From: Deltaproteobacteria bacterium
GTDB lineage: Bacteria > Desulfobacterota > Syntrophia > Syntrophales > JACQWR01
NCBI GenBank assembly: GCA_016209105.1
Contig: JACQWR010000018.1
Span: 242,030 to 306,029, forward strand
DNA length: 64,000 nucleotides
Direction: 5' to 3'
Made by a program: the position numbers and the translations under genes. The notes below the pieces were generated by a model. The model was not told the origin of the DNA, searched no databases, and saw only the letters and a program-made list of their open reading frames with translations. Positions 1-64,000 of the stretch are shown piece by piece (the first letter of the stretch is position 1; each line of letters opens with the position of its first letter).

Positions 1-1
1 C

Positions 2-496
2 ACGGAATTCCAGGCGGTAACCTCGTTCAAAATCCTGGTGCAGACGATCATCTTCGTTGCGCTCTTCATCGCCCTGGTGATCGTCCTGCCCCTCATGACC
101 AAGCGCCGGACCCAGTGCAGCCTCTTCTGCCCCTTCGGGGCGATGCAGGGACTCACGAACCGGATCAACGCCTTCGCCGTCCGCATCGATCCGGACAAAT
201 GCATAAACTGTAAGAAGTGTGTCACGGCGTGCCCCACCTTTTCCATGACGGAGGAGAGCGTCCAGGCGGGGGGCGCCCTCACGTCCTGCATGAAATGCGG
301 AACCTGCGTTGACGTCTGCCCCAAAGGCGCACCCTCGTTTCACGTGCGGGGAACACCGGTTGACGAAAACCGGAACATCAAACGGCTGCTCTTTTTGTAC
401 GCCGCGTTCCTCTTTCTGGCTACATTCTCCGCGGGGAACATCCAGGACGGCTTGTCAAGAATCATCCGGTTGATCACCACGGGAAGCATGATTTGA
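2..496 (+). CDS. 4Fe-4S binding membrane protein (NapH/NosR-like C-terminal part), 5' partial
   Basis: Frame is open upstream of the listed start to the window edge; TM segment, CSLFCPFGA, and two CxxCxxCxxxCP ferredoxin motifs. Confidence 0.75.
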   Translation, partial: TEFQAVTSFKILVQTIIFVALFIALVIVLPLMTKRRTQCSLFCPFGAMQGLTNRINAFAVRIDPDKCINCKKCVTACPTFSMTEESVQAGGALTSCMKCGTCVDVCPKGAPSFHVRGTPVDENRNIKRLLFLYAAFLFLATFSAGNIQDGLSRIIRLITTGSMI

Positions 497-969
497 TCGG
501 GAGGATCGGGATGAAACATATTCTGAAGATAGCCGGGTATGCCTGGGCCGTGGCCTGCGTAATCGCGGTTTTAGCCACGTTCATGGGGAATGACTATTTC
601 GCTGCCAGGCTCGCCTCCGCCACGGGGGTCACCATCTCGCCCCGGTACTCGGGAGGTGAGATCGTCCGGAGCGTCGATCACGGAGCCTATCGGACGGTGA
701 TCCACCGTCCCGTCTTCGATGGACTGATCGGCGAACGGAAAGACGGTTTCATTCAGATCGAATGGCAGCCCGTAACAGCGCTCCCGCCGGTGATCGAGGA
801 TGGCATCGACTTTACGGGCGACGGGAAGGCCGATTTCGCGTTCCGGCTCGACACCGCCGCAGGCCAGGGCACGCTCACCCCCGTGAACCCGTCCGTGATC
901 GCCCTGCAAATGCTCCTCAAGGTCAATCAGGGCTGGGTGGCGAGAATCCAGCTCCGGAAGGTTTCCTGA
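493..969 (+). CDS. hypothetical protein with N-terminal TM segment
   Basis: Overlaps the upstream stop (ATGATTTGA), coupled to the 4Fe-4S gene. Confidence 0.6.
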   Translation: MIGRIGMKHILKIAGYAWAVACVIAVLATFMGNDYFAARLASATGVTISPRYSGGEIVRSVDHGAYRTVIHRPVFDGLIGERKDGFIQIEWQPVTALPPVIEDGIDFTGDGKADFAFRLDTAAGQGTLTPVNPSVIALQMLLKVNQGWVARIQLRKVS

Positions 970-1070
970 AGACTTGTGGAAAAAATAAATTGACATCGAA
1001 TACCTTCCCCGTATACCTTCGCGTCAATCAAGCACTGTATAGAAATAAGAACAGATAAAGGAGACTGCTC

Positions 1071-1988
1071 GTGAGCGTACTGGATGCAATCGGAAACACC
1101 CCCCTGGTGGAAATAAAGAATCTCTGGGACTCTGCAAAAACCGGCGTGCGGATCATGGCGAAGCTGGAAGGTTCCAACCCCGGCGGTTCCGTCAAAGATC
1201 GCCCCGCATATTTCATGATCAAGGAAGCTATCGCTTCGGGGAAACTGGTCCCGGAGAAAACCATCCTGGAACCCACTTCCGGAAACACCGGGATAGGCAT
1301 GGCTATGGTGGCGGCCGCGATGGGTTTCAAAATCAAGCTCACCATGCCCACCTGCGTGAGCCAGGAACGCCAGGCCGTTTTACAGGCATTGGGAGCGGAA
1401 TTGGAACTGACCCCGGGCAGCGAACGTACCGATGGCGCCATCAGACGGGCCCACCACATCATGGATCGTGAAGGCGACCGGTATTTTATGCCTAACCAGT
1501 TCGATAATCCCCAGAACTATCTTTCGCACTACCATACGACCGGGCCTGAGATCCTTGAGCAGACTGCCGGCGAAATCGATGTCTTCGTCGCCGGCATGGG
1601 AACCACCGGCACCCTGATGGGTTGTTCAATGTTTCTCAAGGAAAAGAAACCCTCGGTAAAGATTATCGGCATCGAACCGACGCTCAATCATCGCCTTCAA
1701 GGACTCAAGAATATGCAGGAGGCGATCGTCCCGAAAATTTATGACACCGGGCGGTTGGATAAGATCATCAGCTGTACGGATGATGACGCTTTTGACACGA
1801 CACGGGATCTTTCCCTCCAGGAAGGACTCTTCTGCGGAATCAGCTCCGGGGCGGCGATGTGGGGCGCCCTCCAGGCAGCGAGGGATCTTCCCCGCGGCTC
1901 GACCGTCGTTACGCTCTTCCCCGACCGGGGCGACCGCTACCTCTCAACGGAGGTTTTCCGCTCCGTCTGCGCACTCTGCCCGCCCTGA
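1071..1988 (+). CDS. PLP-dependent cysteine synthase family protein
   Basis: IGNTPLVEI, EGSNPGGSVKDRPA, PTSGNTGIGMAMVAA, GMGTTGTLMG motifs. Confidence 0.92.
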   Translation: MSVLDAIGNTPLVEIKNLWDSAKTGVRIMAKLEGSNPGGSVKDRPAYFMIKEAIASGKLVPEKTILEPTSGNTGIGMAMVAAAMGFKIKLTMPTCVSQERQAVLQALGAELELTPGSERTDGAIRRAHHIMDREGDRYFMPNQFDNPQNYLSHYHTTGPEILEQTAGEIDVFVAGMGTTGTLMGCSMFLKEKKPSVKIIGIEPTLNHRLQGLKNMQEAIVPKIYDTGRLDKIISCTDDDAFDTTRDLSLQEGLFCGISSGAAMWGALQAARDLPRGSTVVTLFPDRGDRYLSTEVFRSVCALCPP

Positions 1989-2391
1989 TAGATAAATCGG
2001 GCAGATCTTACGACATCAGCTTGATCCTACAGGAACGACAGGTTATTGTTTCCAAAATGGAAACAGTTCAAACTGGGGGCGGCCTGACCGGACGCCAACA
2101 AGTTGAACCGAATAACCTCGATGCTGCGAAACAGTCAACCTGGAAATATAGGGCCTGCTGATTTCCGAAATAACCCATATGGCATCCCTTGATTTTACAC
2201 TATTTCAACCATAGCGCGGCAAGCATGATTCGTACTCCAGCGGCGGCGCAATTTCTTTTGACATCTCCCCATCGTTTACTTATACTGCGCCAGCCAACCA
2301 CTTGACCAATAAGCAAAGAACATAAGTGCCCCGGATCGATTCAACCGGGGCGCATGCTGTTTGATAACTGATGAGCAGAGGAAAAGCTGAC

Positions 2392-4008
2392 ATGGCCAAA
2401 AACAACAACGGAGCCAATCTCGGTTTTGAACGGGAACTGTGGCAGGCGGCCGATGCGCTCCGCTCCAACATGGATGCCGCCGAATACAAACATGTCGTCC
2501 TCGGATTGATCTTCCTCAAATACATCTCCGACGCCTTCGAAGAGCAGCATGCAAGGCTCGATGCCGAATGCGCCCAGGGCGCCGATCCGGAAGACCCGGA
2601 CGAATACCGGGCTGTCAACATCTTCTGGGTTCCCAAGGAGGCCCGTTGGCCGAACCTCAAGGCCGCCGCCAAGCAGCCCACCATCGGCAAGACCGTCGAT
2701 AATGCGATGCTCGCCATCGAGCGCGACAACCCTTCCCTCAAGGGTGTCCTTCCCAAGGATTATGCCCATCCCCGCCTCGACAAACAGCGCCTCGGCCAGC
2801 TCATCGATCTGATCGGGAACCTGCTGCTCGGAAACGAGGAAAATCGCTCCCGAGACATCCTGGGACGCGCGTTCGAATACTTCCTTTCCCAGTTCGCCAG
2901 CGCCGAGGGCAAGAAGGGCGGCCAGTTCTACACGCCCCGCTGCGTCGTCCGCGTCCTCGTGGAGATGCTTGCCCCCTACAAGGGCCGGGTTTACGATCCC
3001 TGCTGCGGTTCGGGCGGCATGTTCGTCCAGTCGGTCGAGTTCGTCAAGGCCCATGCCAATGGTAATGGCAATGGGGGAAAAGCAAAGGCCGATGTCAGCG
3101 TCTTCGGTCAGGAATCCAACCACACGACCTGGCGCCTCGCCAAGATGAACCTTGCTATCCGTCAGATTGAAAACAACCTTGGAAAGGAACATGCCGACAG
3201 CTTCCACCAGGACCTGCACCCGGACCTCAAGGCCGATTATGTCCTGGCCAATCCGCCATTCAACGACAGCGACTGGCGAGGCGAGACGCTCAAAGACGAT
3301 AAACGCTGGAAATATGGAACCCCACCAGCCGGGAATGCAAACTATGCCTGGGTGCAACATTTCATTTACCATCTCGCCCCCACCGGCATGGCGGGTTTCG
3401 TCCTGGCGAACGGTTCCATGTCCTCCAACCAATCCGGCGAGGGAGAGATCCGCAAGAACATCATCGAAGCGGACCTCGTGGACTGCATGGTCGCCCTGCC
3501 CGGCCAGCTCTTCTATTCGACGCAGATCCCCGTCTGCCTCTGGTTTATTGCCCGCGATAAAAGAAATTCCCCTCGCCCGCGTGCGGGAGATGGCCAGGGT
3601 GAGGGTCGGGATCGTCGCGGCGAGACCCTTTTCATTGATGCCCGCAAGCTTGGCACGCTGATCGACCGCGTCCATCGCGATTTGACCGATGAGGATATCA
3701 GCAAGATCGCCGACACCTACCACGCCTGGCGAGGGAAACCCTCTCCCCTTGCGGGAGAGGGAAAGGGTGAGGGGTACCAGGACATCCCCGGCTTCTGCAA
3801 ATCCGCCACCTTGGACGAAATCCGACATCACGGCCACATCCTCACGCCGGGCCGGTACGTCGGCGCCGCCGCGATCGAGGACGATGGTGAGCCTTTTGAA
3901 GAGAAGATGGCTCGCCTGACCTCTGAACTGCGCGGGCAGATGGAGGAGTCCGCCAAACTTGACAAGCTCATCTGGGCCAACCTGAAGGACATCGGCTATG
4001 GGGGATAA
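2392..4008 (+). CDS. hsdM: Type I restriction-modification system methyltransferase subunit (HsdM)
   Basis: HsdM N-terminal domain, [12 protein letters not shown] (SAM site) and NPPFNDSDW (N6-adenine MTase motif IV); contains two in-frame palindromic repeat insertions. Confidence 0.92.
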
Positions 4009-4100
4009 GAGGAACTTGAATATGGCAGTGAACCATAGTTTAGAGTTTTAAGGTCACCAGTAGTGATCCTACAGACTAGAAGAAAGTCGGGGATCTCGAA

Positions 4101-4220
4101 CTTTTGAAATCACAATTTGTGATCTCAAAGCCTGTTGGATGTGGAGGCCGTCGCTTTATTCCCTATGCATTTACCGAGCAGGCTGTGGCGATGCTCTCCA
4201 GTGTGCTGAACAGCGAAAAG
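4101..4220 (+). pseudogene. ORF6N-domain protein fragment
   Basis: Hand translation of frame from 4101: LLKSQFVISKPVGCGGRRFIPYAFTEQAVAMLSSVLNSEKG, matching the ORF6N core; no start codon and the rest is missing. Confidence 0.7.
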
Positions 4221-4261
4221 GGAAGATTTATAAGGAATACATTGATAAATAGAGGTGACTT

Positions 4262-4684
4262 ATGCCGCTGGATTTGAGCAGTCTTAGAAAAGGGATTTCA
4301 TCTTTGCGAACAGCCATTGAAGTTGCCGATGCCGAAAAGATGTCGGTTTTCGACCGTGCCACGCAGGACGTCATCAGGGCCGGGGTCATCCAAAACTTCG
4401 AATTTACCTATGAGCTGTGCTGGAAGTTCATCCAGCGCTGGCTGAAGGAAAATCACCCCGGTGAGGACGCCGATCTTCCAAGGGCAAGAAGGGAACTGTT
4501 TCGCATGGCCGCACGTTACGGCCTGATCGATGATCCGGCGCCGTGGTTCGTTTATAGCGACGCACGCAATATGACCGCACATGTCTATGACGAACGCAGG
4601 GCGCAAATTGTCTATGACGTTGCGTTGAAGTTCATCAACGAGGCGGAGACCTTGCTCAAGTGTCTGGAAGACAACAATGATTGA
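4262..4684 (+). CDS. HEPN-like nucleotidyltransferase substrate-binding protein (HI0074 family)
   Basis: Family-like sequence FEFTYELCWKFIQRWL; overlaps the MNT gene. Confidence 0.85.
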   Translation: MPLDLSSLRKGISSLRTAIEVADAEKMSVFDRATQDVIRAGVIQNFEFTYELCWKFIQRWLKENHPGEDADLPRARRELFRMAARYGLIDDPAPWFVYSDARNMTAHVYDERRAQIVYDVALKFINEAETLLKCLEDNND

Positions 4685-5045
4685 TCTGAAACCGGCGCAT
4701 CTGGCCGAGGTCAAACGTATCCTGCAAGAGTACGCACCCGGGTGCGAGGTCCGGGTATTCGGCTCGCGCCTGAACAGAACGGCGGGGAAAAATTCCGATC
4801 TGGACTTGGTTCTGGTCGGCAAGGGGTTGCTCGATTGGCACATGCTGGAAGTCATCAAGGATGCCTTTGCCACCTCTGACCTGCCTTTTATGGTGGATGT
4901 CCTGGACTGGCACGCCCTCTCCAAATCGTTCCGAGAGATTATTGAAAAGCAGTATGAAGTCCTTTATAAACCGGGGAATTGTCTGGAAGTAAAAGGAGAA
5001 ACGGCTGCCGCGAAGACAGATGATACAAACCAAGGTGGGACGTGA
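4677..5045 (+). CDS. MNT-type nucleotidyltransferase domain protein
   Basis: FGSRLNRTAGKNSDLDLVLVG (GSx..DxD) minimal nucleotidyltransferase motif. Confidence 0.88.
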   Translation: MIDLKPAHLAEVKRILQEYAPGCEVRVFGSRLNRTAGKNSDLDLVLVGKGLLDWHMLEVIKDAFATSDLPFMVDVLDWHALSKSFREIIEKQYEVLYKPGNCLEVKGETAAAKTDDTNQGGT

Positions 5046-5135
5046 CGATGAGATCGGGATTCTGAAACCTCACAAAATAGGTAAGGAAACGTTTTATCTG
5101 AATGTGAAACTGTATGGACTCCTGTCAAAATAACA

Positions 5136-5173
5136 TGTCGATGACATCGACACGAAACAATAACGTGTCGATG
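5136..5173. promoter_or_regulatory. Putative HigA operator: perfect palindrome TGTCGATG-A-CATCGACA plus a third half-site
   Basis: 8+1+8 nt perfect palindrome at 5136-5152 and TGTCGATG again at 5166-5173, just upstream of the HigA-like ORF. Confidence 0.55.
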
Positions 5174-5185
5174 TTTATTTATTTT

Positions 5186-5482
5186 ATGGACACGTTTTCT
5201 GAACATGTCCATGCCGGCGAGATTCTTTGCGAAAAGTTCGTGAAACCCCTCGGCCTGAGTGCCAATCAACTGGCGAGGGATATTGACGTGCCGCCGGGGC
5301 GAATTACCGAGATCCTCAGGGGAAAGCGCACTATTACTGCAGACACTGCCCTGCGTCTCGGTAAATATTTTGGGGTGTCCCCCGAAATATGGCTGAATCT
5401 CCAGGTGGACTATGACATGCGCGTAGCCCAGCGCACCATCTGGCCCTCTGTGGAACCCCGTGTCCGCGTCAGAGCGGCATGA
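5186..5482 (+). CDS. higA: HigA family addiction-module antitoxin (XRE)
   Basis: HAGEILCEKFVKPLGLSANQLARDIDVPPGRITEILRGKRTITADTALRLGKYFGVSPEIWLNLQ. Confidence 0.9.
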   Translation: MDTFSEHVHAGEILCEKFVKPLGLSANQLARDIDVPPGRITEILRGKRTITADTALRLGKYFGVSPEIWLNLQVDYDMRVAQRTIWPSVEPRVRVRAA

Positions 5483-5586
5483 GCCTAAGCCGTGGCGTGC
5501 GTGCGCTACGCCTCTTGAATTTCATTGAACTTCGTTTCAGCGTGCGTTAGAAAAGGGAAAATCGAAGTGGAAATGCGATTATTTCA

Positions 5587-7188
5587 ATGCCTACCTTAAA
5601 CTGGATCGGAAAAGCAGCTGTAGTAAACCATCACCTGCAGGTGCCGTTTCACCTGCTTAAGGACGTGCCAAGCCTTGCCTGTGGCGAACCGGGCAACGGG
5701 AACCTCATTGTACAAGGCGATAACCTCGTTGCGCTCAAGGCTTTGTTGCCCTACTATGCTGGACAGGTGAAGTGTATCTGTATTGATCCGCCGTACAATA
5801 CCGGCAACGAAAACTGGGTTTATAACGACAATGTGAACAGCCCGATTATCCGCGACTGGCTCGGCAAGGTTGTCGGCAGTGAAGGGGAGACGTTGGATCG
5901 CCATGACCGCTGGCTGTGTCTCATGTATCCACGCCTCGCATTGCTCCGGAAATTTTTGCGATCTGATGGCGCAATCTTCGTCTGCATTGATGATGTGGAG
6001 GTAGCCTATCTCAGGCTCTTAATGGATGAGCTCTTCGGCGCTCATAATTTTATCGGAAACTTCGTATGGCAGTCAAAAGATACTCCTGGGAACAACAGTA
6101 GTGGCGTAGCTGAAACCCACAACCATATTATAGCCTACCGTCGTTCCGATGCCTTTCAGCCAAACCTTTTGGCTCGTAACGAAAAGCAAGTAGGCACATA
6201 CACAAATCCAGACAATGATCCACGTGGACCATGGCTCGCTGCGCCACTAACACGGGTTGAACATCGGGATCGTGATTATTACGCTATTAAGAATCCGGTA
6301 GGCAAAGAAATTTTACCGCCAAAGGGCAGCAGTTGGAGACGACCACCTGCTAAAATGAAGCAGTTGGCCTCTGATAATAGAGTGTGGTGGGGAAAATCTG
6401 GAGATTCTGAATTTCCTATGGAGAAGAAGTTCCTCTCTGAAGCAAAAGAGGGCGTTGTCAACCAAACATGGTGGCCCTATGACTTTGCTGGTAGCACGCG
6501 AAATGCGAGTGCTGAAATGAAAGACCTTTTTGCGGGTGCAAAGCCTTTTGATACCCCGAAGCCAGCACAACTATTTAAAGTTATTATTTCACTGTCTTGT
6601 GACTCCAATGACTTGGTTCTTGACTCTTTCGCTGGCAGTGGCACAACTGGTCATGCAGTTTTGAGCTTGAATAAGCAAGACGGTGGCAATCGTCGTTTTA
6701 TTCTTGTGGAGATGGAAGCAAACATTGCGCGTGAAATCACTGCCGAGCGAGTGCGGCGGGTAGCAGAGGGCTATAAAAACGCCAAAGGTGAAAAAGTCGA
6801 AGGTCTCGGCGGTGGCTTTCGTTATTGCGAGCTGGGCGATCCCCTATTCTATAAAGACGGTAAAATACGTGAATACGTCAGTTTTGATGACCTGGCCCGG
6901 CATGTCTATTTCACGGAAACCGGCGAACCGCTCCCGCGGGAGAAGCAAACAACCTCACCTTTTCTTGGTGAATGTCGAGGTGTGGGAATTTATCTGCTTT
7001 ACAACGGTATTCTTGGCGACAAAACTGCTAACGGGGGCAACGTGCTCACGCGCGCGGTACTCGCCCGGTTGCCAAAGTACGATGGTCAGAAGGTCATTTA
7101 TTGTGCCGGTTGTCTGCTTGGGCGCGACCGGCTTCAGGCGGAGCGTATCATTGTCCGGCAGACTCCATACGAGATTAAAATATCATGA
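5587..7188 (+). CDS. Type III restriction-modification DNA methyltransferase (Mod)
   Basis: IDPPYNTGNENWVYNDN (motif IV) and DLVLDSFAGSGTTGHAVL (motif I), beta-class order. Confidence 0.9.
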   Translation: MPTLNWIGKAAVVNHHLQVPFHLLKDVPSLACGEPGNGNLIVQGDNLVALKALLPYYAGQVKCICIDPPYNTGNENWVYNDNVNSPIIRDWLGKVVGSEGETLDRHDRWLCLMYPRLALLRKFLRSDGAIFVCIDDVEVAYLRLLMDELFGAHNFIGNFVWQSKDTPGNNSSGVAETHNHIIAYRRSDAFQPNLLARNEKQVGTYTNPDNDPRGPWLAAPLTRVEHRDRDYYAIKNPVGKEILPPKGSSWRRPPAKMKQLASDNRVWWGKSGDSEFPMEKKFLSEAKEGVVNQTWWPYDFAGSTRNASAEMKDLFAGAKPFDTPKPAQLFKVIISLSCDSNDLVLDSFAGSGTTGHAVLSLNKQDGGNRRFILVEMEANIAREITAERVRRVAEGYKNAKGEKVEGLGGGFRYCELGDPLFYKDGKIREYVSFDDLARHVYFTETGEPLPREKQTTSPFLGECRGVGIYLLYNGILGDKTANGGNVLTRAVLARLPKYDGQKVIYCAGCLLGRDRLQAERIIVRQTPYEIKIS

Positions 7189-9863
7189 TAACTCTCAAAG
7201 ACTATCAGATACGGGTTCTCGATTCTCTGCGGGAATTCTTCCGACAGTGCTCTAAGGATGGGCGACCGGATGCGGCTTTTCAGAACGAGCAGATTAAGAA
7301 TTCTCGACAACCCGTACCCTATCTCCCGGTCCATGCAGCAGGCCTTCTGCCGGGCATGCCCTACGTGTGCCTGCGCGTGCCTACCGGTGGGGGTAAGACG
7401 CTGCTTGCTTGTCACACGGCTGGTATTGCGATGGACAAGTTGCTGCATGCTGAGCGGGCCGTGGTGCTCTGGCTCGTGCCGAGCAATACCATCCTCGATC
7501 AGACCGCTGATGCGCTGCGCGATCCCCGCCATCCTTACCGCCGCGCTTTGGAATTGTCATGCGGAGCCGTTGAAGTTTTGACCATCGAAGAAGCTCTGCA
7601 TCTTTCGCGTGCAACTGTGGAGGGGCAATCGGTTGTTATCGTGGCCACAATTCAGTCCTTCCGCGTTGAGGACACAACAGGCAGAAAAGTATACGACCGG
7701 GCTGGTTTCTCGGAGCACTTTCTCAATGTTCCTGCAAATCGGTTGGCCGATTTATTTCCTGACAAAGACGGTAAACCAATACCTTCGCTCGTTAATGCGC
7801 TGAGGCTTCGCCGCCCTATCGTGATTGTGGACGAGGCCCACAATGCGCGCACCAAGCTTTCTTTTTCCACGCTCGGCAACGTGATGCCATCATGCATCAT
7901 TGAATTTACCGCAACACCTGACCGTAAAGACAATCCATCAAATGTGCTTCATCACGTATCCGCAGCGGAATTAAAAGCGGCGGACATGATAAAGCTGCCG
8001 CTCCGCGTGATTACTCGACATCCGAGCCAAAAAGATCAACTGCTTGCTGAGGCCATTACTCTTCGTGCCGATCTCGAAAAACTTGCAGCGACGGAATTGC
8101 AAAAGACCGGCGAATATCTGCGACCTATTATGCTGCTCCAGGCCGAGCGCGTGGATGCATGCGAACCACTACGAGATCGTTTAGTGAGCGAATTTGGTAT
8201 TGCAAAGAATGATGTGAAAATATCCGTCGGTGCTCTCGACGAGTTGAAGGACGTCAAAAACATTACTTCGTCAAAATGCCCTATCAGGTTCATCATAACA
8301 GTTCAAAAATTGCGCGAAGGATGGGATTGCCCCTTTGCTTATGTGTTGTGCAGTCTAAAGGAAACTCGTTCTGCCACCGCTATCGAACAAATCGTCGGGC
8401 GAATCCTCCGGCTACCGAACGCACAAAGGAAGCAGCATCCTGACCTTGACTGTGCATTTGCATTCTCGATCTCAGAGTCGCTGCCTGAAGTGCTGAACGA
8501 ATTGCGAGAGGCTTTGGAGAACAACGGCTTTACGACAGCCGAAGCTGACCGGATTATTATCCCCGTGCCTCAGGGAACGCTTCCCCTTGGATTGCAGCCA
8601 AAAACCGTCCAATTCAAACCGGGCGAAGAAATCGATGCGGCCATCGCTTTAGTACAAGTGGAGGCGCTGGCCGGCAAAGTGAAGATAGACACTGTTCAGG
8701 GAGCAATCACCGTACTTGTGCCGCTTGATAAGGATGAGACGGAAAAGCTGAAGAGCTGCGTCAAGACACCCGAGGCAAAGGCCAGGGTAGCAGAAATTGT
8801 TGAGATGGTGCGCGAGGCAGAAATGGCTTTCGGCGGTACCGGACAAACGCGCGTACCTTCGCCCTATGAACAACAGCTTGATTTTCTCGTTCCACTACTT
8901 TGTGTGGCCGAGAGCGGCAGGCTGTTTGAGTTCGAGAGGACATTCCTTCTCGAACAGCCGTGGCAGCTTAGTGCGAAAGACGCCAGCCTGTCCGAAAATT
9001 ACAATCCTCTTATCCGACCTGCGGGAATGTCGGGAGTTGTGGATATTGGATCAAAAGGCGAGGTGCATACCGAGGTTCTTCGGGAAACACCAGACAACGA
9101 TTTTGTCTTCACATTGCACCAACAGATTCTCCAACTGGGTGGTCACGGTGATTGGACGATAGACAGCCTCGCGGCTTGGTTGGATCAGCATATCGAACAC
9201 CAAGACATTACAGCAGACGAATCCGGCGCGTTCCTGCATAAGGTAATACGTTGGCTCATGTCAAAGTATGCCATTACGGACGTGGGCGTACTGGCAATCG
9301 ACCGTTTCCGGCTGCGCGATCAAATCGGAGCACGTATCCAGCAGCATCGTGACAGTGAACGGAAGGCGGCATTTCAGCAGTTTCTTCTCCCTGATTCGGC
9401 GCTGGTGGTGAGTGAAGAGCGGGCGATAAACTTTAGGACTATGAGCTATGAGCCGAGCTGGGTCTATGAAGGTGGCTTTCAATTCAAGAAACACTACTTT
9501 GGACCTAAACCGGGAGAGCTTGCAGAGAAAACATCCGCAGAGAAACTTACTGAAGAATTTCAGTGTGCTCAATTCATTGACGGCATGCCTGAAGTAAAGT
9601 ACTGGGTAAGAAATCTCGCGAGAAAGGCTACCTCATTCCGACTGCACACATCTAAGGACTGGTTCTATCCGGACTTTCTCTGCAAGCTTGTTGATGGGCG
9701 CGTGCTCGTAGTTGAATACAAGGGTAAGCACCTTTGGACCGATGCCGAAGATAAACGAGCGATTGGTGCGGTGTGGGCATCCCGCAGCAAGGGCCGCTAC
9801 TTGTTCACCATGCCGACTGAAGGCGATTTTTCAACGTTGTCACGAATTGTAAAATCATTGTAG
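7185..9863 (+). CDS. Type III restriction endonuclease Res subunit / DEAD-box helicase
   Basis: PTGGGKTLLACH Walker A, VDEAHNA, ATP/helicase C-terminal region GWDCPFAYVL..GRILRLP; overlaps mod by 4 nt; C-terminal YPDFLCKLVDGRVLVVEYKGK nuclease-like motif. Confidence 0.9.
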   Translation: MITLKDYQIRVLDSLREFFRQCSKDGRPDAAFQNEQIKNSRQPVPYLPVHAAGLLPGMPYVCLRVPTGGGKTLLACHTAGIAMDKLLHAERAVVLWLVPSNTILDQTADALRDPRHPYRRALELSCGAVEVLTIEEALHLSRATVEGQSVVIVATIQSFRVEDTTGRKVYDRAGFSEHFLNVPANRLADLFPDKDGKPIPSLVNALRLRRPIVIVDEAHNARTKLSFSTLGNVMPSCIIEFTATPDRKDNPSNVLHHVSAAELKAADMIKLPLRVITRHPSQKDQLLAEAITLRADLEKLAATELQKTGEYLRPIMLLQAERVDACEPLRDRLVSEFGIAKNDVKISVGALDELKDVKNITSSKCPIRFIITVQKLREGWDCPFAYVLCSLKETRSATAIEQIVGRILRLPNAQRKQHPDLDCAFAFSISESLPEVLNELREALENNGFTTAEADRIIIPVPQGTLPLGLQPKTVQFKPGEEIDAAIALVQVEALAGKVKIDTVQGAITVLVPLDKDETEKLKSCVKTPEAKARVAEIVEMVREAEMAFGGTGQTRVPSPYEQQLDFLVPLLCVAESGRLFEFERTFLLEQPWQLSAKDASLSENYNPLIRPAGMSGVVDIGSKGEVHTEVLRETPDNDFVFTLHQQILQLGGHGDWTIDSLAAWLDQHIEHQDITADESGAFLHKVIRWLMSKYAITDVGVLAIDRFRLRDQIGARIQQHRDSERKAAFQQFLLPDSALVVSEERAINFRTMSYEPSWVYEGGFQFKKHYFGPKPGELAEKTSAEKLTEEFQCAQFIDGMPEVKYWVRNLARKATSFRLHTSKDWFYPDFLCKLVDGRVLVVEYKGKHLWTDAEDKRAIGAVWASRSKGRYLFTMPTEGDFSTLSRIVKSL

Positions 9864-9872
9864 ATCCTGTTA

Positions 9873-10132
9873 CAGCATCCTCTCGATCTCACCCATCCTG
9901 GCTTCGATTCGCTTGCGCGAAATGGGGATGGCGGTCTTGAGTTCCTGGCCGAAGAGCGAAACCTTGTACTCCTCGATCATCCAGACAAATTCTTCCAGCG
10001 CCCGGCGCTTCTCCCCGGTGGCATAAGGGGGAAGACGCCGGAGCATCTCGTCGTGCCAATGGACAAGTTCATGGATCTCCTTCCATCGTTCGAGGGCATT
10101 CTCCAGGTGAACGGCACCCCGCGCCGCACGCG
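9873..10132 (-). pseudogene. Truncated second copy of hrpA 3' end (about 86 codons)
   Basis: About 90% identical by eye to 12067-12327; reading frame and stop conserved (..VHLENALERWKEIHELVHWHDEMLRRLPPYATGEKRRALEEFVWMIEEYKVSLFGQELKTAIPISRKRIEARMGEIERML*). Confidence 0.93.
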
Positions 10133-10173
10133 ACCTGCTCTGCCGCGCCTGATGAGAGGGGAATTGCTCCTGT

Positions 10174-10226
10174 GAATTGAAGCTCTCCGCAGCAAGCTAC
10201 GGGGAGTGCACTCGCTACCGAATTCA
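10174..10226 (+). repeat. Dispersed hairpin repeat (GAAGCTCCCCGC..GCTACGGGGAATGCGCTCGCTACCGAATTC family), copy 1
   Basis: Shared with 56431-56482 and the reverse complement of 63479-63525. Confidence 0.75.
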
Positions 10227-10243
10227 TTACACTCTATTATAGC

Positions 10244-10281
10244 GATAATCGCTTGACAGGCGATTATCTTAGATATAGTAT
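10244..10281 (+). promoter_or_regulatory. AbiE promoter with overlapping operator inverted repeat
   Basis: GATAATCGC-ttgacag-GCGATTATC perfect inverted repeat (10244-10268) enclosing a TTGACA -35 at 10253-10258; -10-like TAGTAT at 10276-10281. Confidence 0.65.
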
Positions 10282-10287
10282 GCAACC

Positions 10288-11088
10288 ATGAAAAAGGGAT
10301 TGGGAGAGATCGAACGGCTCTTGTTCGCATATGTACAGATGCGCGGACAGACCACTGTGCGGGTGGGTGAGTTGGCAGGCCCATTAGAATTATCGGCGCC
10401 CCAGGAGCGTAATCTTCTAAGCCGGCTGGCCAGAGCCGGATGGATCGTCCGTGTATGGCGCGGACTCTATCTGGTTCCGCGAAAGCTGCCGCTGGGCGGA
10501 AAGTGGAGTCCCGATGAAATCCTGGCCTTGAACACCTTGATGGATGCCCGTCGGGGGCGTTACCAGATCTGCGGGCCGAACGCCTTCAACCGTTATGGCT
10601 TTGACGACCAGATACCCAATCGGGTCTATGCCTACAACAACCAGATTTCCGGCGAGCGGACCATCGGGGCGGTTGCCATGACATTGATCAAGGTGGCGGA
10701 CGGACGGCTTGGCGACACGGAGGAGATGCAAACAGTGGAGGGCCAGAGCGCCGTCTACGGATCGCGGGCGCGGACGCTGGTGGATGCAGTGTACGACTGG
10801 TCCCGATTCAACAGCCTGCCCCGTGGCTATGAGTGGATCAAGAGAGAACTGGCCGCGGGCCGTGTCGGCGCGGCGGAGTTGGTGGCCGTCGCGTTGCGCT
10901 ACGGCGACAAGGGAACGATCCGGCGGATCGGGGCGCTGCTGGAGATGCAAAGTGTGGATACTGGTCTGTTGCGGAAGCTGGAAAAGGCCTTGGACCCGTC
11001 CACGGGTCTGATCCCGTGGATACCCACAAAACCGAAACGGGGAAAGATCAACCGCCGCTGGGGGGTTGTGCTGAATGACCAGACCTGA
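10288..11088 (+). CDS. abiEi: Type IV TA system AbiEi family antitoxin
   Basis: N-terminal winged-helix (LLSRLARAGWIVRVWRGLYLV) then AbiEi C-terminal-like region; overlaps the AbiEii gene. Confidence 0.88.
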   Translation: MKKGLGEIERLLFAYVQMRGQTTVRVGELAGPLELSAPQERNLLSRLARAGWIVRVWRGLYLVPRKLPLGGKWSPDEILALNTLMDARRGRYQICGPNAFNRYGFDDQIPNRVYAYNNQISGERTIGAVAMTLIKVADGRLGDTEEMQTVEGQSAVYGSRARTLVDAVYDWSRFNSLPRGYEWIKRELAAGRVGAAELVAVALRYGDKGTIRRIGALLEMQSVDTGLLRKLEKALDPSTGLIPWIPTKPKRGKINRRWGVVLNDQT

Positions 11089-11959
11089 GCCGTCATCCTT
11101 ACCGCGAGTTCATGAAGATCCCGCCCGGTTTCGGGAGGCGGTTCGCTTTACGGCGGCGGAAACCCTGTTTCTCCCCCGTTTGATCGAAAAAGATTACTTC
11201 TGCACCCTGTTGCTGGGCTACCTGTCGGCATCGGACGGTTCACTCGTGTTCAAGGGCGGGACGTGTCTGGCAAAGGTCCACGCCGGGTTCTACCGTCTCA
11301 GCGAGGATCTGGACTTCGTCATCCCAACGCCCCTCTTCTACTCCCGATCCGAACGCCGCCGCTTGGCGGAGGGACTCAAAGGGGCTGTCTCTCAACTTTC
11401 AGTCAATCTGAATGCCTTCCGGATAGTCAAGCCGCTTACGGGCGCAAACAACTCGACCCAATATGTCGCGGTCGTTGCTTATACATCGCTGATCAACCGA
11501 CAAGAGGAGACGGTCAAGATCGAGGCGGGGTTGCGCGAGCCGCTCCTGACACAAATACTGATCGGCAAGGCCCAGACGCTCCTCCTCAATCCCGTATCGG
11601 GCAAACAGATAACGCCTGCTATCCCGGTGCCGTGCATTTCCTGGAACGAGGCGATGGCCGAAAAGCTGCGGGCGGCCTTGTCGAGGCGCGAGGCGGCAAT
11701 CCGGGATTTCTACGATATAGATTATGCCGTGCGAAAACGGGATTTTCTTCCGCTGGAAACAGCCATGACGGAACTGGTCAGGCAAAAGCTCGCCGTACCG
11801 TGCAACGAACCGGTTGACATATCTCCGGAACGGTTAGCTACGCTTCGACAACAGCTCCATGCGGAATTGAAAACAGTGCTGCGCGAAAAGGATTTTCGTG
11901 AATTCGATCTGGAGCGGGCCTTCAGGATCGTGAAGGATGTGGCTGCCATCATCGGGTGA
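11075..11959 (+). CDS. abiEii: AbiEii/AbiGII family nucleotidyltransferase toxin
   Basis: LVFKGGTCLAKVHAGFYRLSEDLDFVIP motif typical of AbiEii. Confidence 0.92.
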   Translation: MTRPEPSSLPRVHEDPARFREAVRFTAAETLFLPRLIEKDYFCTLLLGYLSASDGSLVFKGGTCLAKVHAGFYRLSEDLDFVIPTPLFYSRSERRRLAEGLKGAVSQLSVNLNAFRIVKPLTGANNSTQYVAVVAYTSLINRQEETVKIEAGLREPLLTQILIGKAQTLLLNPVSGKQITPAIPVPCISWNEAMAEKLRAALSRREAAIRDFYDIDYAVRKRDFLPLETAMTELVRQKLAVPCNEPVDISPERLATLRQQLHAELKTVLREKDFREFDLERAFRIVKDVAAIIG

Positions 11960-12066
11960 CAAACCATCACATGGACTTCGCCCGGTCTCTATTGCAGCAC
12001 AGCCGGGAGTCCTACGGCTTCATCCGGGGCGGCGTGCCCAATAACCGCTTCCTCGCCGCGCATTCC

Positions 12067-15000
12067 TTACAGCATCCTCTCGATCTCTCCCATCCTGGCT
12101 TCGATGCGCTTGCGCGAAACGGGGATGGCGGTCTTGAGCTCCTGGGCGAAGAGCGAGACCTTGTACTCCTCGATCATCCAGACAAATTCTTCCAGTGCCA
12201 GACGCTTCTCCCCGGTGGCATAGGGCGGGAGACCCCGGAGCATCTCGTCGTGCCAATGGACAAGATCATGGATCTCCTTCCCCCGTTCGAGGGCCTTCTC
12301 CAGGTGAACGACGCCCCGCTCCGCACGGATGGCGAGGGCGCGCAGGTACCGGACAATGTGGGTGAGGCGCTCCTCGTCGTGGCGGATGAGAAAATCGGCG
12401 GGGACGAGCCGGGAGAGCTCCGCCCGCAGTTCCGCCAGGAACGCATGAACCGGCCGGTTCACGCGGTTGGCGACCTCCAGGGCGTGGAGCTGCGCCGTCG
12501 CCTCGTAGAGCGCCTTCAGCGGAGGACCGGCCAACCGGACGACCGTCTGCCCCCGTGGGAGGATCTGCGGCTGGACGGTGTCGGCGTGGGCCTCGAAGGC
12601 CGTTTGTGTCCGGACGTCCGCCGTAAAGAGGTCGTGCTTCACCTTTTCAATGAAGGCATTCTCCAGCGGCTTCAGCCCCCCGAAGGCCGCCGCCCAGAGC
12701 TTGAGGTCGCCCGCGGGGGCGATCCCCTTGCGCAGGTGCTTCATCTCATCGCGGAAGCGGATTGTAAGAAGCGCCTTCACTCCCTGGCGATGGGCGCTCT
12801 TGGCCTCGGGTTCGGACAGAAAAAGCCGGATGCCGATCCCCGTCTCCGAGACGGCCAGGGCAAGAAAGGCGAGCGGGGCATGCTGGCCGCCCGCCCCCAG
12901 GGTGATCCGCTCGGGCAAATCGCCGAAGTCCCATGCGGTGAGTCCTGATTTTTCCCAGGTCAGCCGCGCCTTCGCGAAGGCCTTTGATTCCTGCTCCCCG
13001 ACAAATTCCTGCCTCAAGACGCCGATATCGCGCCCCGCGGCCAGTTCCTTGCCGCTTCCGTCCACAACGGCATAGCGCAGTTTCAGGTGCTCCTCCAGCT
13101 CCTCCACGGGCCAGAGGTTTGCCGGGATATCGACGCCGTATGTCTTGAAGATAAAGCGGCCGAGCGCGGTGGGAAGCGGCCCCTCCTGCGCCATCTCCCG
13201 CAGGATGACGTCGCAGGTCTGATTGAGGGGCTGGAGCTTCTTGCGGTACTCCTTGGGAAGACCGCGGAGCAGCGCCATGACCTTTTCCCGGAGGAGCCCC
13301 GGAACCGCCCAGTCGAGCGCATCGGCTGGGAGGGCGGGGATCGCCTGCACAGGAATCTTCAGGGTAACGCCATCCAGGGGTTTCCCGGGTTCGAAGTGAT
13401 AGACGAAAGGAAGTCGCCAGCCTCCGGTGGAAACGGCTTCGGGATAGAGGGCGATCTCTTCCGGATCGGGCCGTTTGACCAGCAGATCCTCTTCGCTCAT
13501 CCTGAGAAAGGCGTCGTCCCCCTTGTCGCGGATCAGTCGCGTGAGCGTCCGGATATCGCAGATCCCGGGGAGCCGCTCTTCATAGAACTGCGCCATCTCC
13601 TCCTCGCCGATGAGAAAGTCGTGGCGGCGAACCTTCTCCTCCAGGCCGGTGATTGTTTCGATCAGCGCCTGGTTGTGAACAAGGAACGGCAGCGGCCGCT
13701 TTACCTCTCCCTCGACGAGGGCGCTGCGGACGAAGATCCGGGAGGCCTCTGCGGGATCTATCCGGCCGAAGGAAACCAAGCGGCCGGGGACGATGACGAG
13801 GCCGAAGAGGGTGACCTGTTCGGAGGCGACGACTTCGCCGCGGTACTGCTCCCAGTGCGGAGCAAAGTAGGTGCGGCGGCAGAGGTCACCGCCGAGTTCC
13901 TCCAGCCAGGCGCTCTCGATGTTCGCCACGCTCCGGGCGAAGAGACGCGAGGTCTCGACCATCTCCGCCGCCACGATCCAGGTGCCGCCCCGGTTGAAGA
14001 GGCCGGAGCCGGGGAAGATCATCGCCTGCCGCCCCTGCGTGGCCGTATAGAGGTTCTTCTCCTTCTTCACGGCGATATGGCTGAGGAAGCCGCTGAGTAT
14101 TGAGCGGTGCATGGCCGCGTAGAGATTGGCGCCCTCCTTTTTTGCCCCCTCTCTGCGCGCGGCGTCCTGGTTTGGCAGGAGCTTCTGTTCGGCGAGGATC
14201 GTGAGTATCTGGTCATGGATGTCCCGCCATTCCCTCACCCGCCGGTACGAAAGAAAATGCTCCCGGCAGAACTTGCGGAGCGAACCTTCCGTTTTCGGGG
14301 ACGTGCTCCGGCTGTGGCAGCGCCGCCAGATAGTGAGGAGGGCCGAGAAGTCGGAAGCGGGGTCCTTGAACCGGGCGTGCGCCTGATCGGCCTCGGCCTC
14401 CTTCTCCGCCGGCCGCTCCCGCGGATCCTGGATGGCGAGGGCCGCCGCGATGATCGCGATTTCCGGGAGGCAGCCCTCCTTCCGGGCCTCAAGGATCATC
14501 CGCGCTATCCGCGGATCGAGGGGGAGCCGCGCCATGATCCGCCCCCGCTGGGTCAGCCGCCAAGGATGGGTTGGTCCGCGCTCATCCTTGTTTTCCGGTT
14601 CTATGGCGCCGAGCTCCAGGAGGATCTCGATCCCGTCCCGGACGCTTTTCTGTGAGGGACGGTCAATGAAGGCAAAGGCGGCGACGTCGCCCAGATTGAG
14701 GGCGAGCATCCGGAGGATCACGCCCGCAAGGTTCGAGCGGAGGATCTCCGGCGGCGTGTAGAGGGGACGGCTCAAGTACTCCTCCTCCCCGTAGAGGCGG
14801 ACGCATATCCCGTTGGCGACGCGGCCGCAGCGGCCCTTGCGCTGATCGGCGCTGCTCCGGGAAATCGCCCGGACGGGCAGGCCCGCAGTCCGGGAGCGGG
14901 GGTTGTACTGGGCGATCCGGGCCAGTCCCGTATCTATCACGTACCTGATGCCGGGGATCGTGATTGACGTCTCGGCCACGTTGGTCGCGACGATGATCTT

Positions 15001-15882
15001 CCGTACCGCGAGTGGCCGGAAGACCCGCTGCTGCTCTGCCGCGGTGAGGCGCGAGAAAAGGGGGAGAATCGCCGCCTCTTCCCGGAGACGCCCGGCAAGC
15101 AGCGCACAGGTCTCGCGGATGTCCTGTTCCGTCGGCATGAAGATCAGGATGTCCCCGCGCTCGCGTCGCCCCACCAGCTCGTCTACCGCGCGAACGGCCG
15201 CCTCGACGGGGGTGATCTCGCCCTTCTCTTCCAGTTTGGGGTCGAGGGGCTGATAGCGAACCTCGACGGGATAGAGCCGGCCCGATACCTCGATGATCGG
15301 CGCGTCGCCGAAGGCCTTCGAGAATTTCTCCGTATCAATGGTCGCCGACGTGATGACGATGTGGAGATCGCGCCGCCGGAGGAGGAGGCCCTTCAGGATA
15401 CCCAGGAGAAAATCAATGTTGAGACTCCGCTCATGGGCCTCGTCCACGATGATCGTGTCGTAGGCGCGAAGCAGAGGGTCGTGGTGGGTCTCCATGAGGA
15501 GGATCCCGTCGGTCATGATCTTGAAGAAGGCGTCGCGCGGGGTTGTGTCGTCGAAGCGGATCTTGTAGCCGACCGAACGGCCGATCTCTTCCGACAGCTC
15601 TTCGGCGATCCTCCGGGCGACGGTGGTCGCGGCGATCCTGCGGGGCTGCGTGCAGCCGATGAGTCCCGCAAGCCCCCGGCCGGCTTCCAGGCACATCTTC
15701 GGGATCTGGGTGGTCTTCCCGGAGCCCGTCTCCCCGGTGATCACGACGACGGGGTGTTTCCGGATTGCCGCCACGATCTCATCCTTCTTCGCCATGATCG
15801 GGAGCGCTTCGGGATAGACGAGGCGCGGCATTCGCGCTCGGCGCGCGGCGATCTTTTTCTTCAGGGCATCGGATCGGGACAA
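12067..15882 (-). CDS. hrpA: ATP-dependent RNA helicase HrpA
   Basis: GETGSGKTTQIPK, DEAHERSLN, SATIDTEKFS, full-length 1271 aa DEAH helicase. Confidence 0.95.
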   Translation of the reverse strand: MSRSDALKKKIAARRARMPRLVYPEALPIMAKKDEIVAAIRKHPVVVITGETGSGKTTQIPKMCLEAGRGLAGLIGCTQPRRIAATTVARRIAEELSEEIGRSVGYKIRFDDTTPRDAFFKIMTDGILLMETHHDPLLRAYDTIIVDEAHERSLNIDFLLGILKGLLLRRRDLHIVITSATIDTEKFSKAFGDAPIIEVSGRLYPVEVRYQPLDPKLEEKGEITPVEAAVRAVDELVGRRERGDILIFMPTEQDIRETCALLAGRLREEAAILPLFSRLTAAEQQRVFRPLAVRKIIVATNVAETSITIPGIRYVIDTGLARIAQYNPRSRTAGLPVRAISRSSADQRKGRCGRVANGICVRLYGEEEYLSRPLYTPPEILRSNLAGVILRMLALNLGDVAAFAFIDRPSQKSVRDGIEILLELGAIEPENKDERGPTHPWRLTQRGRIMARLPLDPRIARMILEARKEGCLPEIAIIAAALAIQDPRERPAEKEAEADQAHARFKDPASDFSALLTIWRRCHSRSTSPKTEGSLRKFCREHFLSYRRVREWRDIHDQILTILAEQKLLPNQDAARREGAKKEGANLYAAMHRSILSGFLSHIAVKKEKNLYTATQGRQAMIFPGSGLFNRGGTWIVAAEMVETSRLFARSVANIESAWLEELGGDLCRRTYFAPHWEQYRGEVVASEQVTLFGLVIVPGRLVSFGRIDPAEASRIFVRSALVEGEVKRPLPFLVHNQALIETITGLEEKVRRHDFLIGEEEMAQFYEERLPGICDIRTLTRLIRDKGDDAFLRMSEEDLLVKRPDPEEIALYPEAVSTGGWRLPFVYHFEPGKPLDGVTLKIPVQAIPALPADALDWAVPGLLREKVMALLRGLPKEYRKKLQPLNQTCDVILREMAQEGPLPTALGRFIFKTYGVDIPANLWPVEELEEHLKLRYAVVDGSGKELAAGRDIGVLRQEFVGEQESKAFAKARLTWEKSGLTAWDFGDLPERITLGAGGQHAPLAFLALAVSETGIGIRLFLSEPEAKSAHRQGVKALLTIRFRDEMKHLRKGIAPAGDLKLWAAAFGGLKPLENAFIEKVKHDLFTADVRTQTAFEAHADTVQPQILPRGQTVVRLAGPPLKALYEATAQLHALEVANRVNRPVHAFLAELRAELSRLVPADFLIRHDEERLTHIVRYLRALAIRAERGVVHLEKALERGKEIHDLVHWHDEMLRGLPPYATGEKRLALEEFVWMIEEYKVSLFAQELKTAIPVSRKRIEARMGEIERML

Positions 15883-16148
15883 ATTACGGCCTCTTTAGCT
15901 TTTTGGGTAAAGACAGGTGCAGGATATAACTCATCATGACTACAGATGTCAAACAGGCTGCTGCAAAATGCCCATCCCCGCCTTCGCGGGGACGGCGTCC
16001 GCTGCGTGGCGCTATAAACCTTATCGCTCACCGTGCGCGAATGCAACAGTCCGTATTCATAAAAATGTATGAAGTGTCTCCCGTTTTCCTGGTTGCCGCG
16101 AGAATCAAATATGCAAAAACGTGAGACAAGGGTGCGCTCATTATTCCG

Positions 16149-16178
16149 TTGACATACCAGAATGCTTTTTCTTATACT
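16149..16178 (+). promoter_or_regulatory. Putative sigma70 promoter for the 16.2-19.4 kb operon
   Basis: TTGACA (16149-16154), 18 nt spacer, TATACT (16173-16178), ATG at 16185. Confidence 0.5.
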
Positions 16179-16184
16179 CTCTCC

Positions 16185-16490
16185 ATGAAAAAGAAAGGCC
16201 CTACCAAAGATCAAAAAACACCGAGCGCAGATTCGGCTGTGGCATCCGGCGCGGTTTGCTCCGTGATCGCGAAGAGGTGCAGGGGATGCGGGACGTGCGT
16301 TTCCGTGTGCACTTACGGCGCGGTACGGTTGCGCACCACGAGAAGCGGAAACAAGGCAATCGTGGACCAAAGCCTCTGCAAGGGCGATGGCCTTTGCTGT
16401 TCTCTCTGCGCAACAGGGGCCATCGTGCTACGGGATTCTCCAGACGAAGAGATAATCAGGCAAATTGACGTCGCCCTCGGACTTGTATAG
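16185..16490 (+). CDS. 4Fe-4S ferredoxin-type protein
   Basis: CRGCGTCVSVCTYGAV and CKGDGLCCSLCATGAIV; ATG follows the promoter-like sequence. Confidence 0.8.
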   Translation: MKKKGPTKDQKTPSADSAVASGAVCSVIAKRCRGCGTCVSVCTYGAVRLRTTRSGNKAIVDQSLCKGDGLCCSLCATGAIVLRDSPDEEIIRQIDVALGLV

Positions 16491-16541
16491 GGGCGCAGGA
16501 CGGAAGACGACCGCGTGCCGCCGCGGGCAAGGTGCAATCGA

Positions 16542-17375
16542 ATGACGACGGGCAGCAGTCTCAGAATCGTAGGTTTCGTGTGTCACTGGTGAGGGTACGG
16601 GTCTGCTGACCTGGCTGGAGTTTCCAGACTACAATACGGACCGGGAATTCGGCTCATTCGCGTGATGTGCACCGGCAGGATTGACTTGGCCTTTGTGCTC
16701 CGCGCGCTCTCGAAAGGTGCAGCCGGAGTCTTGATCGTCGGCTGCCGCATCAATGAATGCAACTATACAACCCAGGGGAACTTCTATGCGCTGAGCATGG
16801 TGAGCCTGTGCAAGCAGCTCCTGTTGCAGATCGGCCTGAACCCTGAACGGATCAGGATCGAGTTGATCTCCGGCGGCGAGGCCAATCGGTTTGCCGAAAT
16901 TGTCAATGACTTTATCGAGACCTTGCGGGGATTGGGCTCTCTCGGCGCCTCCGAAAAAATCGACAAAGCGGAGCTGGAATCCAGGTTGGAAGCCGTAACG
17001 AAGCTTGTCCCGTACATCAAGATACAGGAACGGGAAAAGCTGCAGGTCAAGCTCCAGAGCAAAGAGGAGTATCAGTCTCTTTACTCGAGCGACGAAATAC
17101 AGCAGCTCCTTCATGAACCAATCTCTTACTACATTGATCCGAACAAGTGCCAGGCCTGCATGATCTGCGCAAAGAGGTGTCCCGTGGGCGCGATCAGCGG
17201 AGGCAAGGGTCTGGTCCACATCATAGATCAGGAAAAGTGCATCAAGTGCGGAAACTGTTTTCAGGTATGCCCGCCCCGTTTCAGTGCGGTGACCAAGTTG
17301 TCCGGCCAACCGGTACCGCCGCCCATTCCCGAGGACAAGCGAGCGATCGTACGGACGAAGAAGAAAGCGGACTGA
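16542..17375 (+). CDS. MvhD/FlpD-type hydrogenase iron-sulfur (delta) subunit with 4Fe-4S domain; candidate selenoprotein (Sec = TGA 16590-16592)
   Basis: ATG 16542, in-frame: MTTGSSLRIVGFVCHW[TGA]GYGSADLAGVSRLQYGPGIRLIRVMCTGRIDLAFVLRAL..; TGA sits at the conserved Cys/Sec of MvhD; the ORF track begins only at 16662. Confidence 0.85.
16615..16627 (+). promoter_or_regulatory. Candidate bacterial SECIS hairpin in mvhD-like gene
   Basis: CTGGA-GTT-TCCAG; loop starts 27 nt after the TGA and its first base is G. Confidence 0.6.
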
Positions 17376-17426
17376 TTCCTTGTATTCCGGGGACACAATA
17401 TCAAATTCAAGGGGGGTGACCTCTCG

Positions 17427-18575
17427 ATGGGTAAACACCTGGTTTTTGTCGGCGGAGGACATGCCCATTTGACCTCCCTCAAGCTCCTCTCCAACTTCAG
17501 GAAATTGGGCCATCAGGTCACCGTGATCAGCTCCTCCCCCTATCATTATTACTCGGGCATGGGACCCGGCATGCTCTCCGGAATCTACCAGCCGCGGGAA
17601 GTGCGTTTTCATGTGAAGAAATTGGCCGAAGAGCGGGGCGCCGCCTTCATCAAAGGGACGGCCGTCAAGATTGATCCCCGCGAGCACTTCATTTTTTTGG
17701 ACACCGGCGAGAAAGTCCCTTACGACGTCGTCTCCTTTAATATCGGGAGCGAAGTTCCCGTCGAATCCCTGGCCAAAACGCCTGCCGGCAATCTCTTTCC
17801 CGTAAAACCGGTAATCAACCTCCTTACGGCCCGCCGGAGCATTTTGGAGGCGATACGAAATAACAGGATGCTCCGTTTTGTCGTGGTGGGAGGAGGTCCT
17901 GCCGGGGTTGAGATTTCGGCGAATCTCCTGGGTCTTCTGCGTGAAAACCGGGGGAGAGGAGAGATCACGCTCATCGGAGGAAAAAGACTCCTGGCCGATG
18001 CCCCTGAGAAAGCACGGCGCCTTGTGAGGGAATCGCTCACCTGCAGGGGAGTGACGATCATCGAGGGCAGCCGGGTGAAGGCCGTTGAAAAAGGACAGGT
18101 CACCTTGAGTGATGGAAAGAGATTCGACATGGATCTTGCGTTCCTCGCCATAGGCATTCAGCCGTCTTCTCTTTTTCGCGATTCCGGAATTCCCACCGGC
18201 GCCGATGGAGGAATGCTCGTCAACGCGCGCCTGCAAAGCGTGGCTCATCCCGACATCTTTGGAGGGGGCGACTGCATCAGCCTTGAAGGCCATTCATTGG
18301 CCAAGGTGGGGGTCTATGCCGTGCGGGAGAATCCGGTTCTTTACCACAACCTTCTGGCCGCTCTGGAAGGGGGAAAGATGGACGTCTTCGCGCCTCAGAA
18401 GAAATTCCTGTTGATCTTCAATATGGGAAACGGAAAAGGAATCTTTTGGAAAGGAAACTGGGTATGGGAGGGCAGGCTGGCCTTCCTTTTAAAAAATTAT
18501 ATCGACCGGAAGTTCATGAGAACCTTTCAGGTCTCCGGAGAACTCGACGAGCAGTCAGAAGGTTTCGCACAATAA
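17427..18575 (+). CDS. FAD-dependent pyridine nucleotide oxidoreductase (NDH-2-like; resembles the N-terminal domain of SelD fusions)
   Basis: LVFVGGGHAHLTSLKLL, YYSGMGPGMLSG, VVVGGGPAGVEISANL, DIFGGGDCISLEG. Confidence 0.88.
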   Translation: MGKHLVFVGGGHAHLTSLKLLSNFRKLGHQVTVISSSPYHYYSGMGPGMLSGIYQPREVRFHVKKLAEERGAAFIKGTAVKIDPREHFIFLDTGEKVPYDVVSFNIGSEVPVESLAKTPAGNLFPVKPVINLLTARRSILEAIRNNRMLRFVVVGGGPAGVEISANLLGLLRENRGRGEITLIGGKRLLADAPEKARRLVRESLTCRGVTIIEGSRVKAVEKGQVTLSDGKRFDMDLAFLAIGIQPSSLFRDSGIPTGADGGMLVNARLQSVAHPDIFGGGDCISLEGHSLAKVGVYAVRENPVLYHNLLAALEGGKMDVFAPQKKFLLIFNMGNGKGIFWKGNWVWEGRLAFLLKNYIDRKFMRTFQVSGELDEQSEGFAQ

Positions 18576-18593
18576 TGATAGCGAGATGACGTG

Positions 18594-19436
18594 ATGAATA
18601 TTTTGAACTATTTCAAACAGGTTCCAACCTGGTCGCCGGAAAAGGTCCGCCGGTTTTTAAAAGAGAAGAGTCCGGAAGAGTATAACCTGGTTGATGTGCG
18701 AACACCCAAAGAGTACGAAAGAGGCCACCTCCCCGGTGCGCGATTGATCCCGGTTGGAGAGATGGCAAATCGCCTCTTTGAAATTGATCCCCATAAACCG
18801 ACCATCGCCTACTGAGCGTCGGGAGTGCGCAGCCGGGCGGCTGCCGCCACGCTCTTGGAGGCGGGGTTTAAAGAAGTCTACAGCATGGAAGGCGGGATCA
18901 ATGCCTGGAACGGGAGGGTGGCAGAGGGAGCGCCGCAGTCCGGGATGGCCTACTTTGCTCCGGCCGCAACGCCGGAGGAGTTGGCGGCCCTGGCATGGCG
19001 TCTGGAAGGCGGATCCCGCAAATTCTACTCCGCGCTGGCCGACACCGTAACGGACCCGGAGGCAAAGGATCTCTATCGTCAACTGGCAAAGGCTGAGGAG
19101 CACCACCAAACCGCCCTTCTCAAGCTTTACGAGGAATTTTCAGGCAAGGCCTCCGCTCCGGGATTCCCGGGGGCGCTTCTTCCGCCCGGCGATGAAGACG
19201 GCGATACGATGGAAGGGGGGATGCGCGTCAGCGAGGCCCTGGAGTGGGCGAAGGGAAAAAAGACGACGGACATCCTGGAACTCTCCCTCTCCCTGGAGAC
19301 TAATGCCTATGATCTGTATATCAAGATGGAACGCCGGATGCAGGATGAACATTCCGCACAGGTCTTCCATGTCTTATCCGCGGAGGAGAAGCAGCACCTG
19401 GAACGATTAAGCGCTCTCCTTGAAAAAAGAATGTGA
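18594..19436 (+). CDS. Rhodanese / ferritin-like (rubrerythrin-type) fusion protein; candidate selenoprotein (Sec = TGA 18813-18815)
   Basis: ..NLVDVRTPKEYERGHLPGARLIP..KPTIAY[TGA]ASGVRSRAAATLLEAGFKEVYSMEGGINAWNG.. continuous frame across TGA; C-terminal EEHHQ and EEKQHLERL diiron-like motifs. Confidence 0.83.
18829..18844 (+). promoter_or_regulatory. Candidate bacterial SECIS hairpin in rhodanese gene
   Basis: GCAGCC-GGGC-GGCTGC, loop begins 19 nt after the TGA, G-rich loop. Confidence 0.65.
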
Positions 19437-19600
19437 AGCTCCCCGCTCAGAGAGCGGGGCTTCCCGGCAAGGAACAGTTATTTTCTTCATTGCCTTCTTA
19501 ACCCCGCCTGGAAGGCGGGGCCTGCGGAGGCGCCCCCGGTCAATTCTCCCCTTCCCCTGGCGGGAGGGGATTAAGGGGAGGGGGAAAGGAATCTCTCGCC

Positions 19601-22024
19601 ATGCCTCATCAGATGATCCATCCCAACCCCCTGCCGGATGACCTCCATCCGGCCGTAGATGCCCTGATCGAGCGGCTCCGCGCCCATTACCCGGACATGA
19701 GCGGACTGGCGGCCATTTCGATGACGGGCCGCGGCCGCGACTTTTTGCATCACCTCATCCATACCCGGATCGGCGGGCTGCTGCCGACGATCCTTTCCTT
19801 CGACGACTACCGGACACGCCGCATAGCCGGGGCAACCGGCCGCACGGCCGTACCGGAGGACGAGGCCTTTCTCCATTTCCACGCCCTGCGGTGCTCCGAA
19901 GAGGGCCGCTCCCTGCCCCCGGCCGACACCCAACAGCTGCTCTCGTTCCTGACCACGATCGCCGAGTTCTCCGTGAGCCCCGAGGAGTTGCGCGCGCTGG
20001 ATCGAATCGGGTATGAACAACTCGATCGAATCGAACGGTTCTTTGCGATGATGGAGGCATTCCGTGCCCGCCTCGCCGCCGAGGGGCTGTTCTATCCGCC
20101 CTTTGAAGCGGCACGGTTCGCCGATCTCACGCCGGGCGACGGCGAATTTTTCATCAGTTTGCCCCTCATGACCCCGGTGAACGAGCGTTTCTTCAGCCTC
20201 ATCCCGGCCGAGCGGCTCTTCGTGGACGCGCCGCTCTTCGGCCCCCACATGCCGACGAAGCCGCCCGACTACGAGACGGCCCTGTCGCTCGTCCGGCGCA
20301 TCGGGGTTGCCGAAAAGCGCGCTGCCGGCTCCGGGCTTGATTTTACCGAACTGGCCCAGCGCGCCGCCCTGCCCACGCTCCTCGCCCGTGAGATTGACGC
20401 CTTCTTGCGTGAGCCGCACAGCGATGGGGAACAATTCTTCATCGTGCCCCTGGACGAGAGGCTCTCGTTCTATCTCTGGGAACTGCTCTTCCGGCCGCTG
20501 GGCGGACAGGTCAACTTCGCGCCCTGGCTCCCCTTCACCCACTTTACGGCTGCGCACCGCCTGACCGGGGCGATCCACGGCGGAAAGGGGCTCAAGGCCG
20601 TACGGCGGGATCTCGTCGCTGAGCTTACCGCCCGGTGGAACGAACTCGACGAGGCCGATCATTCCGCGTTCGAGGGGGCGATCACGCTCTGCGACGAGCT
20701 GGAGCGTCTCCGCCCGCTCATGGGCGACGAGTGGTCGCCGCTCGCCGAGTACCTCATCGCCGTGAAGAAACTGCGGCTGCGCGGCAAACGCAGCGCACCG
20801 ATCCAAGTGGTGGGACTGGGCGACGCGACCGGCATTCCCTATGGGCGCGCCGTCATCGGGCCCATGACGAGCGGCATCTTCCCGCGCAAGCCCTTCAGCG
20901 GCCCCTACCTGAACCTGATCCACCTGCCGCGTATCTATCGAGCCCAGTATGAGGCGGACGATCTCGCCTTGAGGCAGTTTCTTTCCTTCGGCCGCACGGC
21001 CCACATCGCGGCCCTCTATGACCAGGCAAACGGCGAGGCCCCGTCGCCCCATTTCTCGTTCCTCGCCGCAGAATTCGGCCGGCAGGCGGTGAAGCGGCGG
21101 ATGGCGCCGGCGCCGTTCCACGTGCCATCAGGCAGTCTCACCATAAAGAACACCGATGAACTGAAGGAGCGGTTGAGGCGGCACACCTGGTCTTTCAGTT
21201 CATTGCAGCGCTTTTTCACCTGCCCGTGCCGCTTCATTCTTGAGGACATACAGGGTGTGATACCGCCTCCCTGCTTTGAAGAGGAAGAGCGTGCCAATCT
21301 CATCATCGGGGATCTGCTCCACCGTTTCTTCGCGGAGATGAAAGAGCATCCCCCTGCCATCGAGCGGTGGCGCGAACAATTCGAGGAGGCCTGGTACAGC
21401 TACGAGGACCTCCCGGCGAAACTCCCTGACGAGGAGGTCCGCAAGGCCATCGTCCTCAGCCATCTGGCCGATATTGCGTCCTGGGAGAAGGAAACGGGTC
21501 GTCTGCTACTCTTTTCCGACGAGGTGACGGATACGGAACTCGAGCTCGCCGCCCCCTTCGGCGGCGGCCGTTACCAGCTCAAAGGGCGCATTGACCGCCT
21601 GCAAAGCGAGGGGAATAGCCAGCTCATCGTCGATCTCAAATACCGGGAGAAGGTCTCCCGCAAGGGACTGCTGGCGGACCGGGTGGAAGAAACCGACTCG
21701 TTCGACGACCGCTTCCAGCTCATCATCTACGCCTATCTCGCCCTGCAGAACACGAAGGCGGCGCCGGGCGAGCTCGATGCGGCCCAGATCTTTCTGCGGC
21801 CACGAGTACGCGGCGATTATGAACACCGCCTCGCCCCGGAGGACCTGGAGCAATGCGACGCCACCGTGGAGCGCATCGCGAAACGACTCGACGGGATGCT
21901 GGCCCGGGAGAGCTTCGTCCCCAACTTCCGCGCTGCCGGATGTTCTTACTGTCCTTACAAGGCGCTCTGCCTCAAGCCGGATCTCTATCGCATGGGTGGG
22001 CGGAAGGGAGGCCGGCCATGGTGA
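19601..22024 (+). CDS. AddB-like PD-(D/E)XK nuclease / inactivated SF1 helicase
   Basis: WSFSSLQRFFTCPCRFILEDI..IVDLKYREK..CSYCPYKALC (C-terminal Fe-S nuclease signature). Confidence 0.85.
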   Translation: MPHQMIHPNPLPDDLHPAVDALIERLRAHYPDMSGLAAISMTGRGRDFLHHLIHTRIGGLLPTILSFDDYRTRRIAGATGRTAVPEDEAFLHFHALRCSEEGRSLPPADTQQLLSFLTTIAEFSVSPEELRALDRIGYEQLDRIERFFAMMEAFRARLAAEGLFYPPFEAARFADLTPGDGEFFISLPLMTPVNERFFSLIPAERLFVDAPLFGPHMPTKPPDYETALSLVRRIGVAEKRAAGSGLDFTELAQRAALPTLLAREIDAFLREPHSDGEQFFIVPLDERLSFYLWELLFRPLGGQVNFAPWLPFTHFTAAHRLTGAIHGGKGLKAVRRDLVAELTARWNELDEADHSAFEGAITLCDELERLRPLMGDEWSPLAEYLIAVKKLRLRGKRSAPIQVVGLGDATGIPYGRAVIGPMTSGIFPRKPFSGPYLNLIHLPRIYRAQYEADDLALRQFLSFGRTAHIAALYDQANGEAPSPHFSFLAAEFGRQAVKRRMAPAPFHVPSGSLTIKNTDELKERLRRHTWSFSSLQRFFTCPCRFILEDIQGVIPPPCFEEEERANLIIGDLLHRFFAEMKEHPPAIERWREQFEEAWYSYEDLPAKLPDEEVRKAIVLSHLADIASWEKETGRLLLFSDEVTDTELELAAPFGGGRYQLKGRIDRLQSEGNSQLIVDLKYREKVSRKGLLADRVEETDSFDDRFQLIIYAYLALQNTKAAPGELDAAQIFLRPRVRGDYEHRLAPEDLEQCDATVERIAKRLDGMLARESFVPNFRAAGCSYCPYKALCLKPDLYRMGGRKGGRPW

Positions 22025-24843
22025 AGAGCCTCTTCGTCACCGCCTCGGCCGGTTCCGGGAAGACCTTCCGTCTGACCCAGGAGGTCCGCCGCCATATCGA
22101 ACGGGACATGGAATTTGTCGTTGCCGCCACCTTCACGCGCGCCGCGGCAGCCGAAATGGAAAAACGGATCCTTGAAGCCATCGAAAAGGGGAAGGAGAGC
22201 ACCGTCGACAAACTGCGGCTTATCATGCGGGCCTCCCGCGTCCACTTCTCGACGATAGACGCGCTCTTCCACCGCTTCCTCTCGACGGAGGCCTTTGTGC
22301 CGCAGGTTGCCGACGAGCACGAACGGGCGATCATCACGGCGCTCGCCGACGAGCGTTTTTTCCGGCATCCGCGCGTCCTCGCCGACATCGAAAGCATCCT
22401 GATCGCCGCGCGCATCCTCCAGATGCAGCCCGAGCAATTGATCGCCGCGTTGGACAAGGGCAAAGAAGCGCTGGAGGCATGGGACTGCCCCGAGGATCTC
22501 CTGGATAAGCTCAAGGCCAAGCAGAAACGCCTCATCGCCGAGTACGAAGGGTTGCAGGAGAAGGTGCGGGCGGTCGCCGGGGAAACCAGAGGTGCCCTGC
22601 GCACACAGGTGGTCGCCCCCCTCCTCGCGCCGCTCGCGGAACTGGATCTCGGCCGGGCCCTCTTCCTGAAATCCGACCTGTCAGAGGTCAAGGTGGCAGC
22701 CGCCGACCGCGGGACGCCCGCCTACGAGGCACTACGGGAACTCTATCCCCCGATGCGCCGCCTCGTCGCCGAGCACCTCCTCAACACCAAGCGGCTGCGG
22801 AGCGCCCTGCTCAAGCGCTTCAGCGCCCTGCATGGCGAATTGCTCGCCGAAGAGAAGGAAAAACTCGGCCGGCTCTATTTCGACGATCTCCCCCGGGCGC
22901 TTATTGCCCTGGACGGGCCAGAGAGTCCCGACCGGCCGCTCTTCACGGCGCGCCTCTACGAACTGGGATTCCACCGGACGGCCCACCTGCTCCTCGACGA
23001 GTTCCAGGACACCTCCCATATCCAGTTTGCCCTGCTCAAACCTTTGATCGAGGATATCCTCGGCTCCGTGGGGGAAAACGCCGAGGGGGAGCGGTCGCTT
23101 TTTCTCGTGGGAGACTGGAAACAGTCGATCTACCAATGGCGGGATGCGGCGCCCGATCAGTTGCGGGCCGACATCGCCCCCTATCTGCAAAGCGGACAGA
23201 TTGCCGCCGAGACGTTGCCCTATAACTATCGCTCCACGCCGCTGCTCATCGCCTTTTTCAACCATCTGGTCGCCGAGCTCTTCGCCGGAACCGATAAAGT
23301 GAATCTTCAAGAGCCGCCCGAAGAACCAAAGTATCCCTACAGCGGCATCTCCGAGGTGGCGGTCATCCCGGCCTCGTGCGGCGCCGGCGACGATCCGGCC
23401 TACGAGCGGCTCGTCGCGGCCATTATCCAAAGAAAGGCGGACGGCGGGTGCCCCTGGGGCGACATCGCGGTCCTCTGCCGCACCAACGGGCATATGGACA
23501 AGGCAGCGGCGGCGCTGGCGAAAGCAGACATTCCCACCTCGGGGATCCGCGGGCGCGAGCTTATGTCGCTCCGCGAAGGCACGGCGCTCACTCTTTCGCT
23601 TGTCGCGCTTTTCACCGGACATGACGGCAGCTTCATCCCCCGCGCCCTCAAGGCGCTGGGCTATGAGGAGACGCTGACGGCCGCCGTCACGCGGCTTGCC
23701 GGGACCATCGGCAACGCGCCCCGGCCGCACCGTTTTGCGGCCTTTGCCGCCGCCCTGCGCGACCTGATGCCCTATTTCCCGCACATCCTCATCGAGACGC
23801 TCTGGGACGAAGCGGAGCGGTACTTCGACCGGCCCGACGCCGGCGATACCGCCGCCTTCCTGCGCTATCTGCTCACGATGTCGCACCTCATCACCGTGCC
23901 CGAGGGAGAGCACGCCGACCGGGTGAAACTGGCCACGATCCACGGCACCAAGGGCCTCGAATTCCCCCATGTCTTCCTCTTCTGGAAAGAGGAGCTCGAC
24001 AGGGCGCCCGAGATCCCGCACCCCAAAGACGGCTGCCCCATCAGCCTGACTAAGGACGAGCTGGCCTTTCTCGCCACCGGCCCGATAGCCGGAGCCACGG
24101 CCATCGCGGAAGCAGCGGCTGCGGTGAAAGAAGAAAAGGCCGAAGAAACGGCGAACCTCATCTATGTCGCCGCGACCCGCGCCGCGCAAAGCCTGACCAT
24201 TCTTCTGCGGGCCGATAAGGAAGGCGCACTGAAAGGCTACGGCGAGCTGATGTCGCGCGCGGCCCGGACAGCCATACCGGACGCCGAGCGGACCGAATTC
24301 GGCTGGCGGCATGACTATGGTCCCGAAAAGCCGCGGCCTTCCGATCATGAGGAGCTGACGGCGCCCGAGCTCGTCGAAGGCTTTGTCGCGCCGGCAGAGG
24401 GAGACGAGATGGACCCGGCACTGCGCTCCGCCGACATCGAGGCGGGCATCGAACGGGGCCTGCGCATCCACGCAGCGCTCGCACGGCTCACGGGAGGTCG
24501 CACAACGATTGCCACGGACGACCTCGCGGAAGAGGAGCTGGCCGCCGTCAACCGGTTCCTGGGCGACGAGAAGGTGCGCGAGATACTCTTCCGACCCGGC
24601 ACCGTGCTCACCGAACAGCACATCTCCGATACCCGCGCCTTCGGCATCGTGGATCGCCTCATCCTCGCCCCCGACTGCATCACCCTCATTGACTTCAAGA
24701 CGGGACACGTCGGCCATCTCGCCGACAAGTACCAGGCCCAGATGATCCGCTACCGCACCATCCTCCAGGGTCTCTTCGGCGACCGCCCGGTCGAATGCTA
24801 CCTGCTCTTCGTTGACGAACCGCACCGCATCGTGACCGTCTGA
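22018..24843 (+). CDS. UvrD-family helicase / AddA-like exonuclease subunit
   Basis: VTASAGSGKTFRLTQEV, LLLDEFQDTSHIQ, IHGTKGLEFPHVFLF, C-terminal RLILAPDCITLIDFKTG; ATG overlaps the end of the addB-like gene. Confidence 0.9.
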   Translation: MVKSLFVTASAGSGKTFRLTQEVRRHIERDMEFVVAATFTRAAAAEMEKRILEAIEKGKESTVDKLRLIMRASRVHFSTIDALFHRFLSTEAFVPQVADEHERAIITALADERFFRHPRVLADIESILIAARILQMQPEQLIAALDKGKEALEAWDCPEDLLDKLKAKQKRLIAEYEGLQEKVRAVAGETRGALRTQVVAPLLAPLAELDLGRALFLKSDLSEVKVAAADRGTPAYEALRELYPPMRRLVAEHLLNTKRLRSALLKRFSALHGELLAEEKEKLGRLYFDDLPRALIALDGPESPDRPLFTARLYELGFHRTAHLLLDEFQDTSHIQFALLKPLIEDILGSVGENAEGERSLFLVGDWKQSIYQWRDAAPDQLRADIAPYLQSGQIAAETLPYNYRSTPLLIAFFNHLVAELFAGTDKVNLQEPPEEPKYPYSGISEVAVIPASCGAGDDPAYERLVAAIIQRKADGGCPWGDIAVLCRTNGHMDKAAAALAKADIPTSGIRGRELMSLREGTALTLSLVALFTGHDGSFIPRALKALGYEETLTAAVTRLAGTIGNAPRPHRFAAFAAALRDLMPYFPHILIETLWDEAERYFDRPDAGDTAAFLRYLLTMSHLITVPEGEHADRVKLATIHGTKGLEFPHVFLFWKEELDRAPEIPHPKDGCPISLTKDELAFLATGPIAGATAIAEAAAAVKEEKAEETANLIYVAATRAAQSLTILLRADKEGALKGYGELMSRAARTAIPDAERTEFGWRHDYGPEKPRPSDHEELTAPELVEGFVAPAEGDEMDPALRSADIEAGIERGLRIHAALARLTGGRTTIATDDLAEEELAAVNRFLGDEKVREILFRPGTVLTEQHISDTRAFGIVDRLILAPDCITLIDFKTGHVGHLADKYQAQMIRYRTILQGLFGDRPVECYLLFVDEPHRIVTV

Positions 24844-25030
24844 ACGAAGGCAACAGGTTGCAGACGGCTCCTCAGAACTAACGGGGAGCCTTTGCGAAAG
24901 TCCCCGAAATATTTTTTTCCAACCCGGCACCTCCCGGGCGCCATTTCAAATGGTATTCACCGAGATATCTTGAATTCTCATAAGCGGTAAGGTATAAAGC
25001 GTCACCGTCTTTCGCAAGGGGGGAGCGATT

Positions 25031-26389
25031 ATGAAGACAACCATACTGCGCATTGCCATTTTCACCATACTTCTTTTCCCCATCGTCACATTGTCTGCAT
25101 ATTCAGCCGCAGAACGCGGTGTGGAGTTAAGAAGCAAAGGAGACCTGAGCCATACGAGCGGGAAGCTGGGGGCATACCGGGCCTTGGTGATCGGCATCAA
25201 CAACTACCAGGACAAGAAGATTCCCGCGCTTAAAACTGCCGTTCATGACGCCAGGGAATTTGCCAATCTGCTGCAAACCCGTTACGGTTTCCAGATCACC
25301 TTACTGCTGGATCGGCAGGCGACAAGGCAAGCAATCATGGATAAGATGCGCGATCTCGCCGCGACCGCTTCACCCGACGAGAGTGTCTTGATCTACTATG
25401 CCGGTCACGGCGATATAGACCGGGTTTTGACTGACGGCTGGTGGGTTCCGGCAGACGCGCAAGGCGGCAATTCCGCTACCTATCTGGACAACATGTTCGT
25501 ACAGCGGGTCATGAAGAGCATGAAGGCGAGGCACGTCCTGCTCGTGTCGGACTCCTGCTATTCCGGTACGTTATTCGGTGAAAGCCGGTCCCTGCCGCCA
25601 CTCATTGACGACCGGTATTACCTGAACCTCTATAACGAAAAGAGCCGCTGGGGGATGACCTCGGGCAACAAGACGCCGGTATCGGACAGCGGCTCGGAAG
25701 GCCACAGCATCTTTGCCTACCAGTTGATCAAGGCGCTGAAGAAGAATGAGAAACCCTACCTCACCACGCAGGAGCTGTGCACCCAGATCGCGCCGATCAT
25801 CGCCAACAATTCGGAGCAGCAGCCGCTCTGCAGCCCCGTGCGGGACACGGGCGACCAGGGGGGCGGGTTTGTCTTCGTGGCCTCAACGACCGCTTCCTTT
25901 TCCGCTTCTGATGCCCCCTCTTATCCGGCGAAATCGAGATCGCGGCCAGAGTCTGATGCGTTAGCGCGGCAGAAAGAAGCTCTGGACGGGGAAAAACAGG
26001 AACTGGAGCGGGACCGGCAGGAAATTGAGAGGATGCAGGCCCTGGAGGCCGAGCGGAAGAAACTGGAAGCGGAGCGCAATGAATTGGCGAATAAAAAGAA
26101 GCTGCTTTCCCTGGGGAATCGCCCCTCTCTCCCTGCACCCCGGGAGACGGGCGGGGATGAATTCATTGCCAATGACAAGCGGACCGTCTTCGTACTCATG
26201 GAGACCAGCCTGGGTACCGTAAAACTGGAACTCTTCGCCAAGGATGCACCGATTTCGGTAAAGAACTTCCTGTTGACCCTTTGGCCTTGGCGTAGTGCAT
26301 CACAAGTGTTATACTTACCGCCAAGGAGAACGAACCATGCCCACCAAAAATCCGCGACTAAACATTGTTGTCGAGCCCCCTCTATATAG
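25031..26389 (+). CDS. Caspase family (peptidase C14-like) protein, signal peptide, coiled coil, chimeric C-terminus
   Basis: YRALVIGINNYQ, IYYAGHGD (His), VLLVSDSCYSG (Cys); C-term MRTVFVLMETSLGTVKLELFAKDAPISVKNFL-like stretch resembles a cyclophilin N-terminus. Confidence 0.85.
   Translation: MKTTILRIAIFTILLFPIVTLSAYSAAERGVELRSKGDLSHTSGKLGAYRALVIGINNYQDKKIPALKTAVHDAREFANLLQTRYGFQITLLLDRQATRQAIMDKMRDLAATASPDESVLIYYAGHGDIDRVLTDGWWVPADAQGGNSATYLDNMFVQRVMKSMKARHVLLVSDSCYSGTLFGESRSLPPLIDDRYYLNLYNEKSRWGMTSGNKTPVSDSGSEGHSIFAYQLIKALKKNEKPYLTTQELCTQIAPIIANNSEQQPLCSPVRDTGDQGGGFVFVASTTASFSASDAPSYPAKSRSRPESDALARQKEALDGEKQELERDRQEIERMQALEAERKKLEAERNELANKKKLLSLGNRPSLPAPRETGGDEFIANDKRTVFVLMETSLGTVKLELFAKDAPISVKNFLLTLWPWRSASQVLYLPPRRTNHAHQKSATKHCCRAPSI
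26285..26326 (+). promoter_or_regulatory. Putative RHH-antitoxin operator inverted repeat
   Basis: CCTTGGCG (26285-26292) ... CGCCAAGG (26319-26326) immediately upstream of ATG 26337, with TTATAC-like -10 between. Confidence 0.45.
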
Positions 26390-26564
26390 GGCCATGCAAG
26401 ACTTTGCAACGAGCGAGGGCGTTTCCATGTCCACCGTTGCCCGTGACCTTATCCGGGAGGCCATAGACTTGCGGGAAGATGTCGCCCTTGCAGCGCTTGC
26501 CGACACTCGCATCAAGACCCTCGACAAAAAAAAGGCGCTCACCCATAAAGATGTATGGGAATGA
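26337..26564 (+). CDS. Ribbon-helix-helix antitoxin (RelB-like)
   Basis: MPTKNPRLNIVVEPPLYRAMQDFATSEGVSMSTVARDLIREAI. Confidence 0.8.
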   Translation: MPTKNPRLNIVVEPPLYRAMQDFATSEGVSMSTVARDLIREAIDLREDVALAALADTRIKTLDKKKALTHKDVWE

Positions 26565-26838
26565 CCCATACCCTTTACATTACGCTATCACCCCGCTGTT
26601 CGTGATGAGGACCTGCCCCTGATTGACCGAAAATCAAGAGATAGTATCCGTAAGGCCATCGAAGAACTTGCAGACCGCACTTCAGTACGGGCAGTTTTTG
26701 CGAAAGTCCCTGAAAGGCTAATGGAAGCTCCGCGTAGGTGATTTCCGGGTCGTGTTCCAAGTGATCGAGTCCGAGGTATGGATTCTTGGCATCAGGCATC
26801 GGAAATCGATATACGCGGATATCGGGAAGAGGGTGTAA
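26565..26838 (+). pseudogene. Frameshifted RelE-type toxin
   Basis: Frame 1: PIPFTLRYHPAVRDEDLPLIDRKSRDSIRKAIEELADRTSVRAVFAKVPERLME; shifted frame: KLRVGDFRVVFQVIESEVWILGIRHRKSIYADIGKRV*. Confidence 0.8.
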
Positions 26839-27070
26839 GGGCTTTGCATGTCTTATGCTGTGGTGTTCTTCCTGTAACAAAGCGTCCTGCGATTTTGACA
26901 AACATCTCACCTTTCAAATGATAATCGTTATTAACTTAAGTCGTTATTTGACGCATTGTGAAAAATATGCGAACCTCTGCTTATAATTTTGCGTTTCTTA
27001 TGTACGAATCGATTTAGGTTCAAGAATGACGTTATCGAACCCTCTATGCCGAATAAGGAACAATTAAACA

Positions 27071-30000
27071 ATGGTTGATTTTTCATCAACTTCAATCCCA
27101 CGACCAAGAGATTGGCAAGCATTTGAGCGATGCTGTCGCACCTTATTCGAATGCATTCTAAAGGACCCTCAGACCCAGCTTCACGGCCGAACTGGTCAAT
27201 CTCAACATGGGGTCGATGTATATGGAAGGCGGGGTGGTGATGGTGGGCCATGGGTAGGTATACAATGCAAAGGAAAAGAGGGGAAAACTTATGGCAAAAA
27301 GGTTACTGAAAAAGAACTTCGCGGGGAAGTAAAGAAAGCATTTGATTTCAAGCCAAGTCTTTCAGAGTTTATTCTTGTTACCACTGCTCCCAGTGATGCC
27401 AATATTCAACTTATAGCTCGCCATATTACGGAAGAAAATGAAAAAGCCGGCCACCCCATGACAGTTGCCGCATGGGGATGGGAAGAAATAGAAGCCCGAA
27501 TCGCTGCGTATCCCCCCGCATTACGCGTATTCCACCCAGATTCAAATCCGTTTACGGACGAAATCTTATTCGGTCAGGCTAAAATCAAAACCGAAATGGA
27601 TGCGATTTCAGCCAAGATAGACACTTCACAAGGGGAAATCCTCGCTGCAGTTTATGCTATCGCAGGGAATACAAGTGGATCTTCCGCAAAGGAACAAAGC
27701 GAACTGGAAGCTCAGTTGCATAGAGAGATCGATAACTATCGAGATCTAATTGTGAGTGGCCAATCAAAAACCAGCATGAGGTTATTGGAAAAACTGAAAA
27801 GGAAAATATGGGAGAAGGCTTCAGCTCGGATAAAGTTCAGAATCACCACGAATATTGGCGCCGCCTTGTTAAGGCTCGGAGATGAAAAGGAGGCCGCTGA
27901 ATGTTTTCTTTCCGCAATTGAGTACGATCCTTTGGATAAGATTGGCATGGCAAATTTTGCCCTTGCCCATATATTACAGGGCAATATTGGGAAAGCCATC
28001 GAAGCGGCCCGGAATGCTCTAAGCCAAGACCCCGAAAATGAGGACGCAGCAGGCTATCTCATTCAGGCCCATCATACAGACCCGAATATTACTGATCCTT
28101 TTAGCTTGGTGCCAAAGAATCTCTGGGGGAAAAAAGGAGTCATAACAGGAGCTATTTTTTTTTGGCGCCGGAGAGGAATGCCCGAGTGGCGCAAACTGGC
28201 TCATGAAGCAGCAGAACTTTTTCCGGAAGCAGATGAACTGAAACGCGCTTCAGCCGAAGCACATCTCGATGCAGTATGCAAATCAAAATGGGTCCTGCTG
28301 GGCCATGGTATTTCGACTGATAAAGATTTGAAGAATCTCAGTGATGCTGCCTCTGCTCTTCAATCGATATGGGACACTATCAAAATTGGTGAACACAAGA
28401 TTGATATAAGCCTTTCGAACAATTTGGCCATGGCATATCGTATCCTTGGCAGACATGAAGATGCAGCAAAAATTCTTGACGAAGCCCTTGCGAAAGCACC
28501 GGACGACATAGCCCTCATAAAATTGAGAGCTATGTCCTATATTTCATTGAAAGAAGATGAGGAAGCGTTAAAGCTGCTCCTTAAAAAAAGAGGGACAGAT
28601 CCGGAAGCCGCAGTTTTAACAGCCGAATTGCTTTTGAACCAAGATCCAGAAAAAGCGCGAGATGTAGTGTCAGAAATCGACAAACCTGGAATCGATGATG
28701 AGCACCGTGTGCCTGCATCCTTACTTCGAATTGAAAGTTACCTCCGCGAAGGTAAACGTGACGTAGCTCTTGAGCATGCAAGACACTTAGTAGCAGAGTA
28801 CCCTAAGTCAATCGAAGTTATTATTGTGTTCGCGAATATACTACGCGAAGGTGGGGACGGTTCCGCCGAAAAAACATTATTGAAGGCCAGGGGCCTTATT
28901 GATGAAGACTCCCCCTTTGTAGATCGGTTCTTAGTTGCCAGGGAGCTGCATCACTGGGATCATCATGATGAAGCAGTGGAAATCCTCGACGGTCATATTG
29001 ATTTTTTCAGAGACACACCGGCCCTTCAGCTATTCCTGTCTTCTCTGAAAGCGAGCGATCGACGTCTACAGGCATATGAATGTATTAAGAAGTTGCCATC
29101 CGAAATTGCTGAGAAACCTTGGTATTTAAAAATTCAAGCGGGCGTGCACATTTCTCGTGGCGCTTATCCTGCTGCCGAAAAGGCTCTCGACAAATATTTT
29201 CAGCTTCGCCCTGATGATCTTCCGATGCGTCACATATGGGTTGGCCTTTGCTATAGGTATTCGGAGGGGCGCGCCAAAATAAAGACTTTTCTGGAAGGAA
29301 ATGTCGAGGACCTAAAGGGAAGTGCTTCCAATCGCATGCAGATTGCTATGCTCCTCGAGAGGTTCGGTTTTGAAGAGCGTGCCTTTCAATTAGGGTATCG
29401 AATATTCATCGAAAACCCTGATAAACCCGAAATTCATGTCAAATACACGGCCCTTCTGCTTTATCCCAATAAGCCTGGTGACATGGATCTCAACTCAAAA
29501 GAAATTGGGCCAGATGTCGTCTTCGTTATTGAAAGTGATCGAGGAGAAAGCGACTATTATCTAATTGAGAAAGATGAGCAGCTTAGGAAAAAAGATGGTC
29601 ACGCTATATCACCCGATCACGCTATTGCCAAAAAGGTCTTGGGGCTCCGAAAAGGGGATTCCTTCACAATAGAAGAAACGATCAATCCTTCTGAAAACTG
29701 GCACATCAAATCGATCAAACATAAGTATCTCGACTCCCTGCACAAGTGTATGGAGCGCTTTAATCGTCAGTTCCCTTCTTCTCAGGGCTTTCAGAGAATG
29801 GTTTTTGACCCAAAATCTCCAGAAACCATTCTCGCACCCATAAAAGCTCGCCATGATGCTTTTCAGGCAATGTTCATCCAGTTCGAGCAATCGCCTGTTC
29901 CTATTTTGATCTTTGCAAAGACACTGGGCATAGACGTTATAAGTGCATGGAGTGGCATAATCGAGACTTTGCGAAAGTTCCGGGTTTGTATGGGAGCAAA

Positions 30001-30955
30001 AGAGGAACGGGATATGGCTTCGAATGCGATCATTCGCAATTCCCAATCTGGATGTGTAACTGATGCACTGACTTTATACATAATCCGGAGGCTTGGGCTT
30101 GAGGACACAATTGTAGAGATGTGTGGTTCGATAGGAATGACGGAATCTTCTGTTGATGTTTTCAGGCAACGTAAGGAAGACATAGAATTTCATGGGGGTA
30201 AACCATTTCTTGTGATGTCCTTTCAGAATGGAAGATATTTTCGAGAAGAGATCACGGCTGAGAAACTCCGAAGCGCTCTTGATGAAGTCCAAAATGATCT
30301 CAATTGGATCGTGAAGAATTGCGATATTCTACCCGCTGAAAGTAACTTTGGAGTATCTGCCACATTTCGCGAAATCTCAAAAAGGTTTGGGAGCGATTTA
30401 TTTGACAGCATCTCGGCGGCTGATGGCTCACATCGTATCTTCTTGTGTGAGGACTATCTGTATCGTATTTTAGCTACGCAAAACGGAAAATTACCGGCCA
30501 CATGGTTGCAGCCGGTTCTGATGATGGCAAGGGATCGAAATATATTGTCCCCGGAAAAGTATGATGATGCGGTCTACTATATGCTGGATTGTGGTTTTGA
30601 ACATATAGCAGTGGATATGGGCGGTTTGTTGCGCGCTGCAAGATTAGATACAGATATAGATGGGAAAAGATTTAAGAAAATAGCTGAAGCTCTCGGCGGG
30701 CCTTCTGCCGATATGAAATCTCATATTGTGGTTGCGGCTTCTTTCTTAAATGAAATATGGAAAGAATATGAACCGCCGCTCGAAGGCAAAGCACAGACCG
30801 GCAAAGTCTTAGAATGCCTTTTGAAAGGGAGGGGAGAAGATTTTCGCGAAATTGCTCGAAGTCTTAATCTCCTAGTTGCACCAAGAAAAGCATTTAAAAA
30901 ATATCTTCTGGAATGGCTCCAGGGGCACTTTTATCTGCCATTTAATTCGAAATGA
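27071..30955 (+). CDS. Predicted conflict-system effector: REase-like N-terminus, TPR array, GreAB-C-like and PIN-like C-terminal regions
   Basis: GQSQHGVDVYGRR..WVGIQCKGK (D-QxK); TPR-like repeats in the middle; IGPDVVFVIES..YYLIEKDEQ..AISPDHAIAKKVLGLRKGDSFTI resembles GreA/B C-terminus. Confidence 0.65.
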   Translation: MVDFSSTSIPRPRDWQAFERCCRTLFECILKDPQTQLHGRTGQSQHGVDVYGRRGGDGGPWVGIQCKGKEGKTYGKKVTEKELRGEVKKAFDFKPSLSEFILVTTAPSDANIQLIARHITEENEKAGHPMTVAAWGWEEIEARIAAYPPALRVFHPDSNPFTDEILFGQAKIKTEMDAISAKIDTSQGEILAAVYAIAGNTSGSSAKEQSELEAQLHREIDNYRDLIVSGQSKTSMRLLEKLKRKIWEKASARIKFRITTNIGAALLRLGDEKEAAECFLSAIEYDPLDKIGMANFALAHILQGNIGKAIEAARNALSQDPENEDAAGYLIQAHHTDPNITDPFSLVPKNLWGKKGVITGAIFFWRRRGMPEWRKLAHEAAELFPEADELKRASAEAHLDAVCKSKWVLLGHGISTDKDLKNLSDAASALQSIWDTIKIGEHKIDISLSNNLAMAYRILGRHEDAAKILDEALAKAPDDIALIKLRAMSYISLKEDEEALKLLLKKRGTDPEAAVLTAELLLNQDPEKARDVVSEIDKPGIDDEHRVPASLLRIESYLREGKRDVALEHARHLVAEYPKSIEVIIVFANILREGGDGSAEKTLLKARGLIDEDSPFVDRFLVARELHHWDHHDEAVEILDGHIDFFRDTPALQLFLSSLKASDRRLQAYECIKKLPSEIAEKPWYLKIQAGVHISRGAYPAAEKALDKYFQLRPDDLPMRHIWVGLCYRYSEGRAKIKTFLEGNVEDLKGSASNRMQIAMLLERFGFEERAFQLGYRIFIENPDKPEIHVKYTALLLYPNKPGDMDLNSKEIGPDVVFVIESDRGESDYYLIEKDEQLRKKDGHAISPDHAIAKKVLGLRKGDSFTIEETINPSENWHIKSIKHKYLDSLHKCMERFNRQFPSSQGFQRMVFDPKSPETILAPIKARHDAFQAMFIQFEQSPVPILIFAKTLGIDVISAWSGIIETLRKFRVCMGAKEERDMASNAIIRNSQSGCVTDALTLYIIRRLGLEDTIVEMCGSIGMTESSVDVFRQRKEDIEFHGGKPFLVMSFQNGRYFREEITAEKLRSALDEVQNDLNWIVKNCDILPAESNFGVSATFREISKRFGSDLFDSISAADGSHRIFLCEDYLYRILATQNGKLPATWLQPVLMMARDRNILSPEKYDDAVYYMLDCGFEHIAVDMGGLLRAARLDTDIDGKRFKKIAEALGGPSADMKSHIVVAASFLNEIWKEYEPPLEGKAQTGKVLECLLKGRGEDFREIARSLNLLVAPRKAFKKYLLEWLQGHFYLPFNSK

Positions 30956-31082
30956 AAAACATCTTTCACAAATGACTTCCCTATCATTATCTCGATCTTA
31001 TCACTTTCAAACGGTACTCTTCACCAGTTCTATAATCTGATTCAATTGACTTGTAAGCGTCGCGCTGCAGCGCATCACCGGT

Positions 31083-31529
31083 TCAGGAACGGAACTTGAG
31101 CATCGCCACGCCGGTTGCGTCGTCGTGCGCCTTGTAAGCGTCGGTGCCCAAAATCTCGGTGATGACGGCCTCGATAACAAGGAAGACCGTGCCGTCGCGG
31201 CGGATGCAGCCCGTGATGGTCTCGCCCCCCCGGCCGATGGCGCCGTGCAGATGGAGGACCGGCTCGTCCCCCTCCCCCTTATAGAAAAACGTCCCGAAAC
31301 CCAGGACCTCGCGGGCATCGCTGAACTCCTTCCAGAGTGGCTCGGGCGGGATCACGGCCTCACGCGGGCCGGCCACGACACCCGCCGTGCGCATGCCGCC
31401 CAGGAGCATGACCGTCCCGACGTTCACTTTTTCGGTGCGCGCCAGTTTCTTTATCTCGGCCAAAAGATCGTCGTGGTCTTCGAACTTGAGCAGGAACACC
31501 CGCCCGAAAGAACCTTGTCGGTATTGCAT
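31083..31529 (-). CDS. PPC (DUF296) domain DNA-binding-like protein
   Basis: GSFGRVFLLKFEDHDDLLAEIKKLA..LLGGMRTAGV..LHLHGAIGR. Confidence 0.85.
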   Translation of the reverse strand: MQYRQGSFGRVFLLKFEDHDDLLAEIKKLARTEKVNVGTVMLLGGMRTAGVVAGPREAVIPPEPLWKEFSDAREVLGFGTFFYKGEGDEPVLHLHGAIGRGGETITGCIRRDGTVFLVIEAVITEILGTDAYKAHDDATGVAMLKFRS

Positions 31530-31553
31530 GAAAGTCCTCCTCTCCCCTGCCCT

Positions 31554-32306
31554 TCAGCGGCCGCGGGGACGGATCGCCGCCACGGGCATGACCCAGCGAT
31601 TCTTTTCCCCCTCATAGACCCATTTATCGGGAAAACCGCGGCGGAAGGTGAAGTTCGGTTTTTCGGCCCACTGCATCAGGTCCTGATAGGCCTTGTGCAC
31701 CTTTCGGAAGATCACCGCGTCTCCACCTGAATCGGGATGGTGAATTTTCGCTTGGCGGCGGTACGCATCCTTGATGATTCCTTTCCGCTTTTCCGGCGAA
31801 CTCAGGATACCCTTCTCCAGATTGAGATAGACCAGAGAAGCGGGGGAAATGGACGGCATGTACACAACCGGAGGCTTGACGCTCGCCAGCGATACGCGGT
31901 CCGGGAGCGCGGAATCGAGGACATGGCGGGAAGCGACATATCGCTTCTTTGTCCGATAGTGTTCGGTCCACCACAACTCCCCGAGGATATTCGCCATCCT
32001 GCCGAAGTCCTCGCCGGGTTTCTTTCCCGGCGTGCGGCGGGCGACGAAACTACAGATATTCTTTGTCCCATAGGGAAGGATGTCAAGGTTGATCAGACGA
32101 TCGGTAAAATAGAAGGTGGCGTATCGCGTGTTAAGCGCCTGCAGGAGGCCGGTGCGCAGGTCCAGTTTCTGCCGGAGATTCTGCCGGCATTTGAGGGAGC
32201 AGAAGCGCTTCCTGCCCATATTTTCCCGTGTCCCGCAGGAGAGACACCGTCGAGGTTCGCCCGCACCGGAAGGCAAGGCGGGCACGAGGCTCGTGCATTG
32301 GTTCAT
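31554..32306 (-). CDS. J-domain protein with N-terminal Cys-rich region
   Basis: IIKDAYRRQAKIHHPDSGGDAVIFRKVHKAYQDLMQW (HPD). Confidence 0.8.
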   Translation of the reverse strand: MNQCTSLVPALPSGAGEPRRCLSCGTRENMGRKRFCSLKCRQNLRQKLDLRTGLLQALNTRYATFYFTDRLINLDILPYGTKNICSFVARRTPGKKPGEDFGRMANILGELWWTEHYRTKKRYVASRHVLDSALPDRVSLASVKPPVVYMPSISPASLVYLNLEKGILSSPEKRKGIIKDAYRRQAKIHHPDSGGDAVIFRKVHKAYQDLMQWAEKPNFTFRRGFPDKWVYEGEKNRWVMPVAAIRPRGR

Positions 32307-32441
32307 TGACGTATTTCAACCTGGTTCCTTTTCGCCGTTCGCTTGCTGCAAGGTAACAGCTTCAATGCAACATATTTACCGTCATTCCAGCAAAGAGAAG
32401 GCACTATAATCAGAATATTCGGCTTTGTCAAAATTAAACCT

Positions 32442-33296
32442 TTACGATATGCCATATCGTCTTCTCTGTTTCTTGATGAACCCCTCTTTCTCCAGGTCGG
32501 CCAGGTTCTTTTTTACGCGTACGGCGTCCATGCCGGTTTCTTTTACGATCTGCGCCACAGTCAGCGGTTCTCCGGCGACAAGCGTCTTCAGGATTCTTCC
32601 CCGCACCTGGCGGTTCGAGTTCTCGAAGGGGCTCTGGCGGACGTAATGGGCGCTCCGCTTGTTCGGATTTCCCTGTTCCCCCTTCAGCATGGCGCCGTAG
32701 TCCATAAGGGCGTTGTACCACTTCCGGGGATTGCGCATATCCAGCGTCTGCCGAACCAGGGGGACGATTTCCTCATCACGGATATTATCCCGGTCGCGCA
32801 GGAACTCGTGGATATACGCGCGCCGGATGTTGGTGTCCATAAACATGACAGGTTTGTTGAAGGCAAACGCCAGAACAGCGCCCGCCGTATACTTCCCGAC
32901 CCCCGGCAGGGTAATCAGACGCTCCTCATCGGAAGGAAGTTTCCCCCCATACTCGTTCACGACCTTTTGGGCAAGAGCGCGGAGCGAAAGGGCGCGGCGG
33001 TTGTACCCCATGCCCTGCCAGAGGCGAAGCAGCTTGGGGAGCGTCGCCTTCGCCAGGGACGCAAAATCGGGAAAGGCCGTGATGAACTCTTCATACTTTC
33101 CGATCACCCGCTCGACCTGCGTCTGCTGGAGCATGACTTCGGAAACCAGGACGTGATAGGGATTTTTTGTCCTGCGCCAGGGGAGATCGCGGCCATACTT
33201 CCGGTAGTGGCCGTAGACCTTCTTACGGAAAGAACTGACCGTGGAAGGAGAAAGGGATTTCATCTCATTTAACCAAGGGCGCGAAAAAGGCGGCAT
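32442..33296 (-). CDS. HhH-GPD base-excision DNA glycosylase (MutY-like)
   Basis: DLPWRRTKNPYHVLVSEVMLQQTQVERV, LPGVGKYTAGAV; no C-terminal 4-Cys cluster, winged-helix C-term instead. Confidence 0.85.
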   Translation of the reverse strand: MPPFSRPWLNEMKSLSPSTVSSFRKKVYGHYRKYGRDLPWRRTKNPYHVLVSEVMLQQTQVERVIGKYEEFITAFPDFASLAKATLPKLLRLWQGMGYNRRALSLRALAQKVVNEYGGKLPSDEERLITLPGVGKYTAGAVLAFAFNKPVMFMDTNIRRAYIHEFLRDRDNIRDEEIVPLVRQTLDMRNPRKWYNALMDYGAMLKGEQGNPNKRSAHYVRQSPFENSNRQVRGRILKTLVAGEPLTVAQIVKETGMDAVRVKKNLADLEKEGFIKKQRRRYGIS

Positions 33297-34776
33297 GGTT
33301 GGAGGTAAACACCGGCGGATCGTTTTTCACAATCGCCGCAACGGCGGGATGCCGTTTGAATTCCTTGTCCAGGAACCGCCGCACCAGATTGCGATCCCAT
33401 CCGTGGGGATGCCGGAACCCGGTGTAGAGGGAGAGGTCGCCCGCATAGAACTGTTCCGTTTCATACTCCCCGGCTTCATCACCGCAGACCGGCATGTTAA
33501 ACACCGCCAGGTTCAGGAAGCTGATTGCGTCCCGGTGCCTGACGACAAACTCCAGCGTCTTTTGGGCTGTTTGAGCGGTCTCCGGCGGGGTGCCGAAAAG
33601 AAGATAGACGTATGTGGCAATCCCCGCTTTCCTGAGATTTTCGAGAGCCTGCGAGGCCGTCGCAAGATCGATCCCTTTTCGCAGCCGGTCAAGCACGGCC
33701 TGGTCCCCCGACTCCAGGCCGAGCTTGAGCATCACGCACCCGGAGTGTTTGAGCGCGATACAGTAATCGAGGTCCGCCAGTTCCCTGCCGATTCGCGCGA
33801 ACCCGTACCACGGGACGCCGAGAGGCTTTTCCAGAAGCGCACGCATGAGCGCGGGGCTGATCGCATTATCCAGCAGATGCACGAGGGCAGGCTTTGTTTT
33901 CGAGATCAGGGCATTCATATCAGCCATCGCTTGCGCTGGGGGGACGGGCACGTAGGGATTGTCCTCTGTTCCTTCGGGACAGAAGGAACAGTTATGCCAG
34001 AAGCATCCGCTCGACCCGCTATAGGGAAGAATGACTCCCGGGGCAAGGTATTGCTGAAGCGGCAGTGAAGCGTAGTCCGGCGTATGGCGGTTCGGCTTCA
34101 GGTCTTTCACTCCCAACAAATCGAGAAGTGCTCCCTCCCCGGGACCGGCAATGAGGTGATCCACAAGGCCGGCAAAGGTGTTCTTCCAGCGGGGCCGTTT
34201 CGTCCACGAGGTCACCAGGGAGCCGCCAAGGACGATCTTCGCGCCGGGCAACTCCTTTCTCACGCAACCGATCATGGCGAAGGTACAGAGCGCTTGGCTC
34301 AGGTAATTCAGGGAAAATCCGACCAGGGGATCATCAAGAATTTCCCGCAGGCGCTTGCTGAAATAACCATAGAAGGGATTCCGTTCGGGGTGCTCGGCCG
34401 ACGCGATGAGGTCCGCGCTCCGGACCGGTGAGAGCTGCGCGTGGTGATAATCCGCCAGGCTCAGGGTTGCGCCGGACGCCCTGGCGGATGCCGCAAGGAC
34501 ACGGTTCACGTCTCTTACCGCGCGGCTGTACCGGTCAAAAGACCGATAGGTTTGCGGAGCCCGAAGAGCGGCGATATTGGCAGGGAGATTCTTGACCGCC
34601 CGCCGGGTCCAGGTATCGGACGGCGGCTGCGGCTGCTGTGCGAGAGAGAGAAGCCCTTCGAGATTGGCGTCCAGGACCGTGCAGGGAAGGCCGTGCGCCG
34701 AGAGGGCGCCCGCCAGTTTCGCTATGCCGGCCGGCGGCTCGCAGGCCTTGGCAACGGGAGGAAAGATAAGAAGCAT
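33265..34776 (-). CDS. Radical SAM protein (B12-binding-type)
   Basis: SSGCFWHNCSFCPEG (CxxxCxxC variant), LLFGTPPET. Confidence 0.8.
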   Translation of the reverse strand: MLLIFPPVAKACEPPAGIAKLAGALSAHGLPCTVLDANLEGLLSLAQQPQPPSDTWTRRAVKNLPANIAALRAPQTYRSFDRYSRAVRDVNRVLAASARASGATLSLADYHHAQLSPVRSADLIASAEHPERNPFYGYFSKRLREILDDPLVGFSLNYLSQALCTFAMIGCVRKELPGAKIVLGGSLVTSWTKRPRWKNTFAGLVDHLIAGPGEGALLDLLGVKDLKPNRHTPDYASLPLQQYLAPGVILPYSGSSGCFWHNCSFCPEGTEDNPYVPVPPAQAMADMNALISKTKPALVHLLDNAISPALMRALLEKPLGVPWYGFARIGRELADLDYCIALKHSGCVMLKLGLESGDQAVLDRLRKGIDLATASQALENLRKAGIATYVYLLFGTPPETAQTAQKTLEFVVRHRDAISFLNLAVFNMPVCGDEAGEYETEQFYAGDLSLYTGFRHPHGWDRNLVRRFLDKEFKRHPAVAAIVKNDPPVFTSNHAAFFAPLVK

Positions 34777-34964
34777 GAGATATTATGACTGATGGAGGGC
34801 GCTATATCAAGAGCATTTGTAAAAAACGGCGCACTGCCCTCTGCCCTGACACACCTTCATAATAAGGGGCTGGACAATCGCCTGAATTTTGCTATTATCA
34901 CTCCCCACGATCCGCTCATTTTCGAAGGGATACAGAGGATAACAACAATTTACGGAGGAACGTG

Positions 34965-36101
34965 ATGAAATTACCGGGAAAGGCACTGGTTCTCGTTACA
35001 GCTATTGCATTATTTGCTACCGCTTCCCCAGCGGCGGAAATACGGATCGGCGTCGCCGAGGCGCTGACGGGACCTGTCGCAAAATACGGTGTGCCTATCA
35101 GGAATGGATTTGCGCTGGCCGCCGAAGAGATAAATGCCAAAGGCGGGATAAAGGGAAATAAAATTGAGCTCATCATTGAAGACGAGCAGGGGAAAAAGGA
35201 GGAAGCAATCAACGTCTTCAAAAAGTTCATCTTCAAAGATCGGACGCTGGCCATCTTCGGCCCCACCCTTTCCAACTCGGCCTTTGCTGCGGACCCCATA
35301 GCAAATGCCCAGAAGACGATTGTTTTCGGCACATCGAATACGGCAGAGGGGATCACCGCCATCGGCCCCTATGTGTTCCGGAATTCCATTGCCGAGGCGG
35401 ACATCCTCCCCAAGGTTGTCGGCGTGGCAAAGAAAAAACTGGGTTTGAAAAAAGTGGCGATCCTCTACGGGAACGACGACTCCTTTACCAAATCGGGCTA
35501 CGACGTTTTCAAACGGGTAGTCGAGCAGGAGAAATTGCAGGTCCTGACTACGGAGACGTTTGCAAAGGGAGACATTGATTTTTCCGCCCAGCTCACAAAG
35601 ATAAAAAACCTGAACCCCGACGCTATCATCTGTTCCGCGCTCGTGGAAGAAGCGGCAAATATCATCCTGCAGGCGAGGAAACTGGGAATGCCGGAGCGCA
35701 TCCGATTTATCGGCGGCAACGGGTTCAACTCGGCAAAGCTTATGGAGATTGCGGGCAAGGCGGCGGAGGGCTCCATCAGCGGCAGCCCTTGGTTCCTCGA
35801 CGATCCGAGCGCCAAAAACCAGGAATTCGTCCGGACGTACACCGCCAAGTTCAGCATTCCGCCGGACCAGTTTGCCGCCCAGGCCTACGACGCTCTCTAC
35901 ATCATGGCCGAGGGAATAAAGGCGGCGAAGCTCTCCGGCAATCTGGAGAAAGACAGGACCGCCCTCCGGAATGCCCTCGCGAAGGTCAAGAATTTCAAAG
36001 GCGTGGGCGGGCTGTTTTCCTTCAATGAAAATCGCGACGCCGCGCAAAAGGGACGGGTTCTTATCATTAAAAAAGGGAAATTCAGCCTCTATGCCGAGTA
36101 A
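34965..36101 (+). CDS. livK: Branched-chain amino-acid-type ABC transporter substrate-binding protein
   Basis: Signal peptide, IRIGVAEALTGPVAKYGVPIRNGFALAAEEINAKGGI. Confidence 0.9.
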   Translation: MKLPGKALVLVTAIALFATASPAAEIRIGVAEALTGPVAKYGVPIRNGFALAAEEINAKGGIKGNKIELIIEDEQGKKEEAINVFKKFIFKDRTLAIFGPTLSNSAFAADPIANAQKTIVFGTSNTAEGITAIGPYVFRNSIAEADILPKVVGVAKKKLGLKKVAILYGNDDSFTKSGYDVFKRVVEQEKLQVLTTETFAKGDIDFSAQLTKIKNLNPDAIICSALVEEAANIILQARKLGMPERIRFIGGNGFNSAKLMEIAGKAAEGSISGSPWFLDDPSAKNQEFVRTYTAKFSIPPDQFAAQAYDALYIMAEGIKAAKLSGNLEKDRTALRNALAKVKNFKGVGGLFSFNENRDAAQKGRVLIIKKGKFSLYAE

Positions 36102-36137
36102 GATGTAAGGAAAGATACGTTCCTGGTCCATAATCCA

Positions 36138-36206
36138 GTCACTCCCGCGCAGGCGGGAGTCCAGAAGCTCATTGAATTCCTGGATTCCCGCCTACACGGG
36201 AATGAC
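36138..36206. repeat. Inverted pair of GTCATTCCCG..CGGGAATCCAG repeat forming a long hairpin
   Basis: GTCACTCCCGCGCAGGCGGGAGTCCAG ... CTGGATTCCCGCCTACACGGGAATGAC. Confidence 0.85.
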
Positions 36207-36272
36207 CTGGTGGAACCGGAAACGGCCTTTTCAGCAATCGGCGAAGACCTTATCTGCATCGGAAGGGTAACC

Positions 36273-37154
36273 GTGTTTCTCCAACAATTCGCCAACGCAC
36301 TCGCCCTGGGCTCCGTCTATGCCCTCTTCGCCATCGGATTCACGCTCATCTTCGGCGTCCTGGAGATCATCACCCTCGCGCACGGCACGATCTTTATGGT
36401 GGGCGCCTTTGCGGGTCTGTTGGCCGTCACAAAGCTTCACTTGGGGCTCGGCCCCGCCATTCTTACAGCCATGCTTGCCGCCGGAACGCTGGGCTGGGTC
36501 ATTGATCTGGTAGCGGTACGCCCCCTCAGGAAACGGAGCTTCCACCACCTGGCGCCCATGATCGCCACCATCGGCTGCGCCACGTTCATCACCAGCATCG
36601 CCCAGGGTCTCTTCGGCGCCGAGGCCTACCGCTTCCCTTTCGATTTCGTCCCTGCGACCTCCTACACCTTAGGCCCCGTCCAGCTCACCCTGCTGCAGCT
36701 CATCATCATCGCCATCTCTTTCGCCTTCATGGTAATCATCATTGTTCTTTTGCATAAAACAAAATGGGGGAAAGCGGTGCGCGCCGTCGCGGAAAATCGC
36801 CGAACCGCAGCGCTCCTCGGCATCCCCGTGGACAGGGTATATCAGATTACCTCCTTTACGGCAGGGGCTCTGGGAGGCGCAGCAGGGATACTCACGGGCA
36901 TCAACTTCAACACCATCCATGCCTTCATGGGCGGCCCCATGCTGCACCGGGGCATCGCCGTCGTCATCCTGGGCGGCATGGGCGATATCAGAGGCGCCCT
37001 GCTGGGCGGGCTTATCCTTGGATTTTCCGAGATCATGAGCGTGGCCTACATCTCTTCCGATTTTCGGGACGCCGTCTCCTTCGGCCTCCTGTTTCTCATC
37101 CTGCTTTTGAAGCCGGCGGGCATCTTCGGCAGGACGGGGGAAAGGAAGGTTTAG
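36273..37154 (+). CDS. livH: Branched-chain amino acid ABC transporter permease
   Basis: LALGSVYALFAIGFTLIFGVLEIITLAHG; GTG start. Confidence 0.92.
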   Translation: MFLQQFANALALGSVYALFAIGFTLIFGVLEIITLAHGTIFMVGAFAGLLAVTKLHLGLGPAILTAMLAAGTLGWVIDLVAVRPLRKRSFHHLAPMIATIGCATFITSIAQGLFGAEAYRFPFDFVPATSYTLGPVQLTLLQLIIIAISFAFMVIIIVLLHKTKWGKAVRAVAENRRTAALLGIPVDRVYQITSFTAGALGGAAGILTGINFNTIHAFMGGPMLHRGIAVVILGGMGDIRGALLGGLILGFSEIMSVAYISSDFRDAVSFGLLFLILLLKPAGIFGRTGERKV

Positions 37155-37157
37155 GAT

Positions 37158-38009
37158 ATGGGCGAATTCCTGGCATCAACCTGGTACACCTATAACACGC
37201 TTCTTTACACCATCTTCGTGAACGGCATGCTGGCGCTCTCCATCTACCTCACCCTCGCCTGCGGCCAGCTATCGCTCGGGAATGCGGCATTCATGGGCAT
37301 GGGCGCCTACACCGCCGCCATCCTTACCATGAAAGCGGGCGCCCCGTTCGGGATCGCCCTTATCGCCGGAGGCGCGCTGCCCGCCCTCGTCGCCCTCATC
37401 ATCGGCATACCGACCCTGCGGCTCTCCGGCGTTTACCTTGCCATGGCGACGCTCGGATTCGGCGAAGTGGTTCGGGTGGCCTTCCTCAACATGAGCATCA
37501 CAGGCGGTTCCCTGGGTTTGAACGGGGTGCCCGCGAAGACGGAATTCTGGCACCTGCTCCTCGTCATGGGGATACTGATTTATTTCTTTGTAAAACTTAA
37601 GAGCTCACGATTCGGCAGGGCGCTGGAGGCAATCAACGAAGACGAAACGGCAGCATCGGTCATGGGCATACGAACAACCCTCTTCAAGGTATGGGCGTTT
37701 GCCGCCGGGGCTTTTATCGCGGGTGTCGCGGGCGGCCTGAATGCGCATTTCACGTTTTTCGTCTCCCCCCGCGAATACGGCTTCGAATTCGCCGTGGATA
37801 TCCTGACGTTCGCCATCCTGGGCGGCACCCAAACCTTCTGGGGACCGATCGTCGGCAGCACCATTCTTACCCTACTGCCCGAACTGCTCAGGTTCATGGG
37901 GCCATACCGTCTGGCCCTCAACGGCCTCATCCTGCTCTTTGTCGTGATCTACCTCCCGAACGGCATCGTGAGCAGGGACACCTTTAAAAAGAAAGCCGAC
38001 CGAGGTTAA
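37158..38009 (+). CDS. livM: Branched-chain amino acid ABC transporter permease
   Basis: LACGQLSLGNAAFMGMGAYTAAI; operonic position. Confidence 0.92.
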   Translation: MGEFLASTWYTYNTLLYTIFVNGMLALSIYLTLACGQLSLGNAAFMGMGAYTAAILTMKAGAPFGIALIAGGALPALVALIIGIPTLRLSGVYLAMATLGFGEVVRVAFLNMSITGGSLGLNGVPAKTEFWHLLLVMGILIYFFVKLKSSRFGRALEAINEDETAASVMGIRTTLFKVWAFAAGAFIAGVAGGLNAHFTFFVSPREYGFEFAVDILTFAILGGTQTFWGPIVGSTILTLLPELLRFMGPYRLALNGLILLFVVIYLPNGIVSRDTFKKKADRG

Positions 38010-38010
38010 C

Positions 38011-38766
38011 GTGCTGAAGGTACAAAACATCATCAAGGATTTCGGCGGGCTGCGCGTCTTGGATGGCGTGGTGTTTCAGGTCGCCGAGGGTGCGATCTTC
38101 GGTCTCATCGGCCCGAACGGGGCGGGCAAGACGACGGTATTCAACATCGTCAGCGGCCTCCTGCAACCCACTGACGGAAGAGTCATCTTTAACGGCGCCG
38201 ACATAACGCGCCTGCCGCCCCACGCCATTGCCGCGCAGGGGATCAGCCGCACCTTCCAGAACATCAGGATCTTCGGGGAAATGTCCCTCCTGGAAAACGT
38301 GCTGGTGGGCATGCACCGGCTCTTCAGCTACTCCCCCGCCGCCATGTTCTTTGACCTGCCGAAGAAGCGAACGGAGGAAAAGCTGCTCCGGGAAAAGGCA
38401 TGCGATATCCTTTCCCTCGTCAACCTGGAAGACAAGGCGGACTGGGCGGCGAAAAATCTCTCCTACGGCGGGCAGAGAAAACTGGAGCTGGCACGCGCAC
38501 TGGCCACCGATCCCAAACTCCTTCTCGTAGACGAACCGGCGGCGGGCATGAACCCTGCGGAAACCGAGGAGCTGATGGACGAGATCGTACAGATCAACCG
38601 CAGGGGATACACCATCTGCGTTATCGAACACGACATGAAGGTCATCATGGGCATCTGCGGGCAGATTGCCGTTCTGAATTTCGGGGAGCTGATCGCCGAA
38701 GGCTCGCCGGAAGAGGTAAAAAGAAATCCGCTCGTGATCGAGGCGTACCTGGGAAAGGAAGGGTAG
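38011..38766 (+). CDS. livG: ABC transporter ATP-binding protein
   Basis: GPNGAGKTTVFNIVSG, LSYGGQRKLELARAL. Confidence 0.93.
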   Translation: MLKVQNIIKDFGGLRVLDGVVFQVAEGAIFGLIGPNGAGKTTVFNIVSGLLQPTDGRVIFNGADITRLPPHAIAAQGISRTFQNIRIFGEMSLLENVLVGMHRLFSYSPAAMFFDLPKKRTEEKLLREKACDILSLVNLEDKADWAAKNLSYGGQRKLELARALATDPKLLLVDEPAAGMNPAETEELMDEIVQINRRGYTICVIEHDMKVIMGICGQIAVLNFGELIAEGSPEEVKRNPLVIEAYLGKEG

Positions 38767-38767
38767 C

Positions 38768-39469
38768 ATGCTGGAGCTCGCCGATGTCTCAATAACTTAC
38801 GGCCACATCCAGGCGTTGAAAGGCATATCCCTCGAGGTGAGAGAGGGAGAGATCGTCGCCTTGATCGGCGCGAACGGCGCGGGAAAGAGCACGACCTTGA
38901 ACGCCGTTTCCGGCCTGGTCCCGACGACGGCGGGCAATATCGTCTATCAGGGAAGGAGCATCACGGGGCGGGCGCCCCATACGATCGTGCGGGAGGGCAT
39001 TGTCCAGGTGCCGGAGGGGCGGGCGATCCTCACCACGCTTACGGTCTCTGACAATCTCGAACTGGGGGGCTTTGTCCGGCGCGATTCCGAAAAAGATAAG
39101 GACATGGATGCCGTCTTCGCCCGCTTCCCCGTCCTCAAGGAAAAGGCCGGCGAACCGGCGGGCATCCTGTCCGGGGGCGAACAGCAGATGCTGGCGCTCG
39201 GAAGGGCGCTGATGGCACGGCCGAAGCTCCTCCTCCTCGACGAGCCGTCCATGGGGCTTGCGCCGCTCATTGTCCGGGACATCTTCAACATCATTCTGGA
39301 GATAAATAAAGGCGGGACGGCGATCCTGCTCGTCGAACAGAACGCGAAAATGGCGCTCAAGATCAGCGGCCGGGGATACGTGATCGAAACGGGAAGGATC
39401 GTCCTGGAAGACAGCGCCGAAAACCTGCTGCACAACCCAAAGGTGATCGCCGCGTATCTGGGTGGTTAA
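38768..39469 (+). CDS. livF: ABC transporter ATP-binding protein
   Basis: GANGAGKSTTLNAVSG, LSGGEQQMLALGRALM. Confidence 0.93.
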   Translation: MLELADVSITYGHIQALKGISLEVREGEIVALIGANGAGKSTTLNAVSGLVPTTAGNIVYQGRSITGRAPHTIVREGIVQVPEGRAILTTLTVSDNLELGGFVRRDSEKDKDMDAVFARFPVLKEKAGEPAGILSGGEQQMLALGRALMARPKLLLLDEPSMGLAPLIVRDIFNIILEINKGGTAILLVEQNAKMALKISGRGYVIETGRIVLEDSAENLLHNPKVIAAYLGG

Positions 39470-39688
39470 GGCTGGGAAACATATAGACGGTTAAGTTCGA
39501 TGGCTTCTTTGAGGGTTACCTGGCGACCTTCGTTATTTCGGAGTTATTTGACGATCTAAAATGTCATCTTTCAACATAATTACCACTATTTTAATGACAT
39601 GCCTTGTTTTGATACCGTACTTGCTCTATAATGGGGAACAACGTGATGTCCACTATTTATGGTTTCTGCGTGAGCAAAGGAGGAACCC

Positions 39689-40501
39689 ATGGAAAGCAAG
39701 ATTGTGAGCGCTGTCAAGCTGAAGCATCATCCCGTCGCGTTGATCTGGAGCGATAAAAAACCGGAAGGAACGGTGCAGTTTCAGGAGGGCAAGTGGGGCT
39801 GCGTCATGTGGCTTATCGCGTCTGCGGCCAAGGGAAAGACGGCTGCCTGCGACCGGAAGACCTTCGGCTGCTTCGGCGGCGGCGTGGGCCTGGGCTTCGG
39901 CAACCAGTACAAAAACTTCCCCGGCGGCGAGGAGTGCTTCTGCCGTTTCCTTTCCTCAGGAAACGAGGGATGGGAAAAGGGCCGACAGGCGGCCCAACGG
40001 GTGAAGCCCTTCCTGCGGGAAGAGGCCTTCGATAATTTCCTCCACGGGGAACGCTACATCAAAACGCCGCAGCAGGTGGAAAAATTCACGGCGCGCCTGC
40101 CCATGACCGACATCCCCGCCCAACACGTCGTCTTCAAGCCCCTGGAGCAAACGGACCCGGCAAGGAACAATGTCCAGGTGGTGATCTTCTTCGCCAATCC
40201 GGACCAGGTTTCCGCATTGGTGGTGCTGGCAAACTACGGCCGCGATGATAATGAAACCTGTTTTATTCCCTTTGCGGCGGGCTGTCAGACCGTGGGCATT
40301 TATCCCTACAAGGAAGCGCAGTCGGCCAAGCCGCGGGCGGTTGTGGGACTTACCGATATTTCCGCGCGGGGAGAGATTGGCCGGCAATTAGGCCATGATC
40401 TGATGACCTTTGCCGTGCCGCTCGCGCTGTTTAAGGAAATGGAGTCAAACGTGGAAGGATCGTTCCTGGAGAGGCACAGTTGGAAAACCCTCTGTGAATA
40501 A
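39689..40501 (+). CDS. DUF169 domain-containing protein
   Basis: KHHPVALIWSDKKPEG..GCVMWLIASAAKGKTAACDRKTFGCFGGGVGLGFG. Confidence 0.8.
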   Translation: MESKIVSAVKLKHHPVALIWSDKKPEGTVQFQEGKWGCVMWLIASAAKGKTAACDRKTFGCFGGGVGLGFGNQYKNFPGGEECFCRFLSSGNEGWEKGRQAAQRVKPFLREEAFDNFLHGERYIKTPQQVEKFTARLPMTDIPAQHVVFKPLEQTDPARNNVQVVIFFANPDQVSALVVLANYGRDDNETCFIPFAAGCQTVGIYPYKEAQSAKPRAVVGLTDISARGEIGRQLGHDLMTFAVPLALFKEMESNVEGSFLERHSWKTLCE

Positions 40502-40512
40502 AGCCCCTTCGC

Positions 40513-40581
40513 GTCATTCCCGTGAAGACGGGAATCCAGGGCTTTTCGGCTGCTATGGACTCCCGCCTCCGCGGGAGTGAC
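40513..40581. repeat. Inverted pair of the same GTCATTCCCG family, between convergent genes
   Basis: GTCATTCCCGTGAAGACGGGAATCCAG ... GACTCCCGCCTCCGCGGGAGTGAC. Confidence 0.85.
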
Positions 40582-40607
40582 AGGATTTTTGCTCTTTTTC
40601 TTAGTCG

Positions 40608-41375
40608 TTAGTTCTGATCCTTGATGAGCATGGTGGAAGGATCGAGAATGAGCGCCTGCTGACTCGACGCGCTGGGGGCGCCCTTCAGGGCAATGATATG
40701 AATGTCCTTGCCGGACGGCCTGAGCTGAAGAGCAACATCGAACAGGTCGTCCACGCCCTGGAGCGGCTTCGGCATGGCGCCGGGAACTGCCTCCTCATGG
40801 CGATGGGTATGCACGGCAAACCAGACGTGGAGCCCCCGCTTGCCGGCAAGCGCCTTTAATTCCGTAAGGGTTTTCCGCACCGTCTCGTTAAAGTGAAGCC
40901 CGTCAATGATGACCATCTGGGGCGCGAAAATGCCCTGCTCCGTGAGATCGGTGATTCTCTCTTCCAGACGGGGCGCGCTAAACCCGTCAACCTTGAACGT
41001 CATGATGAACCGGTGGGGCAGTATGCTTTCCCAGAACTGGCTTATCTGCGCCACGTTATACAGTTTGGTAAGATCATCAAAAAGCTCCTTATACCAAAGG
41101 CTGACCTTGGTAACGGGATCCTGCAGGCTGATATGGAGAACGTTCTTTCCTCTCAGCATGGTGCTTAAGGCTATTTGGACCATAAGCGCCGTTTTGCCCG
41201 TGCCGGCATGGGCAAGCACGGCGCCGAACCCCCCCGCGGGAATGATGTCCTCCTCCTCGTATCCCATGAGTTGCAGGGGATTGCGGAGGATAAGCTCTTT
41301 TTTCAACATTCTTATATTCCTGTCTTTTAAGTGAAGGACCGTTGCCTTGCGTTTAACGGCAATAGATGACTGCAT
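40608..41375 (-). CDS. RecA/DnaB-like P-loop ATPase
   Basis: GGFGAVLAHAGTGKTALMVQIAL Walker A; MVIIDGLH Walker B-like; start possibly internal at MLKKEL. Confidence 0.7.
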   Translation of the reverse strand: MQSSIAVKRKATVLHLKDRNIRMLKKELILRNPLQLMGYEEEDIIPAGGFGAVLAHAGTGKTALMVQIALSTMLRGKNVLHISLQDPVTKVSLWYKELFDDLTKLYNVAQISQFWESILPHRFIMTFKVDGFSAPRLEERITDLTEQGIFAPQMVIIDGLHFNETVRKTLTELKALAGKRGLHVWFAVHTHRHEEAVPGAMPKPLQGVDDLFDVALQLRPSGKDIHIIALKGAPSASSQQALILDPSTMLIKDQN

Positions 41376-41461
41376 ACGCTGCTGCTTTTTCCTTTGTCCT
41401 TATAGTATAAAACCGCTGAGCAGTAAATATCCCGGCTGAAACGTGACGGCGTACCGCCGGA

Positions 41462-43549
41462 TTACGCGGCGCTCTTCTTGCGGGCGGCCACTTCCTCGGC
41501 AATCTTCTCCGCAATGGACTGCGGCACCTGCTTATACAGGGCAAACTCCATGGTGAACTGCGCCTTGCCCTGCGTGGCCGATCTTAAAATCGTGGAGAAA
41601 CCCACCATCTCGGCGAGCGGCACCTGCGCCTCCACGACGCACATGACCCCTTCGTCCTGGGCGCCCACGATCATCCCGCGGCGCTGATTCAAAAGTCCCA
41701 TGACGGCGCCCTGAAATTCCGTAGGCGTTTCCACGACGACCTTCATGATAGGCTCATGGACAACCGCCTTGGCCTTGGCATATCCCTCGCGGAATGCCCC
41801 ACGGGCCGCGGCCTGAAAGGCCATGTCGGATGAATCCACGGCATGCGAGGCCCCGTCGTTGATGACCACCTTGACGCCTGTGACGGGAAACTCCAGTTTC
41901 GGCCCTTTCTGCAGGCACAACCGGAACCCCTTTTCGCAGGCGGCAATGTACTGGGTGGGGATGGAACCGCCCCTGACCTCGTTCTCGAAAACGAAATCCC
42001 CATCGGCGACAGGTTCCAGGTATCCCGCCACGCGGGCGAATTGTCCGGCGCCGCCGGTCTGTTTCTTGTGCGTATAGTTGAATTCCGCCCGCTGGGTAAT
42101 CGTCTCGCGGTAGGAAACGCGGGGGTTTCCCGTCGTGACCTCGGCCCCGTATTCGCGGCGCATCCGCTCCACATACACTTCCAGGTGCAGCTCCCCCATC
42201 CCCTCGATGATCGTCTCGTTCGTTTCCGGATCCACGTGACTCCGGAACGTGGGATCTTCTTTGGTAAACCGGCCCAGGGCCTTCGCAAGATTCACTTCAG
42301 ACTTGTTATCCTTGGGGACAATGGCGAGCGAAATGACAGGATCAGGCACGAACATGGAAGTCATGCTCATACTGATCCCGGGGGAGACAAACGTGTCGCC
42401 GGAAGAACATTCAATCCCGAACAGGGCGCCGATGTAACCGGCGGGAATGGCCTCAATGTCCTCCATCTGGTCCGCATGCATGCGCACGAGCCGGCCGACC
42501 TTGACTTTTTTCCCGGTACGGGAATTCACGATGGTGGAACCCTTGGCAATCGTTCCCTGATAGACGCGAATATAGGTAAGCTGACCGTATTGTCCGTCTT
42601 CAAGCTTGAAGGCCAGCGCCACGATCGCTTTATCGGAATCACCGGACAGGATAACCGGAGTCTCATTGTTCTCCATGTCCAGCGCTACGTTTTCCACGTC
42701 GGATGGACAGGGCAACAGCATGGTGACCGCATCCAGCAGGGGCTGGACGGCTTTGTTCTTGTATGCCGACCCCAGACAAACGGGGGTGAGCCGGCGGCTG
42801 AGCGTGCCTTTGCGGATGGCAGCAATAAGCAGTTCCTCCGGGATTTCCTTTCCCTCGAGGATCGCATCGGTAAGTTCGTCGGAAAACAGGGACGCGGCAT
42901 CTATGAGTTCTTCCCGCTTTGCCTTGGCTTCCGGCAGCAGGTTCTCCGGAATCGCCTCCGCGCGGACGTCTTCACCGTTGGGTCCGTCAAAGTAAAACGC
43001 CTTCATGGAAACGAGGTCCACGACCCCCTCGAAATTACTCTCCAGTCCGATGGGTATCTGCATCGCCACGGCGTTGTGCCCGAGCTTCGACTTAAGCTGG
43101 GAAACAACCCGGTCGGGGTTGGCGCCGCTCCGGTCGCACTTGTTCACGAACGCGATGCAGGGGACCTTGTACCTCTTCATCTGCTGGTCCACGGTAATAG
43201 ACTGAGACTGCACCCCGCCCACCGAACAGAGGACGAGCACCGCCCCGTCAAGAACGCGCAATGAGCGCTCCACCTCGATGGTAAAATCAACGTGACCGGG
43301 GGTATCAATGATATTGATCTCATGCCCACGCCACTCGCAGAACGTGGCCGCGGAGGCGATGGTTATGCCGCGCTCCTTTTCAAGCTCCATGGAATCCATG
43401 GTAGCGCCCACGCCGTCCTTGCCCTTGACGTCGTGGATGGCGTGGATCCTTTTCGTGTAGAAGAGAATCCTCTCGGTAAGCGTCGTCTTGCCCGAATCTA
43501 TATGGGCGCTGATGCCGATGTTCCTTACTTTGCTGTTTTCGCTGTTCAT
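41462..43549 (-). CDS. fusA: Elongation factor G
   Basis: [43 protein letters not shown] start chosen. Confidence 0.95.
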
Positions 43550-43736
43550 GCTGCCTATTCCCGTCTTCCTGAAATTGAAGTTCCTTAAAAAACAAAATGC
43601 GCGTTTCCGCGCTGAAAATAAAAAATCCCTCAATGGAAAAACCAATGGGGGACACCCGTGGCCGTCAGTATGATGGCGGTACTCTATTCATTTATGCCGA
43701 TTTTGTCAAGCATTTTTTTGAATTCATCATTCCCCG

Positions 43737-44429
43737 TCAGCGGGTTTCAGAAAGCTCCCGGTCATCTCCCGTATCGCTGATCGGCATGCCCTTCTTGTTT
43801 CCCCGGGCCAAGAGGTAAACCGCCGGCATAATCGCCAACAAGGTGCCGGTAACCACCGGTAGTGCCACCTGTTTGGGCAGATACTCATAGAGGCCCAGAA
43901 TGCCGTAGAAGATGAATATCATGGCGGCAATCCATTTGACCGCCCTTTCCGGAATCTTCTTGCCCAGGGTTATGCCCACGACGATCCCCAATGCGTCCGC
44001 GATAATCATCGCCGTCGTCGTGCCTATCCATACCGGCACGATGGACTGATATTTGGCGGCCATGGCAACCGTTGCAAGCTGTGTCTTATCTCCCATTTCT
44101 GCAAGAAAAAAAGCAACGAATACCGTCCAGAAGGGACTGAAATTGAATCGTTTGTCCTCGCCTTCCAGTTCGTCGCCACGAATCGTCCAGAGCCCGAACA
44201 GAACAAAAGAAGCCGCCGCCGCGATCTGCACAGTGCGAATCGGTATGATGTCCGTAATATAGTTTCCCAAGACCACAGCCAGAAAATGGTTGGCCGCCGT
44301 GGCCATTAATATTCCCCCCATTACCACCTTTACTTTGAACCGCGTTGCCAGCGCCATAGCCAGCAGCTGGGTCTTGTCCCCCATCTCCGCCAGTACCACG
44401 AATGCCAGCGATGCCCAAAATGCGGTCAT
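43737..44429 (-). CDS. TMEM165/GDT1 family putative divalent cation (Mn2+) exporter
   Basis: Two E-M-G-D-K-T-Q motifs (VVLAEMGDKTQLLAM, FFLAEMGDKTQLATV); multiple TMs. Confidence 0.92.
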   Translation of the reverse strand: MTAFWASLAFVVLAEMGDKTQLLAMALATRFKVKVVMGGILMATAANHFLAVVLGNYITDIIPIRTVQIAAAASFVLFGLWTIRGDELEGEDKRFNFSPFWTVFVAFFLAEMGDKTQLATVAMAAKYQSIVPVWIGTTTAMIIADALGIVVGITLGKKIPERAVKWIAAMIFIFYGILGLYEYLPKQVALPVVTGTLLAIMPAVYLLARGNKKGMPISDTGDDRELSETR

Positions 44430-44447
44430 TTCTCCTCCTGTTACCCG

Positions 44448-44585
44448 AAAAAAAAGCGAGGCCTTTAGCATAACAATATCGTCACGCTAAAGGTCTCGCT
44501 AATTGGCGTTTACCCAACAGCAAGGCCAGGCGGCATGCCGCCAGCATGTTGACCTTGCTTTTGTTAGCTACTCCCCTTTAGATGC
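44448..44585 (-). ncRNA. yybP-ykoY (Mn2+) riboswitch with intrinsic terminator
   Basis: Minus strand: AAAGGGGAGTAGCTAACAAAAGCAAGGTCAACATGCTGG..TTGCTGTTGGGTAAACGCCAATTAGCGAGACCTTTAGC then GCGAGACCTTTAGC..GCTAAAGGCCTCGC-T8. Confidence 0.9.
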
Positions 44586-45007
44586 TTTAACCTACCCCAT
44601 GTCGTTCGGAAATTCAAGATGTTTTTCCAACCGTCGCGATAATCCCGCATTTGAAGCTCTCCTTGAGCACGCTGCGGAGAATCTTCGATTCTCAAGGAAT
44701 ATATATCGTTAAACATTCGCTCGCTGCCGATTCTGATGCGCCTTGACAGGGAGGGGGCGAAGGTATATCTTTTCCATGCGATACACGCCATCCGACGACG
44801 ACAACGTGCAGTAGCCGGGAACGGTAATGTATGGATTCAGAACGCGATTCACAAAACATGGTCAGCCCTGCACAGGAGCTGCCGATCTTATCCGGTTCGC
44901 CTTGCTGACCGAAAAGAATGTTGCTGAGGGAGGAGGGTTTCCCCTCGGATTCTTACGCGTCTGAAAGAAACACCTCACCAGATAAAAAAGCGAAAGGGAA
45001 TCACACT

Positions 45008-45259
45008 ATGCCGCCAAAAATAAAAATCTATACCTTGAGCACCTGCAGCCACTGCCGGGACGCAAAGAGGTTCCTGACGGAACACGGCGTCCCCTACGAA
45101 TTCACGGAGGTGGACATGCTCGAAGGCAGCGAAAGAGCAGCCGTCATCGAGGAAGTGAAGAAATTCAACCCGCGATGCACTTTCCCGACGATCATCGCGG
45201 GAGATCACGTGATCGTGGGTTTCAACGAAAAGGAAATCCGCCAGACACTGGAGTTGTGA
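45008..45259 (+). CDS. Glutaredoxin family protein
   Basis: IKIYTLSTCSHCRDAKRFLTEHGVPYEFTEVDML (CxxC). Confidence 0.9.
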   Translation: MPPKIKIYTLSTCSHCRDAKRFLTEHGVPYEFTEVDMLEGSERAAVIEEVKKFNPRCTFPTIIAGDHVIVGFNEKEIRQTLEL

Positions 45260-45591
45260 TGGACGCAAACCAGCTTTACGAGATGCTCAGGAAAACGCAG
45301 GAACCAAAGGGGTATTTTTTCCACCGGGACAGGGAACGGGCACGGGAAATACTCCGCGACCTGCTTGTCAACAAGGAACGCTACGGCTACATGGCCTGTC
45401 CCTGCCGGCTGGCGGCGGGAGACCGCGAGAAGGACCGGGACATCATCTGCCCCTGCGTGTACAGCAAAGAGGACATAAAGGAATACGGAAGCTGCTACTG
45501 CAATCTCTACGTCTCACGGGAATGGAACGAGGACAAGATTCCCCACGTCTACGTCCCCGAGAGAAGGCCTCCGGGAAAATTGACCTTTTGA
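45259..45591 (+). CDS. Ferredoxin-thioredoxin reductase catalytic domain protein
   Basis: YMACPCRL..DIICPCVYSKEDIKEYGSCYCNLYV (CPC/CPC/CYC); start overlaps the glutaredoxin stop. Confidence 0.9.
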   Translation: MDANQLYEMLRKTQEPKGYFFHRDRERAREILRDLLVNKERYGYMACPCRLAAGDREKDRDIICPCVYSKEDIKEYGSCYCNLYVSREWNEDKIPHVYVPERRPPGKLTF

Positions 45592-45636
45592 AAAGCCGCT
45601 TCGTTACCGGCCATTATCAGCCCATCAATCGGGAAT

Positions 45637-45680
45637 AAAAAAAGCAGGCCTTCCTGCGCTGCCGGAAGGCCTGCCTAACT
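45637..45680 (-). terminator. Rho-independent terminator
   Basis: Minus strand GGCAGGCCTTCCGGCAGCGCAGGAAGGCCTGCTTTTTTT, just downstream of the 45722 gene. Confidence 0.8.
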
Positions 45681-45721
45681 TCTTTCCCGCACAAACTTCG
45701 CGGAACCGTATCCCTATCCTT

Positions 45722-46372
45722 TTATTGGGTAATCGTTACCGTGGGCGGACCGGGGTAGCATATAACAGTCCCCACTCCCACATTCTCGAAGGTCACCACG
45801 TTGGTTGTGTTAAAATTCACCTTCACCGACTTGGTTCCACCCTTCTTGACGATGATGTTCGGAAGCGTATCCAGATGGATCAGGTAGTTGCCGCTCAGCG
45901 TTTCGGTGGCCGGAAGAGATGAAGCAACGGCATCGGGAATCCTCGTGCTCCCGGTATTATAGCTTCCCGCGGCTGTAGAACAGGAAACGGCGCCGCTCGT
46001 GGTCGTAGAGGTTGTGTAGTACGTTACCCCCGCGCCGCCCCCAAACACACCCCCGGCATCCGTAACCTGCGCCTTCACCGACATCGTTCTGCTTAACGTC
46101 ACTTCCACCTGGGTATAGGTGCCCTCGGACAGGTTGGCGCCACTGACGTAATTAGCGACTACGCTCCCGGCAGTGACCGAGGCGATATCAAAGGTGAGGT
46201 CTCCCGAACCGGCAACATACCAGGTGCTAAGATCCGAGTTATAAACCCTCACCTGGCTTACGGTTACATTATAGACTACCGGCGAAGCAGTCAGCGTGGC
46301 CGCCCAGAGATTACCCGCCAGCAGCAAAACTGCCAGCATCGGCATACCTATTTTCGTTATGAACTTGCTCAT
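45722..46372 (-). CDS. Secreted hypothetical protein
   Basis: Signal peptide (MLAVLLLAGNLWAATL), beta-rich sequence. Confidence 0.7.
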   Translation of the reverse strand: MSKFITKIGMPMLAVLLLAGNLWAATLTASPVVYNVTVSQVRVYNSDLSTWYVAGSGDLTFDIASVTAGSVVANYVSGANLSEGTYTQVEVTLSRTMSVKAQVTDAGGVFGGGAGVTYYTTSTTTSGAVSCSTAAGSYNTGSTRIPDAVASSLPATETLSGNYLIHLDTLPNIIVKKGGTKSVKVNFNTTNVVTFENVGVGTVICYPGPPTVTITQ

Positions 46373-46384
46373 CGTTCCCCTCCC

Positions 46385-47401
46385 CTATTGTCTGCCGATC
46401 TGAACGCTAAAGCCGCCCGTCTCGGTCCATCTTTCCGTTTCGATTTTAAAGTTTCTCTCTACCCGGTCCAGTGTCCTGTCCTTGAGGTCTACGTTCGGAA
46501 GGGCGCTCTGGAATGAAGAGGAAAGCGCGGCAAAAACGTCCTTCGGCGCGAAACTGTCAACCCAGAGGGCCATGCGGACATCGCCGCGCCATTCCTGCGG
46601 CCCCTTGTTGTCATTGTAGGTCTCTACGTTAACCGTGAGGAAACTCAAGGGTTTTAGTTCCGCCCGGCCCTTCCAGCCTTCCAGGTCAGAGCCTTCCCGG
46701 AAATCGTACCAGTAGTGGCTGGCGAAAATCTTCATCCAGGGCAGATAGGGTACGGGCACGCCGAATTCAACGTCATAGCCGTTCCGGGCCGCCTCATACG
46801 TACTTGGCTTTACCAGACGGGCGGGTGACAAGGCAAAGTAACCGTTCAGCCGTGCCTCATAGTACTTGCCGATCGCTTCCAGGCCGACGCCCTGGCGGTA
46901 GTGCCGGTACGGATCCTGGTAATCAAAGAAGGTATTGATGCCCAGCATCAGGTTGTTGTCGAGAACCAGCCTGCGGTAACCAAGACCTGCAGAATAGGTG
47001 CCGTAGCTGTCCTGACCCGATGCGCGGAGATGGGTAAAAACGGTGTCCTTTTTATCGCCCGTCTGATAGAGGGGCTGTATTGTTTCCACGTAGTAGCGCG
47101 GTTTCTGGCTGCTCTCCATGACGGCGCCGATCGTCGTCCGTTTCAACCAATCCGGTATAGTGTGACCGACAGATTCGCCGCTTATTTGCTTATCGGCCGA
47201 AACCTTCTGCTGTTCCACTTGGGCCAGTTGCGGCAGTTCCCCCGGAGGCAGATCACGCAGAGGCCGAGCGTCCGGAGAAGGATATGATCGAGAAGGGAAG
47301 TCCCTCGCTATGGGTTCCCCGGCGTTGACGCCGCCATAAAAAAACAGAATAAAAACAACCATAATCAGTCTGGGGAAAACTTGCTTTCTCTTGATTTTCA
47401 T
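46385..47401 (-). CDS. Inverse autotransporter beta-barrel domain protein (intimin/invasin-like), no passenger
   Basis: YRRLVLDNNLMLGINTFFDYQDPYRHYRQGVGLEAIGKYYEARLNGYFALS..YDVEFGVPVPYLPWMKIFASHYWYDF. Confidence 0.85.
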   Translation of the reverse strand: MKIKRKQVFPRLIMVVFILFFYGGVNAGEPIARDFPSRSYPSPDARPLRDLPPGELPQLAQVEQQKVSADKQISGESVGHTIPDWLKRTTIGAVMESSQKPRYYVETIQPLYQTGDKKDTVFTHLRASGQDSYGTYSAGLGYRRLVLDNNLMLGINTFFDYQDPYRHYRQGVGLEAIGKYYEARLNGYFALSPARLVKPSTYEAARNGYDVEFGVPVPYLPWMKIFASHYWYDFREGSDLEGWKGRAELKPLSFLTVNVETYNDNKGPQEWRGDVRMALWVDSFAPKDVFAALSSSFQSALPNVDLKDRTLDRVERNFKIETERWTETGGFSVQIGRQ

Positions 47402-47563
47402 TGTTCATCTCCCTCTTTTAAGGATACACAAGGCCAAACACCCTATGATTCTATGCATTGGAGGGCCGGTAATAATAAATAATGGTTTTTTTGTCAATAC
47501 CCATATTGTTTTCCCCTTGCTCTATCTCATGTTGCCGCAGCCGGACGCGGAGGGCCACTTGAC

Positions 47564-49978
47564 ATGAACAGGCAAAATAACATATCGTATTTCAGCATGT
47601 TTCCACCGGGGAAACCCACCCCACGCGCAGCGCAAAATAATCGGATATCCTTTCGGCCGTGGGGACAAAAATCTTTCATGCCAGGTTGGCCAGCGAATAT
47701 GGCGAATAACAGGGAAAACGAAAGGGAAGAATCGGCCGCGATGCAGCACCCGCTTCTCTCCCCCGGTGAAACGGAAACCCTCCAGGGGGAAATCCAGCGG
47801 ATAACCTTCGCCAACGATGAGAACGGCTACGCCGTTGTCCGCTTGAAAGCCGCGGGACACTCCGAGCCGGTAACCGCCGTGGGAACCATCATTGCGCCGA
47901 AAGCCGGCGACCTCCTGAAACTCATTGGGCGCTGGGCGGTCCATCCCCGCTTCGGCAAACAATTCCAATTCGAGTCCGCAACCAAGGTAATGCCCACGAC
48001 GGCGAAGGGCATCGAGGCCTACCTGGCATCCGGCATTATCAAAGGCATCGGTCCCGTCATGGCGCAGCGCATTGTGGCGCGGTTCGGGGAGGAAACCCTC
48101 GATGTCATGGACCGGCGGATGGACAGGCTTTCCGAGGTGGAGGGCCTGGGGGAAAAACGCATTGACACGATGCGGGAGGCCTGGCAGGCGCAGAAGGCCG
48201 TGCAGGAGGTGATGCTCTTCCTCACCGCCCACGGCGTTACGCCCGGATACGCGACGAAGATATTCAAAAAATACGGCAGAGACGCGATCCCCCTCCTGAC
48301 GGAGAACCCCTACCGCATGGCGGACGAGATAGCGGGCATCGGATTCCTGATCGCCGACCGGATCGCCGGTAAGCTGGGATTCCCCGCCGACCATCCCCTG
48401 CGGCTGGAGTCGGGAATCGTGCACACCTTGGGGGAAGTTACCAGGAACGGGCACGTCTACTACCCCAGAGAGGAACTGCTTGTCGAAACGGCAAAGCTCC
48501 TGGGCGCGGACCGGGAACCGGTTGCCCACGCCCTGGAAAGCGCCGGCCGCAAGCGGATGGTCGTCATCGAAGAGGACGCCGTGTATCTTCGGGATATCCA
48601 TCTCCATGAACGGGGATTGGCCGCCTTCCTCGCGGACCTCCTGGAAAAGAAAGACAGCGGGCCTTTGGGCGCGCTCCCGTTTGAAGAGGAGATCGGCGGC
48701 ATCGAACGCGATCTGGGCCTCATCCTGGCGGAAAATCAACGCGAGGCCGTACGGGTGGCGTGCAGCTACGGGGTGATGATCTGCACCGGCGGTCCCGGCA
48801 CAGGCAAGACGACCATGATTCGCGCCATCGCGGAGATGTATATACGGAAGGGGATGAACATTATCGCCTGTGCGCCCACGGGACGCGCGGCCAAGCGCAT
48901 GAGCGCAAGCCTCGGCTTCGAGGCGAAGACCATACACCGGACACTGGAATACTCCCCCCAGTCGGGAACTTTTCAGCGCAGCCGCGACAATCCCCTGCCC
49001 TGCGACCTCATCATCGTGGATGAGATGTCCATGGTGGACACGAGCCTGATGTACTTCCTCCTCCGGGCCGTGCCAGTGGCGGCCACGGTCATCCTGGTGG
49101 GCGACATACACCAGCTCCCCTCCGTGGGTCCGGGCAACGTCCTGAAAGACCTGATAGACTCGGGGATAATACCCGTCGTCCGTCTCACACAAATCTTCCG
49201 ACAGGCGGAACAGAGCAACATCATCATCAATGCCCACAAGATCAACAGCGGCCGGATTCCCACGGCATCGGACTTCGGCGGCGATTGCACCTTCATCGAA
49301 AAGGAGCTCCCCGAAGAGGTTACGGCCTTTGTTCTCCATACCATCGGGGAATTATGCCGGCAGTGCGGAGGCGCGGCAACCGGGGCACAGGGAATAATAC
49401 CCGGTCTCCGGTCGGCGGAGAACCGGCGCGACATCCCGGCGCTTGCGCTCAAGGATTGCCAGGTGATCGTTCCCATGAACCGGGGCGTCCTCGGGACGGA
49501 CGTGCTGAACGACATGATGCAGGATTTTCTGAACCCAAATCCCGTGGCCTTTAACCGGGCGGGACGGAAATTCAAGCTCGGCGACAAGGTCATGCAGATC
49601 AAGAACAACTATGATCGCGACGTTTACAACGGCGATATCGGCTGCATCGCGGCCATTGACGGCGAAGCGCAGGAAATCGTGGTGGATTACGAGGGACGGG
49701 GAGCCGTCGTGTACGACTTCGAGGACGTCGAGGAGATCGCTCTGGCCTACGCAATCACCGTCCATAAAAGCCAGGGATCGGAATACCGCTACGTGATCGT
49801 GCTCTGCACGACCAACCACTGGATCATGCTGCAGCGGAGCCTGCTCTACACGGCGATTACCCGCGGCAAGGAAGGCGTCATCCTCGTGGGGACGAGACGG
49901 GCGCTGGCCGCCGCCGTCCGAAACGACAAGCCCCAGCTCCGCTATACCCGGCTGCGCGAGCGATTGCTCAACGGATAA
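47564..49978 (+). CDS. recD2: SF1B DNA helicase RecD2
   Basis: CTGGPGTGKTTMIRAIAEMY, VDEMSMVDTSLMYFLL, AITVHKSQGSEYRYVIV; true start may be ATG 47699. Confidence 0.93.
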   Translation: MNRQNNISYFSMFPPGKPTPRAAQNNRISFRPWGQKSFMPGWPANMANNRENEREESAAMQHPLLSPGETETLQGEIQRITFANDENGYAVVRLKAAGHSEPVTAVGTIIAPKAGDLLKLIGRWAVHPRFGKQFQFESATKVMPTTAKGIEAYLASGIIKGIGPVMAQRIVARFGEETLDVMDRRMDRLSEVEGLGEKRIDTMREAWQAQKAVQEVMLFLTAHGVTPGYATKIFKKYGRDAIPLLTENPYRMADEIAGIGFLIADRIAGKLGFPADHPLRLESGIVHTLGEVTRNGHVYYPREELLVETAKLLGADREPVAHALESAGRKRMVVIEEDAVYLRDIHLHERGLAAFLADLLEKKDSGPLGALPFEEEIGGIERDLGLILAENQREAVRVACSYGVMICTGGPGTGKTTMIRAIAEMYIRKGMNIIACAPTGRAAKRMSASLGFEAKTIHRTLEYSPQSGTFQRSRDNPLPCDLIIVDEMSMVDTSLMYFLLRAVPVAATVILVGDIHQLPSVGPGNVLKDLIDSGIIPVVRLTQIFRQAEQSNIIINAHKINSGRIPTASDFGGDCTFIEKELPEEVTAFVLHTIGELCRQCGGAATGAQGIIPGLRSAENRRDIPALALKDCQVIVPMNRGVLGTDVLNDMMQDFLNPNPVAFNRAGRKFKLGDKVMQIKNNYDRDVYNGDIGCIAAIDGEAQEIVVDYEGRGAVVYDFEDVEEIALAYAITVHKSQGSEYRYVIVLCTTNHWIMLQRSLLYTAITRGKEGVILVGTRRALAAAVRNDKPQLRYTRLRERLLNG

Positions 49979-50106
49979 GCAGCGGCGGGGGTAGGACGGC
50001 AGACTTGTATTGACGAAATCGGCCGGGGCGCTATTTAGCCTGAGGCAACCGCGGGATGGAACTTCAATAAAAAATACCCGACATTCTGCAGGGAGGAATA
50101 AACAAG

Positions 50107-51063
50107 ATGAAAAAGAAAATCATTCTCTGGGTACTGATATCATCAGCACTCATTGTTGCGTGCGCCCCGACAAACAGTTCGCGCTACCGTGAAGGCGATA
50201 ACACAGGCCAGGAAGCCGGCATGACGGTAAACGATGAACGGCGCCTGACCGAGGAGGCCCTTCCCCAACTGAAAAAAGACTATCCTTCCGCCCGGAACCA
50301 GGATCTCCAAAAATATATCGCCAATCTCGGCATGAAAATCGTCAGGGCAAACAAGCTGGAGGGGAATCCCTATCACTATGACTTTGAAGTTGTAGACATC
50401 GAGGGTGTCAATGCATTTGCGCTGCCGGCCGGAAAAATATTCGTGACGGCGCCGCTTATTGCCATGGCATCCAATGAAGCGGAACTGGCCGGGGTCATCG
50501 GGCATGAAATCGGCCATGTCACGGCCAGACACGCGGCAGAGCGGATGTACGCGATGGAAAAAGACCAGAACAAAACCTGGCTGTACGCGGCCGGGGGCGG
50601 GGTTGTCGGTGCGGCCGCCGGGTTCGGCCTGGGGAAAATTCTCTGCGCGGAAGATGACACCGCCTGCTTGGCGAAAGCGGCGATGATCGGAGGGGCGCTC
50701 GGCGCAGGCGGAGGGCTGCTCGTGCAGAAATATAAATTTTTGGCGAATTCACGGGAAGACGAACTTGAAGCGGATCGCATCGGGTTCAAGATTGCCGTCG
50801 GTGCGGGATACGACAAAGACCAGGTGGGGAAATTTTATGAAAAGCTTTTACAGATAGAAAAAAATGCCCGGAGGAGCGGGAATCCCATCATAGAGAGTCT
50901 TGCCGATGCCATGAGCACGCACCCGCCAAGCGAGGAACGGGTGCAGCAGATGAATGAGATGGCCATGAACAGTCCCACCGTAAAAAAACCGACCATAACT
51001 ACTCCGGAGTTCAACCGGGTTAAACAAATTGCTGCGGGATTACAGAAGAGAGAGCGCAGGTAA
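50107..51063 (+). CDS. M48 family metalloprotease lipoprotein
   Basis: LIVACAPT lipobox; GVIGHEIGHVTARHAAERM (HExxH). Confidence 0.9.
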   Translation: MKKKIILWVLISSALIVACAPTNSSRYREGDNTGQEAGMTVNDERRLTEEALPQLKKDYPSARNQDLQKYIANLGMKIVRANKLEGNPYHYDFEVVDIEGVNAFALPAGKIFVTAPLIAMASNEAELAGVIGHEIGHVTARHAAERMYAMEKDQNKTWLYAAGGGVVGAAAGFGLGKILCAEDDTACLAKAAMIGGALGAGGGLLVQKYKFLANSREDELEADRIGFKIAVGAGYDKDQVGKFYEKLLQIEKNARRSGNPIIESLADAMSTHPPSEERVQQMNEMAMNSPTVKKPTITTPEFNRVKQIAAGLQKRERR

Positions 51064-51146
51064 AAAGCGGGCGCCCCTTTGCTTTTAGTCGAGGCAACGG
51101 CCATAGTTTAGCGCGCCGATTTAACGATCTTGGCAGGAAGATCAAA

Positions 51147-51851
51147 ATGAAGATTGTCCTTATTGCAATCACCGTTTTAACCTTATCCTCTCCGATGGCA
51201 AGCATCGGCGAGTCGGAAACCGCTTTCGCTCAGAAAAGAGCGCAGATGGTGGAGGATCAGTTAAAGGCCCGGGGAATAAAAGACCCGCGCGTCATCCAGG
51301 CCATGCTCACGGTGAAAAGGCATTTATTCGTTCCCACTCATTCCCGGAATCAGGCTTACGAAGACTATCCCCTGCCTATCGGCGAGGGGCAGACCATTTC
51401 GCAGCCGTACGTTGTCGCTTTGATGACGGAGCTCCTGGCATTGAAGGGCCGGGAAAGGATACTGGAGATCGGAACCGGGTCGGGATACCAAGCGGCGATT
51501 TTAGCGGAACTGGCAAAAGAGGTTTACACCATCGAGCTCCTGGCGCCGTTGGCCCGGCAAGCGGAAAAATTGCTCAAGGAGTTGGATTATAAAAACATCC
51601 AAGTAAAATCCGGCGACGGGTTTTTGGGCTGGCCGGAATTTGCGCCCTTTGACGGAATCATCGTAACCTGCGCCCCGGAAAAAATCCCGGAACCATTACT
51701 CGCACAATTGGCGGAAAACGGCAGATTGGTCATTCCCGTGGGAACCTATGTGCAGGAGCTAAAGCTGGTGCGGAAGCGAAAGGGCAGGACAACCGTGACG
51801 GACATAGTCCCGGTTCGGTTTGTTCCCATGCTCAGAGAAAAGGGGAAATAA
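51147..51851 (+). CDS. pcm: Protein-L-isoaspartate O-methyltransferase
   Basis: GEGQTISQPYVVALMTELL, ILEIGTGSGYQAAILAEL. Confidence 0.93.
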   Translation: MKIVLIAITVLTLSSPMASIGESETAFAQKRAQMVEDQLKARGIKDPRVIQAMLTVKRHLFVPTHSRNQAYEDYPLPIGEGQTISQPYVVALMTELLALKGRERILEIGTGSGYQAAILAELAKEVYTIELLAPLARQAEKLLKELDYKNIQVKSGDGFLGWPEFAPFDGIIVTCAPEKIPEPLLAQLAENGRLVIPVGTYVQELKLVRKRKGRTTVTDIVPVRFVPMLREKGK

Positions 51852-51877
51852 ATCAGAAACGCGGCGGGAAGGACACC

Positions 51878-54172
51878 TTGATCCGAAGATATCTCCTTTT
51901 ATCCCTTGCAGTGGCCCTGCTGCTCCACATCGGCTACCTGTACTTCAAGGTAGGTCGAGGGGTTGCCGGAGACGCTTGGGAATCCCCCTCGATTCTCTAC
52001 GGCCGCCCCACGGAGATCCGCAAGGGGGACCACCTCGGGAACCTCCGCTTTGCCGAGCGACTACAGAGACTCCACTACAGGAAAGTCGCGGGAAAGCCAT
52101 CCACCGCCGGGACATTCTCCGAAGAGCGGGGGAACATCCGGATATTCCCCCGCGTGGGCGGAACCGAAAAATCCTCCCGCGGGAGCGGCCCGGTGGACAT
52201 CGCGGTTCACGACGGGCGGGTCGTGTCGCTGGTCTCCCCAGCCGGTGGAGAACTGGACTCGATCCGCCTGGAACCGGAGGAGATCGGCCGCATCATGGGT
52301 CCGAAGATGGAGTCCCGACGCCCGGTTCCCCTCTCCGCCATTTCTCCTTTCCTGCAGAACGCGGTGATCGCGTCTGAAGACGCTCGTTTTTATTCCCATA
52401 TCGGTATTGATGTCCTCGCGACCGGCCGGGCATTGTTTACCAACTTTAAGCAGCAGCGGTTCGCTCAGGGCGGCTCCACCATCACGCAACAACTCGCAAA
52501 AAACTTCTTCCTCTCCCCAAAGAAGACCCTCGGGCGTAAATTGCGCGAGGTGGAACTTGCGCTCATGCTTGAGTGGCGGTACTCGAAAAAACAGATCCTT
52601 GAGATGTACTTAAACAAGATTTACTTCGGGCAAGAGGGCCTCCGGGGGATCTACGGCATCGAAGAGGCGGCAGAATTCTATTTCTCGAAGCAGGCGAGAG
52701 ATATTTCCCTGGAGGAGTCTGCGCTGCTCGCCGGGATCATCCGCTCCCCGAACCGGTACCCCCTCTTACGGGCCCCCACGGCGGTAAAGAAGCGGCGCAA
52801 CGCCGTTCTGGCGCGGATGCGCCAGCTTGAGATGATTCGGGAGGATGAGTTCCAGAGGGCCTTAAGCGCGCCGGTGCAGACCCGGCAACGGAGCGCTCCC
52901 GTCTACCTGGCATCGCATTTCGTGGATTACCTGCGGCGGATCACCGCGGAAGAACTGGGAGGTGAGAAACTCTACCGCACGGGGTACCGCTACTACACAA
53001 CCCTCGACCCCATACACCAAGCCGTCGCCCAAGAGGCGGTCACCCGGGGGCTCGAGGAAATCGAGAAAACGGCTACCCCTGCCGGCGAACCGCTGCAGGC
53101 TGCGCTGGTCGCCGTGGATCCGGCAACCGGGGCGATGACCGCCATGGTTGGCGGCCGTGGCCACGGGGATACACGGTTCAACCGGGCGGTGGACGCAAAA
53201 CGTCAGCCGGGAAGCGCTTTCAAGCCTTTCGTCCTCCTCACGGCGCTTTCACTGTCGGCGCAGGGCAAGGGAGATAAGACGCTCTCTACGATCGTGTCCG
53301 GCGAGCCGGTGTCAATCCCTACCCCGGAGGGGATGTGGACTCCGTCGAATTTCGAAAGAAAGACGTACGGAACAATCACGATCCGGAAGATGATCGAGGA
53401 TTCTGTAAACACTGCCACCGCCCGGCTGGCGAACGACATCGGGCTGGAGGAAGTGCTCAAAACCGCGCGTGCGGCGGGTATCACAAGCCCGCTCTTACCC
53501 GTCCCCTCGATGGCACTGGGGAGCTTCGAAGTCACGCCGGTGGAGCTCGCCTATGCCTACACGACGATCGCCTCAGGAGGTATCCGTTTCGACCCATTTC
53601 CCCTCTTCTCGGTGACCACGGCAGACGGGGATATCCTCACCGCTAAGAAGGTTCACCGGGAACAGGCGCTCGACCAGCGCGTAGCATACCTTACCGGGTA
53701 TGCGATGGAGGGGGTGCTGGAGCGCGGCACGGCAAACTCGGCAAAGGCGATGGGGATTTCCTTCCCGGCATCGGGGAAGACCGGAACGACGAACGGCAAC
53801 CGGGACTCCTGGTTTGTGGGATACACCCCCGACGTGGTCTGCGCCGTGTGGGTGGGGAACGACTCCGGCGCGGATACGGGGCTGACCGGGGCGCAGGGAG
53901 CGCTCCACCTCTGGGCGCGGTTCCTGCGGGCCCTCTACCCCCAATCCGGACCGCCGGCCCTGACCCGGCCGGAGGGGGTGGAGACTGCGGTGATAGATCC
54001 CGAGTCCGGGTATCTCGCCACCACCTCATGCCCGCAAACGCTGCAGGAGGCTTACCTCACGGGGACGGCGCCGAAGGAAACGTGCCCGTACCATCCGGTG
54101 CACCCCGTCGTGGAGACCCTCCGCAAGGGGATACAGAGCGTCGGGGACTTCTTCCGCAACCTGTTCAGGTAG
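51878..54172 (+). CDS. Penicillin-binding protein 1B-type bifunctional transglycosylase/transpeptidase
   Basis: UB2H-like N-term, SEDARFYSHIGID, GGSTITQQLAKNFFL, RQPGSAFKPFV, SGKTGTTNGNRDSWFVGYT. Confidence 0.93.
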   Translation: MIRRYLLLSLAVALLLHIGYLYFKVGRGVAGDAWESPSILYGRPTEIRKGDHLGNLRFAERLQRLHYRKVAGKPSTAGTFSEERGNIRIFPRVGGTEKSSRGSGPVDIAVHDGRVVSLVSPAGGELDSIRLEPEEIGRIMGPKMESRRPVPLSAISPFLQNAVIASEDARFYSHIGIDVLATGRALFTNFKQQRFAQGGSTITQQLAKNFFLSPKKTLGRKLREVELALMLEWRYSKKQILEMYLNKIYFGQEGLRGIYGIEEAAEFYFSKQARDISLEESALLAGIIRSPNRYPLLRAPTAVKKRRNAVLARMRQLEMIREDEFQRALSAPVQTRQRSAPVYLASHFVDYLRRITAEELGGEKLYRTGYRYYTTLDPIHQAVAQEAVTRGLEEIEKTATPAGEPLQAALVAVDPATGAMTAMVGGRGHGDTRFNRAVDAKRQPGSAFKPFVLLTALSLSAQGKGDKTLSTIVSGEPVSIPTPEGMWTPSNFERKTYGTITIRKMIEDSVNTATARLANDIGLEEVLKTARAAGITSPLLPVPSMALGSFEVTPVELAYAYTTIASGGIRFDPFPLFSVTTADGDILTAKKVHREQALDQRVAYLTGYAMEGVLERGTANSAKAMGISFPASGKTGTTNGNRDSWFVGYTPDVVCAVWVGNDSGADTGLTGAQGALHLWARFLRALYPQSGPPALTRPEGVETAVIDPESGYLATTSCPQTLQEAYLTGTAPKETCPYHPVHPVVETLRKGIQSVGDFFRNLFR

Positions 54173-54308
54173 GGGGACGAGACGGACGATTGGCAGGCAA
54201 TAAAACCCCTACGGGAAACAGCCTATCAGGCAAGCCTGTAAAAGGTCTTTGGGGTACCCCCTCTCTGTCGAAAGAGGCGGGGGAAATTGTTGTTCTTAAG
54301 AAGCGATG

Positions 54309-56078
54309 CTATTTGCTATACGCGTGTACCGGTTCTCGGATCGGGGGAATTGCCAGTTCCGGCAATCTCTGTTTTCGTGACCGTGCTTTTTCCAGCTCCA
54401 ATGCCGCCATGTTTTTCTCGTAGAATGTATCGGGTTCGTAGGTCCATTCTGCGGCCAGTCGTTCCTCCTCCTTCTTCAGCGCAAAAAAAGCGTACCTGCC
54501 GATGAGCGGCGCGATGAACCGCGTCCTCCACCCGAACGTGGCACAGATATCCTTCAATAGTTCATCCGCCTTTTCGGCAACGCGCGGATCGTTGCGATAA
54601 CCTGCGCCGTACCACTTCCTCATGGCCCAGACGGCGCCCGCATAAGTTGATCGAACGGGAAAGACCTCCCAGGCAACACGATCCCGGATACGCCATGGAT
54701 CATCCTTATGCATCTGCCAGCCATTCAGCAGCACCCTGATCAGGCGCAGCAGACTGGGGCCGTTGACCGTGAAGTCGCGCCGGAAGGCATCCAGAATGTA
54801 TTTTTCTTCCCGCCCATTTTTGATGTGCTGATGGCGGTAATTGAACCGGTATTGCCCGTGTGCATCGGCGTAGGATAATTCCTCCTCCGACAGCAGCGTG
54901 CCTTCCTTCCGGTGCTGTTCATACAAGGGTGTCCCCGCAACGCAGGTATAGAGCATGAACTGGTGAAAGACCGTATCATGGCTGACGGCATAGTCAATGA
55001 TCGAGTCCATATTCTCCGGTTTGTGGTCCTCGAGACCGATAATCGAGGAGCCCAGGACGCGGATCCCGTGCGATTGCATCATCCCCACCAGCGCCTTCGT
55101 GTCCACACCCTTGAGCTTATCGTAGGCGCTTTCCTCCCCTTCCAGTCCCATCCAGACCCAGCCGATCCCCAGCCTCACCAACTGATCAATAGTATAGGAT
55201 TCCAGTACCCGCGCGGAGCTGAAAACGAAGATGGCCCAGCTCTTGTTGTGCGCTTCCATCAGTTCCAAAAGCCGGAGCGCCCGTTTCTTGTGGAGGAGGA
55301 AATTTTCGTCAAGGGCAAAGAACGAACGCACTTTGAGCTTCTCTTCCATTTCGCACATGACCTGAAACAGCTCGTCGCCCGTTTCATAAAAATTGATGAA
55401 ATGACCCTTGCCGCCGAACAGCGCGGAGGTGGAGCAGAAATTACAGCCCATGGGACAGCCCACGGAGGGAATCAGGATCGCCGCCGTGCCGCCGGGTCTG
55501 CTGCCGAGATTGATGCCCATGATCCTGCCGCCGAATCCCGAGGCGGCCATGGGGTGTTTGATCGGCGTCTTGTCGTCCTGGCCGAGGTAGCGCTGGAACC
55601 AGCGGATACCCTCGCCGCGGACGATGTGGTCCGCATCAATCATCTTATCCAGTCCTTCCTTGTTGGTAATATGCCCGCCGATGACGATCACGGCCTGGGG
55701 CTGGCGTTCACGGATCAGTTCGCACATCTTCCGGACCTTGCCCACGTTCGGCAGAATCCCGCTGATGCCGATCACGTCATAGCTGCGGCTGTCGAGCTCC
55801 CCGATGAAACGCTCCAGCGTGGGGAAATCGAGGAGTGCGCAGGGGGCCTCAAGATTGGCTTGGATCATCATGATGCCGAAGGAGCGGTGAAACATGCGCA
55901 GGGAGAACGCCCCCTGGACGCGGGTTACCTGGTTTTGATACAGTTCCATCGGGTTTATGCTGCGGCTCCCGTATTCGTCATCGCACGCATAGGGCCCGAA
56001 GACGCTGCTCAAAAGGACGCGGGCCTTTGTTCCCAGCGGGTGAACCGGCTGGGTATCGTATGGGGTATGGTCAAGCAT
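54309..56078 (-). CDS. B12-binding domain radical SAM protein
   Basis: IGISGILPNVGKVRKMCELIRERQPQAVIVIGGHITN, SVGCPMGCNFCSTSALFG. Confidence 0.88.
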   Translation of the reverse strand: MLDHTPYDTQPVHPLGTKARVLLSSVFGPYACDDEYGSRSINPMELYQNQVTRVQGAFSLRMFHRSFGIMMIQANLEAPCALLDFPTLERFIGELDSRSYDVIGISGILPNVGKVRKMCELIRERQPQAVIVIGGHITNKEGLDKMIDADHIVRGEGIRWFQRYLGQDDKTPIKHPMAASGFGGRIMGINLGSRPGGTAAILIPSVGCPMGCNFCSTSALFGGKGHFINFYETGDELFQVMCEMEEKLKVRSFFALDENFLLHKKRALRLLELMEAHNKSWAIFVFSSARVLESYTIDQLVRLGIGWVWMGLEGEESAYDKLKGVDTKALVGMMQSHGIRVLGSSIIGLEDHKPENMDSIIDYAVSHDTVFHQFMLYTCVAGTPLYEQHRKEGTLLSEEELSYADAHGQYRFNYRHQHIKNGREEKYILDAFRRDFTVNGPSLLRLIRVLLNGWQMHKDDPWRIRDRVAWEVFPVRSTYAGAVWAMRKWYGAGYRNDPRVAEKADELLKDICATFGWRTRFIAPLIGRYAFFALKKEEERLAAEWTYEPDTFYEKNMAALELEKARSRKQRLPELAIPPIREPVHAYSK

Positions 56079-56253
56079 GTTTCTCTCCTCCCAAGAAAAG
56101 TTATAGTCTGTACGGGAGAAGTGTAAAGGGGATGGGAACGGAATGGAAGCCCTAAGTTGCCGTTTTACAATACTTTTACAATCACTTCGCATTATGCCTG
56201 AAGAAAGCCCTTGCGAATACTAAATATTATACATTATATGGGTTAACACGGTT

Positions 56254-56434
56254 TTTTCAAACGGTGAGCAGCTAAAATCTGCTCCTGAAATCGGCAGGAT
56301 TGTCTCTGAAATTAGAAACGACCAATTTAGAAAGCTGATGTACGGCGATTACTCATTTATCGCATTGAAAAGAAACAAATATCAATTCTCACAATTCGAC
56401 ACGGTAAGCAGATTCTGCCGATAGAAGAAATTGA
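56254..56434 (+). pseudogene. Frameshifted RelE/ParE-type toxin fragment
   Basis: Frame A: FSNGEQLKSAPEIGRIVSEIRNDQFRKLMYGDY; shifted frame: LIYRIEKKQISILTIRHGKQILPIEEIE. Confidence 0.75.
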
Positions 56435-56482
56435 AGCTCCCCGCGGCAAGCCGCGGGGGGAATGCGCTCGCTGCCGGATTCA
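56431..56482 (+). repeat. Dispersed hairpin repeat, copy 2
   Basis: TTGAAGCTCCCCGCGGCAAGCCGCGGGGGGAATGCGCTCGCTGCCGGATTCA. Confidence 0.75.
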
Positions 56483-56568
56483 ACCGCTTTGAAAGGAACA
56501 CGGGTTAGGCCGGCGTTTCACCCACGCCCCTCACGCTTGGCGTTATCGGTAAAAGAAAGGCCTGTAGA

Positions 56569-56982
56569 ATGAAAAAGCTGATTTACGGAATATGTTTTGC
56601 GTTATTGTTATCAAGCAATGTTTTGGCCGAAGAGGCAAATACCGTCCAGGTTGATGTATTGGCAAAAACAGGGCGAAGCTGGGATGGGAGCCATCTACCG
56701 GACTACTCAAAAGGCACTCCGGAGCTAACAATTCTCAGAATCAAAATCCCGCCGGGAGTGCAGTTGCCCTTGCATAAACATCCAGTAATAAATGCGGGTG
56801 TATTATTGAACGGAGAACTTACGGTAGTCACTGAAGACAATAGGACATTACATATGAAAACGGGAGACTCAATTGTCGAAGTCGTGAACATTTGGCATTA
56901 TGGGAAGAATGAAGGCAATACCATGGCGGAGATTCTTGTTTTCTATGCAGGGGTAGTGGATACCCCGATAACCATTAAATAA
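56569..56982 (+). CDS. Cupin domain protein with signal peptide
   Basis: IPPGVQLPLHKHPVINAGVLLNGELTVVTED..LHMKTGDSIVEVVNIWHYGKNEG. Confidence 0.88.
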   Translation: MKKLIYGICFALLLSSNVLAEEANTVQVDVLAKTGRSWDGSHLPDYSKGTPELTILRIKIPPGVQLPLHKHPVINAGVLLNGELTVVTEDNRTLHMKTGDSIVEVVNIWHYGKNEGNTMAEILVFYAGVVDTPITIK

Positions 56983-57070
56983 TAGGAGCCGACACATACC
57001 GCAGCGCTCGTGCGGAGTCCGTTTCACTCCACCGCACAGTTCAGGCATGGGACGCAATGGGGAGGATAGT

Positions 57071-57463
57071 ATGGAACTATCCATATTCATCGCAAAAATC
57101 ACGGCAGTGATATACCTGTCGGCTTCTCTCGGCGGGTTTTTCAGGAGAGATTATTATCGCAGGCTTTCCGACGATATGCACAAGAACGCCGGGCTGACCT
57201 ACATGGCGGGCTTCATCGCCGTCATCGTTGGATTTCTGATTGTGCACTATCACAATCATTGGGGAAGAGACTGGACTGTTCTGATAACGATTATAGGCTG
57301 GTTATCCCTCATAAAAGGCGTCCTCATAATAGTCTTTCCAAAATTCATTCGGCGTTTGTCCGAACCCTTTCTTACCGATAGAGCCCTAAAGATTATTCCC
57401 TATGTTACGCTCTTGATCGGACTCTTGTTTGGTTACTTCGGATTTGTGCATGGAAGCGTCTGA
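57071..57463 (+). CDS. Small integral membrane protein
   Basis: 4 predicted TMs; ATG 57071 preceded by GGGGAGGATAGT. Confidence 0.7.
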   Translation: MELSIFIAKITAVIYLSASLGGFFRRDYYRRLSDDMHKNAGLTYMAGFIAVIVGFLIVHYHNHWGRDWTVLITIIGWLSLIKGVLIIVFPKFIRRLSEPFLTDRALKIIPYVTLLIGLLFGYFGFVHGSV

Positions 57464-57576
57464 CATCAGAGGTCAATCAGGTGTCCACCAAACGGGGGGA
57501 GGTTCAAACCGAAACCTGAATTTAAAGACAAAGCAAATTCACTTGAAATGAAAGAACGCACCCAACCAGAAACTGC

Positions 57577-58137
57577 TCACCAGGTGAGGCAGCGGCGGCT
57601 TACCTTCCCCGCCGTGGCAAACTCCACCCCCTCCATTTCCAGCAAGGCCTTCTTCAGAGCCGTGCCGCCTCCGAAACCGCCGAGTTCCCCGCCTGCGCGC
57701 ACGACGCGGTGGCAAGGGATAACCAGGGGAAAGGGATTACGGGCCATTGCCGTTCCCACCGCCCGCGCCGCGCCGGAACGGCCGAGCAGATCCGCCAGTC
57801 CGCCATAGGTCACAACCTTTCCCCGTGGTATTTGCCAGGTCCGCGTCAGCACCTGCCGATGGAAAGCGGAACAGACGCTCATATCCAGTTCGTCGAGGGT
57901 AAAATCAACCGGCCGCTCTTCCAGATAGCGTCCGATTTTAAACGCCAGTCGTTTGGTCGCGGCGCTGGATGCAGACTGAGCCCCGGGAAAGGCATGTCGG
58001 ATGGCAGCCTCGACGGCCGCACGTTTCCGCGGCAGGAAAATGTGCACCACTGGAGGCCTGCCGCTGTTTCGTCTCCAGACCAACGCTGTCTGCCCGAAGC
58101 GGGAGGGGATTAACTGATACCAGAACGGTTCCTCCAT
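57577..58137 (-). CDS. ogt: Methylated-DNA--[protein]-cysteine S-methyltransferase
   Basis: [44 protein letters not shown] (PCHRV). Confidence 0.92.
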
Positions 58138-58299
58138 AGCAACCTCTGCTTGAAACCAACCTTGAAGTTCTCCACCCACAGGGCGACAAACTTGGCGAAA
58201 GCCTACAACAGCTTCCAACCACTAAATTCCCGTCTACACGGGAATGACAAAAAAATGCCCGGACTTTTTACCAAGTCGTCATTTGCCCCGACCTGTCCC

Positions 58300-60123
58300 T
58301 CAGGAGCGGGCTTTTAAAAAGGCGCAGATTTGCGCGGCCCACGCCTTGCCTATTCCCGGCACCTGCGCCACCTCCTCGGGCGCCGCACGTCCCAGCGCCG
58401 CAAGGTCGCCGAAATGGCCGAGGAGCGCCTTTTTCCGGGACGGACCGATGCCGGGAATCTCGTCCAAAAGCGATTGAAAATCGCTTTTCTCTTTCAGCCG
58501 CCGGTGATACGAAACGGCAAACCGGTGCGCCTCGTCGCGCACCCGCTGGAGCAGGAAAAAGGCGGCCGGCCAGCGCGCCAGGTAAAGGGGGTCTTTGCGC
58601 CGGGGCAGGTAAACCCGATCCTCGTTCTTGTCCGGCGACAACGGGTTCTTCCGGCGGCTCTCCTTGGCAAAGCCGATGACAGCCATACCCCGGATGTCCA
58701 GGTCTTTCAGGAGGGAGAGCGCCACGCCCAGGTGCCCCCTGCCGCCGTCCACGACAATCAGGTCGGGAAGCCCTTCTTTCTTCTCGTAGCGCCGCTTCAG
58801 AACCTCGTACATCATGGCGTAATCATCGGCGCCCTTCACCGTCCTGATCCGGAAACGCCGGTATCCATCCTTGCAGGGCACGCCGTCCACGAACGTCACC
58901 ATCGAGCCGACGGCGTACTCCCCGCCCACGTTCGAGATGTCGAAGCACTCGATCCGCGCCGGCGGCTGCTTCAACCCCAGCGCCTCTGCCAGGAGCCGGA
59001 GCGCCTCTTTCGGCTCCCTTCCCGCAAGCTGCTCCGACCGGAACAGGTTCTCGGCGTTGCGCATGGCGATCTGGAGGAGCCCCCGTTTCTGTCCCCGCTG
59101 CGGCGACAGGACCGCCACCACCCTGCCCTTCTTTTCCGACAGCCACTCCCCGATGATTTCCCTATCCTCCATGTCCACGGACACGATAATCTCCGCGGGA
59201 ATATAGGCCTTGCCGTCGTAGTACTGCTTGATGAGCGCGGAGAGTATCTCGTCCGTCCCGGCGATGCTCCGGACGAGCGGGAACGTCTTTTTGCCCATGA
59301 CGCGTCCGCTCCGCACGTGGAGGGCGCATACCAATGTCCGGTCGCCTTCCCGGAAAAGGCCGAAGACATCCTGGTCGGCCGGGGTCAGGGAGGAGATGCG
59401 CTGTTTTTCCAGGGTCGTGACGATGGCCGCGATGCGGTCCCGCAGGGCGGCGGCCTCCTCAAAACGCATCTGGGTCGCGGCGGCATCCATCCTCGCCTTG
59501 AGCCCGGCAAGCAGGGTTTTCTCCTTCCCTTCGAGAAATGCGATCCCGTCTTCCACGAGGCGCCGGTAGGCGGATTCATCCACCTTGCCCGCGCAGGGGG
59601 CAAGGCACCTGCCGATTTCGTATTCCAGGCACGCCCGTTTCCTGCCCTTCAACTCGTTATCCCCGCAGGTGCGCAGCAAAAACACCGATTGAAGAAATTC
59701 CAGCGTCTCCCGTGCCGCGCCGCCGGAGGGATAGGGCCCAAAGCAGCGCGCCCCGTCCTTTTTCGGACGCCGCACCAGTTGGAAACGGGGGAAACGATCC
59801 GCCGGATCGATCCGGATGTGGAAGTAGGTCTTGTCGTCCCGGAAGATGACGTTGTACTTCGGCCGGTGTTCCTTGATCAGGTTGTTTTCCAGGATGAGGG
59901 CTTCTTTTTCCGTCCCCGTGACGATGAACTCCACGTCCGCGATGCGGGAGACCAGGAAGGGGATCATGGGCCGCTTGTCCGTGCCACTGAAGTAGGCCCG
60001 CACCCGGTTGCGCAGATCCCTCGCCTTCCCCACGTAGATGACCTTACCTGCGGCATCCTTCATCAGGTAAGCACCCGGCGCACGGGGAACATTTTTGATC
60101 TTGATTTTCAGCTCGTCGGACAT
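58300..60123 (-). CDS. uvrC: Excinuclease ABC subunit C
   Basis: GIY-YIG-like GAYLMKDAAGKVIYVGKARDLRNRVRAYF, UVR domain, ECFDISNVGG. Confidence 0.95.
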   Translation of the reverse strand: MSDELKIKIKNVPRAPGAYLMKDAAGKVIYVGKARDLRNRVRAYFSGTDKRPMIPFLVSRIADVEFIVTGTEKEALILENNLIKEHRPKYNVIFRDDKTYFHIRIDPADRFPRFQLVRRPKKDGARCFGPYPSGGAARETLEFLQSVFLLRTCGDNELKGRKRACLEYEIGRCLAPCAGKVDESAYRRLVEDGIAFLEGKEKTLLAGLKARMDAAATQMRFEEAAALRDRIAAIVTTLEKQRISSLTPADQDVFGLFREGDRTLVCALHVRSGRVMGKKTFPLVRSIAGTDEILSALIKQYYDGKAYIPAEIIVSVDMEDREIIGEWLSEKKGRVVAVLSPQRGQKRGLLQIAMRNAENLFRSEQLAGREPKEALRLLAEALGLKQPPARIECFDISNVGGEYAVGSMVTFVDGVPCKDGYRRFRIRTVKGADDYAMMYEVLKRRYEKKEGLPDLIVVDGGRGHLGVALSLLKDLDIRGMAVIGFAKESRRKNPLSPDKNEDRVYLPRRKDPLYLARWPAAFFLLQRVRDEAHRFAVSYHRRLKEKSDFQSLLDEIPGIGPSRKKALLGHFGDLAALGRAAPEEVAQVPGIGKAWAAQICAFLKARS

Positions 60124-60158
60124 GATGGGCTCGCAAATTCCCCCAAACTAAGCCTTGG

Positions 60159-60287
60159 AACGGCTTCGTAAAAAGGCCAGAGGCAAGGCGCGCGAGGCAG
60201 GAGGAATGAGACGTACATTTAGCGTACGTCGCAGTGACTCATGATGAAGCGCAACACAGCATATGGCCTTTTTACGGAGTCGTCAGG
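60159..60287. repeat. About 130-bp element with 18-bp near-perfect terminal inverted repeats
   Basis: CGGCTTCGTAAAAAGGCC ... GGCCTTTTTACGGAGTCG; internal palindromic GTACATTTAGCGTAC. Confidence 0.7.
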
Positions 60288-62118
60288 CATTGCGGGATAT
60301 TCCGAGTTCCCTGCTCCTCTTCGTCACCCGCGCCTTTACCTCGCGGCTCATCACCGCGTCTTCCGGCCAGGGACGCCGGTGGCCGTCCGCTGCCCCCTTC
60401 CTGGTGGCGTCGATGACGGCACGGTTGTCCCGGATGGCGATGTCGCGCCGGGGATCCACGTTGTTGCACGCCCGCCACAGGAGCGCCGAATCGTCGCCCA
60501 GGTCCATGTCCGCATCGAAAAGAACGGCGATGCACGCAGGCGGGATAAGGTTCTGTTTGGCAAGAAGGTCGGCAAAGAAGCTCCCCCCCTTATTCTCATT
60601 CTTTCCGACCGTGAGAAGAACGAGGGGGTGGGCGGTATCGGCGCATAGGATATGGCAGGCAAGAAAACTCTCGTCCTGCGTCTTGAGCTTGGTCAGCAAC
60701 TCCCCGGCGCCGGGCAGAGCGACGGGCGCAGTCTGCGGCCCGCGCGGAGGTTCTCCCGCCGTCCTGGCCGTCGCATCCACGCCCATCTTTCCGCCGAACA
60801 GAGGATTGGGCGCAGAATGGTCCAGAACATCGAGCACCCCTTCCGTGAAGAAGATATCGCTCGCCAGATCAATGGTGTCCAGGATTTTGGCCAGAAGCGC
60901 CTTGCCATCCCGGAGCGGTGTCCCGCCATCCACGGCAACAATAGTCTTGCAGAAGCTCATCTGCCCCGATCCCCACAACCCGTGGCTCACCTTGCGAATC
61001 TGTCCCGGATACTCCTTTTCCACGGCCACGATGGTCAGGTTGTGGAAAACGCCCTCCCAGGGCATCCAGTAATCCCTGATTTCGGGCAGCACCGTGCGCA
61101 CGAGGGGCAGGAACAGCCGCTCCGTCACTTGGGCGAGGTAGCAGTCCTCCATGGGGGGGCGTCCCACCACGGTCGCGCTGTACAGGGCGTTCCGGCGGTG
61201 GGTAACGGCGGTCACATGCAGGACGGGGTAGTCGTCCGGCAGGGAGTAATAGCCCGTGTGATCGCCGAAAGGCCCCTCCCGTCGCCGCTCTGCGGGATCG
61301 ACGTACCCTTCGATGATAATCTCGGCATCGGCCGGCACCTCGATATCCACGGTGATCCCCCGCACCATCCGCACCGGCTCCCGGCAGATGAATCCGGCCA
61401 GGATCATCTCGTCGATGCCGGGCGGCAGCGGCGCGGTGGCGGCATAGGTAATGGCCGGATCGGCGCCGATAGCCACGGCAACCTCCATCCGCTTTCCGGC
61501 CTGCAAGTATTCCCGGAAATGATGGGCGCCGTCCTTGTGAATATGCCAGTGCATGCCCGTCGTGTTGCGGTCGAAAACCTGCATCCGGTACATGCCGGCG
61601 TTCCGCCTGCCCGTCCGCAGGCTCTTCGTAAAAACGACGGGCAGCGTGATGAAGGGACCCGCATCCTGCGGCCAGCAAGTAAGGACGGGCAGTTTTGTCA
61701 GATCCACCTGGCCGCCGGTCAGGATCACGGCCTGGCAGGGGGCGCGGGATGTTTTGAGGAGGCGGGGGAAATACCGGCCCAGGCCCACGGTCTTCTTGAG
61801 CAGGGTGACTTTTTCTCCCAGCGTTTGCGGAGGCGGCTGTTCGAGGAGTTCCCGCAGCCTGTCTCCCAGTGCCGCGGGACTTTCCGCGCCCAGGGCCAGG
61901 GCCACCCGCTTCTCGCTGCCGAAGGCATTGGTCAGCACGGGAAAGGGAGAACCCTCCACCCGCTCGAAGAGGAGCGCCTTGCCCCCGCCGAAACGCTTCG
62001 ACTCCCGGTCCGTTATTTCCGGTATTTCGAGGCAGGGGGAAACGATTTCCTGGGTCCTGATCAGTTCCCCTTCCGCACTGAGGACTTTGACAAAATCCCA
62101 CAGACTTCTGTATTTCAT
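60283..62118 (-). CDS. UbiD family decarboxylase
   Basis: FGGGKALLFERVEGSPFPVLTNAFGS, GPFGDHTGYYSLPDDYPVLHVTAVTHR. Confidence 0.92.
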   Translation of the reverse strand: MKYRSLWDFVKVLSAEGELIRTQEIVSPCLEIPEITDRESKRFGGGKALLFERVEGSPFPVLTNAFGSEKRVALALGAESPAALGDRLRELLEQPPPQTLGEKVTLLKKTVGLGRYFPRLLKTSRAPCQAVILTGGQVDLTKLPVLTCWPQDAGPFITLPVVFTKSLRTGRRNAGMYRMQVFDRNTTGMHWHIHKDGAHHFREYLQAGKRMEVAVAIGADPAITYAATAPLPPGIDEMILAGFICREPVRMVRGITVDIEVPADAEIIIEGYVDPAERRREGPFGDHTGYYSLPDDYPVLHVTAVTHRRNALYSATVVGRPPMEDCYLAQVTERLFLPLVRTVLPEIRDYWMPWEGVFHNLTIVAVEKEYPGQIRKVSHGLWGSGQMSFCKTIVAVDGGTPLRDGKALLAKILDTIDLASDIFFTEGVLDVLDHSAPNPLFGGKMGVDATARTAGEPPRGPQTAPVALPGAGELLTKLKTQDESFLACHILCADTAHPLVLLTVGKNENKGGSFFADLLAKQNLIPPACIAVLFDADMDLGDDSALLWRACNNVDPRRDIAIRDNRAVIDATRKGAADGHRRPWPEDAVMSREVKARVTKRSRELGISRNA

Positions 62119-62122
62119 AGGT

Positions 62123-62998
62123 TCAGAACACCCCCCTTACCAGTTCCTCCGTCATGAACGCCGCAAACAGGAGGATCGAGATGACGCTGTTGACGTGATA
62201 AAAGGCGACATTGATCCGGGAAAGGTCATGCGGTTTTACCAAACGGTGTTCCGCGATCAGCAGGACGCCGATGGCCGCGGTAAAGCCGAGATACACGGGA
62301 CTCAAGGCAAAGACGGGATAGAGGGCGAGAAGCGACAGGAAGGTCACCACGTGAAGGAGCGAGGAAAAGATCATGGCGCGTCCGATGCCCAGACTCGCCG
62401 GCATGGAGTAGAGCCCCTCCTTACGATCGAATTCCACGTCCTGGCACGCATAGAGAAGATCGAAGCCTGCGATATACGTGCAGATGGTCAGGGAAAGGAT
62501 CAGGATTTTCGGCGCAAAGTCGCCCGTGACGGCAATCCATACCCCGGGGGGCGCCAGCGCCTGTACGAGTCCCAGCACGAGATGGGAATGCCAGGTGAAT
62601 CGTTTTGTATAGGAGTACCCGAAGAGGAGCAGCAGCACCGGGAAAGAAAACCAGAAACAGATAGGAGAAATGGCGGCGGCGGAAAGGACAAACAAAATAC
62701 TGGTAACGACAATGAAAAGGGTCGTTTCCCGAAGGGAAATAGCGCCGGCGGGAATTTCCCTGTCCGCGGTGCGCGGGTTCTTTGCATCCCAGCGCGCATC
62801 CGCCAGGCGGTTGAAGCCCATGGCGGCCGAACGGGCCCAGAGCATGGCCATGATGATCCAGAAAACGAGACGCCACGTGACGGGATGCTCACGGTGCGCT
62901 AGAAGCAGGGCGGAAAGGGCAAACGGCAGGGCGAAAATACTATGTTCGAACTTGATCATGCGCCCGTAAATTCCCGTTTTCGAACGCAGTTTTCCCAT
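62123..62998 (-). CDS. UbiA-family prenyltransferase
   Basis: MIKFEHSIFALPFALSALLL, NRLADARWDAKNPRTADREIPAG. Confidence 0.92.
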   Translation of the reverse strand: MGKLRSKTGIYGRMIKFEHSIFALPFALSALLLAHREHPVTWRLVFWIIMAMLWARSAAMGFNRLADARWDAKNPRTADREIPAGAISLRETTLFIVVTSILFVLSAAAISPICFWFSFPVLLLLFGYSYTKRFTWHSHLVLGLVQALAPPGVWIAVTGDFAPKILILSLTICTYIAGFDLLYACQDVEFDRKEGLYSMPASLGIGRAMIFSSLLHVVTFLSLLALYPVFALSPVYLGFTAAIGVLLIAEHRLVKPHDLSRINVAFYHVNSVISILLFAAFMTEELVRGVF

Positions 62999-63321
62999 TG
63001 TGCCTGCCATAAAACACCATGCGCCCCCGGCATAGGGGATTCCCGCACTATTCCTCTCCCCTTTCATCTGAAAACCCCCGTAAACCCCAATAAATATGGG
63101 AAAAAGGCCTTCTAAACGCCTCTTTCTCTGCCTATCATAAAAGGGGGGAAATGACAAGGAGCGGCATTCCGGATTCCATGTCTTCTGCGGGAATCGCATC
63201 CAGCCGAAAGAAGGGAACGCGATGGAGAACCTAACGCGGTACATCATCTGGGCATCTGGCTGGTCAGAGCCTGTCCCCGCGAAGGCGGGGATCCAGGCCG
63301 CCGCCGAAAATTCATAACCCG

Positions 63322-63441
63322 CCGATCCGAGAATACGCCACGGTCGATCTCCCGATCCAAACACACGCTGATGAATTCACCGGCGACCCCGATTACTCCT
63401 GGGACGAATACATCTACCCTGAAGGGCACAAGCAATCATAA
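63322..63441 (+). pseudogene. Possible gene fragment (C-terminal tail) of unknown protein
   Basis: Open frame PIREYATVDLPIQTHADEFTGDPDYSWDEYIYPEGHKQS* without a start, flanked by repeats. Confidence 0.3.
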
Positions 63442-63478
63442 CGCATCGTGAAAAAAAGCGTGCAGGACAGGTCTGTCT

Positions 63479-63525
63479 GAATTCGGTAGCGAGCGCATTC
63501 CCCGTAGCGTGCTGCGGGGTAAGCA
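63479..63525 (-). repeat. Dispersed hairpin repeat, copy 3 (reverse orientation)
   Basis: GAATTCGGTAGCGAGCGCATTCCCCGTAGCGTGCTGCGGGGTAAGC is the reverse complement of the family. Confidence 0.75.
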
Positions 63526-63967
63526 AGCGAATGACGAACGGTATTGTTCCTTAAGAATCGAAGATTCTCCGCAGGCGGGGAATGCCTTTTGACGGGTGAC
63601 TCGACCAAAAGGTGATTCGATTCTTCAAAAGGACGGATGTCTCGATATATCTCTTCCACGATCATCGGCACCGCACCCCATATTTTGTGGCCTGAAATGC
63701 TTTCTTGAGAAAGTTCGATGGATATGCAATATTACAACCTATGTTCGTCAATCCACATTGAGCCAACCACAGAGACATTTCCTTTTTTAAAGTCATTTCT
63801 TACAGACTATATAATATGATTTTTTGAAAATATTTGCCCTTTTTTCTACCTTGATTTATTTGTAAAAGTTAGGGACTTACCCTACAGTTGGTTATGAAAA
63901 AGTGGCAGTCAGTTTTCTCTTCGGTTAAGATGTTTTTGCCCAAAACACTTTACTGAAGGAGGAAAAC

Positions 63968-64000
63968 ATGACCGCCGCAAAGAAGATAGCACAAAAGAGA
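63968..64000 (+). CDS. 5' end of a Lys/Ala-rich protein (MTAAKKIAQKR..), truncated by the window end
   Basis: AAGGAGG RBS 6-7 nt upstream of ATG. Confidence 0.6.
   Translation, partial: MTAAKKIAQKR

Follow-up and report, generated by a model that had tools for sequence, protein, structure and literature searches.

Gene content of the locus

The window analyzed here, a 64,000-nucleotide stretch from the draft genome of a Deltaproteobacteria bacterium (2.7 Mb in 29 contigs, 92% complete), holds a run of four plus-strand genes between positions 16185 and 19436 (Table 1). They code for a small ferredoxin, an FlpD-domain protein of the MvhD family, a flavoprotein, and a fusion of rhodanese with rubrerythrin; a long gene on the minus strand, resembling those for HrpA-type helicases, lies upstream of the ferredoxin. 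The second gene is open from ATG 16542 to 17375 apart from a single in-frame TGA at 16590-16592, and its true stop is at 17373-17375. When the TGA is read through, the translation begins MTTGSSLRIVGFVCHW-U-GYGSADLAGVSRLQYGPG...

A mechanical ORF finder begins this gene at GTG 16662, inside the conserved FlpD domain. An earlier reading made from the letters of the window (the sequence-only reading) had noted this same start and had carried the frame upstream through the TGA to ATG 16542; the first point was confirmed, and the second proved correct to the base. With the upstream part restored, the FlpD domain is full-length (residues 9-132 match positions 1-123 of 123 in PF02662, 151.6 bits vs. 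a cut-off of 22.3), and Pfam places two C-terminal [4Fe-4S] motifs at residues about 196-245. The start at ATG 16542 is supported by an MTTG N-terminus common to the protein and some of its homologs (L064-L066) and by an AGGTG 7 nt before the ATG.

Table 1. Features of the four-gene run, in window coordinates.
Feature	Position	Strand	Evidence
Free-standing ferredoxin, 101 aa	16185..16490	+	Pfam Fer4_6/Fer4_7; HdrA2 model positions 571-640 of 777
BamF/MvhD-type gene, predicted selenoprotein of 277 aa	16542..17375	+	PF02662 E=1.2e-44; Fer4 2e-14
In-frame TGA, predicted Sec17 in CHW-U	16590..16592	+	TGA/TGC/TGT column in homologs
Putative bSECIS apical hairpin CTGGA-GTT-TCCAG	16615..16627	+	Kept in 26 BamF-type Sec homologs, not in Cys homologs
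FAD/NAD-type oxidoreductase of the TIGR03169 (Nterm_to_SelD) kind	17427..18575	+	E=1e-82; 278 bits, under the curated cut-off of 310
Rhodanese-rubrerythrin fusion	18594..19436	+	Pfam Rhodanese 3e-22, Rubrerythrin 8.6e-13, when read through

The TGA stands at a Cys/Sec column

The sequence-only reading had placed the TGA at a conserved Cys/Sec position, and alignment with homologs bears this out. The in-frame TGA takes the place of the second Cys of a CxxC motif, and across 78 homologous sites from relatives and public genomes the codon at this column was TGC (33), TGA (31), or TGT (14). The motif used to choose these sites admits only Cys or TGA at this position, so that no other residue could appear among them; a pattern-free profile search and tblastn likewise returned only Cys or TGA there. 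The DNA search patterns were based on the Cys form, with no selection for TGA.

In a tree of 70 sequences, two label changes suffice for the Sec rows. The window protein falls within a group of 26 Sec rows (support 95/86), a number of which adjoin BamB-like genes, and its own branch is long (0.38 vs. a median of 0.069). The host genome encodes five FlpD proteins, three with CNWC and two with TGA at the second cysteine. The second of its Sec FlpD proteins (L022 and L070, at G000:C9:54353-54721) reads CEH-U-AYSAAD.

A hairpin downstream of the TGA is conserved across phyla

The hairpin proposed by the sequence-only reading, CTGGA-GTT-TCCAG with a loop that starts with G and lies 27 nt past the TGA, is present exactly as described (CTGGA 16615-16619, GTT 16620-16622, TCCAG 16623-16627; loop 28-30 nt after the TGA). 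Its interpretation as a bacterial SECIS is supported by conservation across phyla; the single-sequence folding energy is unremarkable. The hairpin lies within the minimum-energy fold, but that fold is no more stable than expected by chance (z = -0.05 for 63 nt). As no Rfam family reached gathering scores in the window, we judged the SECIS by conservation. The window also contains no tRNA.

A G-bearing hairpin occurs at the same place in 26/26 BamF-type Sec homologs, whose genomes are labelled former Deltaproteobacteria, Bacillota, and Chloroflexi. Synonymous sites in these homologs are nearly fixed, with TCC in 26, GCT in 25, AGA in 24, GGA in 20 or GGC in 6, and GTT in 20 or GTG in 6. The GGC/GTG rows form a variant hairpin, CTGG-CGTGT-CCAG, and one homolog (L102) has G-C in place of a U-A pair, a compensatory change affecting both arms of the stem. 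Formal covariation is slight, with three of five pairs invariant, because the hairpin hardly varies. By contrast, Cys homologs encode the same residues with mixed codons and no common hairpin. A more distant Sec FlpD group, including the second Sec FlpD protein of the host, has another hairpin that is just as constant (CGGACCT-GGC-AGGTTCG at +20). Judged from these alignments, conservation of the hairpin is far beyond chance, and folding energy alone proves nothing.

These data bear directly on how the TGA should be read. Were it a true stop, with the gene starting at GTG 16662, 237 codons would still be open. However, that start would cut off 40 N-terminal residues, and with them the CxWC/U motif that homologs conserve, even though the codons upstream of 16662 are conserved, the SECIS hairpin is kept at synonymous sites, and ATG 16542 has its AGGTG; we consider a true stop highly improbable. 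Even less credit can be given to an error in sequencing or assembly, or to a recent mutation of a Cys codon to a stop. The draft state of the genome (29 contigs, 92% complete) and the long branch of the protein might suggest one, yet the same TGA recurs in 25 further BamF-type homologs, mostly from independent assemblies and each with the SECIS. The presence of TGA at this position, together with the same SECIS, in independent genomes from several phyla makes a sequencing error very unlikely. The TGA thus almost certainly encodes selenocysteine, as it appears to do in many relatives, and on comparative grounds we have very little doubt that gene 16542-17375 is a selenoprotein gene of the FrhD/MvhD/VhuD (PF02662) family, BamF branch.

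A second predicted selenoprotein in the cluster

The rhodanese-rubrerythrin gene also contains an in-frame TGA, at 18813-18815, exactly at the rhodanese catalytic Cys (IAY-U-ASGVRS). Close homologs have TGA or Cys at this column, and the Sec forms carry a conserved hairpin whose loop lies 18-19 nt past the TGA, for example GCAGCC-GGGC-GGCTGC. These features mark the fusion, at the level of sequence, as a second and well-conserved selenoprotein in the gene cluster. Sec rhodanese-like proteins are known (PMC13188914), and "rubrerythrin" is not among the words of that 2026 review. The Sec-rhodanese-rubrerythrin fusion would itself be a selenoprotein architecture not named in the review.

The host genome encodes the Sec machinery

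The sequence-only reading had named selA, selB, selC, and selD as genes to look for, and all four are present in the host genome: SelB (365 bits, cut-off 242), SelA (588 bits), SelD (390 bits), and a tRNA-Sec with anticodon TCA (selC; 75 bits, cut-off 47). The host selD (L018, G000:C7:229-1146) has one in-frame TGA of its own (HGAG-U-ACK) and is probably itself a selenoprotein gene. A genome-wide reassignment of TGA in place of site-specific recoding would accommodate the other genes with in-frame TGA (the rhodanese gene of the same cluster and selD), but it has next to no chance of being correct, as TGA terminates both gene 16542-17375 (at 17373-17375) and the rhodanese gene (at 19434-19436), selB and tRNA-Sec are in the genome, the in-frame TGAs stand at Cys columns, and a conserved hairpin follows the TGA in both window genes.

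A BamF-type protein outside a bam operon

The protein adds a member to the BamF-type branch of MvhD, within a family (FrhD/MvhD/VhuD) long known to include Sec forms. Its description in the sequence-only reading as an MvhD-type subunit was right as to the family, but it is not a plain VhuD; it belongs to the BamF branch and has an extra two-cluster ferredoxin domain. The BamF-type identity follows from the closest relatives, which are in bamBCDEF-like (class II benzoyl-CoA reductase) operons. Neighbors of the close relatives include an aldehyde-ferredoxin-oxidoreductase-like gene (BamB), an Fe-S protein, and an HdrD-like gene, as well as an HdrA-like gene of >900 residues and NuoE-, NuoF-, and NuoG-like genes. 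We take this order to match that of the class II benzoyl-CoA reductase, BamBCDEFGHI, as established for the Bam complex. In the HdrA/BamE-like genes upstream of the BamF relatives there is also a TGA, about 868 codons ahead of the part for the terminal ferredoxin (L056, L060, L062, L063, L097-L099, L102-L104, L106, L109-L111); these genes likely encode a Sec HdrA.

Several earlier reports touch on these proteins. In Geobacter metallireducens, bamF is a "hydrogenase, delta subunit" gene (PMC1924859). A 2006 catalogue of Sec FrhD proteins includes four from Syntrophus aciditrophicus and one from G. metallireducens (PMC1794560), and the FrhD/MvhD/VhuD family is listed among CxxU selenoproteins (PMC13188914; also PMC2398784). 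In solved complexes, the [2Fe-2S] cluster bound by MvhD lies close to the bifurcating flavin of HdrA (PMC12350162). Cys homologs with solved structures include 5odc, 7bkb, and 8rvu.

The surroundings of the window gene are reduced. The ferredoxin at 16185-16490 is equivalent to the C-terminal Fer4 part of HdrA/BamE, with the large body missing. In most relatives checked, the matching stretch instead ends an HdrA/BamE-like frame of >900 (900-1000) residues; in the remainder, it is cut by contig ends or belongs to shorter HdrA-type frames of other FlpD groups. The ferredoxin was also considered as the tail of a longer HdrA frame, and this was rejected because its reading frame ends no more than 30 codons upstream of 16185 and the stretch before it is occupied by the long minus-strand gene. 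No BamBCD genes adjoin the window gene, which places it outside a bamBCDEFGHI operon, and a piecewise genome search found no close BamB in the host, the best match being an aldehyde-oxidoreductase with 33% identity.

Across the relatives of the order and phylum that were searched, the four-gene order was seen in the host genome only. In relatives, the ferredoxin-MvhD and NtSelD-rhodanese pairs are separate from each other. TIGR03169-like and rhodanese-rubrerythrin genes are conserved neighbors in the phylum, in both Sec and Cys forms (L181-L186, L188, L191, L193, L195, L215). The flavoprotein and rhodanese genes lie side by side in various other genomes of this phylum and so make up a separate unit.

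Possible roles of a proposed redox module

At the level of translation, the hairpin 27 nt downstream of UGA 16590-16592 would direct SelB with Sec-tRNA(Sec) to read this codon as selenocysteine. Homology suggests that electrons move between an electron-donor module and a flavin partner via a [2Fe-2S] cluster in the FlpD domain, with two additional clusters, of the [4Fe-4S] type, in the C-terminal domain. The family relationship suggests one-electron transfer through the [2Fe-2S] and the two [4Fe-4S] clusters.

What this chain might serve is a matter for tentative proposals. Given that the HdrA/BamE body and BamBCD are absent, the BamF-type copy could conceivably act as an electron wire that draws on NAD(P)H or ferredoxin and, by way of the small ferredoxin and the flavoprotein, leads to the Sec-rhodanese-rubrerythrin instead of to benzoyl-CoA, although we think this rather unlikely. 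Its end point might, speculatively, be the reduction of peroxide or sulfane sulfur. A broader proposal, in which we place a similarly low degree of confidence, is that the four genes at 16185-19436 constitute a self-contained redox module that includes two selenoproteins, where the freed BamF-type Sec protein and the TIGR03169-like flavoprotein feed the Sec-rhodanese-rubrerythrin. The latter would then reduce peroxide, polysulfide, or selenium compounds. Counting against a partner role are the restriction of the four-gene order to the host genome and the occurrence of the NtSelD-rhodanese pair elsewhere without MvhD. The function of the window protein may also have shifted or weakened given its long branch, which is consistent with a changed role but would also arise from weakening selection.

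The gene at 16542-17375 is almost certainly a real selenoprotein gene of a known family, and its unusual setting is possibly informative. The reduced surroundings offer a natural test of whether an MvhD-type protein is able to function without HdrA. The locus also matters for annotation: a standard ORF call shortens the BamF-type gene by 40 N-terminal residues, the redox motif among them, and deprives the second gene, about 2 kb downstream, of its rhodanese active site. The BamF-branch hairpin (CTGGA-GTT-TCCAG, +23 to +35) is constant enough across phyla to serve as a DNA annotation tag.

Comparison with known systems

Among known systems, the window protein is most readily set beside BamF of the BamBCDEFGHI operons of the Geobacter/Syntrophus type. 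It shares their domain order, about 52-66% identity with copies that adjoin BamB-, BamC-, BamD-, and BamE-like genes, and the Sec column, and with the Sec forms also the same SECIS. However, the window gene has no adjoining BamBCD, and its BamE is reduced to the ferredoxin end. Desulfobacterium autotrophicum MvhD1/2/3/5 (PMC2702500) are likewise bacterial Sec MvhD proteins from an anaerobe of the former Deltaproteobacteria; they are linked there to HdrA/HdrL genes, whereas the window gene is not. With FrhD/MvhD/VhuD in general (PF02662, CxxU), the window protein has in common the family domain and a predicted Sec at the second cysteine position of the motif, as in CxxU. By contrast with these proteins, it adds a C-terminal two-[4Fe-4S] domain, and its putative SECIS is of the bacterial kind and lies within the coding region.
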